Source: a virus
Virus record (IMG/VR): IMGVR_UViG_3300036861_000403
Location: 1-43,463 of that record
Reading direction: 5' to 3' (one strand)
Length of the DNA stretch: 43,463 nucleotides
A program made the position numbers and the translations under genes. Under the pieces are notes generated by a model, which saw only the letters and a program-made list of their open reading frames with translations, ran no database searches and had not been told where the DNA came from. Position 1 is the stretch's first letter. Each line of letters starts with the position of its first letter. Positions 1 to 43,463 of this stretch are shown piece after piece.

Positions 1-202
1 CGTTACCAGAATCGTCAAGCGCCGCGACCGAGTTTTGCAAGAGCTTGCCTGACGCACCATCGAAGCGCGCGACGCGGTTGTCGTTCGCACTCGCGGGCCC
101 AAGCACGTCTCCCACATCCAAAGTCCCAGGGCCGACAGCCTCCAACAACGAAGCGGTTGCGCGGTCGGCACGCCGCGCGGCAACGTCGGAGGCTTGGCTC
201 AT
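1..202 (-). CDS. 5' part of fibre-like gene (duplicate of the gene at 42771-43421)
   Basis: This is the first 67 codons of the gene that is complete at 42771-43421, cut by the window edge. The ATG lies at 202 and follows the stop of the lipoprotein gene at 212. It is present only because the assembly ends overlap, and should be counted once. Its one difference from the right copy is Asp instead of Gly at the codon covering base 117. Confidence 0.85.
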   Translation of the reverse strand, partial: MSQASDVAARRADRATASLLEAVGPGTLDVGDVLGPASANDNRVARFDGASGKLLQNSVAALDDSGN

Positions 203-244
203 GAGCGAAGTCTACGGGAGCAGGAAGTCCGCAGTCAAGCCATG
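1..244. repeat. Terminal direct repeat, left copy (circular assembly overlap)
   Basis: These 244 bases recur at 43220-43463. I see one difference: T at 117 against C at 43336, which changes Asp to Gly in the minus-strand gene crossing it. The simplest reading is a circular or circularly permuted genome whose assembly was not trimmed. A true short terminal repeat is possible but less likely, because the repeat begins and ends inside genes. Confidence 0.93.
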
Positions 245-637
245 CTCTACGCCGCACCACACGAGCAGCCGGACGCCGGTGCCGTCACGCAGCACGGTCA
301 CGTTTTCGTGATGGTAGTGGTTCACGGTGTGGACGATCCGCGCCTGCGTGCCGAAGACGTGATCCATGCTCAGGCCGGGGAGATCGACGTGCGCCCACCA
401 CGTACTCGTGCTGGCGTCCCAGTTGTCGCACGGCGCGGAAGTCCACTCTCGGCTAGGCTTGACCACGACGGTCGCGCCGGGGTCACCATCCTCACCAGGA
501 AGCCCGGGCGCGCCGTCCTCCCCGTCGAGGCCCGGTTCGCCCGGGTAGCTCGCGGTCTCGCACCCAGCGAGTGACAAGAGCAGGGCGGCCATGATGATGA
601 CCTGACCGACAGCGACTGCAATCCACAACGCTTTCAT
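212..637 (-). CDS. Collagen-like lipoprotein, phage-encoded
   Basis: A 141-residue protein. A hydrophobic N-terminal segment ends in a lipobox (Leu-Ala-Gly-Cys, about residues 20-23), predicting lipidation and membrane anchoring. It is followed by about eight Gly-X-Y triplets of collagen type, starting with GEP and GLD. A Trp/Cys/His-rich C-terminal domain of roughly 80 residues has no family I recognise. The start at 637 is chosen because an AGGTGA ribosome site lies just upstream, and the ATGA overlap with the preceding gene shows translational coupling. Collagen-like repeats are common in phage fibres but usually without a signal peptide, so a lipid-anchored form suggests display on the infected cell. 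A role in lysis (outer spanin) or superinfection exclusion is inference only. Confidence 0.8.
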   Translation of the reverse strand: MKALWIAVAVGQVIIMAALLLSLAGCETASYPGEPGLDGEDGAPGLPGEDGDPGATVVVKPSREWTSAPCDNWDASTSTWWAHVDLPGLSMDHVFGTQARIVHTVNHYHHENVTVLRDGTGVRLLVWCGVEHGLTADFLLP

Positions 638-652
638 GACTTCACCTGCAAG
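626..652. repeat. 27-bp direct repeat at MKAL gene junction (copy 2)
   Basis: These 27 bases are identical to 796-822 and carry the end of one gene, the ribosome site and the start of the next. A shorter form (about 13 bases) occurs at 955-967 at the start of the first MKAL gene. The repeat marks the tandem duplication. Confidence 0.85.
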
Positions 653-807
653 CGCTGGATACCAAGGCCGAAGCCGAGCATCACGCACCCGAACAACACG
701 TACGCGTGAAACACAAGCTTGCTGGGGACCAGCGACGGTACGGCCATGTAGGCCACACAAGACACCAACGCGAGCAGAACAATTGCAATTACTTTCAACG
801 CTTTCAT
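634..807 (-). CDS. Small membrane protein, MKAL family copy 2
   Basis: A 57-residue protein with two hydrophobic stretches, beginning MKALKV and ending LQVKS. It is a paralogue of the upstream neighbour at 804-968, which has the same N- and C-terminal sequence. It overlaps both neighbours by ATGA or GTGA-type junctions. The ribosome site for the next gene is embedded in the codons for its last residues (QVKS). Two transmembrane helices in a very small protein fit a holin, antiholin or membrane-modifying protein, but no family is recognised. Confidence 0.7.
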   Translation of the reverse strand: MKALKVIAIVLLALVSCVAYMAVPSLVPSKLVFHAYVLFGCVMLGFGLGIQRLQVKS

Positions 808-822
808 GACTTCACCTGCAAG
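796..822. repeat. 27-bp direct repeat at MKAL gene junction (copy 1)
   Basis: Identical to 626-652. It includes the codons for the common QVKS C-terminus, the AGGTGA ribosome site and the ATGAAAGCGTTG start shared by the small membrane protein genes. Confidence 0.85.
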
Positions 823-968
823 AGCTTGACGGAACCAAACACCAGCACGCCCACGAGCGCGCCGACGCCCGCGCGGATTCCCATCGGGGCCAGCGACACG
901 CACACGAAAGCCGCGGCACACGCCACCAGCGCGAACACCACCACACCCAACACCTTCAACGCTTTCAC
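804..968 (-). CDS. Small membrane protein, MKAL family copy 1
   Basis: A 54-residue, strongly hydrophobic protein with two predicted membrane helices. The GTG start at 968 is chosen because an AAGGAG ribosome site stands 11-12 bases upstream and the codon overlaps the preceding stop as GTGA. Its N-terminus (KALKV) and C-terminus (LLQVKS) match the next gene downstream, so the pair arose by tandem duplication. The function is unknown. The holin proper is more likely the gene at 18598-18855. Confidence 0.7.
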   Translation of the reverse strand: MKALKVLGVVVFALVACAAAFVCVSLAPMGIRAGVGALVGVLVFGSVKLLQVKS

Positions 969-1102
969 GACAGCAACTCCTTGGCAAGGCGACGGGCTTC
1001 CTCGGCGCGCTTCGCTTCGATGTCGCTGCGCAGGACCAGGGGCGTCCAGATCGCTTGGCAAGGAGGCGTGTGGCTCGGAGGCTTCGTCGCGTTCATACCC
1101 AT
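965..1102 (-). CDS. Small hypothetical protein, probably leaderless mRNA
   Basis: A 45-residue protein of unknown function, basic and helical towards its C-terminus (EAKRAEEARRLAKELL). There is an ATG at 1102 and a second in frame at 1096. The predicted -10 box (TATAAC) ends immediately before 1102, so the transcript probably begins near 1096 and the second ATG (43 residues) may be the true start. No ribosome site is visible for either. The stop overlaps the GTG of the next gene as GTGA. Confidence 0.55.
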   Translation of the reverse strand: MGMNATKPPSHTPPCQAIWTPLVLRSDIEAKRAEEARRLAKELLS

Positions 1103-1131
1103 GTTATACGGCTGACACAGACCAAACTTTA
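1103..1131 (-). promoter_or_regulatory. Predicted promoter with CTGTGTCAGCCG element
   Basis: On the minus strand a TATAAC -10 box (1108-1103) is preceded directly by CTGTGTCAGCCG. The same block, with one change (CTGTGACAGCCG), precedes the TATTAT box at 2835-2830. No good -35 hexamer is visible at the usual spacing, so an activator or other factor may bind the conserved block. The expected transcription start falls at the ATG at 1096. Confidence 0.5.
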
Positions 1132-1302
1132 GAACTCTTTCGTGCGCCAGGCCTCGACGGCCAACGCCAGAAATTCCTGCCACGACAACTCGAGTTCCCG
1201 CGCCGACTCGACGGCGCACCCTAGGAAGTCCTCACAGGCCTTGCGCGCCTCGACCTTGGCGTGGCGTTTGCGACGGAGCAACTCGAGTTCAATCGTGGTC
1301 AT
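1129..1302 (-). CDS. Small hypothetical helical protein
   Basis: A 57-residue charged, mostly helical protein starting MTTIELELL. The start at 1302 is chosen over an ATG nine bases upstream because it forms an ATGA overlap with the methyltransferase stop. It contains two Cys and two Trp residues and no recognised domain. It is the last gene before the internal promoter at 1103-1131. Confidence 0.65.
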   Translation of the reverse strand: MTTIELELLRRKRHAKVEARKACEDFLGCAVESARELELSWQEFLALAVEAWRTKEF

Positions 1303-1964
1303 GGCCGGCACCTGCCCAATTGCCCGAACGCGGAGGCGAACGCTGCAACTGCTTGCGCGCGCCCCACGACCGGTGGCAGGAACACAATCACGTTCGCGTG
1401 CGTGGGTGACGAGCTCGGCACGCGCACCCCGGCGCGCTCAGTGTCGAACGCAATACGACGGCGCGGGACACACAGTGGGAAGTCCAACGGCTGCGGCACG
1501 TCCAGCGCCTGTGCCGACCGGAGGATCTCGAGCGTGAACCCGACGAAGATCGCCGACGTCACACGCGTCGGATATTGGCTCGCAAGCACGCCCCACCAAA
1601 ATGCTGCGTTCGAGTTCGTACCAAGGCCTTGGTACAGCTCCGGCACACGGCCACCCGGCGGGTTGAGAAACACTCGCCCCTGCCACGCCTGCGCGAGCCC
1701 GTCCTCACCGTGCGGCGACCCCGGCCCATACCAAGTCGAGGCGCGCACCACCTCTTGGGCAAGAGGACAGGAAGCGGGGTCGAGGTCGATCCCACCGAGC
1801 ACGATGCGTGACAACGTTACGATCTCGTTGGGTGTGTAGTGCTCCGGCGTCGCGCTCGAGTGCTGCACCAAACCGTTGCCGGTCTTGCCTTGGCCGTGGC
1901 ACGGCACGCACGGCCCGCCCTTGCTGGCCTTACCCGTGCCCTCGCATGCGACGCATCGGCTCAT
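1299..1964 (-). CDS. dam: DNA N6-adenine methyltransferase, Dam type (phage), with N-terminal zinc motif
   Basis: A 221-residue protein. Residues 43-104 match the phage Dam methyltransferase family (Pfam PF05869): HYTP, then an IDLDPA segment (59-64), a DGL motif and the catalytic-type NPPG (101-104), which corresponds to the DPPY/NPPY motif IV. The predicted activity is transfer of methyl from S-adenosylmethionine to adenine N6, likely protecting phage DNA from restriction or marking it. The N-terminal 25 residues carry two CxxC pairs (C4/C7, C19/C22) with DnaJ-like Gly spacing, probably a zinc knuckle. The start overlaps the XRE regulator gene as ATGA, as in restriction-modification pairs with a control protein, but no restriction nuclease is seen beside it. 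Confidence 0.85.
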   Translation of the reverse strand: MSRCVACEGTGKASKGGPCVPCHGQGKTGNGLVQHSSATPEHYTPNEIVTLSRIVLGGIDLDPASCPLAQEVVRASTWYGPGSPHGEDGLAQAWQGRVFLNPPGGRVPELYQGLGTNSNAAFWWGVLASQYPTRVTSAIFVGFTLEILRSAQALDVPQPLDFPLCVPRRRIAFDTERAGVRVPSSSPTHANVIVFLPPVVGRAQAVAAFASAFGQLGRCRP

Positions 1965-2173
1965 CGTTTCCTCACCAGCTCCACCCGCACGTCCAATCCG
2001 AGCGCGTGGGCGAAGTCCTTGAACGTGTGCTCGTGCATGCCCAACTTCGTGGCGGTCTTGCCCGTCAACAGCTGATTGACCATGCTCGGGTCGCAGCCGT
2101 ACCGGCGCGCGAGCTCGCTTTGGGAAACGTTGAGGCGCTCGCACGCGTCGGCTAAGAGTTCAGCGAAGGTCAC
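1961..2173 (-). CDS. XRE/Cro-type helix-turn-helix regulator
   Basis: A 70-residue protein whose residues 5-45 form a lambda-repressor-like fold: NVSQSELARRYG as the first two helices and DPSMVNQLLTGK as the recognition helix region. Such small XRE proteins act as Cro-like repressors or as control proteins for a linked methyltransferase. The direct ATGA overlap with the dam gene favours regulation of that gene or of the leftward operon. The start is GTG at 2173, which overlaps the previous gene by 14 bases behind a weak purine-rich site. Confidence 0.8.
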   Translation of the reverse strand: MTFAELLADACERLNVSQSELARRYGCDPSMVNQLLTGKTATKLGMHEHTFKDFAHALGLDVRVELVRKR

Positions 2174-2378
2174 GTATCTCTCTCAACGCGCTCGGGGTTC
2201 GCAGCTTAGGTAACACTCGATCGTTGTCGCACCGTGCAAGCCGGCAACGGCGCACCCTACGACCGTACACCCCAAACGCACCGGCCCACGCCTCGATCGC
2301 GAGCACGCGCACACGAACGAGCTCGCCTGAGATTCGTGTCTCGTATACACCACCAACACAGACATCCGTGATCTTCAC
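2160..2378 (-). CDS. Small basic hypothetical protein
   Basis: A 72-residue basic protein that begins with a short beta-rich segment (VGGVYETRISGELVRVRVLAI). Its C-terminus ends in an R-rich LRTPSALREIR segment. This layout is seen in many small phage proteins without known function. The GTG start at 2378 overlaps the previous stop as GTGA. The ribosome site is not obvious, so expression probably depends on coupling. Confidence 0.6.
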   Translation of the reverse strand: MKITDVCVGGVYETRISGELVRVRVLAIEAWAGAFGVYGRRVRRCRLARCDNDRVLPKLRTPSALREIRDLR

Positions 2379-2614
2379 GCCGTCCTCCGTTCCAGTTCTT
2401 CCCGCGCCGCGCGCAAATACAAGGCCGGCGCGCGCAGCCGCGACCAGCCGTAGGTGTTGTCGGTCATCAGGCGCTCGAACGACTTGCGCGTGCGGACGCA
2501 CTCGGCACGCAAGAGGCGCTCGAGTTTGGTCGCGACGTTCCGGACGTAGGAGGTGGGCATGTCGGCCCAGCGCTTGATCTTGCCGTCGCTGGAGAGCCAG
2601 ATGTGTGGAAGCAT
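2375..2614 (-). CDS. Small hypothetical protein behind a hairpin leader
   Basis: A 79-residue basic helical protein starting MLPHIWLSSDGKIKRW. It is of a type common in phage accessory operons and has no known function. The ATG at 2614 lies 6 bases after a perfect 8-bp hairpin (2621-2639) and lacks a clear ribosome site apart from GGGG, so the hairpin may control initiation. Its stop overlaps the next gene as GTGA. Confidence 0.65.
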   Translation of the reverse strand: MLPHIWLSSDGKIKRWADMPTSYVRNVATKLERLLRAECVRTRKSFERLMTDNTYGWSRLRAPALYLRAAREELERRTA

Positions 2615-2620
2615 ATACCC

Positions 2621-2639
2621 CGAAAGCCCCAGGCTTTCG
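2621..2639 (-). promoter_or_regulatory. Perfect hairpin just upstream of a start codon
   Basis: CGAAAGCC, a 3-base loop and GGCTTTCG form an 8-bp perfect stem, ending 6 bases before the ATG at 2614. There is no T run after it on the minus strand, so it is not a classical intrinsic terminator. A translational control element, processing site or protein-binding stem is possible. Confidence 0.6.
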
Positions 2640-2655
2640 CTCTGGGGCTGGGTGG

Positions 2656-2823
2656 TTATGCCTGGCGTTCCAGGCGCGCAAGGCGCTCTCGCGCCGCCTT
2701 GCGGCGGTGGAGCTCTTGGTAGAGCTCGTCACGACGCGCCGGACGCGCCGAGAAGATTTCCCGGTAGATGTCCCTGTTGGACATCGGGGGGGTTTCTTCG
2801 TTGATCCACTTCGTCATCTTCAT
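2656..2823 (-). CDS. Small basic protein, predicted leaderless
   Basis: A 55-residue protein (MKMTKWINEE... ends LERQA), strongly charged and helical, of unknown function. It is supported by a good promoter immediately upstream. The TATTAT -10 box ends at 2830, so the expected transcription start is at or next to the A of the ATG at 2823. A second ATG at 2817 is an alternative. No ribosome site fits, which supports leaderless initiation. Confidence 0.6.
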   Translation of the reverse strand: MKMTKWINEETPPMSNRDIYREIFSARPARRDELYQELHRRKAARERLARLERQA

Positions 2824-2829
2824 ATCCCT

Positions 2830-2858
2830 ATAATACGGCTGTCACAGGCAATCGTCAA
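2830..2858 (-). promoter_or_regulatory. Sigma70-type promoter with CTGTGACAGCCG block
   Basis: On the minus strand there is TTGACG (2858-2853), a 17-base spacer and TATTAT (2835-2830). The spacer ends in CTGTGACAGCCG, almost identical to the block upstream of the TATAAC box at 1108-1103. This is a near-consensus promoter. The start of transcription should fall at 2823-2824, the first base of the start codon. Confidence 0.75.
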
Positions 2859-2880
2859 ATTAAAGATGATTGGATCTCGT

Positions 2881-3207
2881 TCAACCCACCACAATCCCCA
2901 ACGTCGACCGGCACGGGCACGTCCTGAACTCACACAAGCCGTCAACCTCGTCGTGCATATAGAACCCGAACTCGAGACGCGACCACTGGACGGCCGTGTA
3001 CCGGCGGCCGCAGCCGCACGCCTTGATCACGAGCCCTTCGCAGTCCTGGCACAAGTCGGGCGCGGGCAGCGCGTGCAGGCCGTCCTCGTCCGCATCGAGC
3101 TCGGGCACGAAGTCGAACGACTCGTGGCACGAATCGCACACGGCCTCGGCCGTAGTAGGTTCGTCGTAGTAGTCGGGGGTGGCGGTACGCCAGGCGTCGT
3201 AGCTCAT
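2881..3207 (-). CDS. Cysteine-rich, probable zinc-binding protein
   Basis: A 108-residue acidic protein with paired cysteines: C24/C27, C53/C56, C64/C66, C92, C97/C99. These suggest two or more zinc ribbons. The rest is acidic (DADEDG) or aromatic. No family is recognised. Small zinc-ribbon proteins in early phage operons often bind host RNA polymerase or nucleic acid, but that is inference. It has its own promoter (3228-3256), and the transcript would carry the palindrome CTGTGTCACAG near its 5' end. Confidence 0.65.
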   Translation of the reverse strand: MSYDAWRTATPDYYDEPTTAEAVCDSCHESFDFVPELDADEDGLHALPAPDLCQDCEGLVIKACGCGRRYTAVQWSRLEFGFYMHDEVDGLCEFRTCPCRSTLGIVVG

Positions 3208-3227
3208 ACAGGAACTGTGACACAGCT

Positions 3228-3256
3228 ATCATAGGACGTCAAGCGTTAGATGTGAA
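3228..3256 (-). promoter_or_regulatory. Predicted promoter with adjacent operator-like palindrome
   Basis: On the minus strand there is TTCACA (3256-3251), a 17-base spacer and TATGAT (3233-3228). Directly downstream, at 3225-3215, CTGTGTCACAG is a perfect 5-1-5 inverted repeat covering the predicted start site. It resembles the CTGTG-CAG core at the two other leftward promoters, so one regulator could bind all three. Confidence 0.6.
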
Positions 3257-3271
3257 CTTTAATAGATCCAC

Positions 3272-3339
3272 GGCTACCATTTTTTCTACTGGCCTCAGCC
3301 GGCTACCATTTTTTCTACTGGCCTCAGCCGGCTACCATT
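3272..3339. repeat. Tandem 29-bp repeats (two full units and a partial third)
   Basis: Units at 3272-3300 and 3301-3329 are identical 29-mers (GGCTACCATTTTTTCTACTG...), followed by the first 10 bases of a third unit (3330-3339). Each has a T6 tract, and the junctions form the 8-bp palindrome AGCCGGCT. They lie in the 204-bp gap between the TerS-like gene and the promoter at 3228-3256. Iterons or regulator-binding sites are plausible. Confidence 0.85.
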
Positions 3340-3411
3340 CCTCTTCATGTTACCAACGACAACTTCACACCCAAAGCCTCGCAACGCGTCCGACGCCCCG
3401 GACCTCACCCC

Positions 3412-3912
3412 TCACCCCCGCCCGAGCGCGTCCAGGCGCGCCATGAGGCGCTCGAGCGCGCCGTCGGGGGCTTTGTCGTTATCCGACTCCACGGCCTGCA
3501 AAGCCTCCACAGCCTTCAAGAGGTTCGTTACGTCCCGGAGCTCGGGCAAGCCCTTGCCGGCGCGCGCACGCTGCAGGTGCTCCACGAGCAGCCGACCTAA
3601 GAGCTCCTGCGCCACCTCGAGACGGCCTTGTGGTGAGCGCACCCACGCTTCCCACATCGAGGCACGCTCGCGCCAACCGTCCTCGCGCTCCCACCGCAGG
3701 ACCTCGGTAGCGTCCACCTCGTGTGCTTGCACACACGGCAAGAGTAGGACGGCGCGGGGGACGTGCATCGTGAGGTACTCCTGAAACGCCGCCCAGCGGA
3801 CGTGGGTGTCACACGGCTGGCGGTCCCACGGGCGCTCCGGCGTGTAGGTGGATGGGGGCGGGCCATAGGCCTCGTGCCCCATCATCGGGCGATTGTCGGC
3901 GGGGGGCGGCAT
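3412..3912 (-). CDS. Putative terminase small subunit / DNA-packaging HTH protein
   Basis: A 166-residue protein. Residues 24-90 contain PERPWDRQP, then an AAFQEYL segment, and end in WRERASMWEAWV. This pattern is seen in small phage proteins thought to be TerS-like, which have a helix-turn-helix between an aromatic block and a W-x-x-RA-x-x-W block. The rest is helical and would support oligomerisation. TerS would recognise phage DNA and recruit TerL. It is about 18 kb from terL, which is unusual, so a general DNA-binding role remains possible. It is preceded by an 81-bp nested palindrome with a promoter. No clear ribosome site precedes the ATG at 3912. Confidence 0.5.
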   Translation of the reverse strand: MPPPADNRPMMGHEAYGPPPSTYTPERPWDRQPCDTHVRWAAFQEYLTMHVPRAVLLLPCVQAHEVDATEVLRWEREDGWRERASMWEAWVRSPQGRLEVAQELLGRLLVEHLQRARAGKGLPELRDVTNLLKAVEALQAVESDNDKAPDGALERLMARLDALGRG

Positions 3913-3918
3913 GGGGGT

Positions 3919-3999
3919 GTTGTGGGGTGTTCCTACCCTCCTACTAAGCAGTTGTCATTCTGACAATTACTATAGGCGAGGGTGCGGACACCCCACAAC
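3919..3999. repeat. 81-bp nested inverted repeat centred on 3959
   Basis: There are three pairs of inverted arms with one centre: GTTGTGGGGTGT/ACACCCCACAAC (3919-3930, 3988-3999), ACCCTC/GAGGGT (3935-3940, 3978-3983) and TTGTCA/TGACAA (3952-3957, 3961-3966). It occupies most of the gap between the primase-helicase and the TerS-like gene. Shared symmetry across three separated arms suggests a multimeric protein site. Candidates are an operator, a replication origin or a packaging site. Confidence 0.85.
3969..3998 (-). promoter_or_regulatory. Predicted promoter inside the nested palindrome
   Basis: On the minus strand there is TTGTGG (3998-3993), an 18-base spacer and TATAGT (3974-3969). The -35 lies in the outer right arm and the expected start lies within the inner TTGTCA-TTC-TGACAA repeat. 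A protein bound to the palindrome would directly block or position RNA polymerase for the TerS-like gene. Confidence 0.6.
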
Positions 4000-4038
4000 C
4001 CCCCCATACCCACCACGTCTTTTCCAGTACTTGGAATA

Positions 4039-6492
4039 TTATTGATTCCTCACGAACCACTTTGCGCCTCGCTTCTCGTCACGTTTGCGATCGAAGCACA
4101 TGCCTTCGATCCACCACTCTCTTTTATCTCGCAAGCACCCCCCGAGGAGTTTCGCCTCCACCTTATCCACACCCCTCAGGCCTAGGAGCTCCTTGACAGC
4201 GGCCATCACTTCTAGCTTCCGTACAACTCCCGCGGGAGCCTTGTCCTCCAGCGCGTCCAGAGCTTGACGGACGGTCGCCCCGGCCGGGAACGTCTCGCCC
4301 CACCACCGAAGTAGAACGAGCAGAGCGTCCAGCCCGTCGTCCTCTGTCTCGCCGCCTTCCGGCCACGCCTCCAGCACGTTGACGCCGCTGGCCCAAGCGA
4401 TCGATCCGGCCACGAGCTCCACCCATCGGTCGAACATCGAGCGCCGGCCGAGCTTTTGATCCGGGCAACCGGCCAATGCATAGGCACGCATCAATGTCAA
4501 CGCCGCAGCCACGAGCCGGGGCCTCTCCCTCCTACAATACGCCATGAGCTGTGGCTCGCGGTATTCTTTCGCCGTGCCGTTGCTCTCGGCTGCCAATCGC
4601 GCGAGACAAGCCCGGCGGACGGTGTCGCCCCCGATGGCTAGCTGATTGCCTCCTACGAGCATCGTAGCCGTCCACGCGTGCTCTTCGATGCGTGACGCCC
4701 CGAGCACCCGGAGCGACACGGCCCCCGAGCACGTCAAGCACCGATCGAGTGCGTCGCCCTTCACGGCCCGGCCGACTGGCACGTTGTCGAACCCGATGAG
4801 CGCGGTGCCACGCCGGGCGTGCGCTGCGAGCACCTTTTCCAATTCCTCATCGGACGTAGGCCAGGAGGCCTTGAACACCACGCGTCCGGTGGCGATGAGC
4901 GACACCGCCTCGGCGCAGAGCGTCTTGCCCTGTTTCCGCCTCGCGGCGTCGAATGCAAAGAGTGGGACATTCTCGAACGCCGCGCGGCCCACGACGGTCA
5001 TCACGGCCGCGTAGGCTACGGCGCGCTCGGCCTCGGTCTTGAAGGGAAACTCCGACCACACGTAGCGCAGCGTCCAGAGCGCGTCGCGCGCGGCCTCGAG
5101 TCCGGGGGCGTCGTCCACCGCATACCGCCCGCCGGCCATGGTGAGGTAGTACCCCGTCGCCGGGTCGTAGCCGGGCAAGAACACGAGCGAGCCGTCGGGT
5201 CGGAGCGTCGGGGTCTCAGCCAACCCCGATAGCGGGCGGACACCGCGATAGTCGCCGCGCTCGGCGACGGCCTTGACCACGCGGTCGGGCGGGACGACGC
5301 GCTTCCACCCCCCGCCGCCCTTCAGGCGATCATCCCAGCGTTCGAAGTGCGCAGCCGCTGTCAGGCGTTCCACCAGGGTCGCCGCCGAGATCTCCCCAAT
5401 CTGCGGCGTGCCGACCGCCACGAGCTCGTCGGCCTCAGCGTGTAGGATGCGCACCAGCCGGCCGTTGCGCTGGTAGAGATTGTGATCTTTCTCCGCCAGC
5501 GCGCCAATGGCTTCGTTCACCACGCGGTGGACGTCTTCCCCGAGCTGGATGGTGTCGCCGATCCCGAGACCGAGCTTCTGTTTGCCGCCTTCCAAGAGTT
5601 GGTCGAGATAAGCGTCTGACTCGTAGCGCGAGACGTCACGCCCTTCGGCCTTGAACGCGCCGGCGATGGTCGAGCGTAGGAGCTCCTTCAAGGCCTCATC
5701 GTCACGGCCGCCGCTGCGGTAGTATTCGAACGACGAACGCAGTAGCGAGTCGTGGAACCCGTCGCCGTCGTCGCCCATACGCGCCAGGCGCTCAGCTAGC
5801 CGCGACTCATAGGGAAACGTCACCTCATCGCGGGCGCCTTCCAAGAGGCCGCAGCGCACCGGCAGGGGGTCGGCGACGCCATCGAAGATCGGCGCGGCCG
5901 TGAAGTGAGGTTGAACAGGGTTGTAGAGCGCGCGATCGATCGGCAGGTGCTTCGCCCACTTCTTGATCTCCGCATCCGTCACTAGCCGGTCGAGCCAGAA
6001 AGCGATGTGCATGCGCGGGCGGTTAGTTATCGTCCCGCTCAGGCCGGCGGACGAGGAGAGTTGCCACCAACACGTCACGCCGTGGAACTCGCGCGGAAGG
6101 TGTTCGACCACCAGCAAGCGCGCCGCCTCCGCGGGCTCCGTCGCGAGGTCGACGGCGCGCGAGAGTTGGGCCTTGTCGAAGTCCAACCACAACCACCGCC
6201 GGCCGCCGTTCTCGTGGAAGCGTGGCGTCTTGTTCTTTGGTCCCAGGCGCCGGGTGCGCTCGGGGTCGGTGTCGGGCAACGGTTCGCCGCGGACGAGGAA
6301 ACAGTCAGACGCTGAGGTCGCTTCCGTCAGCACGGCGCCGAGCTCGCGCACGCCGTCGACCGGCACGACTGCGACCGCGAACCACATCCCGGCGCTGAAG
6401 TCAACCACGCCGTCGGGCCGGATGGTTTTAGTAGCGACGTGGCCGTCGCTGCACCGAAGAAAGGTGAGCGTATCACCGGCTGGTATGGCCAT
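4039..6492 (-). CDS. Primase-helicase (archaeo-eukaryotic-type primase domain plus P-loop helicase)
   Basis: An 817-residue protein. The N-terminal part has the motifs of AEP/PrimPol primases: LWLDFD with the two catalytic acids (D104, D106) and RMHIAFWL with the conserved His (H162). A linker of about 300 residues follows. A P-loop domain then carries Walker A ARRKQGKT (517-524) and Walker B LIGFDN (565-570), as in the superfamily 3/D5-like plasmid and phage helicases. The predicted role is primer synthesis and unwinding at the phage replication fork. It lies on the opposite strand from the polymerase and helicase genes, behind the ribbon-helix-helix gene with a 4-base gap. The start ATG at 6492 has only a weak ribosome site. 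Confidence 0.8.
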   Translation of the reverse strand: MAIPAGDTLTFLRCSDGHVATKTIRPDGVVDFSAGMWFAVAVVPVDGVRELGAVLTEATSASDCFLVRGEPLPDTDPERTRRLGPKNKTPRFHENGGRRWLWLDFDKAQLSRAVDLATEPAEAARLLVVEHLPREFHGVTCWWQLSSSAGLSGTITNRPRMHIAFWLDRLVTDAEIKKWAKHLPIDRALYNPVQPHFTAAPIFDGVADPLPVRCGLLEGARDEVTFPYESRLAERLARMGDDGDGFHDSLLRSSFEYYRSGGRDDEALKELLRSTIAGAFKAEGRDVSRYESDAYLDQLLEGGKQKLGLGIGDTIQLGEDVHRVVNEAIGALAEKDHNLYQRNGRLVRILHAEADELVAVGTPQIGEISAATLVERLTAAAHFERWDDRLKGGGGWKRVVPPDRVVKAVAERGDYRGVRPLSGLAETPTLRPDGSLVFLPGYDPATGYYLTMAGGRYAVDDAPGLEAARDALWTLRYVWSEFPFKTEAERAVAYAAVMTVVGRAAFENVPLFAFDAARRKQGKTLCAEAVSLIATGRVVFKASWPTSDEELEKVLAAHARRGTALIGFDNVPVGRAVKGDALDRCLTCSGAVSLRVLGASRIEEHAWTATMLVGGNQLAIGGDTVRRACLARLAAESNGTAKEYREPQLMAYCRRERPRLVAAALTLMRAYALAGCPDQKLGRRSMFDRWVELVAGSIAWASGVNVLEAWPEGGETEDDGLDALLVLLRWWGETFPAGATVRQALDALEDKAPAGVVRKLEVMAAVKELLGLRGVDKVEAKLLGGCLRDKREWWIEGMCFDRKRDEKRGAKWFVRNQ

Positions 6493-6496
6493 GGTG

Positions 6497-6664
6497 CTAC
6501 GCGACGTCAGCTTGGCGGGTAAGGTGCTTGTGGTAGTGCCTCAGCGCCCTGCGCAGGACGTCCGCTATTCGCAGGCGTTCCAGCTCGCAGATCTCGTCAA
6601 GCTTGCGCGAGTCGTCTTCGTCGAGGTTGGTGCTGACGTACCGGGGTTCGTGCTCTTCGGCCAT
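6497..6664 (-). CDS. Small ribbon-helix-helix (Arc/CopG-like) regulator
   Basis: A 55-residue protein. An RYVSTNLDEDD strand is followed by two helices (RKLDEICELERLRIADVLRRALRHYHKHL), which fits a ribbon-helix-helix DNA-binding fold. It is the first gene of the leftward unit, directly beside the divergent promoter region, so autoregulation or control of the early switch is likely. ATG at 6664 is chosen. A GTG at 6691 would add nine hydrophobic residues (FFLVYHLG) that do not fit the fold. No ribosome site is strong for either. Confidence 0.65.
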   Translation of the reverse strand: MAEEHEPRYVSTNLDEDDSRKLDEICELERLRIADVLRRALRHYHKHLTRQADVA

Positions 6665-6707
6665 ACCGAGGTGGTACACCAAGAAAAACACAGACGCAAG
6701 AAAAAGT

Positions 6708-6736
6708 TTGACAGGTGAGAAAAGGCGGGATAAATG
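6708..6736 (+). promoter_or_regulatory. Rightward early promoter
   Basis: There is a consensus TTGACA (6708-6713), a 17-base spacer and TAAATG (6731-6736). An A5 tract sits directly upstream and may act as an UP element. The predicted start near 6743 leaves at most two bases before the ATG at 6745. It lies in the divergent control region between the two transcription units. Confidence 0.75.
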
Positions 6737-6744
6737 AATAAAGT

Positions 6745-7269
6745 ATGAACGGGCAGTTCAGAGCTGGGCGCCTACCGGGCGAGAAGTTCAGGACAGATTT
6801 AGGATCTACACTTCACGGGAAATTGAGAGAAGTCTGGTCTGCCGAGTCCAATCGTCAAGGTGTGTCTTTTAGAGCTGTGTTTCGAATACTGCCGTCAGGA
6901 TGTGGGAGGCCTGAAGAGTTCAAGTTGGAAGGGTGTGAAGGCGATCGGAGAATGGCGAAACTGCGTCTTTCAGAGATGAGGACAGCTCTTAGACGGATGA
7001 AATGTAATGGTCTCCCAGATCACGTAATTATTCGAGTACTCGATTTGATAGCCGCTGGAAGGGATGCGAGCGTTGAGGAGTGTCGTCCTGTATTTGACGA
7101 TCCGGCATTTGACGCAGTATTTGCTAATATTCTATCGGAAAGTTCTTCAGAGCTTCCAATAGACGAAACTCGAATTTTAAATGAGCTGGCCCAACTCAGA
7201 AACGCTGTAGAAAAATTGACAGCAGGTATGATCTTGCTGTTGGAATTGCAACAGGAGAAAATGAAATGA
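6745..7269 (+). CDS. Hypothetical early protein, AT-richer than its neighbours
   Basis: A 174-residue protein with no family I recognise. The N-terminal 65 residues are basic and Gly/Arg-rich. The C-terminal half is helical with a coiled-coil-like end (ILNELAQLRNAVEKL). The first ATG at 6745 has essentially no leader behind the promoter. An in-frame ATG at 6952 (MAKLRLSEM), preceded by GAAGG and GGAG-like purines, is an alternative start giving a 105-residue protein. Base composition is clearly more AT-rich than the replication genes downstream. As the first gene of the rightward unit it is a candidate for host takeover or counter-defence, by position only. Confidence 0.6.
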   Translation: MNGQFRAGRLPGEKFRTDLGSTLHGKLREVWSAESNRQGVSFRAVFRILPSGCGRPEEFKLEGCEGDRRMAKLRLSEMRTALRRMKCNGLPDHVIIRVLDLIAAGRDASVEECRPVFDDPAFDAVFANILSESSSELPIDETRILNELAQLRNAVEKLTAGMILLLELQQEKMK

Positions 7270-7784
7270 ACGCGTTCGAGAAAGCTATCAGAGCGGGAAA
7301 GTGGAAGCCGAGTAGAGAGTCGTCAGCAAGTGTCCCGAAAAAGATCGCAGATCTATTGGCTTGGGGTGCACGACACTTTCGAGGCGAGTTCTTGGGAGTA
7401 GAGCAGATCTATCGAGCTGTGGTAGGAGTGAGGCGATCTAAGTTGTCAACAGAAGAACTCCGTGCCTGGAAAAGCCGTGGGTCCTCTGTACGTGAAAACC
7501 TCATGAAGTGCTTCAATCACACCTTAATTACCCATCGAACTTTGGGATGGCGTGCTTCCTTCAACGACAACGACAAGCTCACTGAGGGATTGGAACGCTC
7601 CCGTCTTCGCGTCCGTTCTGCTTACATTAGCGCACAGAAAGAGGCAGACATCATCAAGTTCAAAAACTTGACAGTCAACAATAAATCTCGGTTCACTGAA
7701 ATTCTCGAAGGGTTGAAATCGGTACATGCTTCGTTGCTTGCCCCGAAAGATTTAGAAGAGTCGCCCCACGAAGTCGCTTCATGA
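7266..7784 (+). CDS. Hypothetical early protein, AT-richer
   Basis: A 172-residue basic protein (MNAFEKAIRAGKWKP...). It contains a middle segment with GARHFRGEFLGVEQIYRAV and a Lys/Arg-rich helical second half. No family is recognised. The basic charge and helices would allow nucleic-acid binding. It is coupled to the gene before it by ATGA, has a GGAG site upstream, and overlaps the nuclease gene after it by ATGA. Together with its upstream neighbour it forms an AT-richer island, suggesting joint acquisition. Confidence 0.65.
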   Translation: MNAFEKAIRAGKWKPSRESSASVPKKIADLLAWGARHFRGEFLGVEQIYRAVVGVRRSKLSTEELRAWKSRGSSVRENLMKCFNHTLITHRTLGWRASFNDNDKLTEGLERSRLRVRSAYISAQKEADIIKFKNLTVNNKSRFTEILEGLKSVHASLLAPKDLEESPHEVAS

Positions 7785-8863
7785 TCCGCCGCTCCGCCAC
7801 CCAAATCTCTACCGCCGAGCTCTGCCTCCGGCGCTGGGCGTGGCCGCGGCTGGACAAGATCCCGAAGGTCCCCAACCGCTTTGCCCAAGCCAGCATCGAC
7901 GCCCACGCCGAGGCCGAACGGTGGCTCTCGACCGGCGTCGTGCCGGCGCTGCCCCACGTCCAAGCGCTCGTGAAGTTCCTCCCCCCGCCCGGGACGCCCG
8001 GTCTACGGGTGGAGCAGCGCCTGGACTTCGAACTCGAGGGGATCCCGTTCGTCGGCTACATCGACGCGCTCAACACCACCTCCGATCCTCTGAGGGTTTA
8101 CGATCACAAGTTCACGGGTAACCTTCACTACGCCATTCCGAGTGATGAACTTCACGGCGATGTGCAGGCCTCGCTCTATGCCCACGCCGTGATGACATTG
8201 TTTCACGTGGAACGCGTTGGCCTACAGTGGACCTACGCCAAGCGTGGGAGCCGGCAAGTCGCACCGTCGAGCGCCGTGGTCACGCGCGCCGACATCGCCG
8301 AACGCCTGGCGCTCACAGCCCACACCGCGCGATCGCTGGCGCTGATTCCTTCCACCATGCGCGCGCTGGACCTGCCCTACTCGGCGGACGCGTGCGAGGC
8401 GTACGGCGGCTGTCCATTCCAGAGTCAGTGTAACCTGTCACCCAAAGAAAAGATGAGATCTATCATGAGTCAGAATTCAGAAAAAGATAACTTCTTCGCG
8501 GAGATGCGTGCTCGGCAGCAAGGCGCGACCGTACACCCCATCAACGCCACCCCGGTGATCAATCCGCCACCGTTGGAAGTGCCTCTCTCGGTGGCGGTGG
8601 AAGCACCGGCCGAGCCCCCGCCGGCCCCTAAGAAACGCGGGCGGCCGCCGAAGGCCGCGGCTCCGGTATCCGATGAGGTGGTGGCCTCGAGTCCGCCCCC
8701 CGAGCCGCGGCGGCACGAAGCACCAGCCGTTCACATGTCCTCTACTCGTGCTGCCATGAGCCCCGAGCTGGGCGCGTTATGGGAGTGTAGCGCCGCCCTC
8801 GAGACCCTCGACCCCCCCGCGCGCCGGCGCGTGGTCGAGGCCTTGGCCGTCCTCGTGGCCTGA
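7781..8863 (+). CDS. Cas4/RecB-like PD-(D/E)XK nuclease with iron-sulphur cysteines and an AT-hook
   Basis: A 360-residue protein. The N-terminal domain (1-218) has PD-(D/E)XK features: GYIDAL (D95), YDHK (D108, K110) and a QASLYAHAV helix (Q129/Y133). Four cysteines at C15, C205, C211 and C217 are spaced like the 4Fe-4S ligands of Cas4 and AddB nucleases. The predicted role is exonuclease processing of DNA ends in recombination or replication. After an AT-rich junction (about 8440-8510) comes a Pro-rich tail with the AT-hook core KKRGRPPK (284-291), a minor-groove DNA-binding motif. It ends with a helical segment of about 45 residues. The tail may be a fused second gene, and the MSQNSEKD stretch would be its former start. 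Confidence 0.8.
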   Translation: MIRRSATQISTAELCLRRWAWPRLDKIPKVPNRFAQASIDAHAEAERWLSTGVVPALPHVQALVKFLPPPGTPGLRVEQRLDFELEGIPFVGYIDALNTTSDPLRVYDHKFTGNLHYAIPSDELHGDVQASLYAHAVMTLFHVERVGLQWTYAKRGSRQVAPSSAVVTRADIAERLALTAHTARSLALIPSTMRALDLPYSADACEAYGGCPFQSQCNLSPKEKMRSIMSQNSEKDNFFAEMRARQQGATVHPINATPVINPPPLEVPLSVAVEAPAEPPPAPKKRGRPPKAAAPVSDEVVASSPPPEPRRHEAPAVHMSSTRAAMSPELGALWECSAALETLDPPARRRVVEALAVLVA

Positions 8864-10491
8864 TGATCTTCTCTCCCCAGACCCTCGGCGCGCCCCGGCT
8901 CACTCAAGAGCTCCGGCGCGTCGAGGCGCTCCCGCGCCGCACGTGGTCGGACGCGGAGGCCGCCGACCTCTGCCGGCGGTTCGAAGCGCTGTTCGCGCGC
9001 AGCCCTGACGCCCGGCTGTTCCCGCTCCAGGCCGTCGCGCTCTTTGGGTTGGGCACCGTCGGCGGCCTGTTCGCGCCGCTTGGGGTTGGGGAGGGGAAAA
9101 CGCTCATAGCGTTCCTCGCCCCGAGTGTTACCAACGCGAAACGGCCGCTGCTGGTCATCCCCGGCGAGCTCCAGGGCAAGACCGCGCGCGACCGCGAGCG
9201 CTACGCCAAGGCTTGGACCTTGCCACCGCTGCCGGTCGTGACCTACCAAGCGCTCAGCGTGGTCCAGGGCGCGACGAAACTCGAGTCCCTGAAGCCTGAC
9301 CTGCTCATCCTAGACGAGGCCCACCGCGCCAAGAACTTCAAGGACGCGGCGTGTGCCAAGCGCCTGCGTCGTTACCTGACCGCTCACCCAAACACCATCG
9401 TGGTGTGCCTCAGTGGTACCATGACTACCCGCTCGCTCCACGACTACGCCCACCTCTGTGCGTGGTGCCTCGGTGAGCGCTCCCCTGTCCCCCTCGTGTG
9501 GCGCGACCTCGAGTGCTGGGCCGCGGCGCTTGACGAGGCCGACGGCCGGCAGGTCGCCCCCGGTGCGCTCGCCGTCCTAGGGCCCGCTGCTACGCGCGCC
9601 GAGGCGCGGGAGACGTTCCAGCGTCGGCTCGTCGAAACGCCCGGCGTCGTAGCCTCGACGGCCGCGCAGGGCTGCTCGGCGTCGATCCGCGTGACGGCCG
9701 TCGAACCGCCACCCAGCCGGGTGATCGACGACGCCTTCCACAGGTTGCGCACCTTGTGGGAACTGCCGGACGGCTCGCCGCTCGTGGACGTCCTGGAAGT
9801 CTACCGCGCCGCCAGACAGTTGGCGCTCGGCTTTTTCTCCCGATGGGATCCCGCGCCGCCCAAGAGCTGGCTCCGCGCGCGCGCCGAGTGGGGCGCGTTC
9901 GTGCGCAAGGTGCTGAGCCACAGCCGGACGCTCGACACTGAGAAGCAGGTGAAGCTAGCCCACCCCGACGCGCCCGAGCTCGTGGTCTGGGAAGCGGTGC
10001 GCGCGTCGTTCGAGCCGAATCCCACCCCTGTATGGTTGTGTCCGTCCGTCCTGGACTTCACGTCTCGGTGGTTGATGCGCACGAACGGCTTCGTGTGGAC
10101 GGACTCGGTGGCGTTCGGCGAGGCTGCGGCCGAGCAGGCCGGATACCCCTACCACGGTGCAGGCGGGGGCGAGCCACTGACGCGTGCGGTCTTGTCGTGG
10201 CACTCCCAGAGCGAGGGCAGGAACCTGCAGCGCTGGAGCCGGAACCTCGTTCTAGGCTGGCCTGGCGGCAACAAGCGCTCAGAACAGCTCATGGGCCGCA
10301 CGCACCGCGCGGGGCAGGATGCCGACGAGGTGGTGTTTGAGACGCTGATCGCCTGCCGCGAGCACCACGACGCGTTCTGGAAGTCGCACCGCGAGGCGAC
10401 CTACGTTCGCCAAACGACCGGCGCGCAGCAAAAGTTGTTGCTCGCTGACTATGAGTTTGCTATAACAGGTAACGGTCCACGTTGGACGTAA
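8863..10491 (+). CDS. SF2 DNA helicase (SNF2/DEAH-like)
   Basis: A 542-residue protein with the superfamily 2 motifs in order: Walker A GVGEGKT (74-80), DEAH (151-154), SGT (motif III, about 181-183), and a C-terminal lobe with QSEGRNLQRW and GRTHRAGQ (motif VI). The QxxGRxHRxGQ form is typical of SNF2-type translocases and phage helicases. It probably remodels or unwinds DNA during replication or recombination. It overlaps the nuclease gene (TGATG), so the two likely work together, as AddAB or Cas4-helicase pairs do. The internal promoter near 10438-10466 lies in its last codons. Confidence 0.88.
   Translation: MIFSPQTLGAPRLTQELRRVEALPRRTWSDAEAADLCRRFEALFARSPDARLFPLQAVALFGLGTVGGLFAPLGVGEGKTLIAFLAPSVTNAKRPLLVIPGELQGKTARDRERYAKAWTLPPLPVVTYQALSVVQGATKLESLKPDLLILDEAHRAKNFKDAACAKRLRRYLTAHPNTIVVCLSGTMTTRSLHDYAHLCAWCLGERSPVPLVWRDLECWAAALDEADGRQVAPGALAVLGPAATRAEARETFQRRLVETPGVVASTAAQGCSASIRVTAVEPPPSRVIDDAFHRLRTLWELPDGSPLVDVLEVYRAARQLALGFFSRWDPAPPKSWLRARAEWGAFVRKVLSHSRTLDTEKQVKLAHPDAPELVVWEAVRASFEPNPTPVWLCPSVLDFTSRWLMRTNGFVWTDSVAFGEAAAEQAGYPYHGAGGGEPLTRAVLSWHSQSEGRNLQRWSRNLVLGWPGGNKRSEQLMGRTHRAGQDADEVVFETLIACREHHDAFWKSHREATYVRQTTGAQQKLLLADYEFAITGNGPRWT
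10438..10466 (+). promoter_or_regulatory. Possible internal promoter for the ssDNA-binding and polymerase genes
   Basis: TTGCTC (10438-10443), a 17-base spacer and TATAAC (10461-10466) sit at the end of the helicase gene. The spacing is right but the -35 is weak. It would add transcription of the putative ssDNA-binding protein, needed in large amounts, with a leader of about 35 bases and an AAGGAG ribosome site. Confidence 0.4.
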
Positions 10492-10507
10492 ACAAGGAGT
10501 CATTGTC

Positions 10508-10981
10508 ATGGGTATGGGTATCAATGTCGCGAACGCTCAGATCTTCGGCCGCAACCCGAAACTGCCTGACGGGTTCGAGGGTGACGTCCGGATCACCCGC
10601 ACGTTCTACCACCAGGGGCAGCGCTACGGACGCGCTTACATCGTCGAGTTCGAAGTGGTGAACAGCAACAAGCCCGATGCCGCGCCGGCAGGCAAGACGT
10701 TTTCGTGGCGCCAGGCGCTCGACGGCGGCTCCAGCGTCGTTGCTCCGGGTTCGCTCAAGGCCTTTGCGGCCGCGTGCTGCGGCATCGCGAGCGACGACGA
10801 GGACGCACTGGAGAAGCGCAAGCACGCACTCCAAGAGGCGATCGATGAGAGTGTGGAGCACGAGGACGATCCCGATCAGAACGTGCTCATCGGGCAGAAC
10901 GTGCACGTGATCGTGGAAGAGATCACGGCCAAGGAGTCGGGTAAGCAGTTCCGTCGGCACACGTGGAGTCCTGCGGCATGA
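10508..10981 (+). CDS. Putative phage single-stranded DNA-binding protein
   Basis: A 157-residue protein. It has a beta-rich N-terminal part (DGFEGDVRITRTFYHQGQ, then AYIVEFEVV) and an acidic middle. A VHVIVEEITAKESGKQFRRHTW strand pair follows near the end. This fits an OB-fold-like phage ssDNA-binding protein, and the position between helicase and DNA polymerase supports it. The family assignment is not certain. It has the clearest ribosome site of the early region (AAGGAG, 8 bases before ATG), consistent with high expression. Confidence 0.5.
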   Translation: MGMGINVANAQIFGRNPKLPDGFEGDVRITRTFYHQGQRYGRAYIVEFEVVNSNKPDAAPAGKTFSWRQALDGGSSVVAPGSLKAFAAACCGIASDDEDALEKRKHALQEAIDESVEHEDDPDQNVLIGQNVHVIVEEITAKESGKQFRRHTWSPAA

Positions 10982-11163
10982 CGCGAAAACAATACGAAAT
11001 GATCGCAGAAGATCTTTTTGTTCTTCTCGGCCTTTACGATGAAATCAAAGATCTCCGTATTTGGCTTTTTGAAGAATTTCAAACTACACGAAACAGCATT
11101 CGGCAACTTGCCGAAGCAGTGCAGGATCTTGCCAATGCTGTCCGTAAGGGTCACGAAAAGTGA
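10978..11163 (+). CDS. Small helical hypothetical protein, AT-rich
   Basis: A 61-residue protein, nearly all helical with a coiled-coil-like second half (RNSIRQLAEAVQDLANAV). It is wedged between the ssDNA-binding and polymerase genes. ATGA and GTGA overlaps on each side show coupling. It is visibly more AT-rich than both neighbours. An accessory subunit of the polymerase is possible by position only. Confidence 0.65.
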   Translation: MTRKQYEMIAEDLFVLLGLYDEIKDLRIWLFEEFQTTRNSIRQLAEAVQDLANAVRKGHEK

Positions 11164-13010
11164 CCGCCGTCGCGCTGGACACAGAAACGGCCCTGATCCA
11201 GCGTGGCTTGCAAGCGCCCCCCCTGACGTGCGTCAGTCTCGCGAACGGGGGGGTGCGCTTGCACCACGTGCTGGAGGACGCGCGCGAGGTGGTGACCGAA
11301 CTCCTGCACTCCAATGCCACGATCGTCGGTCACAACATCGCCTACGACATGTCCGTCATCGCCGCAGAATGGCCCGAGCTCCTGCCGGCGATCTTCGATG
11401 CGTACGACGCCGATCGAGTGACCGACACCCGACTGCGCGACAAGCTCCAATACCTCGCCGTCGGCGCGCACAACGGCTACCGCCAGGCCGATGGCACGTT
11501 CGTGCGCCTCGGCTACTCGTTGGCTGAGGTCGCGGAGCGGCGGCTGGGCCTGCGCCTGGAAAAGGGCGAGGATACCTACCGCCTACGCTATGGTGAGCTC
11601 CGGCCCGTGCCCTTGGCACTGTGGCCGGCCGAGGCGATCGCGTACGCTAAGGGTGACGCCGACGCCACGCACCGAGTGTTCGTCGACCAAGAGGTGGACG
11701 GGTTTCTCGAGGATCAGTTCCGCCAAGCGCGCGCGGCGTTTTGGTTGCAGCTCATGAGGTGTTGGGGCGTGTACGTCGACCCCCAGAAGAAAGCAGCGTT
11801 CCGTGCTCGCGTCGAGGCCGACGTCGAGCGCACACGTCGAGAGTGTCAAGCAGCCGGCCTCGTGCGCGCGAACGGCGTGAAGGACATGGCTGCGATCCGC
11901 GCCCGCGTCGTGGCGGAGTTCGGCGACGCGGCGCAGCGTACCGAACCCTCCAAGACCTTCCCCGACGGCCAGGTGAAGTTCGACCGCGACGTGTGCAAGC
12001 ACGCCACCGATCCGGTGCTGCGCACGTTCGCGGCGTACAATCACCACCTGACGGAGCTCACGGCGAACGTGCCGCTGCTCCACAACGACGGCTACCCACT
12101 GCTCCAGCCGCGGTGGGAGTCGCTGCAGGACAACGGCCGCACGGCGTGCGGGGACAAGAAAGAAGGCAAGGGCAACCTGCAGAACTTGCCGCGACTCAAC
12201 GGCATGCGCGAGTGCATCACCCCGCGGCCTGGGTTCGTGTTCATCGTGTTCGACTTCAAGACGTTCGAGCTGTGCACGTGGGCGCAAGCGTGCCTCGACC
12301 TCTTGGACGAGTCGCGGTTAGCTTCGGTGTTGAACGACGGCGCCGATCCTCACTGCGACATGGCCGCGCGCATCGTTGGGATCTCCTACGCCGACGCCGT
12401 TCGCCGCTACGCTGCCGGCGACCACGAGGTCAGTCAAGCGCGCCAAGCAGGGAAGATTGCTGACTTTGGTTTCCCGGGCGGACTCGGGGCCGGGCGCCTC
12501 GTCGTGCACGCGCGCACGCAGTACGACGTGATCATGACCGAGGAGTTCGCGGCCGACCTGAAAGAGATCTGGAAAGAAGCGTGGCCCGAGGCCGATCCTT
12601 ACTTCGCATACATCAACACGGTATACGAGGGACAGGTGACGCAGCTCCGCTCGGGACGCCTGCGCGCGGGCATGAAGTTCACCGACTGCGCCAATACCTT
12701 CTTTTCCGGCCTCGCGGCCGACGCCGCCAAGGCTTCGGGCTGGGCGCTGGCGCGCGAGCAGTACACCGTCCCGAGCTCGCCGCTCTACGGCACGCGCACG
12801 GTGCTGTTCGTGCACGACGAATTCGTGGTTGAATGCCCCGAAGCGCACGCCCACGAGGCCGCGGTACGCTTGGAGCGCGTGGTGCTGGACGCGGCGCAGC
12901 CGTGGACTCCGGAGGTCAAGCTAGGCGGCGGCGTGCTGCTCTCGCGGTGCTGGAGTAAGAAAGCAAAACGGCTGGTGAAGGACGGGAAATTGGTTCCTTG
13001 GGACTCGTAG
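11160..13010 (+). CDS. Family A DNA polymerase with 3'-5' exonuclease domain
   Basis: A 616-residue protein. The exonuclease motifs are DTET (7-10), HNIAYD (N59, D63) and YAKGDAD (Exo III). The polymerase motifs are motif A (FDFKTFEL, catalytic D365), motif B (R428-x3-K432-x3-FG, then GGLG) and motif C VHDE (551-554). It is the phage replicative polymerase, similar in domain order to T7 gp5 and Pol I Klenow fragments, with no 5' nuclease domain. Motif A departs from the usual DYSQIEL, with Lys-Thr-Phe at the S-Q-I positions. The GTG start at 11160 overlaps the previous stop as GTGA. Confidence 0.93.
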   Translation: MTAVALDTETALIQRGLQAPPLTCVSLANGGVRLHHVLEDAREVVTELLHSNATIVGHNIAYDMSVIAAEWPELLPAIFDAYDADRVTDTRLRDKLQYLAVGAHNGYRQADGTFVRLGYSLAEVAERRLGLRLEKGEDTYRLRYGELRPVPLALWPAEAIAYAKGDADATHRVFVDQEVDGFLEDQFRQARAAFWLQLMRCWGVYVDPQKKAAFRARVEADVERTRRECQAAGLVRANGVKDMAAIRARVVAEFGDAAQRTEPSKTFPDGQVKFDRDVCKHATDPVLRTFAAYNHHLTELTANVPLLHNDGYPLLQPRWESLQDNGRTACGDKKEGKGNLQNLPRLNGMRECITPRPGFVFIVFDFKTFELCTWAQACLDLLDESRLASVLNDGADPHCDMAARIVGISYADAVRRYAAGDHEVSQARQAGKIADFGFPGGLGAGRLVVHARTQYDVIMTEEFAADLKEIWKEAWPEADPYFAYINTVYEGQVTQLRSGRLRAGMKFTDCANTFFSGLAADAAKASGWALAREQYTVPSSPLYGTRTVLFVHDEFVVECPEAHAHEAAVRLERVVLDAAQPWTPEVKLGGGVLLSRCWSKKAKRLVKDGKLVPWDS

Positions 13011-13417
13011 CCATCGACCCCGGCACTGTGACCGGCTTTGCCTCGTTCCGCGAACGCGTGCTCGTGTCGGCAGGCTTCGGGCCGTTCGAGGTAATCTCCT
13101 TGCCCCTGGCGCCGCGCGTCGTCTTGGAAGTGCCGCGCGTCTACCCCGTGAGCAAGGGCGATCCCAACGACTTGATCACGCTGGCGATGATCGCCGGCGA
13201 GATCCGACACCGCTACCGCGTGCAAGGGATCGAGGTACGTGAAGTTTGGCCCAGGACTTGGAAAGGCAACGTGCCCAAAGACGTGCACCACAAGCGCGTG
13301 CTGAAGTGCCTCAGCGCGGCCGAGCTCGTGGTTATCCCCAAGCGCCCGCGCGGAGGAGACGATCACAACTGCCTGGACGCGATCGGCCTAGGCCTCTGGG
13401 CCCTGGAGAGGATGTGA
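12998..13417 (+). CDS. RuvC-like Holliday junction resolvase / RNase H-fold nuclease
   Basis: A 139-residue protein. VAIDPGT at the N-terminus (D7), VVLEVP (E44) and DDHNCLDAIGLGLW near the end give the acidic set of RuvC-like nucleases. Phage members of this family cut branched DNA before packaging or act in recombination. The TTG start at 12998 overlaps the polymerase gene by 13 bases, and no better start is in frame before VAIDPG. Its stop overlaps the next gene as TGATG. Confidence 0.8.
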   Translation: MGLVAIDPGTVTGFASFRERVLVSAGFGPFEVISLPLAPRVVLEVPRVYPVSKGDPNDLITLAMIAGEIRHRYRVQGIEVREVWPRTWKGNVPKDVHHKRVLKCLSAAELVVIPKRPRGGDDHNCLDAIGLGLWALERM

Positions 13418-13977
13418 TGATCACAGCCATGCAGTTGAAAGCGGCCGTTGCAGCGCACCAAGCCGGCCAGGATATCGAGATCGATGTCGGCGGCTGTATC
13501 GGGTTGAAACTCCGAATTCGTCCTTCTGGCGTCGCTAGCTGGACGCTGCGCTACCGGCTGCCGGGCGGACATAAGCGCAAAACTCTAGGCAGGTATCCAC
13601 AGATAGGATTAGCTGTCGCAAGAGATATGGCACGTAAAACACTTACGGAGGCGAAAAAACCACTATTCGCATTAGGCCCTAACAGGTTGTCTGAAATACC
13701 TAAAAGACTGTGGCCTAGATGCACTGGAATTTATTTTACATCTTGTGGTGATTATATCAAGATTGGATTTGCGAGTAACATCGCTGCCAGATTGCGTCAG
13801 CTCTCGACAGCTGCGCCCACTCCTCTACGATTGCTTGCACATATGCCCGGTAGCATTGAACTAGAGCAAAGAATACATGCTCGTTTCGTGGATGCACGCG
13901 TGCATCGTGAATGGTTTAGACCTGCCTTTCCACTTCTTGCTTTCATTGAAGAATTGCAACAACCACAAGAAGAATAA
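13417..13977 (+). CDS. Fusion of integrase arm-binding domain and GIY-YIG/T5orf172-type nuclease
   Basis: A 186-residue chimera. Residues 18-82 match the N-terminal arm-type DNA-binding domain of P4-like tyrosine integrases (DUF4102): GLKLRIRPSG, SWTLRYRL and KTLGRYPQIGLAVARD. The tyrosine recombinase catalytic domain is absent. Residues 100-180 match the T5orf172/Mug113 branch of the GIY-YIG superfamily: GIYF (104-107), YIKIG (113-117), R125, LEQRIHARF and REWF. Base composition changes from GC-rich to AT-rich near 13580, at the domain junction. The likely role is a homing-type or mobile nuclease targeted by a borrowed DNA-binding domain. ATG at 13417 overlaps the resolvase stop. Confidence 0.82.
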   Translation: MITAMQLKAAVAAHQAGQDIEIDVGGCIGLKLRIRPSGVASWTLRYRLPGGHKRKTLGRYPQIGLAVARDMARKTLTEAKKPLFALGPNRLSEIPKRLWPRCTGIYFTSCGDYIKIGFASNIAARLRQLSTAAPTPLRLLAHMPGSIELEQRIHARFVDARVHREWFRPAFPLLAFIEELQQPQEE

Positions 13978-14162
13978 TGCCCAACCCCAAAGCCCAACTG
14001 GCCAAGGACAAGAACCACCTCGAGGTACGCGACGGCACGCACACGCGCACGATCATCGTCGTGGAGTTGTCCCTACCCGAGGCCGAAGCGCTGGCGCTCC
14101 GCGCGCGGGCGGCGGGAGTGTCGGTGCAGGAATTTATCAAGGAAATTCTCAGAAAATCATGA
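13977..14162 (+). CDS. Small hypothetical protein, possible ribbon-helix-helix fold
   Basis: A 61-residue protein. A TRTIIVVELSLPEAEALALRAR segment, then GVSVQEFIKEILRK, gives strand-helix-helix, as in small ribbon-helix-helix regulators. It overlaps the fusion nuclease stop (TAATG) and the next start (ATGA). A DNA-binding role is inferred from fold only. Confidence 0.6.
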   Translation: MPNPKAQLAKDKNHLEVRDGTHTRTIIVVELSLPEAEALALRARAAGVSVQEFIKEILRKS

Positions 14163-14716
14163 ACCTCGAACCCTACCGCAAAGCCGCCGGTGACCTCACC
14201 CCCTCCCCTGACGTCCAGCTGCTCGTGAGCTGGCACGTTAACGACGCCGAGTCCGAGCGCCTGGCCGTCGAGGCGCTTCGTTGGGTGAAAGCCAAGGCCA
14301 AGGAGCTCGACACCCGGCGCAAGACCGTGACCGGCCCGCTGCGCGCCGCCGCCAAGGAAGTCGACGGCTGGTTTAAGCCGGCGTTGGAGGCGTTGAAAGC
14401 GGCTGAGGAGCGCTTGAAAGACGAGCTCGTGCGCTTCCACTTTCGGAAGCCTGAAGCCAACGCCGCTGCAATACTCGAGGCGCAAGCGGCCGCGACGCCC
14501 GTCGAGGCGCACGCTGCGCTCTCACGCGTGGCCGAGGAGTCGATGCCCGCGGGCACGCACACGCGCCGGACGAAGCGGTGGGAGGTGGTGGACTTCGATT
14601 TGCTCCCGCGCGACTACCTCGTACCCGACGAGATCGCGATCCGCAATGCCGTGAACAAGGGCATCGAGGTCCCGGGCGTGCGGGTGTGGACAGAGGAAAG
14701 CGTGGTGGTGCGATGA
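14159..14716 (+). CDS. Conserved phage coiled-coil protein, replication region
   Basis: A 185-residue protein. Residues 35-100 form a long charged helix (LDTRRKTVTGPLRAAAKEVDGW...), and the C-terminus is a small beta/alpha unit (VDFDLLPRDYLVPDEIAIRNAVNKG then VPGVRVWTEESVVVR). Proteins with this end are common beside phage recombination and replication genes, where they are annotated as hypothetical. An accessory role in recombination is inferred from context. Confidence 0.7.
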   Translation: MNLEPYRKAAGDLTPSPDVQLLVSWHVNDAESERLAVEALRWVKAKAKELDTRRKTVTGPLRAAAKEVDGWFKPALEALKAAEERLKDELVRFHFRKPEANAAAILEAQAAATPVEAHAALSRVAEESMPAGTHTRRTKRWEVVDFDLLPRDYLVPDEIAIRNAVNKGIEVPGVRVWTEESVVVR

Positions 14717-14952
14717 CCGATCTCCACGAAGTGTTCTACACACCTTCGCCGTGGGAACTCTTGGAACAAGAACTCAACCGGCGCAACATTAGGCGCGGCA
14801 CGTCGCGCAAGTACCACCACCCCGCCGCACACAAGCGCGCTGCCTACGCACGCCTGCCACGGTGTTGGGGTCGCACGCGCTCGGGCGCGCGGTGTCGGTT
14901 GGCGTGCGTCGTTGGATACGCGCGTTGCGGTGCGCATCTGGAGCGGCCATGA
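14713..14952 (+). CDS. Small zinc-binding hypothetical protein
   Basis: A 79-residue basic protein. The C-terminal part has CWGRTRSGARC...RCGAH, a pattern of Cys and His seen in small phage zinc-binding proteins of the GRTRxGxxC type. The N-terminal half is helical with RRNIRRGTSRKYHH. It overlaps both neighbours by ATGA. DNA or RNA binding is likely but unproven. Confidence 0.6.
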   Translation: MTDLHEVFYTPSPWELLEQELNRRNIRRGTSRKYHHPAAHKRAAYARLPRCWGRTRSGARCRLACVVGYARCGAHLERP

Positions 14953-15356
14953 AGCCCGCAAAGCCCGACGCCGAGCTGATTCCGTGGGACGAGATTCCCG
15001 ATCCGCCAGAGCCCACCCCCGCAATCATCGTGGCGGCGAGCGACGGAGCTGAGCGCATTGCCGCCGAGCGCCAACGTCAGGTCGAGAAGGAAGGCTGGAC
15101 AGCTGAGCACGACGCTGACGAACACGCCCAGGGCGATCTCGCATGGGCGGCCGTTTGCTATGCGGCGCCCGAGCCGATCTATCGTCGGTTTGGTTCTGGA
15201 GAACGAATCAATTTCGAAGACCCCTGGCCGTGTGACTGGGAAGACAAGCGCCCACGTAGACAGCCTACGCGCAAGCAGCGAATCCGCATGCTCGAGAAGG
15301 CCGGTGCTCTTGTCGCTGCCGAGATCGATCGGCTGCTTGGCGAGGAGACACCATGA
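14949..15356 (+). CDS. dATP/dGTP diphosphohydrolase N-terminal-domain-like protein
   Basis: A 135-residue protein. The core ERIAAERQRQVEKEGWTAEHD, a GDLAWAAVCYA helix and a final LEKAGALVAAEIDRL helix match a small all-helical phage family named dATP/dGTP diphosphohydrolase N-terminal (PF18909, from memory). The proposed activity is hydrolysis of purine dNTPs, adjusting nucleotide pools. The N-terminal 35 residues, MKPAKPDAE and PTPAIIVAAS, are shared with the next gene and encoded by partly identical DNA. Confidence 0.6.
   Translation: MKPAKPDAELIPWDEIPDPPEPTPAIIVAASDGAERIAAERQRQVEKEGWTAEHDADEHAQGDLAWAAVCYAAPEPIYRRFGSGERINFEDPWPCDWEDKRPRRQPTRKQRIRMLEKAGALVAAEIDRLLGEETP
15010..15043. repeat. 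34-bp direct repeat, copy 1
   Basis: Identical to 15651-15684 and encoding PTPAIIVAAS in the same frame in both genes. It marks recent recombination or segment copying between the two neighbours. Confidence 0.9.
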
Positions 15357-15982
15357 AGCCCAGAAAGCCCGACGCTGAGTCTCGTGCGGTTAGTACGAAA
15401 TTTCGCAAGCGCCCCGTCACAATCGACGCCACGCAGTGGTGGCCAGGACTGGCCGTCGATGGCGTGTGCACAAAGCCAGATGTAAACACTTGCTTTGGGC
15501 AGCGAGACCCGAACGACGTAGCGCCGCATGTGCATACGTTGGAGGGATTCCACCTCGTTAGTCCCGGCGATTGGATCATCACCGGTGTGCAAGGGGAAAG
15601 GTATCCGTGCAAGCCTGATATTTTCGATGCCACGTACGAAACCGCCGCGAAGCCCACCCCCGCAATCATCGTGGCGGCGAGCGAGAGCGACGCGGAGGTG
15701 TTGCGCCAGGCACAGGAGCATCGGCGTAGGTGGCATCTGAATCCAATTCGACCAGTGGACAATGCACTCATTCGCGCCCGCATCGTCGGAGGCTCGACTC
15801 ACGTGTGTCTGCCGCGCGCGGTTATATTCGAAGCGATAGAAGCGAGGCGAGCTGCAGTCAGCTCCGCACGTCGTCACTACGACAAGGGCACATGGCAGGA
15901 TGGCTGGGCCGACGGCGTAGCCGCCGTTGTCGACGAACTTCGCGCCCTGCTCGCCAAGCACGACGGAGAGGTGAAGCCGTGA
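15353..15982 (+). CDS. Phage protein with PGDWII module, chimeric
   Basis: A 209-residue protein of three parts. Residues 15-95 form a common phage module: KFRKRPVTIDATQWW near the start, then GFHLVSPGDWIITGVQGERYPCKPDIFDATYE. Its biochemical role is unknown. Residues 98-110 repeat the PTPAIIVAAS linker of the upstream gene. The last 100 residues are helical, with RRHYDKGTWQDGWADG and AVVDELRALL. The first residues, MKPRKPDAE, also copy the upstream gene. It therefore looks assembled from segments. It overlaps both neighbours. Confidence 0.65.
   Translation: MKPRKPDAESRAVSTKFRKRPVTIDATQWWPGLAVDGVCTKPDVNTCFGQRDPNDVAPHVHTLEGFHLVSPGDWIITGVQGERYPCKPDIFDATYETAAKPTPAIIVAASESDAEVLRQAQEHRRRWHLNPIRPVDNALIRARIVGGSTHVCLPRAVIFEAIEARRAAVSSARRHYDKGTWQDGWADGVAAVVDELRALLAKHDGEVKP
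15651..15684. repeat. 34-bp direct repeat, copy 2
   Basis: Identical to 15010-15043. It falls in the linker between the PGDWII module and the helical C-terminal part of the gene at 15353-15982. Confidence 0.9.
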
Positions 15983-16242
15983 CCATCCCAAGCAAAGAAG
16001 AGCGGGCGAAAACGCGCTCAATGTTTCACAGCGATGTGTGGGTAGTGCATCAGTTACTCGACGCCATCGACGAGCTAGAAGCGGAGCGCGACGAGGCCCG
16101 GGCCCAGCTCGCCACGCTGCGGGAGGCGGCGCAAGCGCTGGTGGAAACGTATAACGCTCGTGGTCGCACCGAGGACGAGCTGTTTGAACCTGAGTGGTGG
16201 GCACCATTGCTCGCCGCGCTCGAGAAGGTGGGGGGCAAGTGA
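15979..16242 (+). CDS. Small coiled-coil hypothetical protein, last rightward gene
   Basis: An 87-residue helical protein with a coiled-coil-like centre (DAIDELEAERDEARAQLATLREAAQAL) and an acidic WW-containing end. The GTG start at 15979 overlaps the previous stop as GTGA and has a GGAGAGG ribosome site upstream. It closes the rightward unit. Its stop lies 7 bases from the stop of the convergent endolysin gene, with no hairpin terminator visible between them. Confidence 0.65.
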   Translation: MTIPSKEERAKTRSMFHSDVWVVHQLLDAIDELEAERDEARAQLATLREAAQALVETYNARGRTEDELFEPEWWAPLLAALEKVGGK

Positions 16243-16249
16243 CCTAGAT

Positions 16250-17569
16250 TCAGAGCAACGTTAGGTTCATCCCGATCCCGTCGATGTACGCGTCCCAAGG
16301 AAAGTTCGCGCCAGGATCCTGGTGAGTCGTAGTACCCGGAAACGCCCGCGTGACGTCGCTGTGGCCGTAGATCCCCGGCAAACCTTCTCGCAAGTCCAAC
16401 CACGATCCCTTGCGCACTGGAATCTCCCACCGCTTGCACCAGTGCGCGATGAACAGCGTCGCGAGGTCGCGTTGCGCCAAAGAGTAAGCGTCTGCCCACT
16501 CTACTGCGCTCTGCCGCGCGCGGCCGGTGAGCTCCAGGTGCAGTCCTCTTTCGTGCGCCGGGGATTGGCCGACAGCCCACGCGCGATCCTCGTCCTGTAC
16601 GCTCCGCGCGATCGAGTTATTGTCGATCGCGACGTGCCACGACGCGTTGATGTCGCCGCGCGCCCAAGCTTGCAAGTCCTCTGCTGCGGTCCCGGTCTCG
16701 GCACATTCCCCGGTATGAAGAAACACCTTGTCCGGCGGTCCGAACGGCCGGCCCGGCTGGTAGTCGTGGGCCTGGCGGAACGTGATCAACGGCAGCGCCG
16801 TGCCCAGAGACACCATCTCGTCCGTGTCGTGGGGCACGATCGGAGGTGGTGGGATCGCTGGGATCGGTGTTCGCGCGTCGCCGCGCTCCAGGCCTCGATC
16901 TTTCAGCCAAGCCACCGTTGCGCGCTCGGTCATAGGCCCGTGCTTGCCGTCGATTGGGCCGGGTGAATAGCCTTGATCCCTAAGGTATTGCTGCCACGTT
17001 GCCACCCCGAACGAGTGATCGCCGGGCGACGTGATCGCCGGTGGCGTTTCACGTGTCGGCGTCTCGTGCGGGCTCAAGTCACGCTCCAGCATCGTCGTCG
17101 TCCCGTCGTCGAAGTGGTCGCGGTTGTGCGCCACGGCGTCGGGTTGCCACCACGTATTGCGCGCGGTCGACCACCAGCCCATCAAGCGACTCCGCCCCTC
17201 AGGCGCGCCGTCGATCCAGTGCTTGCCACAGTTCGCCACCAGCGACTGCCCGTCCCACCCTCGCGCTTTGAGTTGACGCCACATATCTTGGTCGTGCGCG
17301 CGGTAGTGCTCTATGTCTGTTTCTGCGGTTGGCGTTCCAAGGAACGGCACGAGCTCCAACGCCTGTGCGTGCAAGGCTCGAACAGTGTCCGCCGACACGA
17401 GGCGCGCGCCGTACCGGACGGCCACCTGCAACGCATCGGCGTAGGACAAGCGTGCGAACAAGTCCGTCTGCTCCGAATCCAGAAGGGGGAGGCACGTCAC
17501 TTCGACACGTCCGATCGGCGCCCAGCCGCTCATGTGGACGACTGCGTCAGCGGGCTTGGTTCGATACAT
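16250..17569 (-). CDS. Endolysin: N-acetylmuramoyl-L-alanine amidase with peptidoglycan-binding domain
   Basis: A 439-residue modular lysin. The N-terminal 170 residues form a domain I do not recognise (ADALQVAVRYGARLV, then GKHWIDG and WWSTARNTWWQ). Residues 187-228 are a peptidoglycan-binding type 1 repeat (WQQYLRDQGYSPGPIDGKHG). Residues 262-435 are an amidase type 2 domain with VFLHTGE (a zinc-ligand His), GHSDV and HQDPGANFPW. The predicted action is cutting the amide bond between N-acetylmuramic acid and L-alanine of the host wall at lysis. It is the last gene of the late unit, next to a second wall-active gene, a lipoprotein and a holin. Confidence 0.85.
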   Translation of the reverse strand: MYRTKPADAVVHMSGWAPIGRVEVTCLPLLDSEQTDLFARLSYADALQVAVRYGARLVSADTVRALHAQALELVPFLGTPTAETDIEHYRAHDQDMWRQLKARGWDGQSLVANCGKHWIDGAPEGRSRLMGWWSTARNTWWQPDAVAHNRDHFDDGTTTMLERDLSPHETPTRETPPAITSPGDHSFGVATWQQYLRDQGYSPGPIDGKHGPMTERATVAWLKDRGLERGDARTPIPAIPPPPIVPHDTDEMVSLGTALPLITFRQAHDYQPGRPFGPPDKVFLHTGECAETGTAAEDLQAWARGDINASWHVAIDNNSIARSVQDEDRAWAVGQSPAHERGLHLELTGRARQSAVEWADAYSLAQRDLATLFIAHWCKRWEIPVRKGSWLDLREGLPGIYGHSDVTRAFPGTTTHQDPGANFPWDAYIDGIGMNLTLL

Positions 17570-18167
17570 GGCCTGCCTTCGTTGAGCGGAAAACGGTGAG
17601 AGCCTTGGCGAATCCTCGCAGCCTGGCGTTCACGCGACGGTCGTTCGACACCAACGTCGGGAGGCCTCCGTAGACATTGATAGTGCAGCGATCACGGTCG
17701 CGCGCCCCGACGAACGTACAGTACGACCGCGCGCGCATGAGATCGCCACCTGCCGTGGCCGCGGCGCGACGCATCGACAGCAGGTCGAGGCCGACGAGGT
17801 CGCGCCCGAACCACCCGCGCGACGTCGTGCCGGCACCCAAGAGTCTTTGAAACACCCCCCACGACATACCCTTGTCGCCGCGAGCGTGCTTGCCTTGGCC
17901 GGTTTGAACGTCGCGCCGGCCGCCGCTTTCACCGTGCCACACGGCCGCCATGAGCGCCGCGAGCACGCGTTGCCCGCCTGAGACTTCGGCAATCGCCTGC
18001 GCAACCGTACGCCGGCGGTCGTGGCATTCCGCCTGCGTTTCCGGCCGGCAGCCGTTGGTGTGGATCGAGTCGCACACCACACCCGCACGTTCGGGCACGG
18101 CGTTATACACGCTCGGCGCGCACGGCTGCAGCGCCAGCAAGGCGGCTAGGACGGCGTCGGGGGTCAC
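17547..18167 (-). CDS. Putative lytic transglycosylase-like wall hydrolase
   Basis: A 206-residue protein. It has VLAALMAAVWHGESGG, in which the Glu would be catalytic as in soluble lytic transglycosylases, then DKGMSWGVFQRL and further helices with a YCTFVGARDRDRC Cys pair. This resembles the lysozyme-like fold with E-S and G-x-x-Q signatures. An apparent signal-like hydrophobic start (VLAALLALQPC) could direct export. It overlaps the endolysin gene by 23 bases. It could be a virion-associated or secondary lysin. The assignment is moderate. Confidence 0.55.
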   Translation of the reverse strand: MTPDAVLAALLALQPCAPSVYNAVPERAGVVCDSIHTNGCRPETQAECHDRRRTVAQAIAEVSGGQRVLAALMAAVWHGESGGRRDVQTGQGKHARGDKGMSWGVFQRLLGAGTTSRGWFGRDLVGLDLLSMRRAAATAGGDLMRARSYCTFVGARDRDRCTINVYGGLPTLVSNDRRVNARLRGFAKALTVFRSTKAGHVSNQAR

Positions 18168-18601
18168 AACACTTGATCCGCTGGCGGCAACACGAACGGC
18201 TCAGGCTTGGGTTCGTTCGTCTCGGCCCCGCCCATTGGCGGTCTAGCAGCCGTGATGCCGAGGTCGTCCAGCAACGCTTTGAGCGCGGCGTACGCGTCGC
18301 GGGCAGCGCTGCGCGCGAGTTCCACGTTGCCGTCGTCAACGCTCTTGGCGGTCTTGATGGCGGCGTCCAGCGCGGCGCGCGCGAGACGAGCCTTACGTAG
18401 AGCGTCGAATACCGCGCGCTCGGTTTCCTGGTTGGGGTGCCGGGCGAGGTAGGCTGCCGCGCCGTCCTCCGCCACGTCGGTCACGGCACCGAGGTACTGA
18501 CTGCCCTGCGAGAGCGCTTGCAGGATCCCCGGCAGCGCGGCGCAGCCCATCCCTGCGTAGATCAGGATCGCTGTAAACACGATTGCGACGAGGTACCTCA
18601 T
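18164..18601 (-). CDS. Lysis-cassette lipoprotein, outer-spanin candidate
   Basis: A 145-residue protein with a hydrophobic N-terminus and a lipobox-like AGMGC (Cys20). A long Ala-rich helical region follows (about residues 45-115), with a Pro-rich tail. It sits between the holin and wall hydrolase genes, overlapping both by ATGA/GTGA. A lipoprotein in this place fits an outer spanin, although it is longer than most and helical rather than Pro-rich throughout. The membrane-anchored coiled-coil protein at 20051-20368 could be its inner partner. Confidence 0.6.
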   Translation of the reverse strand: MRYLVAIVFTAILIYAGMGCAALPGILQALSQGSQYLGAVTDVAEDGAAAYLARHPNQETERAVFDALRKARLARAALDAAIKTAKSVDDGNVELARSAARDAYAALKALLDDLGITAARPPMGGAETNEPKPEPFVLPPADQVL

Positions 18602-18855
18602 GACGGTTTCGAACCGAGACCCAGCGTGGTCTTGCCGAAGTCGTAGGCAGCCATAGCGACAGTCGCAGCTACGACACCAGCCGTAACCGCATCGACCCAA
18701 CCCTTTCCCAACGCAAGGTTGTCCACAACCGCCGACACCGCGCCGAGGAGAACAGCGACGATCGGCAGGTAGCGGGTTGGAAACCACCGGCGAGAGAGTT
18801 GAGTGAGCAGAGCAATAACAGCAGCGGCGAGCGCGACGAATGCAGGTTGGCCCAT
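18598..18855 (-). CDS. Holin candidate (three predicted membrane helices)
   Basis: An 85-residue protein. It has hydrophobic segments at about 5-18, 27-45 and 52-72, a basic loop (SRRWFPTRY) and a short polar C-terminus. Size, topology and position beside the endolysin support a holin that opens the inner membrane at lysis. No exact family is recognised. It overlaps the neighbouring genes as TGATG and ATGA. Confidence 0.7.
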   Translation of the reverse strand: MGQPAFVALAAAVIALLTQLSRRWFPTRYLPIVAVLLGAVSAVVDNLALGKGWVDAVTAGVVAATVAMAAYDFGKTTLGLGSKPS

Positions 18856-19460
18856 CAGTCCACTTTACCACGCTGTTTCCAGAGTTTCTCACCTGTTTTT
18901 TCGAGCTGCTTCCAGCGCTGTCCGAGTACGGTGCGCTCACCGCGCATGGCCTCGGGACTACGCCCGTCCCACGAGGTGGAGCGGGCTGCAATGCGTTCGA
19001 TCTCGTCGGCCACCGCACGGCACTCAAGAGCGCGCTTGATGTCGAGCATGCGCCGCCCTTGTGATGTCTTGGAATCGGCAGCGTTCGCATCGAGCTCCTG
19101 TGCGTACTGCTCCAATCGGATTATGAGATCGGCCGCCCGGCCGCGAAGTGTGCCCGCCTCGACCGGCGTGTCGTCCGTGATCTCAGCCTCACGCTCTTGC
19201 AGGCTCGTCAACGCGCGTTGGCTGTCGTAGTCGTACTGCAAGATCTGCGCACGAACGTTCTCCAACCGCACCGGCGGAATACTCCCGGGCGCGCGGAGTT
19301 CGATCGCCATGTCTTCCAACACCGGAGCGTGCTGCAGTTGTCGACGCAGGAACGGCGCGGGGTCGCCGTGTAGGAGCGCCAGCGCGCGGCGCCGATTGAC
19401 GATGTCGCGGTACCGCAACGCCACACGCTCCGCCAGCGTCGCCAACTCCAACCGGTCCAC
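18855..19460 (-). CDS. Hypothetical helical protein next to the receiver protein
   Basis: A 201-residue, nearly all-helical and highly charged protein with long coiled-coil-like stretches (for example SQRALTSLQEREAEI and IRLEQYAQELDAN). Its C-terminal third is rich in Arg/Lys. No family is recognised. The start is GTG at 19460, with only a weak ribosome site, 4 bases after the receiver gene stop. That close linkage suggests it could be a partner or output of the receiver protein. Confidence 0.65.
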   Translation of the reverse strand: MDRLELATLAERVALRYRDIVNRRRALALLHGDPAPFLRRQLQHAPVLEDMAIELRAPGSIPPVRLENVRAQILQYDYDSQRALTSLQEREAEITDDTPVEAGTLRGRAADLIIRLEQYAQELDANAADSKTSQGRRMLDIKRALECRAVADEIERIAARSTSWDGRSPEAMRGERTVLGQRWKQLEKTGEKLWKQRGKVD

Positions 19461-19464
19461 TCGG

Positions 19465-20058
19465 CTACTCTAGCGCGAGCAGGTCGCGCATGAGTTCTAG
19501 GAGTTCGGCGTTCGTGAAGCTGCCCTTTTGCAGGTAGCGACTCGCGCCACACGCCTGGGTGGCCGCGCCGGTCGTGTCCTCGTCGTCTAAGACGCCTGAG
19601 ATCAGGATCGCCGGCGTTGAGCCGTGGACGCCGTTCTGGTCACGCATCCAGCGAATGACGTCCGCCCCCGAGCCTTCACCCAGCAGGCGATGATCGCACA
19701 CAACGATGTCGTACACGTTGCGCGCGAGACGGAGCAGCGCTTCCTTGTACGATCGCGCTGTGTCGACGCGCGAGAATGCCGAGAGAAATACGCGTTTCCA
19801 GGCGCGCTGCAAGTTTTCGTCGTCCTCCACTAGGAGTACAACGACGGCTTGCGCCATCTGTCGTGCTTGCATCGCCTTGCACGTGCGAATGGCAGCTGCA
19901 ACGGCTTCCTTGAGTTCACGGTCGGCACGTTCGAGAGGTTCGCTGGCGATCTCAATGCGCGTGGTTGTATCTGGGTCGATCGAAACTGGTGGTTCGGAGA
20001 TCGGCCGCTCGCTCGACACGCCTCGCAAGGTCTTGTCGGCCCCGCGCGCCTTAGTCAT
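19465..20058 (-). CDS. Phage-encoded response-regulator receiver (CheY-like) protein
   Basis: A 197-residue protein. The C-terminal 125 residues form a complete receiver domain: VLLVEDDE (acids D79, D80), DIVVCDHRL (phospho-acceptor D122), ILISG (S154) and YLQKGSF (K178). All five key positions are kept, so it could accept phosphate from a host histidine kinase. The N-terminal 70 residues are polar then helical (LERADRELKEAVAAAI) and may mediate dimerisation or binding. No DNA-binding output domain is present. The gene lies in the late operon between the lysis and portal genes. ATG at 20058 overlaps the previous gene by 8 bases. A 13-residue longer form from 20097 is less likely. Confidence 0.85.
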   Translation of the reverse strand: MTKARGADKTLRGVSSERPISEPPVSIDPDTTTRIEIASEPLERADRELKEAVAAAIRTCKAMQARQMAQAVVVLLVEDDENLQRAWKRVFLSAFSRVDTARSYKEALLRLARNVYDIVVCDHRLLGEGSGADVIRWMRDQNGVHGSTPAILISGVLDDEDTTGAATQACGASRYLQKGSFTNAELLELMRDLLALE

Positions 20059-20368
20059 TGCCTGAGTCCCTACGACCGTACGTCGCGTTCCACTCACGAA
20101 CGAGGCGAGCGATCTCGTTCAACGCACCCACCGATTTCTCCAACACCTTCGTGGCCATGTGCAGGCGCTTGGAATGAAGCTCTGTAATCTCGGCTTGCTG
20201 GTCCGCTGCGTGCTCGCGCCAGCGCTTGTCAACATCATCCAACTGCTTGCGCGCGGCATCGAGGTCGCTGATCAACCGGCCGCGGTCGAGCTTCCACAGT
20301 GCAGCAATCACCCCAGCCAACACCGTGACGAGCGTGGTGGCGATGGCTAGAACGATCTCGACGGTCAC
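20051..20368 (-). CDS. Membrane-anchored coiled-coil protein, inner-spanin candidate
   Basis: A 105-residue protein with one N-terminal membrane helix (about residues 3-25) and a long charged coiled coil (30-85). This topology, N-in with a periplasmic coiled coil, fits an inner spanin (Rz-like), which would pair with the lipoprotein at 18164-18601. A late structural helper is an alternative. The GTG start at 20368 overlaps the portal stop as GTGA. Confidence 0.6.
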   Translation of the reverse strand: MTVEIVLAIATTLVTVLAGVIAALWKLDRGRLISDLDAARKQLDDVDKRWREHAADQQAEITELHSKRLHMATKVLEKSVGALNEIARLVREWNATYGRRDSGND

Positions 20369-21612
20369 GGCGCCACCGGTGCCGGAGCGGGAGGCCGGCG
20401 CAGCACTTCCGTTTCCGCCCGCACCTTCTCCGTGTCCGCCTGCTCCTTTTCCGTCGGCTGCCAGAGCGGCGCGTACTCGATCGTCCACTCCGTCGGAAAC
20501 GGTTTCCCGCGCTTGGCACGGAGCGCAAAGTAGACCTCAAGGAGGCGGTTGAGTGCCGGCGTCAACACCTTGCGCTGTTGTGAGGCCACCGAGTCGAACC
20601 ACGATCGGACCTCCGCATCCGCCGTGGTGTTGAGTCCGCTAGGCTGTTCACCCAAGAGGATCACTCGTGGGATGCCGGTCGCGCGCACGAGCGCGTCAAC
20701 GAACCGGCCAATCAACGCGTCGAGGCCTTGGGTCGAGCGCGTCTGTTCGTCGTAGGTATCGGCCACGTCGTGGACGAGCAGATGAAGGTTGTCGATGGCC
20801 CAACGGATCGTTTCAAAGACTTGCTTGAGTTCCTGGCGCCCCTGCGCGCTGCCGGCCGCCTTCGTCCGGAAGTCTTTGATCCCCAGTTTCATGACGCTGA
20901 GCTCATGAAGGATCGCCTCCGCGTAGCCCATGGTCGCGCCTAGACGCTTAAGCTCGGTCCACACCCGGTCGAGCACGCTCGGCCCCCAGCCGTTACGTAC
21001 GACGAGGCGGGACGGCGGCACGCGTAGACCATCGAACCGGATCACGCGCGAACGATGCACCGCGCGCTCTCCACCCATCGGGGACGTCAGGCGGTAGATC
21101 TCTGGTCGCCGGAAGCTTTGGTTACCTAGGCCTCTGGCGAACATATCAGGCTGTGCGAACGGCCGTTCAACCACCAAGAGAGAAAGGATCTGCGTGGCGC
21201 GTGAGAGATCCAAAGGCTTGTCGATCGGCGTGCCGTCGTTCACCACCATGACGCACACGGCTCCGCCATAGAGTCGACTCCAACGCCACGTATCACCCAA
21301 CTGTTCGAGTACCTGCAAGTCGTCCAGCTCGCTCTGAACTTCTTTCCAGTCGAACGATTCGTCCACTCCCGTGAGCGCGAACGGCTCGCGTGTGGCGTCG
21401 TCCACGACGCGATCCACGATGCGCGCGGCCATGGCCTCCTGCTCGTAGAGGGTATCGAGTTCCTGCGTGGTGAGATCGGTCACCCGCCCGGCTTGGGTCC
21501 AAGAACTCTTGTCGCCTGTCGTCCCGAGCGCGGTCGCGAGGTTGATGTAGTCGTCGGCGTGTCCACGACCGTTGTCGTTCTGCTCGGCATTCGGGCGACC
21601 GTTGTCGTTCAT
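20365..21612 (-). CDS. Portal protein, DUF1073 family
   Basis: A 415-residue protein. It contains motifs seen in DUF1073-type portals: YEQEAMAARIVDRVVDDATREPF near residues 58-80, a WSRLYGGAVCVMVVNDG segment, YRLTS, HRSRVIRFDG, and GIPRVILLGEQPSGLNTTADAE (about 335-355). The portal forms the dodecameric ring through which DNA enters and leaves the head. The gene overlaps terL by ATGA. The C-terminal tail is Pro/Ala-rich and somewhat truncated compared with longer portals. In Pfam this family carries an anti-CBASS Acb1-related name, but no such catalytic domain is present here. Confidence 0.85.
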   Translation of the reverse strand: MNDNGRPNAEQNDNGRGHADDYINLATALGTTGDKSSWTQAGRVTDLTTQELDTLYEQEAMAARIVDRVVDDATREPFALTGVDESFDWKEVQSELDDLQVLEQLGDTWRWSRLYGGAVCVMVVNDGTPIDKPLDLSRATQILSLLVVERPFAQPDMFARGLGNQSFRRPEIYRLTSPMGGERAVHRSRVIRFDGLRVPPSRLVVRNGWGPSVLDRVWTELKRLGATMGYAEAILHELSVMKLGIKDFRTKAAGSAQGRQELKQVFETIRWAIDNLHLLVHDVADTYDEQTRSTQGLDALIGRFVDALVRATGIPRVILLGEQPSGLNTTADAEVRSWFDSVASQQRKVLTPALNRLLEVYFALRAKRGKPFPTEWTIEYAPLWQPTEKEQADTEKVRAETEVLRRPPAPAPVAP

Positions 21613-22919
21613 CGATACGCCCCCAGCGGCCCGACGCCGTCACCTTGGAGCATGAGCTCGGTCAGTCCCCATACGTGGGCGTCGAATCGATCGAAACCTT
21701 TCGTGTCGCCTGGCACGCGCGAGATGAGTTGATCTTCCAGCTCGGGGAACTGCCCGACGTGAAACACACGCTTGCGTTCGTAGAGCGCCGACACCGGCTC
21801 GGCACGGACGAACTTGCCGCGGGAGGCACGCACCTTGATAACCTTGACGCTATCGTCCACGCTGTTGATCGCCAACTCCACGAGGTCGCCACCGTTGTTT
21901 ACTTCTGCGACGATCGCGTCGGCGTGGAAGCGGCGGTAGAGCGCGACGGCGCGGTCGGCCATGGCCCCGACGCTGCCGTGGAACGACCGATCCTCCAAGA
22001 GGTAACCCTTGCCGGCGGCGTCGAGGCCGACGACGACGATCCCGTGCTCGGCCGTGGCATCGTGGTCGGGATCGGTACCATCGGTCACAGCAGGGTCAAC
22101 GGCTACCACGACGCGCACGAGATCGGGCGGGAGCTTGGCGCGCTGGATCATCCCCAGCGTCCAGAGCGCGCCCGTGACGTCCTCCAGGATCTCACCGTCG
22201 AGCTCCTGTCGGCCAATGCGCGTCCCGGCGTAGAGCTCGTAATACCTGGCACGGACCTCAGGCGGAAGGTGGGGGTTGTCCTTCGTCCCGGCGCGCGTCA
22301 GCACGGTGTCGGGCATGTCCTCCACCCGTCGGAGCAAGCGCGAACCCTTGAGCGGTGTCGACGTCAGCATGGCTCGAGCCCAACCCAAACGGAGCGCCAG
22401 CTCGATAACCTCGAACCACAACGTTTCGTTATCCGGCCAGTGCTCCACCTCGTCGGCCCACACCCACGACAAGTTCGGGCCGCGCAACGTCTCGGGTGCC
22501 TCAGCCGCGAAGATGCGCCCCCACACGCCTTGGCCGACCGGCCAACGCAGCGTCCCCGAGCCGGGGTGCCACTCGGGACGGCACGTGCTCGGCGCCGTGG
22601 CGAGCACGCCGCTCGGCCCCTCGACAGTGGTCCAACGCGCGTCGGTCCACGTGCGGGCAACGAGACCGATCCAACCCCCGGCGACCTTCTTAGGGTCGCG
22701 CGCCACCTCGTTCGTCATCGCCCCGCCAGCGTGGGTTTTACCGCCGCCCCGCCCCGCGCGCAGAACCCAACGACGCCACTTACCTGGTGGCGCGATCTGG
22801 TGCGGCAAAGCCCACAGAGACCAAGAGTCTAACAGTAGCTGCGCCTCCGCAGGCGTCAGGGCGTGCGCTTGACGTCGGATGAGGTCGAGATCAGGCACTG
22901 GTTTTCCCGCCGTACGCAT
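21609..22919 (-). CDS. terL: Terminase large subunit
   Basis: A 436-residue packaging ATPase-nuclease. Walker A is RAGRGGGKT (54-62), Walker B is SWVWADE (D156, catalytic E157), and the coupling motif is TSTP (about 187-190). The RNase H-like nuclease domain shows VAVDPAVTDG and a C-terminal RFDAHVW acid. It docks on the portal, moves DNA into the prohead and cuts the concatemer. The gene is followed at once by the portal gene but lies after the baseplate and fibre genes, away from the capsid genes. The start at 22919 overlaps the preceding gene by 29 bases. GTG at 22898 is possible. Confidence 0.95.
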   Translation of the reverse strand: MRTAGKPVPDLDLIRRQAHALTPAEAQLLLDSWSLWALPHQIAPPGKWRRWVLRAGRGGGKTHAGGAMTNEVARDPKKVAGGWIGLVARTWTDARWTTVEGPSGVLATAPSTCRPEWHPGSGTLRWPVGQGVWGRIFAAEAPETLRGPNLSWVWADEVEHWPDNETLWFEVIELALRLGWARAMLTSTPLKGSRLLRRVEDMPDTVLTRAGTKDNPHLPPEVRARYYELYAGTRIGRQELDGEILEDVTGALWTLGMIQRAKLPPDLVRVVVAVDPAVTDGTDPDHDATAEHGIVVVGLDAAGKGYLLEDRSFHGSVGAMADRAVALYRRFHADAIVAEVNNGGDLVELAINSVDDSVKVIKVRASRGKFVRAEPVSALYERKRVFHVGQFPELEDQLISRVPGDTKGFDRFDAHVWGLTELMLQGDGVGPLGAYR

Positions 22920-23841
22920 GTACGTAGAGGATCCCTGCCGAAGATTGACTCGTTGCGCCCGTCACCCGCACGTCGATCGTGTCGCCCGTAGCGTCGGCCA
23001 CCGTGACATCAGGTCCGGATGAAGAGAACGTTTCCTGTTCTGCGATTGTCTGCTGGGCGATCACGGTCAACACGCCCGACTCGCACTCCAACACGAACAT
23101 CTTTCGCTGCCCCGACGCCGCGAGACCTGTGCCGCCCCCGTTCTGCACAGCTACCAACTGAGTAATCAAGACCATCGTTTGCTTGTTCGATGGGCCAGGA
23201 ATGTTCATGACCTTCGTTGCCGCGGCACCGGACGCCAACGTCCAAGCCTCGGTGTAGGTGTGGTGCCGTCCTCCCGAAGCAGGCCACAAATTCTGGATCG
23301 GCCCGTCCAGCGCCGTCCCGCCAAAGCCGTTGCCGCCGGTGCCGCTACCACCGGTACCCTTAGCTCCGGGATTGAGCACGACCGCGCCGCCGTTGTTGTT
23401 GTCGTTCGCGCCGGTTTGCGTGCGGCCAGCGCGTCCAACGATCGCCAACTCGTCCCCGGTGCCGACGCCAGTGCCAGGCCAGTCATCAACCTGTAGCGCC
23501 GCTAGCGTTGTCGCTGCACCACCATCGAAAGAAACAATCCCACCGCCAGGTTCCGTGAACGTGGCGTTGCGCACCTTCGTGTTGCCGCTCGTGTCCGTTT
23601 CCACGATGTGTGCGTTTGCCGCGCCTGCGCTAGACCCTGCGAATAGCCAGCCCGTCCACTGCCCGATGATGTTGAACAGCTTGTTACGAAGCTCAGCGGC
23701 GTATTCGAGGCCGGGGATGAACCCTTGCAGGTTCGACGGGTAGCCGGCGGGGTTGACCTTGGTAGGGTTGCCGCTCGCAGGACCGGAACTGAAATTCGCG
23801 TCCGTGCTGAACGTGAACGACTCAGAAGGTTTGGTCGCCAT
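22891..23841 (-). CDS. Tail fibre / receptor-binding-like protein
   Basis: A 316-residue protein rich in Gly, Ala, Thr and Asn, with beta-type segments and a Gly-rich middle (GTGGSGTGGNGFGG, about 153-166). It has no catalytic motif. Position directly after the DUF2612-like baseplate protein, where many phages have their fibre, and composition support a receptor-binding or fibre role. TAATG junction with the upstream gene. Confidence 0.6.
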   Translation of the reverse strand: MATKPSESFTFSTDANFSSGPASGNPTKVNPAGYPSNLQGFIPGLEYAAELRNKLFNIIGQWTGWLFAGSSAGAANAHIVETDTSGNTKVRNATFTEPGGGIVSFDGGAATTLAALQVDDWPGTGVGTGDELAIVGRAGRTQTGANDNNNGGAVVLNPGAKGTGGSGTGGNGFGGTALDGPIQNLWPASGGRHHTYTEAWTLASGAAATKVMNIPGPSNKQTMVLITQLVAVQNGGGTGLAASGQRKMFVLECESGVLTVIAQQTIAEQETFSSSGPDVTVADATGDTIDVRVTGATSQSSAGILYVHAYGGKTSA

Positions 23842-25607
23842 TACGTAGTCACCACCGTGCCCATGATCATTGCCCCCGCGACAGCCACGCTCGCTGATCC
23901 CATGATACCCGCACCGGTCACCGCTACGCTACTCGATCCCATCACTCCCCCGATGCCGAGCGAGATCAACATGAGCCCAAGCACGGCAGCGTAGTTGGCG
24001 ATCGTGAGGAATCGCGCCAAAAGGAACGCTTCCGACAGCACGAGTCCAGGCACAGTGAGCTCATAGGAGTACGGCGGCTCGTTCACGAGCAGGATAGGGT
24101 CGACACCCGGGCCGAGGAACGTGCGGGCGATCGTCAGGATGTTCTCCCCCGTCCCTGTCCAAGCCGAGTCGACGCGCTGCGCTGAGAGTAAGAGTTGTGC
24201 TTGGATCGACAGAAACACGCGATAGCGGGTGTCCGTGAACCCCTCACGCGCGAGGCCGATCCACGCGCCGATCAGATCGAGCTGCGCGCCCACCGCCGAG
24301 TCGAGGTCGAACGCCGCGCGCAAAGCGAGCGTCACGTCATAGAACCGGCCGGGTTGCTCCGCCAGCACGCATACGAGCTCACGGAACACGCGGTCATTCT
24401 CGTCGTCGATCTGAACGAGCACGCGCTCGTCGGCCAGCTGGCAAAACGTTTCGAGCCCGGGCACGAGCGCCAACAAGTCACCACCTTCGGTCGTGCCGTC
24501 GGCGCCGTTGAGGATCGTCACCCACGTCGGCACGCTCGAAAGCGCGTCGGCGGCTGCAGCCGTGGTCTGCCCGTTGCCTGTCGTCGCCCCCTCGACCGTA
24601 ATCGACCGCTTGACCTCAGAATGCTCGATCGTGATCGTCAATTCTTGGTGGCGCGAGAATGTCACCGCGGCACTAGACAGCGTCACACCGCCGATCACGA
24701 GATCGAACCGCGTGGCACCGTTGTTGTAGATGAGCTTGTTCGCGTCGTCGAAACGCACCAGAGAATGATTCAGCGACGGCTCACCTTGCGCGTAGTGTGG
24801 CCGATACTTGAGGCGGATCAGGAACCGGCCATCGGGCGCCAGCACCGAGCCTTGCGCTTCCAGCACGGTGGCCTCGCGCGTGCCGTCATAGAACGACGTC
24901 GGGTAAGCACGCTTTTCCAGCATGCTGCCCCACATACGCACGGCGCCTGTGTCGGCGGTCGTCTGTCGCGGAAACAAGATGACCGACGACGATCCGCCCG
25001 TGACGGTGACGGTAACGCTGTGCGATCGGTACGTCCACGCGGCGTCGACCGTGGTGACGTCGATCTCGAGGTCGGGCGTGTTGCCCGATACGATCGGCGC
25101 GAACCCGATCGTCGTGGCTGCCGGCGTGAGCAGCTGGCTCCACGACGACAGCGACCACTTGCCCGTCGACAGACCGCCAATCGTGAGCGTCTTGCGCTCC
25201 TGCGCCGCGGCGCTGTCGTCCAATAACTCGACCGCTTCCGTCGTCCCGATCGGCGTGATCGCGTTGGACAGCACAGGCGTACCTGTATCAGTCCACGCAC
25301 TCAAGTCCTGCTCCGTGATCGAGTTGGCCTGCGCTGGTTCCACGAGGAGGCCGAACGTCACGCCGTCGTCCGAGTAGAATCGCGGCTCGTGCTCACCAAA
25401 TACCGCCGCCGTGCTGACGCCCACGCGCGCGGTGCGCCCGTCGCCCGGCTCTTGCAAGCGCATCCACCCAGGCAACTCTAGACGCTTGGCTGTGTCAAAC
25501 TCCTGGCCGACGAGTGCTTGCGCGATCAATCCCGGCGACGCTGTCGGTGTCCCACCTGGCGACGGTGCGGGCGATTCCAAGTCGTAATCGAAAAACGGAA
25601 GCGGCAT
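23841..25607 (-). CDS. Baseplate protein, DUF2612/gpI-like C-terminus with inserted lectin-like region
   Basis: A 588-residue protein. Its C-terminal part (about 425-545) has QLDLIGAWIGLAREGF, YRVFLSIQAQ and a helical end, as in DUF2612/gpI-type baseplate proteins that link the wedge to the fibre. Residues 90-345 instead resemble carbohydrate-binding or LamG-like modules found in fibres: SITEQDLSAWTDTG, KWSLSSWSQ, VRMWGSMLEKRAYPTSF and RFLIRLKYRP. The last 45 residues are hydrophobic Gly/Ala/Val repeats. The combination suggests that the adaptor itself carries a sugar-binding domain. It lies after the J-like and two structural genes, as expected for this part of the baseplate. Confidence 0.7.
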   Translation of the reverse strand: MPLPFFDYDLESPAPSPGGTPTASPGLIAQALVGQEFDTAKRLELPGWMRLQEPGDGRTARVGVSTAAVFGEHEPRFYSDDGVTFGLLVEPAQANSITEQDLSAWTDTGTPVLSNAITPIGTTEAVELLDDSAAAQERKTLTIGGLSTGKWSLSSWSQLLTPAATTIGFAPIVSGNTPDLEIDVTTVDAAWTYRSHSVTVTVTGGSSSVILFPRQTTADTGAVRMWGSMLEKRAYPTSFYDGTREATVLEAQGSVLAPDGRFLIRLKYRPHYAQGEPSLNHSLVRFDDANKLIYNNGATRFDLVIGGVTLSSAAVTFSRHQELTITIEHSEVKRSITVEGATTGNGQTTAAAADALSSVPTWVTILNGADGTTEGGDLLALVPGLETFCQLADERVLVQIDDENDRVFRELVCVLAEQPGRFYDVTLALRAAFDLDSAVGAQLDLIGAWIGLAREGFTDTRYRVFLSIQAQLLLSAQRVDSAWTGTGENILTIARTFLGPGVDPILLVNEPPYSYELTVPGLVLSEAFLLARFLTIANYAAVLGLMLISLGIGGVMGSSSVAVTGAGIMGSASVAVAGAMIMGTVVTT

Positions 25608-25985
25608 TTACGCCTCGTTTCCGCTCGTGTCGATCGCGGCCACTCGAAACCGCACGCCTGTCAACCACCCGCCGGTGCGCTCGATCTCGTAATGGTACCC
25701 ACCTGCAACGGGAGTACGCACCGAGTCGCTAAATTCACCGTAAAACGAGTCGCCGTCGTGGACCACCAACGTCTTACCGGTATGCGTCACGAGCACGAGC
25801 ACGCGACGTAAGGCATTGAGATTGTCGATCACATCGAACTCGACCACGGTGTTCGCCGCGATCGTCTCGCCTGCTGCCGGCACCAAGTTTTCAATCGTCG
25901 GCGCCGAGGCATCGCCCACCAAACTGAAGATGAAAAACGTCTCACGATAGAGCGTCTGCGACAGCAGTCTTTCTTCCTGGCTCAT
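25608..25985 (-). CDS. Baseplate-associated hypothetical protein
   Basis: A 125-residue protein with a beta-sandwich-like sequence (ENLVPAAGETIAANTVVEFDVIDN, then VRFRVAAIDTSGNEA), resembling an immunoglobulin-like or fibronectin type III fold. The ATG at 25985 is chosen for its ATGA overlap with the gene before it. The stop touches the start of the next gene. Such small Ig-like proteins are often virion decorations or fibre adaptors. Confidence 0.6.
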   Translation of the reverse strand: MSQEERLLSQTLYRETFFIFSLVGDASAPTIENLVPAAGETIAANTVVEFDVIDNLNALRRVLVLVTHTGKTLVVHDGDSFYGEFSDSVRTPVAGGYHYEIERTGGWLTGVRFRVAAIDTSGNEA

Positions 25986-27121
25986 GACGTCCGCCCCGCG
26001 CGCGTCGAACCGACACCGGGCGCGGCCCCACCGTCCCAAGAGAGTGAGTAGCGGAGCGAGTTGGCTGCCGAAACGCCCATCCGCGCGCGCGAGCCATCGG
26101 CATTGAGCTCGTGGTTGCTGGGTGAGAAGCAGTACCGGATGACGTTGCCGTCGATCAACGTACCGACGTGCCCGCCTTCACCCGACTCGAGATAGCAAAG
26201 CAGCGGGAGAAACGCATCACACTCGGTGGGCGAGATTTGGTTGTTCGGCTGCAACGTCGAGATCATGAGGTCGGCTTGCTCCGCCAACGTCGCCACGCCC
26301 ACGAGCGTGGACGACTGTCGTCCGAGAATCCCGCCTTCGCGCGACGATCCCGTACCTGCTGCCGTGCCGTACGGGTTCGTCGTCGCCGAAGCCCACACGC
26401 CTCCACCCGAGACGTAGTGCGCGAGCGCGAACAGCGGCAGGTCGGGCGTGATCCCGGCGCGCGGCGCGTAGCGCCCTGCTGTGAAGCACGCATAGTTGCC
26501 ATTGTCGCTTTCGCTGTGCAGGATCGCGAACTGATCCGCGTCGCCCACCAAGTGCATCCGTGGTGCGCTGTTCAATGCAGGCGTGCGATGAACGCGGAGG
26601 CAGTTCTCATGGTTCGTGGCAAAACTGCCGGCCGTCGTGTGCGACGAACACGCGCGATCGAGCACGTGCATCCCTGTGCCGGTCCACACGTTCGACCCCT
26701 TCGCGTCCGCACCGGCGTTCGCCGTGCCTCCGTTCCAAGGACTAGAGCCGTCCGCCTTCGCCGCAATCGCGATGCCTACGCCGTCGAAACCGGCCACGCC
26801 GTTCGCGACACCGGGATTCCCGGGGCTCGTGCCGAAATTCGATGCGGTCGCCCACTGCAAGAGCACGTAGAAAGTGCCGACGGTGCTGGCTGGCCCGTAG
26901 CGCCACACCGCGAAAGCGTTCTCACCGGCCGGTGACGCGACGTCGTGATAGTTGAACCCGCTCCCCGACGCGCCGAACTGCGACGCGATCCTTGTGCAGT
27001 GCCCGGCCGTCACCAGCTGCTGAAAGAAATTGAAGCAATTGATAAAGGCTTCCTGATTCTCCAAGTTGACGGCCGCAGCCGACAGCTTGCAGTCCAACTT
27101 CCTGACGATCGTGCCGCTCAT
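25982..27121 (-). CDS. Virion structural protein in baseplate cluster
   Basis: A 379-residue protein of mixed composition, rich in Gly, Ala, Asn and Ser, with several Cys (for example CKLSA, NCFNFF, HCTR). No recognised domain. It has repeated small-residue segments of the kind found in virion proteins (GSGFNYHDVASPAG, GTAAGTGSS). It is coupled by ATGA to the J-like gene and to the Ig-like gene after it, so it is likely part of the baseplate periphery. Confidence 0.6.
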   Translation of the reverse strand: MSGTIVRKLDCKLSAAAVNLENQEAFINCFNFFQQLVTAGHCTRIASQFGASGSGFNYHDVASPAGENAFAVWRYGPASTVGTFYVLLQWATASNFGTSPGNPGVANGVAGFDGVGIAIAAKADGSSPWNGGTANAGADAKGSNVWTGTGMHVLDRACSSHTTAGSFATNHENCLRVHRTPALNSAPRMHLVGDADQFAILHSESDNGNYACFTAGRYAPRAGITPDLPLFALAHYVSGGGVWASATTNPYGTAAGTGSSREGGILGRQSSTLVGVATLAEQADLMISTLQPNNQISPTECDAFLPLLCYLESGEGGHVGTLIDGNVIRYCFSPSNHELNADGSRARMGVSAANSLRYSLSWDGGAAPGVGSTRAGRTS

Positions 27122-28347
27122 ACGAGAGTCACTGTGATGTTGCCCGAATCGAAGTCGGGTTTCTGCCTGATCCCGATCGAAAGCTTCGGCACCGCTGTTG
27201 CCACGCCCGGCGAGATGTTCATACGCACGACGACGTCATCGACGCCCGAGATCGTTCCAGCCTGCAAAAGGTCGTGCACAATCCCTTCAATGTCGAGCGC
27301 GCGCACGTCACGGCCGACGCGTTCGAGATCAGCTTGCGCTGCCGCGGCTACCTCGTCGCGCACGATCGTGGCGAGGTTTGGCGTAATGGGATCCTCGCTC
27401 GTGCTCGTCGTCAGGTCGATCTCGATCTCGATGTCGACGACATCCACGGTGTCGAACGCTACGGGCTGCGGTGTGCCTTCGCTGTCTACGCTCGTACCCG
27501 AGAAGTCGGTCCCGAACGCCTGCCCGCCCGCGCCCATAGCCAACCAGATCGCATCGAAGATCGCTTGTTGCAAGTCGGCCCCAGGCGTCGGCGGGTTCGT
27601 CTCGACGAGAACGTTGAACGCCTTGAACGGGATGCCGTAGGAGTCCACCGGCAACGTGTCGGGATTGTGGTAGGTGCGCGCGAACAGCACGCCGTCCACG
27701 CGTGACACGCGCGCCGTGATCGCCACCAGTGGTCCGGTACCAGCCGCGTAGAGCTCCACGAGCCGGCGCTTGCGAAAGTCGCCGTCAGACTCCTGGTTAC
27801 GCCCGACCTCAGCGTCGTCCGTCGGGTTCGTGAACCCAGTCAACCCGCTCACGGCCGTCACGAGCGACCACGTCGTACCCGCCTGCGCCGAGATCGGCCC
27901 GGTTTCAACGGCCGTAAACTGCGCCGCGATGTCCTCCGGCCACGGGCCGGCGCTCGTATGTGGACCGTCGGTCAGCTCCCACAACGTGTCATTGTCGTCG
28001 TTGTGGATGAGATCACCGTTGTTCATGGTGCCGGCGCTGCCGAACGTCAGCACGCCGTCCACCACGCTGTTCGTGGCACCTTGGCGTAGAGAACCGGTCA
28101 GCGCCGCCCGTGCATCGAGCGCGCGCCCGATCGCGGCGTTGGGGTCGAGGGAGCGGTAGAGCGCCAGCAAGGCCTGCTCGTCGAGCGCGCGAACCTCGCT
28201 CAGAATGTTGGACAGCTGACCAAAAAAGGATTCCGTCGTAACGTTGAGGTTGACGCCGAACTTGGCGAGCAAAAGCGCGATCAACTCGGCTTTGATCTCC
28301 GTCTGTGTCTGGGTTTGCAACCCGTTTTCATCCAGTAACAGCGGCAA
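27118..28347 (-). CDS. Baseplate J-like wedge protein
   Basis: A 409-residue protein. LLLDENGLQTQTQTEI at the start, then DQALLALYRSLDPNAAIGRALDARAAL and DAEVGRNQESDGDFRKRRLVELYAAGTG, match the phage Mu gp47/P2 J family (PF04865). It forms part of the wedge ring that opens at infection. The TTG start at 28347 has an excellent AGGAGGT ribosome site, confirming use of TTG. Confidence 0.88.
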   Translation of the reverse strand: MPLLLDENGLQTQTQTEIKAELIALLLAKFGVNLNVTTESFFGQLSNILSEVRALDEQALLALYRSLDPNAAIGRALDARAALTGSLRQGATNSVVDGVLTFGSAGTMNNGDLIHNDDNDTLWELTDGPHTSAGPWPEDIAAQFTAVETGPISAQAGTTWSLVTAVSGLTGFTNPTDDAEVGRNQESDGDFRKRRLVELYAAGTGPLVAITARVSRVDGVLFARTYHNPDTLPVDSYGIPFKAFNVLVETNPPTPGADLQQAIFDAIWLAMGAGGQAFGTDFSGTSVDSEGTPQPVAFDTVDVVDIEIEIDLTTSTSEDPITPNLATIVRDEVAAAAQADLERVGRDVRALDIEGIVHDLLQAGTISGVDDVVVRMNISPGVATAVPKLSIGIRQKPDFDSGNITVTLV

Positions 28348-28675
28348 AGCTTACCTCCTCCCCGTCGCTAGCCCGGATTCGGCCTGTGATCGTTGCCTCG
28401 TCGCCGTCCACTTGGACGTCGAGGTCGAGCACGTCTAGCACGCCCACGCGCGAACGGATGATCTGTTCCACGATGAACCGCACGCTTTGCGGTGTCGTGC
28501 CGGGCGCGAAGATGATCTGGAGGTACGGCACGCCGGCCGTGCGGTCGTAGGGCGTCTCGCCCATCCACGTGCGCAACGCCATGGTTACGTCCTGCGCGAT
28601 AGCCTGTTTCCCAGTCACGAACGTCACATCACCGTTCGTGAGGTCGAGATCGCCATCTGTGAGAAGTAAATCCAC
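28328..28675 (-). CDS. gp25/gpW-like baseplate wedge protein
   Basis: A 115-residue protein. LLTDGDLDLTNGDVTFVTGKQAIAQDVTMALRTW is typical of the DUF2634/Mu gp46/T4 gp25 group, which starts sheath assembly and connects the wedge to the tail tube. It precedes the J-like gene with a 20-base overlap. The GTG start at 28675 follows directly after the preceding stop. Confidence 0.85.
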   Translation of the reverse strand: MDLLLTDGDLDLTNGDVTFVTGKQAIAQDVTMALRTWMGETPYDRTAGVPYLQIIFAPGTTPQSVRFIVEQIIRSRVGVLDVLDLDVQVDGDEATITGRIRASDGEEVSFAAVTG

Positions 28676-29413
28676 CTACTCCACCGTCACCTTCGTGGAG
28701 CTCACAGTGGCGATGGCTGCCAGGATGATGTTGAGCTGCGTGAGCAAGTTAGCCTTGAACGCCGCGCCACCATCACCCGGCGTCGTCGCGCTCGCGGTCA
28801 CGGCCACGATTAGCTGCGCGATCAAGCTTTCCGCCTTCGTCACGTGCTCCGTTGCCAGCCGGCCCAGCTTGACCTGCGAGGCCTCGACCACGAGCGCGGT
28901 CAAGTCGATCGGCGGGATGATCGGCGCGGTCGTAGGACGCAAGCCTGGGTGAAACACGCCATCTTTTAAAGCGTGCGTGAACGCCAGCACCGGATCGGTG
29001 GCGATGCCTTGCTGGAGCCACGACTCCAACGACCGGTCGGCAATGTGGAGCTCGCCCGTCGTGCCGGGCAGGATTGGGTAGCTGACGTACGCCGAGCTCG
29101 TGCCGTCGAACACCACCGGAATCCGCTGCAGCACGATCGCTGGCAGCGCCGCCTCCCCGTTCGGGGGCGTTCCCTTGACGATGGCCGGCGGCAGCGGGAT
29201 CTTTTCCACGTCGGTCACAGGCACGACCGGACGAAACCCTACCTCGACGGTGGCGGTTTGCGTCGCGGGGTCGAATAGCACGACCTTCGCCGGGCAATGC
29301 GTCCGGATCGTCAGCTGCAGCTGGCGCCCGAACGTGCGTAACAGCTGCTCTAGGTTGGCGTCCGTGGGCTTGTCGAACGAATCGACCGCACGGTTGGCGC
29401 TACCCTTGGGCAC
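28676..29413 (-). CDS. Baseplate spike protein, Gp138-N domain type
   Basis: A 245-residue protein. The region around residues 45-155 (VVLFDPATQTATVEVGF, then YPILPGTTGELHIADRSLESWLQQG) fits the OB-fold of Gp138 N-terminal domain spikes. The C-terminal part is helical. The spike is at the tip of the tail tube and crosses the outer membrane first. GTG start; 1-base overlap with the hub gene. Confidence 0.8.
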   Translation of the reverse strand: MPKGSANRAVDSFDKPTDANLEQLLRTFGRQLQLTIRTHCPAKVVLFDPATQTATVEVGFRPVVPVTDVEKIPLPPAIVKGTPPNGEAALPAIVLQRIPVVFDGTSSAYVSYPILPGTTGELHIADRSLESWLQQGIATDPVLAFTHALKDGVFHPGLRPTTAPIIPPIDLTALVVEASQVKLGRLATEHVTKAESLIAQLIVAVTASATTPGDGGAAFKANLLTQLNIILAAIATVSSTKVTVE

Positions 29414-30324
29414 TAGAAGAGCTGCAACTTTCGCGCGACCCCGCGCATGAGCGACGGACCCTCAGAACTTCCTGAGAAGGTAACATGCTCCACACGCAGT
29501 GGTCCACCTCCCACAGGCACACCAAGTTCGTCGTTAATTGAGATCTGCTGCCCCGGCACGGTGCGCGGCTGCGTCAGCGCTTCGAACTCTGCCCCGCCAT
29601 CATCCAGCTCGGCCCACGTGAGAAGCCCGTTTTGCGGCGTGAGCAACGCCGGCACGACGTCGTTTCGAATGCCGGCACGGTAGACGACGAACTGTCCGTC
29701 CGTCACCCCCCACGACAGGCGCAGCGACGCCATGATCAGGTTGATCTGCTCCACCGGCGAGTAGTCGGCCACGTGCTGGAACTGCGACACCGCCAGCGCC
29801 GCGCCTGCCGCTTGGATCTCAGCCACGGCTGCCAAGGAAATGCGCCAACCTTGCTGTTCGGCCAGGAGCGCGATGAGCGCCGAGAATCCTACGCCGTACG
29901 ACGCCCCGCCGCTCGGCCCGGCGTCCAACGGTTGCATACCGTCGCCTGCCTCGATCTCCGTCAGGATGTCCGTCCCGGCGCGCCGCTCGGGCACCATGCG
30001 CCACGACTCACCACGGAACAGTACTTCCGTGATTCCAGCCCAACCGATCTGCAGCTGCACGAGCACGCGCCCGGGTAGGTTGTTCAGCGCCGAGATCTGC
30101 TTTCGCAGCGGCTTGTTCAGGTTGTAGATCACCAAGTGCGCGGTGTCGGGATCAGGGTTGCTTGTCTTCTCAACGTCCCACTCCACACGCAGACCGTCGC
30201 CGATGAGGTTGTCAATCACCACCGTCGTGACACCACTCGTGAGCACTGCCCCTTGCTCTACAGTGAACTCGCGCCCGAGGACGAGGCGTGAAGCGACCTG
30301 CAGGAGCTCACCTGGCAGCGGCAC
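29413..30324 (-). CDS. Baseplate hub protein
   Basis: A 303-residue protein. It contains LRVEWDVEKTSNPDPDTAHLVIYNLN (about 45-70), typical of hub/gp27-like proteins from small myophages, followed by GWAGITEVLFRGE and an EIEAGDG segment. It joins the tail tube to the spike encoded next. The GTG start at 30324 is chosen because it lies one base after the previous stop. A longer form starting at 30369 would run back into that gene. Confidence 0.8.
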   Translation of the reverse strand: MPLPGELLQVASRLVLGREFTVEQGAVLTSGVTTVVIDNLIGDGLRVEWDVEKTSNPDPDTAHLVIYNLNKPLRKQISALNNLPGRVLVQLQIGWAGITEVLFRGESWRMVPERRAGTDILTEIEAGDGMQPLDAGPSGGASYGVGFSALIALLAEQQGWRISLAAVAEIQAAGAALAVSQFQHVADYSPVEQINLIMASLRLSWGVTDGQFVVYRAGIRNDVVPALLTPQNGLLTWAELDDGGAEFEALTQPRTVPGQQISINDELGVPVGGGPLRVEHVTFSGSSEGPSLMRGVARKLQLF

Positions 30325-30325
30325 G

Positions 30326-30655
30326 TCAGCTGCTCTCGAGGTAGTACAGCGCCGCGCGCCCGTCGGCAAACGCGGTCAAGTCAGGATCCTCACCATCGAG
30401 TCCCTTGTCCTCGATCCACAACGGTCCCGGCGGGAGTTCCAAGTAGCGGTGCGTGTGCAGGAGGTCGACGCCCGTCGCCAGCCCGGCACCGCGCACACCG
30501 ATGCCGTCGTCGTTCAAGACGTCGTAATACCAACCACCGTCGGTCGTGTTCGTGTAGAACGAGAACCGCCACGACACGCCGTCCAACTTGATCGACGCGT
30601 CGAAGTGCGACTCGGTGCCGGTCGGCTGCACCGTCAATTCTAGAAGCGTGCTCAC
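30326..30655 (-). CDS. Baseplate plug protein (Pam3 gp18-like)
   Basis: A 109-residue protein. The FSFYTNTTDGGWYYDVLNDDG strand pair and LATGVDLLHTHRYLELPPG match a family of small phage proteins that form the plug of the baseplate in cyanophage Pam3. It lies just before the hub gene, as in related phages. GTG start with a GTGA overlap. Confidence 0.75.
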   Translation of the reverse strand: MSTLLELTVQPTGTESHFDASIKLDGVSWRFSFYTNTTDGGWYYDVLNDDGIGVRGAGLATGVDLLHTHRYLELPPGPLWIEDKGLDGEDPDLTAFADGRAALYYLESS

Positions 30656-31305
30656 GCGCCCACCGTCGGCGGAACGCCGGTCGTGTCGCTAGGCGTGGCC
30701 GTCGCACCCACAGGCTTCGCCGCGCTTTGCCCGCCGCCGCTGGCGGCGTTGTTGCCGGGCGCCTGCGCGGGGTAGTCGGGCGACAGCGTACCCACGAGCG
30801 GCGACGCGATCTTCGCTTCGACGAACGCCATACTGACGGTCAACGACTCGCCGTTCTGCGGGGACCACTGTTGTTGCACCGACTGAATAAACGCACGCGC
30901 CAGGGAACCGCGCGGGCTTGTGACCATGACCGGCAGGAGCGAATCGGCCATCGCCTGCAGATTCGCGACGCGTAGGGTGTCGAGCCGCGCGAGCCCGCCC
31001 GGTGGCACCGGCACGGCCGGCAGCGCGGCCACGAGGGGGGGCGAAGCACCGAGCGTGCCGACGACTTGCAGCGTCTTGGGTCGCCTGTGGACGTGGCTTT
31101 GCACGTCGGTCAAGTCTTGGATCGCGTGCTCCGTCACATCATATTCGGCCGTGAAGGTTTCTTGATCAACACGGTCGAACGTCACGCGCAACGGCGTGAT
31201 GCCGGGCACGATGTCGAGCAACGGCTCCAGCGGCACGCCGGCGATCGGATCCAGACGAAACACCTGGACGGTCGAGATCGAAATCGCTGTGCTGGGAAAA
31301 GGCAT
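30652..31305 (-). CDS. Dit-like / baseplate tube-initiator protein
   Basis: A 217-residue protein. PLEPLLDIVPGITPLRVTFDRVDQETFTAEYDVTEHAI (about 25-62), then VHRRPKTLQVVGTL, resembles the Dit-like N-terminal domain (PF21821). It initiates tube polymerisation. The C-terminal 50 residues are Gly/Ala/Pro-rich and likely disordered. Overlaps the tape-measure stop as TAATG. Confidence 0.75.
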   Translation of the reverse strand: MPFPSTAISISTVQVFRLDPIAGVPLEPLLDIVPGITPLRVTFDRVDQETFTAEYDVTEHAIQDLTDVQSHVHRRPKTLQVVGTLGASPPLVAALPAVPVPPGGLARLDTLRVANLQAMADSLLPVMVTSPRGSLARAFIQSVQQQWSPQNGESLTVSMAFVEAKIASPLVGTLSPDYPAQAPGNNAASGGGQSAAKPVGATATPSDTTGVPPTVGA

Positions 31306-32876
31306 TACCTAAGGAGCGAGGTGGTGATCGACTGCCCGGCCTTGGCGGTCGCACGTTGGAACTCTTTCCGGATCTGTTCCGCGCTCTCGCGCGCGGCACC
31401 CTTCGTGTCGTGCGCCTCAATGTGCTGGGTGATTGAGAAGTTGAAAAAGTCGATCGCGACGGTCGGCTTGACGTCTTTCGCGCTCGGGCTGCGTTGCGCG
31501 AACCCGCGCAGCTTCTCGCCCACGATGTCGGCGTTGCCGCTACGGATGCCTGAGATCAACTCCTCGGCCGTCACGCCGTCGCCACGACCGAAGAGCTTGG
31601 CAAGTGCCTTGTTCAAGCCGGTTTGCTTGTCGCTCGTCTTGGCCCCGCCACCTCCACCACCGCCCCCGCGCCCGCCGCCTGCCGGGCCGGTACCCTGATC
31701 CATGAACACCTTGCCACCGAAGCGGGGCGGCGCCGGCGGCGGGGGCTTCTCGCCCTTTTCGATCGCCGCTTTCATTGACGCCACATCGGCCAACGACGTC
31801 GAAAACGAGAACGCCGTAGCGGTCGCACCAGCCATGGCGCTTTGGATGTCCGACACCGCCGCAGCCACCGCGTGCAACGGATTCGTGAGGCGCAGAACTT
31901 CAGACAGCAGATCGCCGAACGAGATCGTGCTGCCCTCGACGTCGGGCCGCAACGCTGAAAACGCATCGTCCACGAGCTGTACCGCCGACACGAGTGCGCC
32001 CATAGTGTCGGTCAACTCCTTGGTGACCTGCGAGATCCCTTCGATGAACCCGCCGATTCCTTGACGGATCAACTCGTCATTCTCGGCCAACCACTGCGAC
32101 ATGCTTTCCACAACATCAGAGATGACAGGAATCAACTCGACGGCGATCCCCTGCATGAGCGCTTCCACCTGCGCCTTGACGGCTTGCAGCTGATCGTCGA
32201 ACACTGCCGCGCGCGCAACGTCGTCTTCGGACAGCACACCTTGCGCCGCTGCCGTCAACTGTTCCAGCCCGGCCGATCCCTCGGCCAAGAGCTGCGCCAT
32301 CTGTGGGCCGGCGCTCTTACCGAACAGCGTAGCCGCAAGCGCGCTGCGCTCGGCTTCGTTGCTCACGTTCTGCAGAGCGTCGCCGATCACGCCGATCTGT
32401 TGCGTGCGGCTGAGACCGTTCAAGTCCTGCAAACTCAGCCCGAGCTGCGTCAACGTCTCTTCGGCCTTCTTTCCACCACCGCGCTGGAGCTCCAGCAACG
32501 TGGCGTTGAACTTGGTCATGCCGGTTGCCAACGTTTCTTGTGACACACCGCTCTGATCAGCTGCGAAACGTAGGCGCTGATACTCCTCGACGCCCAACCC
32601 CACCGCTTTCGCAGTGTCGTTCATAGCTGCGATGGCGGTAGTCTGCGACTCAACGAAGTGAAAGAGGCCTGCAACCGCCGCAGCAAAAGCGGCCGCCACA
32701 CCAGCCACGGCTACGGCACCTTCCTTCAATCCGTCCCACTTGGCGTTCGTGCGATCGATCTCGGTGCCGAGCTCCTTGGCCTCTCCCTTGAGCTCGTTCA
32801 CACGCTTGATCGCGTGGTCGATCTGCTCCGGCGGAACATTCAACTCCACCAGGAGTTCAGCGAGTGTGTCCGCCAT
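31305..32876 (-). CDS. Tail tape-measure protein
   Basis: A 523-residue protein. It has an N-terminal coiled coil, hydrophobic helices (AAFAAAVAGLFHFV), and a domain typical of tape-measure proteins, with AMNDTAKAVGLGVEEYQRLRFAADQSGV and GKSAGPQMAQLLAEG. A Gly-rich linker (about 402-418) precedes the end. It determines tail length. At the usual 1.5 angstrom per residue it suggests a tail of roughly 75-80 nm, short for a myophage. An AGGA ribosome site precedes the ATG. Confidence 0.9.
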   Translation of the reverse strand: MADTLAELLVELNVPPEQIDHAIKRVNELKGEAKELGTEIDRTNAKWDGLKEGAVAVAGVAAAFAAAVAGLFHFVESQTTAIAAMNDTAKAVGLGVEEYQRLRFAADQSGVSQETLATGMTKFNATLLELQRGGGKKAEETLTQLGLSLQDLNGLSRTQQIGVIGDALQNVSNEAERSALAATLFGKSAGPQMAQLLAEGSAGLEQLTAAAQGVLSEDDVARAAVFDDQLQAVKAQVEALMQGIAVELIPVISDVVESMSQWLAENDELIRQGIGGFIEGISQVTKELTDTMGALVSAVQLVDDAFSALRPDVEGSTISFGDLLSEVLRLTNPLHAVAAAVSDIQSAMAGATATAFSFSTSLADVASMKAAIEKGEKPPPPAPPRFGGKVFMDQGTGPAGGGRGGGGGGGGAKTSDKQTGLNKALAKLFGRGDGVTAEELISGIRSGNADIVGEKLRGFAQRSPSAKDVKPTVAIDFFNFSITQHIEAHDTKGAARESAEQIRKEFQRATAKAGQSITTSLLR

Positions 32877-33180
32877 GCCTCATCCTAGCCTCTCGCTCGG
32901 CCTCCTCGCGAGCGTTATCGCGCGCAGCCTCTAGCCACGAGGCGTGCACTTGATCGAGTTCGATGATGTCGAACAAGCCATCCACGTCGATCACGGTGTG
33001 GAGGTCGACATAGGTTCGCACATCGATGCTCTCGCCCTTCGCGCACGCGAGATAGATCTCCCACGGCACGTTAGCCGGCAGGATTCCGGAGAATCGCCCT
33101 ATGCTGCGACCGGGGTCTGTTCCTGGACGCTCGAGCGGGGTGCGTGCCAGGATCCGGTGAAACTTACGCGAGCCGCCCAT
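32857..33180 (-). CDS. Tail assembly chaperone, second reading frame
   Basis: A 107-residue ORF in the -1 frame relative to the preceding chaperone gene, overlapping its last 80 bases. It ends with a charged helix (WLEAARDNAREEAEREAR). In most tailed phages the G/GT pair upstream of the tape-measure gene is made by a programmed -1 frameshift, and the geometry fits here. However, I see no canonical slippery heptamer, and an ATG at 33180 with weak GGAAAG upstream could allow independent initiation. The N-terminus is therefore uncertain. Confidence 0.65.
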   Translation of the reverse strand: MGGSRKFHRILARTPLERPGTDPGRSIGRFSGILPANVPWEIYLACAKGESIDVRTYVDLHTVIDVDGLFDIIELDQVHASWLEAARDNAREEAEREARMRHGGHTR

Positions 33181-33554
33181 ACGACCACTTTCCACAAGTG
33201 ATCGTAGCGCCCAGCAAAGTGGACGTCGAACGCTGCCACGAGGTCGCCCGGCACACCTGTTTCGTTCACGTTCTCGCACGTCGTCGTCGCGAGCAAATCC
33301 TTCAACAGATCCGCGAAGTCCTCGGGCGGGTTCGAGCGCGCGGCCAGGAGCAAGCCGTCAAGCGCCAGCAAGGGGTTGGCAAAGAGCTTCGGCAACTGCT
33401 CCGGCGTGACCGCAAGGAACTCACTCCAGATCGAGCCTCGCGGCACGAGCTTACCGAGCCGCGCCATCAACGTGATCCCCACCGTCGCGGGAAACGTCTT
33501 GGCCGTATATGAGATCCCATCGATCACGGCACGCTCGGTGCGGATGGTGCCCAC
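33099..33554 (-). CDS. Tail assembly chaperone (gpG-like)
   Basis: A 151-residue protein between the tail tube and tape-measure genes, as for gpG-like chaperones that keep the tape measure soluble. It is largely helical, with LLKDLLATTTCENVNETG and an SFTGSWHAPRS tail. The GTG at 33554 is chosen because it follows the tube stop by 2 bases with GGTGGGG upstream. Its last 80 bases overlap the -1 frame gene. Confidence 0.72.
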   Translation of the reverse strand: MGTIRTERAVIDGISYTAKTFPATVGITLMARLGKLVPRGSIWSEFLAVTPEQLPKLFANPLLALDGLLLAARSNPPEDFADLLKDLLATTTCENVNETGVPGDLVAAFDVHFAGRYDHLWKVVVWAARVSFTGSWHAPRSSVQEQTPVAA

Positions 33555-33556
33555 GA

Positions 33557-34036
33557 CTACGCCCCACCCACGAGGTTGTCGTTCCCGCTCGAAGGCTGAT
33601 GAGTGCGATGCGTGTACCCGAACGTCCACTCGTTCACGACGCCTTCATCGCCGCGCACCATGTTCGGCTCTTGGAGAATGCGCACGTTCACGAAAATCCA
33701 AGACTCGCCCGAGCTCAAATCTGACACAAGTAACGGGCCGACTTGGTTTTTCGTAAGTCGATCAGCAATCATGCGCTCGGAAAGGCGTTGGTTGAGCGCG
33801 CTTTGCTGCACCACCCGCAAGGTCAAGGTACCACTCGATCCTGGCATTTCGACGTAGTGCGCGCTGCCGGTGCCGTCCTCGGTCAGCGTCCACCTAGCGC
33901 CCGTGCGCGCCTCCGTGATCTGCGACCCCTTGGCCGTGCCGACTTTCAGATCGAGCGACGGCGGTTGGTTGGGTGGCGGAACGGGCACGGTCCAAGATAC
34001 CGTCACTTCGTCGATCGAATACTGTGTGTCGCTCAT
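33557..34036 (-). CDS. Tail tube protein (DUF3277-like)
   Basis: A 159-residue protein of mainly beta type. SALNQRLSERMIADR followed by GPLLVSDLSSGESWIFVNVRILQEPN and a VVNEWTFGY end match tube proteins of DUF3277 phages. It polymerises inside the sheath. ATGA overlap with the sheath gene before it. Confidence 0.85.
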   Translation of the reverse strand: MSDTQYSIDEVTVSWTVPVPPPNQPPSLDLKVGTAKGSQITEARTGARWTLTEDGTGSAHYVEMPGSSGTLTLRVVQQSALNQRLSERMIADRLTKNQVGPLLVSDLSSGESWIFVNVRILQEPNMVRGDEGVVNEWTFGYTHRTHQPSSGNDNLVGGA

Positions 34037-35133
34037 AGTTGCACCGTGAGGTTAAACACCACTTTCTCGATCGTCGATCGGAGAACAGCGTTACCTGTCA
34101 TCGTCAGCACACCCGCAGCGCGATCAGCGCTGGACACTTCCGTCACCTTGGGCGCGATGATCTCTCGCGGGAAGTCGGGCGAGAAGTGGCCGAACGTCAC
34201 GCCTCGCTCCAGCACGCCTTGCGCGGTATTCCGCACACGCTGGATTCCGGCGTTGGTGTACGGCACTTCCAGGGGGTCGCCCACGAGCTCGGCCAAGATC
34301 GCCTCGCCCAGCCGCACCTTCCCCCAGTCGATCGACGAAGTGACGTAGATCTTACGCCCCTGCGCCACCGTACCCTTGGACGTGAACGACAACCCCTTCG
34401 TCCGACCGTACACGTTGGCGCTGGCGTCCCAGATCGCCGTAGCCTGCGCGCTCGTCAGCGGATCGAACGTCACGAGCAAGAGCGGTTTCAGCGACCACGT
34501 TCCGCGCCCGTTCGGCGCGTCGAGATTGAACCCGCCACACCGTCCCGTCCACGCGCCGTCGAGGTACCCGTCACCGGGCACCAAGCCGTCGTTGGCGTCG
34601 CTGAAGCGGTGGTAGATCAACCCCGTGCGCGTGTACGCCGCGGCCTCGAGATCGAGCCCGACGTTGCCCGCGGTGCCGGCCAAGAGTGCCGCATCCTGGC
34701 TTTGCGTGATAAAGAGCTTGGGGCTCTCGCCGCCACCGTTCGTCTCGGTCCACGCAGCGCACAGCAAGATGTCCGCCTCATCGCGGTTCTCGGTGTTGAG
34801 AAAGTACCAGTCATCGTCGCTCGCGAGGATCGCGTCCAGCGTCGCGGTCCAGCTCGCGTCGCCCGCATCCTTGCGTCCGATCTTGACCGACTCGACATGC
34901 GGGCTTTGCGCAAACACAGCGTCGGCCCACGCACTGATCTCGGGCGTGGCCACGCTCGTAAACCCGGCCGCTGTGATCTCGTCGCGTGTGACGAACGGCC
35001 CCTCGACGCGATCCGAGCCGACCGTGATCGTGTGAGCGAATGCTCCGAGCGCCGAACCGAACCCGAACACATCAGGCTGCGCACCAGCCAACGTGATCGT
35101 AACGTTCACGAAGTGAATCAGGGGCACGCTCAT
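34033..35133 (-). CDS. Tail sheath protein (DUF3383-like)
   Basis: A 366-residue protein. It has the DUF3383 pattern, including FVTRDEITAAGFTSVATPEISAWADAVFAQSPHVESVKIG, DDDWYFLNTENRDEADIL, YHRFSDANDGLVPGDGYLDGAW and a C-terminal beta segment. It forms the contractile sheath. Order sheath then tube is as in other myophages. Coupled by ATGA to both neighbours. Confidence 0.9.
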   Translation of the reverse strand: MSVPLIHFVNVTITLAGAQPDVFGFGSALGAFAHTITVGSDRVEGPFVTRDEITAAGFTSVATPEISAWADAVFAQSPHVESVKIGRKDAGDASWTATLDAILASDDDWYFLNTENRDEADILLCAAWTETNGGGESPKLFITQSQDAALLAGTAGNVGLDLEAAAYTRTGLIYHRFSDANDGLVPGDGYLDGAWTGRCGGFNLDAPNGRGTWSLKPLLLVTFDPLTSAQATAIWDASANVYGRTKGLSFTSKGTVAQGRKIYVTSSIDWGKVRLGEAILAELVGDPLEVPYTNAGIQRVRNTAQGVLERGVTFGHFSPDFPREIIAPKVTEVSSADRAAGVLTMTGNAVLRSTIEKVVFNLTVQL

Positions 35134-35924
35134 AATGTCACCACCAGTTGGACGCTTGCGTCCTGAATTGTGTCAACCGGTTCGACCTCGACCGACTGCA
35201 TTGCGATCGTCAAGTCCACAGTTGCGCGCGTTTCCCAATGCGCGCCCGCAACCGCAGACAGATCGTTCACGCTACCCTTGTGCCACACGGCTACACCATA
35301 GCGCGACAGTTCCTCGGACACACCCACGCGCTGCAGTCGGCCTTGAACAGCGTGTGCCAGCGCCAGCGCGCCGCCTCGGGGGGTCTTGTCCTTCGCGTAG
35401 GTCTGCACGCCGACGAGACACTGGACCGTCCCGCGGGTCTCGATAATGGCCTGACCACTCGGCACAAGCGAGCCGGACGACAACTCCCCGAACAGCTGCA
35501 ACTCCCGCAACCCCCCTAGGAAGGTACCCGACAGTAAAATTCCGTCGACTCCGCTGGCAGTCGCGGTCACGAACCCCGCCTCGCCTGCTTGCACGAGCGC
35601 CAGCAAGGCGTCGCGCACGGTCGTGACGGTGTCGAGCGCGACGGTGTCGCGGTAGTAGTCGAACCCGTTGAGGCGGATCACGTTGCGCACGCCCACCGTC
35701 GCCGCGGTTACAGTCACGATGATCGAAGTCGCTGGCAGCAGTACGCTCCCGCGCGCGTGGTCTTGGTCCCAAGCCATGGGCCCACTCACGAGCGAGAGCG
35801 AGATGAACGGTTGCAGCCCGGACAACGGCGGCTCACCGTGCTGCCACTTCACGCGCCCGGCCGGCACGAGCGGCGCCAACGCTGCGACGAGACCGAGCTG
35901 CAAGCGATCGATGCGCGCGGTCAA
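35130..35924 (-). CDS. Neck / tail terminator protein
   Basis: A 264-residue protein of mixed beta type. The position just before the sheath, and the segments VKWQHGEPPLSGLQPFISLSL and VGVQTYAKDKTPRGGALALAHAVQGRL, fit the gp12-like neck or tail terminator proteins. The TTG start at 35924 is supported by a GGAGG site 5 bases upstream and overlaps the HNH stop as TTGA. Confidence 0.75.
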   Translation of the reverse strand: MTARIDRLQLGLVAALAPLVPAGRVKWQHGEPPLSGLQPFISLSLVSGPMAWDQDHARGSVLLPATSIIVTVTAATVGVRNVIRLNGFDYYRDTVALDTVTTVRDALLALVQAGEAGFVTATASGVDGILLSGTFLGGLRELQLFGELSSGSLVPSGQAIIETRGTVQCLVGVQTYAKDKTPRGGALALAHAVQGRLQRVGVSEELSRYGVAVWHKGSVNDLSAVAGAHWETRATVDLTIAMQSVEVEPVDTIQDASVQLVVTL

Positions 35925-36337
35925 CCCTGCCTCCGTTCACGCATCTTATCTCGAGCGCAGACACGACACATGCGACCCTTCCAATAACGATAGGTGTTCT
36001 TCTGATCAAACAGGTGCCCCCGTTTGCAGAACGACTTGATCGCATTTTTTGCTGTAGGTCCCACACCCCTCAACACATTCTCTTTCTGCGTACACGCTTT
36101 CAAATGCTCGGGATTCACACAACAAGGCTGTTCGCAGAGATGATCAAGTACAAGGCCTGGTGGAATCAGACCTTTGAAGTGCTCGTAAGAAACACGATGC
36201 GCGGACCGAGCCTTGCCTGTCAATCTGAACTGGCCGTGCCCCCACTGACTCCCTCGCGCACCGCTCCACAACCAACAACCGGTCATAGGCTCGTACACGA
36301 TCTTCGCTTCAAATCTTTGAAATTCCTGCGGGGTCAT
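35921..36337 (-). CDS. HNH homing endonuclease, free-standing
   Basis: A 138-residue protein. The HNH motif is LDHLCEQPCCVNPEHL (first His H65, N75, last His H78), preceded by AHRVSYEHFKG. The C-terminus has a zinc-ribbon-like CKRGH...RMCRVCARDK. It matches phage HNH homing endonucleases that cut phage lacking the insertion. It is inserted between two neck genes, keeps coupled junctions at both ends and is clearly more AT-rich than the flanking genes, as expected for a recent mobile insertion. It is not an interrupted gene remnant. Confidence 0.88.
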   Translation of the reverse strand: MTPQEFQRFEAKIVYEPMTGCWLWSGARGSQWGHGQFRLTGKARSAHRVSYEHFKGLIPPGLVLDHLCEQPCCVNPEHLKACTQKENVLRGVGPTAKNAIKSFCKRGHLFDQKNTYRYWKGRMCRVCARDKMRERRQG

Positions 36338-36702
36338 TACAAATCTTCTAGCACCGCGTGCGCGATAAACACTTCGCCCTGCAACTCGTAATCTTCGACA
36401 TGCACGACGCGGAACGTACGGCTGCGATACTCGATCACGTCCGGCACGAACCCGTCAGCCACATAAAGACGTGCGTCCTTCGTGTAGACCTGGATCGCCT
36501 CGCGGTGGCGGTCGGCCTCGGGCAGCTGCTCCAGGTCGCGCCCAGTCAAGGTGTGCACCGCTACGGGATCGAGCACGAACGGTGAATCAATAGCCGGTAC
36601 GGTTTCCCCATACACGTCCACTGTCGGACTCGTTCGCCGGTGAACGACGAGTGGGCCGACGTTAAATTCGTCGACGAGCGCAGCCACCTCGAGAGGGATC
36701 AC
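36337..36702 (-). CDS. Head-tail connector or neck protein
   Basis: A 121-residue protein of beta type (VAALVDEFNVGPLVVHRRTSP and FRVVHVEDYELQGEVFIAHAVLEDL). It is one of three to four small proteins between capsid and sheath, so it should be a head-completion or connector protein. The GTG start at 36702 has a strong GGAGGG site and overlaps as GTGA. Confidence 0.65.
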   Translation of the reverse strand: MIPLEVAALVDEFNVGPLVVHRRTSPTVDVYGETVPAIDSPFVLDPVAVHTLTGRDLEQLPEADRHREAIQVYTKDARLYVADGFVPDVIEYRSRTFRVVHVEDYELQGEVFIAHAVLEDL

Positions 36703-37133
36703 TTGCCCTCCGCTACGATCGCACCGTCCTTGTGCACCTGCCAGCCGATCGAGTCCACCAGATCGCGCGAGTCGACGAGAGGCCGCGCATGTCCCTTGCG
36801 CCTGATCGTGCTGGCTGCCAGCGGCTTGGCCCACGCACTTGCAGTCTCAATCTTCCGCCGCACCGCTCCTGCCAGAAACTTCCCGGCGCTGGAGAGACGA
36901 CCGACGGTGTCAGCACCTTTGATGATCAGCTTGACCGCGTCGGTCAGCGCGCGCCCGATCGCGGCACGTTGCTCGAACGCGACGTTGCGCAAAAACGGGC
37001 GCTCGTGCTCGACGATGAGCGCATAGGTCATCACCTTCGGCTCGAACGTACCGACGTGGAGCCCGAGGTTCCGGAGCTCTTTCAGCCGCGCGAGCGCGGC
37101 GTCGAGACCCTTGTCGGTCCACGTCACGGCCAC
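36699..37133 (-). CDS. Neck / tail completion protein (gp10/Mu gpG-like)
   Basis: A 144-residue basic protein. LRNLGLHVGTFEPKVMTYALIVEHERPFLR and AIGRALTDAVKLIIKGAD, then AKPLAASTIRRKGHARPLVDSRDLVDSI, are typical of HK97 gp10-like or virion-morphogenesis proteins with an L(V)DTG-x-L-type segment. It should function in the neck or tail completion. GTG at 37133 or 37127 could be the start. The latter forms a GTGA overlap. Confidence 0.72.
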   Translation of the reverse strand: MAVTWTDKGLDAALARLKELRNLGLHVGTFEPKVMTYALIVEHERPFLRNVAFEQRAAIGRALTDAVKLIIKGADTVGRLSSAGKFLAGAVRRKIETASAWAKPLAASTIRRKGHARPLVDSRDLVDSIGWQVHKDGAIVAEGK

Positions 37134-37513
37134 GGGCCCCCCGTTCCCAGCGGCGGGATCATGAGCGTATCGAACATGGCCAGGTAGAATTGGCCGTACT
37201 TGGTCAACGCGAACGCCGGGTTACCACTCTTCGCCACGCCCGAGGCGTAGGACACGCTCAACTTGTCCAGCGTGCGCGACGTCACGGCACCCGCCGGCGC
37301 GCCTCCTCCACCAGGCGATAGGATCCACAACGAAGCGAAGTGTGCCGCGAGCAAGGCGTGACCCTTGCTCGCCTTCTCTCCCCACTCCTCGATCGAGATC
37401 ATCTCGCCCGTGAACTCGATAATCGTGTCCAGCGGCTCGGGGTCGACCGCCGATCCCACGAGCTCGGGCGCGAGGATCACGACCTCCGCATGTGTGGCGA
37501 GCCTAGCCGGCAT
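37124..37513 (-). CDS. Head-tail adaptor, DUF4054-like
   Basis: A 129-residue protein. KASKGHALLAAHFASLW and the SGVAKSGNPAFALTKYGQFYLAM segment match DUF4054 connector proteins, which bind under the portal ring. It overlaps the preceding gene by 11 bases and the following by 10, a compact neck cluster. Confidence 0.82.
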   Translation of the reverse strand: MPARLATHAEVVILAPELVGSAVDPEPLDTIIEFTGEMISIEEWGEKASKGHALLAAHFASLWILSPGGGGAPAGAVTSRTLDKLSVSYASGVAKSGNPAFALTKYGQFYLAMFDTLMIPPLGTGGPWP

Positions 37514-37844
37514 TGGCCGAGACGATCGCCTCGGCGCGGGCTTTGATTGCCTCGACCACCGCAGGACGCTGTTCGCCCCTCATGAGCTGTTCGAGCGCGT
37601 CGAGATCGTTCGTGGTCTCGACCTCCTCCAGCGCCCGCGCCTCCGCGGTCACACCGCCCTTGCCCTTGACCTTGATCGGGATGAGCCAGAGCGCCTTGAG
37701 CCAGGCCTTGATCGTGTCCTGCGCTTGGTACTCGCGCCAGTCCTCGGGACTGACCTCGATCTCGTCGCCCGGCGCGATCGAGCACTGCAAGCCCGACGCC
37801 GAAAGGCTCAACCGATACCGGCTCTTGTTCTTCAGGCGGATCAC
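37503..37844 (-). CDS. Hypothetical protein following the major capsid gene
   Basis: A 113-residue protein. The N-terminal 65 residues are beta-like (IRLKNKSRYRLSLSASGLQCSIAPGDEIEV), followed by a helical charged end (DALEQLMRGEQRPAVVEAIKARAEAIV). No family is recognised. The GTG start at 37844 overlaps the capsid stop as GTGA, and the downstream genes are connectors, so a head-related role is likely. Confidence 0.65.
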   Translation of the reverse strand: MIRLKNKSRYRLSLSASGLQCSIAPGDEIEVSPEDWREYQAQDTIKAWLKALWLIPIKVKGKGGVTAEARALEEVETTNDLDALEQLMRGEQRPAVVEAIKARAEAIVSANAG

Positions 37845-38869
37845 GTGGTGCGCTCCAACCGAAGCACGCTGAGGGGCTTCGGCACGATCACGCCACCGAA
37901 CCGGCTTTCGAAGTTGACCTCGAACACGAGACCTTTCTGCTCGGGAGGCAGGGCGCGGAGCAACATCGGCGCGATAGCGCGCTGACGGTTCGCGTCCTTC
38001 CGGAAGATCATCACGGCCGGCCCACCTGCTTGGCTGGCAGTCGAGAGGCCGACGTCCCAAGTCCAGTTCGTGATGTACGGATGTGCCTGCTGCAAGAACG
38101 CGAGGATCGTGGTGTCGCTCGGCGCCGTCGTGCTCGCGCGCCGGGTGGTGACGTTCGTCCAAGCCACGAGGTCGAACACCACAGTATTCGGTGTCTCGAC
38201 GCCGTTCGAGCCGATGATCATCGTGTTGATCGCGGTGCTGACGTCCGTGATGATCTGCTCGGCCGTGCCGGCAACCCAGTTCGCTGTTGCAGCATTGAGC
38301 ACGATGATCCCGGGAGCGTTGATGAACCCGTCGAGCCCGGCTGCGAGATCGCCGGAGCGGATGAGGTCGTTCAACGCGAAGTCGTGGCCCTCGCGCGCCG
38401 CGGAGCTCTTCTCGCTCGCGACATCGAACAAGCCTTGCAGCCGCGCGGTGCGCACGTCCTGGGTGGAGAACTGGATCTTGATTCCGAGCGTGTGAATCGC
38501 CCGGAGGTTGTTCCGTCCTTCCAACTCGGCGTACGGCAGATCGGTAGCGTTGTCCGCCACGATCTTCGCGCGCCCGACGTGTCCGAGCTCCTGAAACGAG
38601 TACTCGGTCGCGCCTTCGTCGACGGTCGTGCTGATCGCCACGAACTCGCCGTTCGCCCACTTGGTCTCAGGGTACTCGAACCGAAACAGCTCGCGCAGCG
38701 TCGCGGTCACGAGATGACGTGCGTAAATCCCCGAGCGCACATCCACGATCTCGACGCGCTCCTTGATCCAATCCGCGATGCGCTTGAGCGACGAGCCTTT
38801 GGCTTGGAGCGGCTTGCGCTCGGCTGCGGCTTCGGCCGACTCGGTGCGCTGATAGGTAGTAACTTGCAT
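37841..38869 (-). CDS. Major capsid protein (DUF2184-like)
   Basis: A 342-residue protein. VRSGIYARHLVTATLRELFRFEYPETKW, VSEEG-like GATEYSFQELGHVGRAKIVAD and a C-terminal KGLVFEVNFESRFGGVIVPKPLSVLRL match the DUF2184 group of HK97-fold capsids found in small myophages. It follows the cement gene and has the strong GAGGAGAGG ribosome site expected for the most abundant virion protein. Confidence 0.88.
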   Translation of the reverse strand: MQVTTYQRTESAEAAAERKPLQAKGSSLKRIADWIKERVEIVDVRSGIYARHLVTATLRELFRFEYPETKWANGEFVAISTTVDEGATEYSFQELGHVGRAKIVADNATDLPYAELEGRNNLRAIHTLGIKIQFSTQDVRTARLQGLFDVASEKSSAAREGHDFALNDLIRSGDLAAGLDGFINAPGIIVLNAATANWVAGTAEQIITDVSTAINTMIIGSNGVETPNTVVFDLVAWTNVTTRRASTTAPSDTTILAFLQQAHPYITNWTWDVGLSTASQAGGPAVMIFRKDANRQRAIAPMLLRALPPEQKGLVFEVNFESRFGGVIVPKPLSVLRLERTT

Positions 38870-38879
38870 GGTCCTCTCC

Positions 38880-39698
38880 TCAGCTCGGCCGGTTGACGAT
38901 GACGATACACAGAGCGCCGGCCGCGCCGGTCGATCCGAACCTGGCGCCGGTCATGGCAATGGCCTGCCCGCCGTCCGTGTCGTTGCGTGGGCGGCCCAAC
39001 CCTTCGGGCGAAGCGCCTGGAGCAGTGATGCGCACGAACACGTCCGCACCCTTGACGTGCGCGGTCTCGGCGATGCACACCACCGATCCCTGCCGCAGCA
39101 CGGATAGCACAGTGCCTGGAATCGACGCATCCACGGCGTTGACGTCGCCATTGTTGACGAGCATGTCGACGTTCCTGATCGTGAACCCGATCAAGTCGTC
39201 GTCGAGCGTGCCCGAATCGAGCACGACCGCTGCGTTGTCGGTCGAGCCGTACTGCACAGCCACGCCTACCGGCACATCCGTCCCGCCAGCGCTCTGAGTG
39301 TTCGCAACCACCACGGTCCCGGTGCCGGGGTCCGTTGCGGTCACGGTGTAGACACGGCCATCGTGGAGGAACGTCAACGTAAGGATGCCCGCGCCTCCGC
39401 TGGAAGCAACGGCGATGTTCTGCCAATCGGCCTCCGCATTGATCAGGGCAATCAGCCCATCGCGCACGGCGTCAGCCGTAGTCGCGCCGGGCGGATTGAA
39501 CGTGCTCGTGGCCGTTTCACCGTCCGGCCCGACAGCCGTCACGGTGTAGTCGGCGTCATCGGTCGTGCCGGTGTACGTGACCGTGGTGATCTGCACGAGC
39601 AGTTCGTTGAGGTAGGAATCGATCGCTTGCGGCGCGCCTTCGGCCAGCTGGCCGACGACAAACCGCGGTTGGGTTACGGGATAGGCGTATTGCGGCAT
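38880..39698 (-). CDS. Capsid cement / decoration protein
   Basis: A 272-residue beta-rich protein with Gly/Thr/Asp-rich strands (TDDADYTVTAVGPDGETAT, VYTVTATDPGTGTVVVA) and an N-terminal MPQYAYPVTQPRFVVGQLA. It lies between scaffold and capsid genes, where decoration proteins are found. The start at 39698 is favoured. The AGGAGG ribosome site lies 7 bases before it, but only 1 base before the ATG at 39704. Confidence 0.72.
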   Translation of the reverse strand: MPQYAYPVTQPRFVVGQLAEGAPQAIDSYLNELLVQITTVTYTGTTDDADYTVTAVGPDGETATSTFNPPGATTADAVRDGLIALINAEADWQNIAVASSGGAGILTLTFLHDGRVYTVTATDPGTGTVVVANTQSAGGTDVPVGVAVQYGSTDNAAVVLDSGTLDDDLIGFTIRNVDMLVNNGDVNAVDASIPGTVLSVLRQGSVVCIAETAHVKGADVFVRITAPGASPEGLGRPRNDTDGGQAIAMTGARFGSTGAAGALCIVIVNRPS

Positions 39699-39700
39699 GG

Positions 39701-40453
39701 TCATGCCTCCTTTCGGGCCGGGGCCTGACGGCTCCGCTTGGTCAAGCGATCCATGTACTGCTCGTGGGCGAGATCCGGATCGTCGTCGTCCTCGCGCCCG
39801 AGCGCGGTGTCGAACACCGACTCGGCCAGCTCGTCCGCGTACTCCCCGCGCTTGGCGTGGAGATCCAACGCGGCGTCGTACGCAGCGCGGAGGTAACCCG
39901 GAGTCTTGGCATTGGCGTCGAGCTTCGGTTTGATTGCAGGGTTGACCTCCAACACGACTGCGCGCATGAGCGCTTCATCGGTCTTGCCGGTGGGATCGAG
40001 CGACGGACATACCTCGCGCACGCTCTGGACGAGCGCGACACGAGCATCCACGCGCGCAGCGAACGTCTTTTCTTGCGCCGCCTGCGTAGCCTTGAACGAG
40101 TCGACCTGCGCGCGCAGCTTAATCGCTTCGGCTGAATCGAACGGTCCTGGAGGCACTGCGCCTTGGCCCATCATCTCGGGTTCCTCCTCGGCACCGGCGG
40201 TCTCGGCCGGGTCGCTGGCACCGCTGGCGATCATCTCGCCTGCTTTGCTGATTGCCGCCTCGATCAAGTTGTCGTCGCCGGTATCGAGCGCCGCTTGCAG
40301 CAAGGCGATGATGCCCTCTGCCTGCGCGGCGTCGTCCGTCTTGGCGAGTTCGATCTTGAACGCACCTGCCTTCACAGCATCCAAAACCGTCTGGGCGCCT
40401 GCCTTGACGTCCGGCTTTTTCGCGGGCGCCGCATCTGCTTTCTTCACAGCCAT
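39701..40453 (-). CDS. Nested scaffold protein (internal start)
   Basis: The last 250 codons of the protease gene also read as a separate scaffold from ATG at 40453 (MAVKKADAAPAKK). The codons upstream contain GGAG at the right spacing (6 bases), which is not needed for coding. The junction falls where the protease domain ends. Similar nested protease/scaffold genes are known in lambda (C/Nu3). Both products are expected, the scaffold in excess. Confidence 0.7.
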   Translation of the reverse strand: MAVKKADAAPAKKPDVKAGAQTVLDAVKAGAFKIELAKTDDAAQAEGIIALLQAALDTGDDNLIEAAISKAGEMIASGASDPAETAGAEEEPEMMGQGAVPPGPFDSAEAIKLRAQVDSFKATQAAQEKTFAARVDARVALVQSVREVCPSLDPTGKTDEALMRAVVLEVNPAIKPKLDANAKTPGYLRAAYDAALDLHAKRGEYADELAESVFDTALGREDDDDPDLAHEQYMDRLTKRSRQAPARKEA

Positions 40454-41020
40454 GGTGTTCTCCGTATAAGCGGCACCGTCGCCGCGATTCATGAGTGCGC
40501 ATGCCGGCCCTGCGCGTCCGACGTCCACGATTGCCACGTGGTTGCCGCGAATGTTGGTTTGGACGTACGTATACCCGTCACCCGATTCAGCGCGGAGGAT
40601 CGCGGTATACCCGCACGACAGCTCGCGCTTGCCTTGCTGGATCGCCAGGATCGTCGAAGCGTCCGTCACGAGGATCGACGCGCGCACGAAGTCGCCCTCT
40701 TGTCGCACGTCCGTCCCGACGTGGCCGACCTGGACCTGCTTCACGTTATGGTGATCGACGAAGGATTCGGGATGATTGTTCGTCACCACCGCCTGCCGAA
40801 AGCTTGCCAGCGACTCGTCGGAAAACACTTCGTCTTCGGTACGAAGCTCGCCCCAGCTGTTGCCTTCCGCGTCTTGGTACGTGAACACGCCGGTGCGCGT
40901 CAGCCGTCCTTCGAGGTGGAGGAAGCCGGTATCAGGATCGGGCGTCGCGAGCACACCATCCCCACGCTTGGGGTCGAGGTGGATCGGCGCGACAAGATCG
41001 ACGCGGACTACGCGTTGCAC
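39701..41020 (-). CDS. Prohead protease-scaffold fusion (DUF2213)
   Basis: A 439-residue protein. The N-terminal 180 residues match DUF2213 prohead proteases: GFLHLEGRLTRTGVFTYQD, NNHPESFVDHHN with the likely catalytic His, ELSCGY with the nucleophile Ser, and RGNHVAIVD. The rest is a helical acidic scaffold (DPETAG-like, EEEPEMMGQG, with coiled coil 300-330). In phage assembly the scaffold shapes the prohead and the protease removes it. GTG start overlaps the previous stop by adjacency. Confidence 0.85.
   Translation of the reverse strand: MQRVVRVDLVAPIHLDPKRGDGVLATPDPDTGFLHLEGRLTRTGVFTYQDAEGNSWGELRTEDEVFSDESLASFRQAVVTNNHPESFVDHHNVKQVQVGHVGTDVRQEGDFVRASILVTDASTILAIQQGKRELSCGYTAILRAESGDGYTYVQTNIRGNHVAIVDVGRAGPACALMNRGDGAAYTENTMAVKKADAAPAKKPDVKAGAQTVLDAVKAGAFKIELAKTDDAAQAEGIIALLQAALDTGDDNLIEAAISKAGEMIASGASDPAETAGAEEEPEMMGQGAVPPGPFDSAEAIKLRAQVDSFKATQAAQEKTFAARVDARVALVQSVREVCPSLDPTGKTDEALMRAVVLEVNPAIKPKLDANAKTPGYLRAAYDAALDLHAKRGEYADELAESVFDTALGREDDDDPDLAHEQYMDRLTKRSRQAPARKEA
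40458..40463 (-). promoter_or_regulatory. Internal ribosome site for the nested scaffold
   Basis: GGAGAA lies on the minus strand, with GGAG 6 bases before the internal ATG at 40453, inside the protease coding sequence. It supports independent synthesis of the scaffold protein. Confidence 0.65.
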
Positions 41021-41227
41021 TCAACCCCGGCGCAACACCTCCGACTCAGACTCGAGGTCTACGGCGTCGGTAGTGGGCAGGGCCGCACCCTTTTTACCGC
41101 GGCCTTTTTTGGAGGCGATTGCGGGCGGGGGCGCAAGCTCTTCGAGCGCTTCGGCTTGAGACGCTCGGGCGATCTGACCGGCCGCTTGACGGGCCTTACG
41201 GCGAGCTTCTGCGGGTGTATCGGCCAT
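41021..41227 (-). CDS. Small Lys/Ala-rich hypothetical protein
   Basis: A 68-residue helical and basic protein (EARRKARQAAGQIARASQ, then ASKKGRGKKGAA) with an acidic end. ATG at 41227 is chosen, with TAGGTG upstream. An in-frame GTG at 41236 is possible. It lies between the P-loop protein and protease genes. A capsid-internal or DNA-binding role could fit the charge, but nothing proves it. Confidence 0.55.
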   Translation of the reverse strand: MADTPAEARRKARQAAGQIARASQAEALEELAPPPAIASKKGRGKKGAALPTTDAVDLESESEVLRRG

Positions 41228-41242
41228 GCCAGACACCTACCA

Positions 41243-41608
41243 TCACGCGTACAGGATTTCAACTCCTCGTCGTTCGAGCTCCGGTCGGACCTCGTGCCAC
41301 ACCGTGAGACAACCCTTCGCCATGCGCGCTTGGCCGGGCGAAAGCTCCTGCAGCGGGCGCTCCAGCCAGAACAACCGATCGCACGGCTTGCCCTCGGGAT
41401 GCGCGGCGAGCCACTTGCGCAGCGCGCGCGGGACGGCGACACCTTCGATGACGAAGGGATCGCGCTCATCGAACCACACAGCAGCGGCTTCGCTTGCCTC
41501 ACTCCAGCCGAGATCGATCAGGTTATCGGTGTGGAGCGAGAGTCCAGGGAAGCGTGCGGCGAGCGTGGTCTTGCCGGCGCGCGGGACGCCTGCGATAGCG
41601 ACTCTCAC
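41243..41608 (-). CDS. P-loop kinase-like NTPase
   Basis: A 121-residue protein. The N-terminal strand VAIAGVPRAGKTTLA carries a complete Walker A (GVPRAGKT, residues 7-14). FVIEGVAVPRALRKWL gives a strand-helix like the small-molecule kinase core, and RLFWLERP a third strand. It is short for a full adenylate or shikimate kinase. The substrate may be a nucleotide, polynucleotide or protein. Its place between fibre and prohead protease genes is unexpected for a metabolic enzyme. GTG start with GTGA overlap. Confidence 0.75.
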   Translation of the reverse strand: MRVAIAGVPRAGKTTLAARFPGLSLHTDNLIDLGWSEASEAAAVWFDERDPFVIEGVAVPRALRKWLAAHPEGKPCDRLFWLERPLQELSPGQARMAKGCLTVWHEVRPELERRGVEILYA

Positions 41609-42774
41609 TGATATAGCCCTCGATCGACTGCATCTTGAATCATCGTACCGACGATCTCCCTCAACTGCTCCAAGGTCGCCGCCGATACGTCAAGCGACCG
41701 GTTCACCGCGGCGTTCGTGACCGTGTAGTCGGGAGGCGCGATCGGTGTCTTGCCGCTGAACGCGAAGCCGGTGGCATTGCCCTCGAACAGCACCGTCGCG
41801 CCGTTCTGAAGTTTCACTGGGTTGCCTGTCAGGATGCCGTACCCAGTGTTCTGCACGCTCAGGGTGCCGTTGGCGTTCTCTGGCGTACCACCGGTCCCCG
41901 CGCCGAAGCGAAGAACGGCTGTCGCTGCAAGGAAGCCTGCTCGCCACTCCCCGGTAGTCTGCTGCGTAATCAGGATGCCGTCCTGCGAAACCCCGCCTGA
42001 CTCAGAGGAGCGAAACGTTGCGCTGCCATTCACCTGGAGTGTGTGCAGTGGATCGTTCGTGTCGCCGATCGACAGGGCACCTGAAACGGTCTGCTGTCCA
42101 GCGACGTATGCCTGAACTGCCGCCGCGCCAGCCGGTCGTGCCGCCGCGTTTACCACGAGCGGACCAGTGGAACCGTTGCCGACGATGAGCGCCTGAGGAA
42201 TCTGCACCTCGCCGCCGTCGAGCGCGTTGATCACCGGTATTAGTCCGGTAGAGTCGTTAACCTGAAACGCACCCTTAATGCCGGCAACAATATCTCCGGT
42301 TGCATGGTGCGCCACAACGCTAAAAAAACGACGTTCGGTAGTGCCGTCCGGCCAACCGTCCCCCTCGCGACGACGAACGCGAATGTGAAATTCCGTTACG
42401 AATACACCGGGTGTGATCTCATACTTGGCCTCGATCGAATATCCAGCCGCCACAGCGCCGGCTGCTAACGAGATGGGATATCCAGAATAGTCGCAGTCAT
42501 ACCCCCATTGCCCGACACGGTTCCAGCTACCGCCGCTGTTGACGCTGTGTCCGGAGTCGAAGTTCCACGACTGCCCGACGTCGGCACCGTTAGTTAGAGA
42601 CGATAACTTGAGCGCACGCTCTTTTTCGCCAGACACGCCAAGCAGAGTGGCCTCGTGGTCCACGCCAAACACGTCCGTCTTGCCAAGCGTGCCGAGACCA
42701 ATAAGCTCGTCGCCTACAGCCTCACGCACCGCATGGGCGGCACGCTGCGCGCGTCTGTCTTGAATTAAGGTCAC
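41605..42774 (-). CDS. Fibre-like virion protein
   Basis: A 389-residue protein. The N-terminal 45 residues (QDRRAQRAAHAVREAVG, GLGTLGKTDVFG) resemble those of the gene before it, suggesting a shared attachment domain. The middle is beta-rich and includes aromatic WNRVGQWGYDCDYSGYP. The C-terminal part has repeated LQVNGSATF and SVQNTGYGILTGNPVKLQ segments typical of trimeric fibre shafts, then a short helical end. The GTG at 42774 forms a GTGA junction. A TTG at 42783 could add three residues. Confidence 0.65.
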   Translation of the reverse strand: MTLIQDRRAQRAAHAVREAVGDELIGLGTLGKTDVFGVDHEATLLGVSGEKERALKLSSLTNGADVGQSWNFDSGHSVNSGGSWNRVGQWGYDCDYSGYPISLAAGAVAAGYSIEAKYEITPGVFVTEFHIRVRRREGDGWPDGTTERRFFSVVAHHATGDIVAGIKGAFQVNDSTGLIPVINALDGGEVQIPQALIVGNGSTGPLVVNAAARPAGAAAVQAYVAGQQTVSGALSIGDTNDPLHTLQVNGSATFRSSESGGVSQDGILITQQTTGEWRAGFLAATAVLRFGAGTGGTPENANGTLSVQNTGYGILTGNPVKLQNGATVLFEGNATGFAFSGKTPIAPPDYTVTNAAVNRSLDVSAATLEQLREIVGTMIQDAVDRGLYQ

Positions 42775-43421
42775 GCCATCCAACCGTGTGCGCGCGCGTG
42801 CGCGCGAAGAGCATCATACTTGGCCGCAAGATCAGCAAAGTTGTTGTTGATTTTCACGGGGTCGGCGAGGGTCGCAGTAGTTACATCCACGAGTGTCCCA
42901 TCGACCGTACCACCGGTACTGTCTGTCAATGCCCCACTGTCAGCAGTCTGTGCAGCTGGCGTATGATTAAATACGCCAAGAGTGTTCGTCACAGCTTGAA
43001 ACACCGTAACATTGTTAATCTTGATGGTATGCGCAGAAGACGCGTTGTAGATGTTATCGGTAGCATTCGCTCCAATAACTACATTCGCTCCCGTATCTAC
43101 GCCTATAAGCTGTAAGTCTACAGAACTAAACCGCCCAAAGATGAATTGGTTATTGGTTAACCGTACCGCTCCAACTGTCGCAGGCGTCGCGCCAATCGCA
43201 ACGCTAACGAATCCGGAGGCGTTACCAGAATCGTCAAGCGCCGCGACCGAGTTTTGCAAGAGCTTGCCTGACGCACCATCGAAGCGCGCGACGCGGTTGT
43301 CGTTCGCACTCGCGGGCCCAAGCACGTCTCCCACACCCAAAGTCCCAGGGCCGACAGCCTCCAACAACGAAGCGGTTGCGCGGTCGGCACGCCGCGCGGC
43401 AACGTCGGAGGCTTGGCTCAT
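42771..43421 (-). CDS. Fibre-like virion protein (first late gene), crosses the assembly junction
   Basis: A 216-residue protein. N-terminal RRADRATASLLEAVGPGTLGVGDVLG resembles the following fibre gene. RFDGASGKLLQNS and VIGANATDNIY are typical fibre or shaft sequences. The C-terminal 60 residues are helical (IKINNNFADLAAKYDALRAHARAHG), possibly a trimerising coiled coil. The upstream gene in the circle is the collagen-like lipoprotein (212-637), 9 bases before. No good ribosome site is seen. Confidence 0.65.
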   Translation of the reverse strand: MSQASDVAARRADRATASLLEAVGPGTLGVGDVLGPASANDNRVARFDGASGKLLQNSVAALDDSGNASGFVSVAIGATPATVGAVRLTNNQFIFGRFSSVDLQLIGVDTGANVVIGANATDNIYNASSAHTIKINNVTVFQAVTNTLGVFNHTPAAQTADSGALTDSTGGTVDGTLVDVTTATLADPVKINNNFADLAAKYDALRAHARAHGWMA

Positions 43422-43463
43422 GAGCGAAGTCTACGGGAGCAGGAAGTCCGCAGTCAAGCCATG
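43220..43463. repeat. Terminal direct repeat, right copy
   Basis: This is the right-hand copy of bases 1-244, with the single mismatch at 43336. It contains the 5' part of the gene that starts at 43421 and the last bases of the collagen-like lipoprotein gene that is complete at 212-637. Joining the two copies gives a circle of about 43,219 bp with intact genes across the junction. Confidence 0.93.

Follow-up and report, generated by a model that had tools for sequence, protein, structure and literature searches.

Holin timing is usually seen as an intrinsic clock, to which the periplasmic antiholin RI of phage T4 is a rare sensory exception. Together with the LytSR/LrgAB system, in which LytSR works via transcription and no receiver is found in a lysis operon, RI illustrates how lysis or murein-hydrolase activity can be made responsive to a signal, as we propose herein for a receiver protein encoded in a phage lysis operon. 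In fold, catalytic residues, and the missing output domain, this protein resembles CheY and other single-domain response regulators (PF00072); it differs from CheY in that its gene is part of a phage lysis operon and comes without a cognate kinase. Phage receivers are already known but rare. The closest described examples are from Alteromonas phages, for which the receiver of R8W was published as PhoB, those of V22 and A5 as CheY-like auxiliary metabolic genes (AMGs), with "histidine kinase/response regulator" as a further label, and those of A5 and V22 were placed within a host recognition module (PMC8228385, PMC7289586, PMC10579305). No lysis role was proposed for these genes, and among papers readable without a subscription we found none tying such receivers to lysis; a lysis-operon class of phage receivers appears to have gone unrecognized so far.

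The stretch of DNA analysed (43,463 nucleotides; IMG/VR record IMGVR_UViG_3300036861_000403; hereafter "the window") ends in 244-bp direct terminal repeats, and the record thus represents a complete genome. The presence of a tail sheath gene makes this 43-kb phage a myovirus; tape measure, baseplate, major capsid, and DUF2213 protease genes are also encoded, with a family-A polymerase, an exonuclease, and a helicase coded on the opposite strand. A 34-nt direct repeat occurs in three copies at a spacing of 161–170 bp in the early region (626–990); around 15 kb, an exact 34-nt direct repeat (15010–15043 and 15651–15684) and a near-exact 29-nt direct repeat (14946–14974 and 15350–15378) lie near the boundary between the two transcription directions. 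The closest terminase/portal relatives of the phage show ~50% identity. In the nearest of these, the portal gene is followed by a different and larger gene (303–393 aa; 367 aa in the comparison with L017, L021, and L023), probably for a minor head protein, whereas the portal gene of the window is followed by the lysis operon instead, with no minor head protein recognised there.

PF00072 was absent from all 92 portal/terminase relatives searched (many of these records being fragments), from which the receiver gene looks like an accessory acquisition. Close homologues of the window receiver were found neither in phages at E 1e-3 nor in viral contigs, with two weak phage matches emerging at E 10, and at E ≤ 1e-3 the receiver fold was matched by only 29 viral models in BFVD, many of them from giant or algal viruses. 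Receivers are thus rare in phages, as a reading of the sequence alone ("the sequence-only reading") had held. Absence from these relatives and the lack of close homologues are also what would be expected of a neutral gene (i.e., a moron) that arrived by chance in dispensable DNA separating the portal gene from those for lysis. We consider this improbable, given the intact active site and tight translational coupling of the gene, the recurrence of its arrangement in unrelated phages, and the purifying selection detected in those relatives, all described below.

The receiver open reading frame (19465–20058, minus strand, 197 aa) is genuine, running from an ATG at 20058 to a stop at 19465, with GC contents by codon position (0.68/0.46/0.73) that are coding-like and in line with those of adjacent genes. 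An alternative GTG start at 20097 would yield a 210-aa protein; the ATG, which leaves an 8-nt overlap with the upstream gene, is the likelier start. Response_reg (PF00072) covers residues 74–188 (3.4e-13; 50.2 bits, cut-off 30.2), phrog_731 matches at 3.5e-10, phmmer against the PDB retrieves receivers at 4e-5, and many receiver-containing NCBIfam models match, each under its own cut-off. The complete receiver that the sequence-only reading had described is present residue for residue: (i) an acidic pair, D79/D80, following β1 (codons 19819–19824; D79 invariant in alignments), (ii) the predicted phospho-acceptor D122 at the end of β3 (19693–19695; at least 90% conserved in alignment A2), (iii) S154 at the Thr/Ser switch position ending β4 (19597–19599), and (iv) the conserved K178 ending β5 (19525–19527; at least 90% conserved, and invariant in alignment A5).

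With an alignment of 12 receiver sequences as input (single-sequence input gave a pLDDT of 39), AF2 predicts a (β-α)5 receiver fold with five helices across residues 73–196 (19471–19842), most block means lying at pLDDT 87–97 and the greater part of the domain exceeding 90. Strands are assigned to residues 73–77 (β1), 97–101 (β2), 118–122 (β3), 150–154 (β4), and 174–177 (β5), and D79/D80, D122, S154, and K178 occupy the catalytic positions in the model. All 50 matches listed by Foldseek against the PDB were receivers or receiver-containing proteins (TM-score up to 0.93), the best among these being PmrA (TM-score 0.91 by target, E 1e-9). The receiver assignment holds for the modelled structure as well, whose fold resembles those of CheY and PmrA. 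A 70-residue helical N-terminal extension had also been described, which is only partly right because the confidently predicted helix is confined to residues 40–69 (19852–19941), with residues 1–39 modelled as low-confidence, disordered-looking coil. Relative to CheY, both segments are additions, and K178 is followed by Gly where Pro is usual. The receivers of R9Y and R8W are instead extended by a C-terminal tail.

A phage-associated receiver of another kind, cREC (PF20274), has been described (PMC7824862), raising the alternative of a cyclic-phosphate-processing enzyme belonging to phage NAD+/RNA conflict systems. The window protein does match cREC_REC weakly (2e-5), but the 25.4 bits obtained fall under the cut-off of 27 and far below the score for PF00072. 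Gene neighbourhood differs too, none of the window proteins scanned being of the NADAR, Macro, or Nudix type, and the top viral fold matches in BFVD are CheY-like. As fold and profile both favour an ordinary receiver, we find the cREC alternative scarcely credible.

In agreement with the sequence-only reading, searches with Pfam, PHROG, and NCBIfam profiles found no output domain in the window protein, REC being its sole domain and the rest consisting of residues 1–70; nor is a C-terminal winged-helix DNA-binding domain of the PhoB type evident in its sequence or AF2 model. By domain content, the gene encodes a single-domain response regulator, with phosphoryl transfer to the Asp predicted. 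This composition bears on the published annotation of R8W, V22, and A5 (PMC8228385, PMC7289586, PMC10579305), under which such a protein would be an auxiliary metabolic or transcriptional regulator that adjusts host gene expression during infection, e.g., in the phosphate response. As a DNA-binding domain is lacking in the window protein and in the other stand-alone receivers (125–153 aa) alike, a transcriptional AMG is disfavoured, and the placement of these genes within or beside lysis genes further argues against this role, which we judge quite improbable.

The window genome encodes one receiver only, and domain searches found neither a histidine-kinase ATPase (HATPase_c) nor an HPt in it; the receiver is hence not accompanied by a phage-encoded cognate kinase or HPt with which to form a two-component pair. 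As the phage is without a kinase, the phosphate would come from a host histidine kinase or a small phosphodonor. A lone receiver with an intact active site, no output domain, and no phage kinase would also suit a decoy or phosphate sink, which would drain a histidine kinase of the host of its phosphoryl groups and so silence a host response (e.g., to envelope stress or in defence), with the late-operon location merely setting the time of expression. Such interception had been suggested from the sequence and is a possible role, but late expression is ill-timed for blocking host signalling, and a decoy would leave unexplained why such receivers repeatedly occur within or beside lysis genes, why an upstream membrane gene is conserved, and why contig L103 has a membrane fusion (see below). 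We thus regard a decoy as rather unlikely.

As the sequence-only reading had indicated, the receiver gene is located between portal and lysis genes, within or beside those for a holin and an endolysin, in the order portal > TM-coil > receiver > coil > holin > lipoprotein > lysin-like > amidase, all on the minus strand. Profile searches identify the portal protein (20365–21612; PF06381, 2e-69), the holin (18598–18855; phrog_1299, 2e-9), and an endolysin with peptidoglycan-binding and amidase domains (16250–17569; PF01510, 1e-13; phrog_12609 endolysin, 4e-33). The lipoprotein (18164–18601), with a lipobox-like AGMGC motif and no Pfam match, is a possible outer spanin, and the lysin-like gene (17547–18167), lacking a family match, encodes a putative peptidoglycan-cleaving (transglycosylase-like) protein; both assignments derive from sequence and position. 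Portal stop (TGA) and TM-coil start (GTG) overlap as GTGA; TM-coil and receiver genes overlap by 8 nt, receiver and coil genes are separated by 4 nt, coil and holin genes overlap by 1 nt, holin and lipoprotein genes overlap as ATGA, and the subsequent overlaps are of 4 nt (lipoprotein/lysin-like) and 23 nt (lysin-like/amidase). As neighbouring genes overlap or adjoin all the way from portal to amidase, the receiver belongs to what is apparently a translationally coupled lysis operon.

Two helical neighbours flank the receiver gene. The downstream one (18855–19460), for a probably coiled-coil protein of 201 aa, had been put forward as the receiver's partner; this is not supported, as the protein has no family match, no detectable relatives, and no counterpart in the other receiver-bearing phages described below. 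The neighbour that does recur is the gene directly upstream (20051–20368), which encodes a 105-aa protein with one N-terminal transmembrane (TM) segment (residues ~5–23) and a hydrophilic, probably coiled-coil tail, and is likely the partner of the receiver. No family match was obtained for this TM-coil protein in the profile search. In size and coil/TM plan it is comparable to XhlA/hemolysin-type coil-TM lysis proteins; however, its TM segment is N-terminal and homology to that type is not detectable.

Searches from receiver sequences led, via weak receiver matches, to stand-alone receivers in the Alteromonas siphoviruses R9Y and PB15/XX1924, the Autographiviridae R8W and H4/4, the Schitoviridae phage A5, and the myovirus V22. 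All of these, along with that of L103, lie within or beside a lysis cassette; for a further one, from Alteromonas phage V19, the lysis context is ambiguous. In R9Y1, the order is fibre > TM-coil > receiver > GH108 lysozyme, an R9Y-type arrangement that recurs in four further IMG/VR contigs; in R8W and H4/4 (and L119, an H4/4-type record), it is fibre > holin > TM-coil > receiver > membrane protein > terminase. A5 displays TM-coil > receiver > Rz-like protein > 2-TM protein > endolysin, and V22 (Myoalterovirus) papain-like amidase > TM-coil > receiver > Rz-like protein > 2-TM protein. In PB15, a hemolysin-family coil-TM gene (phrog_937, 2e-16) precedes the receiver, followed by an M15 peptidase and GTA_holin_3TM; XX1924 begins its cassette identically (coil-TM > receiver). 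The genes annotated as PhoB or CheY-like AMGs (R8W, H4/4, V22, A5), like the receiver genes found in R9Y1, PB15, and XX1924, thus share with the window receiver a place within or beside the lysis cassette and an upstream gene combining TM and coil, with the TM-coil architecture and position of the window protein reproduced in R9Y, R8W, H4/4, V22, A5, and V19.

In L103 (IMG/VR 3300018083_000104), a siphovirus contig carrying tail genes of lambda type, the receiver likewise heads the lysis cassette, but receiver and membrane domain form one polypeptide: L103:8001–8777 encodes a receiver joined to a phrog_8980-like domain with multiple TM segments, and the genes directly after it are those for a LydA-like holin and a GH19-like endolysin. 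Without a receiver, this TM domain is found beside prophage lysis-type genes on two contigs (L127 and L130) of one bacterial genome, and the L103 protein therefore looks like a fusion of a receiver with a lysis-region membrane protein.

Left out of the count were many "phage" receiver matches that came from bacterial or unannotated records or represented ordinary OmpR/PhoB regulators; L107 and L102 were rejected as lysis-type receivers, being ordinary OmpR-like regulators. Stenotrophomonas phage Bhz63 (L112:3489–5035) encodes a PhoP-like response regulator with an adjacent kinase-like gene, outside a lysis context. Two public labels look wrong, i.e., "hybrid sensor histidine kinase" (L106:6001–6450, 149 aa) and "DNA-binding response regulator" (L108:3501–3962, 153 aa), as each protein is a receiver only.

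A small gene encoding one terminal TM segment lies directly upstream of the receiver in 5/5 annotated genomes, where such genes make up 8–16% of the total; the corresponding chance product over the five genomes (8e-6) is only indicative because the class was defined after the cases were seen, and overstates the case because lysis regions are enriched in one-terminal-TM genes and because the receivers of R9Y and R8W are related to each other, as are those of V22 and A5. The cases are for this latter reason not all independent, and the TM-coil neighbour may be incidental, given how often lysis regions encode one-TM coiled-coil proteins. Among the Alteromonas relatives, purifying selection acts on both the receiver and the TM-coil genes (dN/dS <0.3 where estimable). 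Alteromonas-type receivers are similar to many cellular receivers, as expected of captured host genes, and share 15–21% identity with the window receiver. Beyond the receiver fold, no sequence homology was detected between the window module and the others, with TM-coil proteins alike in architecture only (tblastn); the parallel thus rests on architecture and position, not on sequence, and the window module is either very diverged or convergent. Convergence, if true, would strengthen the functional reading.

The V19 receiver (L110:3998–4450) is degenerate, having lost the phospho-Asp and the Lys, yet is still preceded by a small TM-coil gene; phosphorylation would therefore not be essential in every member. 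Along with the fusion in L103 and the Gly after K178, this fits a phosphorylation-independent scaffold or antiholin-like chaperone, in which the receiver fold would serve only for protein binding, capping either the TM-coil protein or a lysis protein encoded nearby. The acidic pair, D122, and Lys are nonetheless kept in the window protein and in nearly all others, which would be needless for a mere scaffold; we hold this alternative to be unlikely.

The reading we prefer, to which we give close to an even chance, is that a captured receiver tunes lysis post-translationally through the TM-coil protein encoded at 20051–20368. In this mechanism, the phage would have acquired a single-domain response regulator from a host and incorporated it into its lysis operon; the protein would be produced late, along with the holin. 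A histidine kinase of the host, or a small phosphodonor (e.g., acetyl phosphate), would then phosphorylate D122, and the phosphorylated (or unphosphorylated) receiver would bind the cytoplasmic coil of the upstream membrane protein. Such binding would either advance or delay holin triggering, thereby coupling the time of lysis to the signalling or energy state of the host. That the receiver might tune lysis timing had been one suggestion of the sequence-only reading; it gains strong comparative support from the unrelated phages with receivers in or beside their lysis cassettes, from which we infer the effect itself.

Somewhat more tentatively, we suggest an unrecognized class of lysis regulators, in which unrelated tailed phages would have repeatedly recruited receivers so that host kinases or metabolic phosphodonors set the moment of lysis; the pairing or fusion of these receivers with small lysis-region membrane proteins, as a trait of the class, is proposed with the same reserve. 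This would also suggest what the genes labelled "PhoB/CheY AMG" do in cultured Alteromonas phages. If a receiver indeed acts within the lysis operon, lysis would be directly responsive to a host phosphorelay or to the energy state of the cell.
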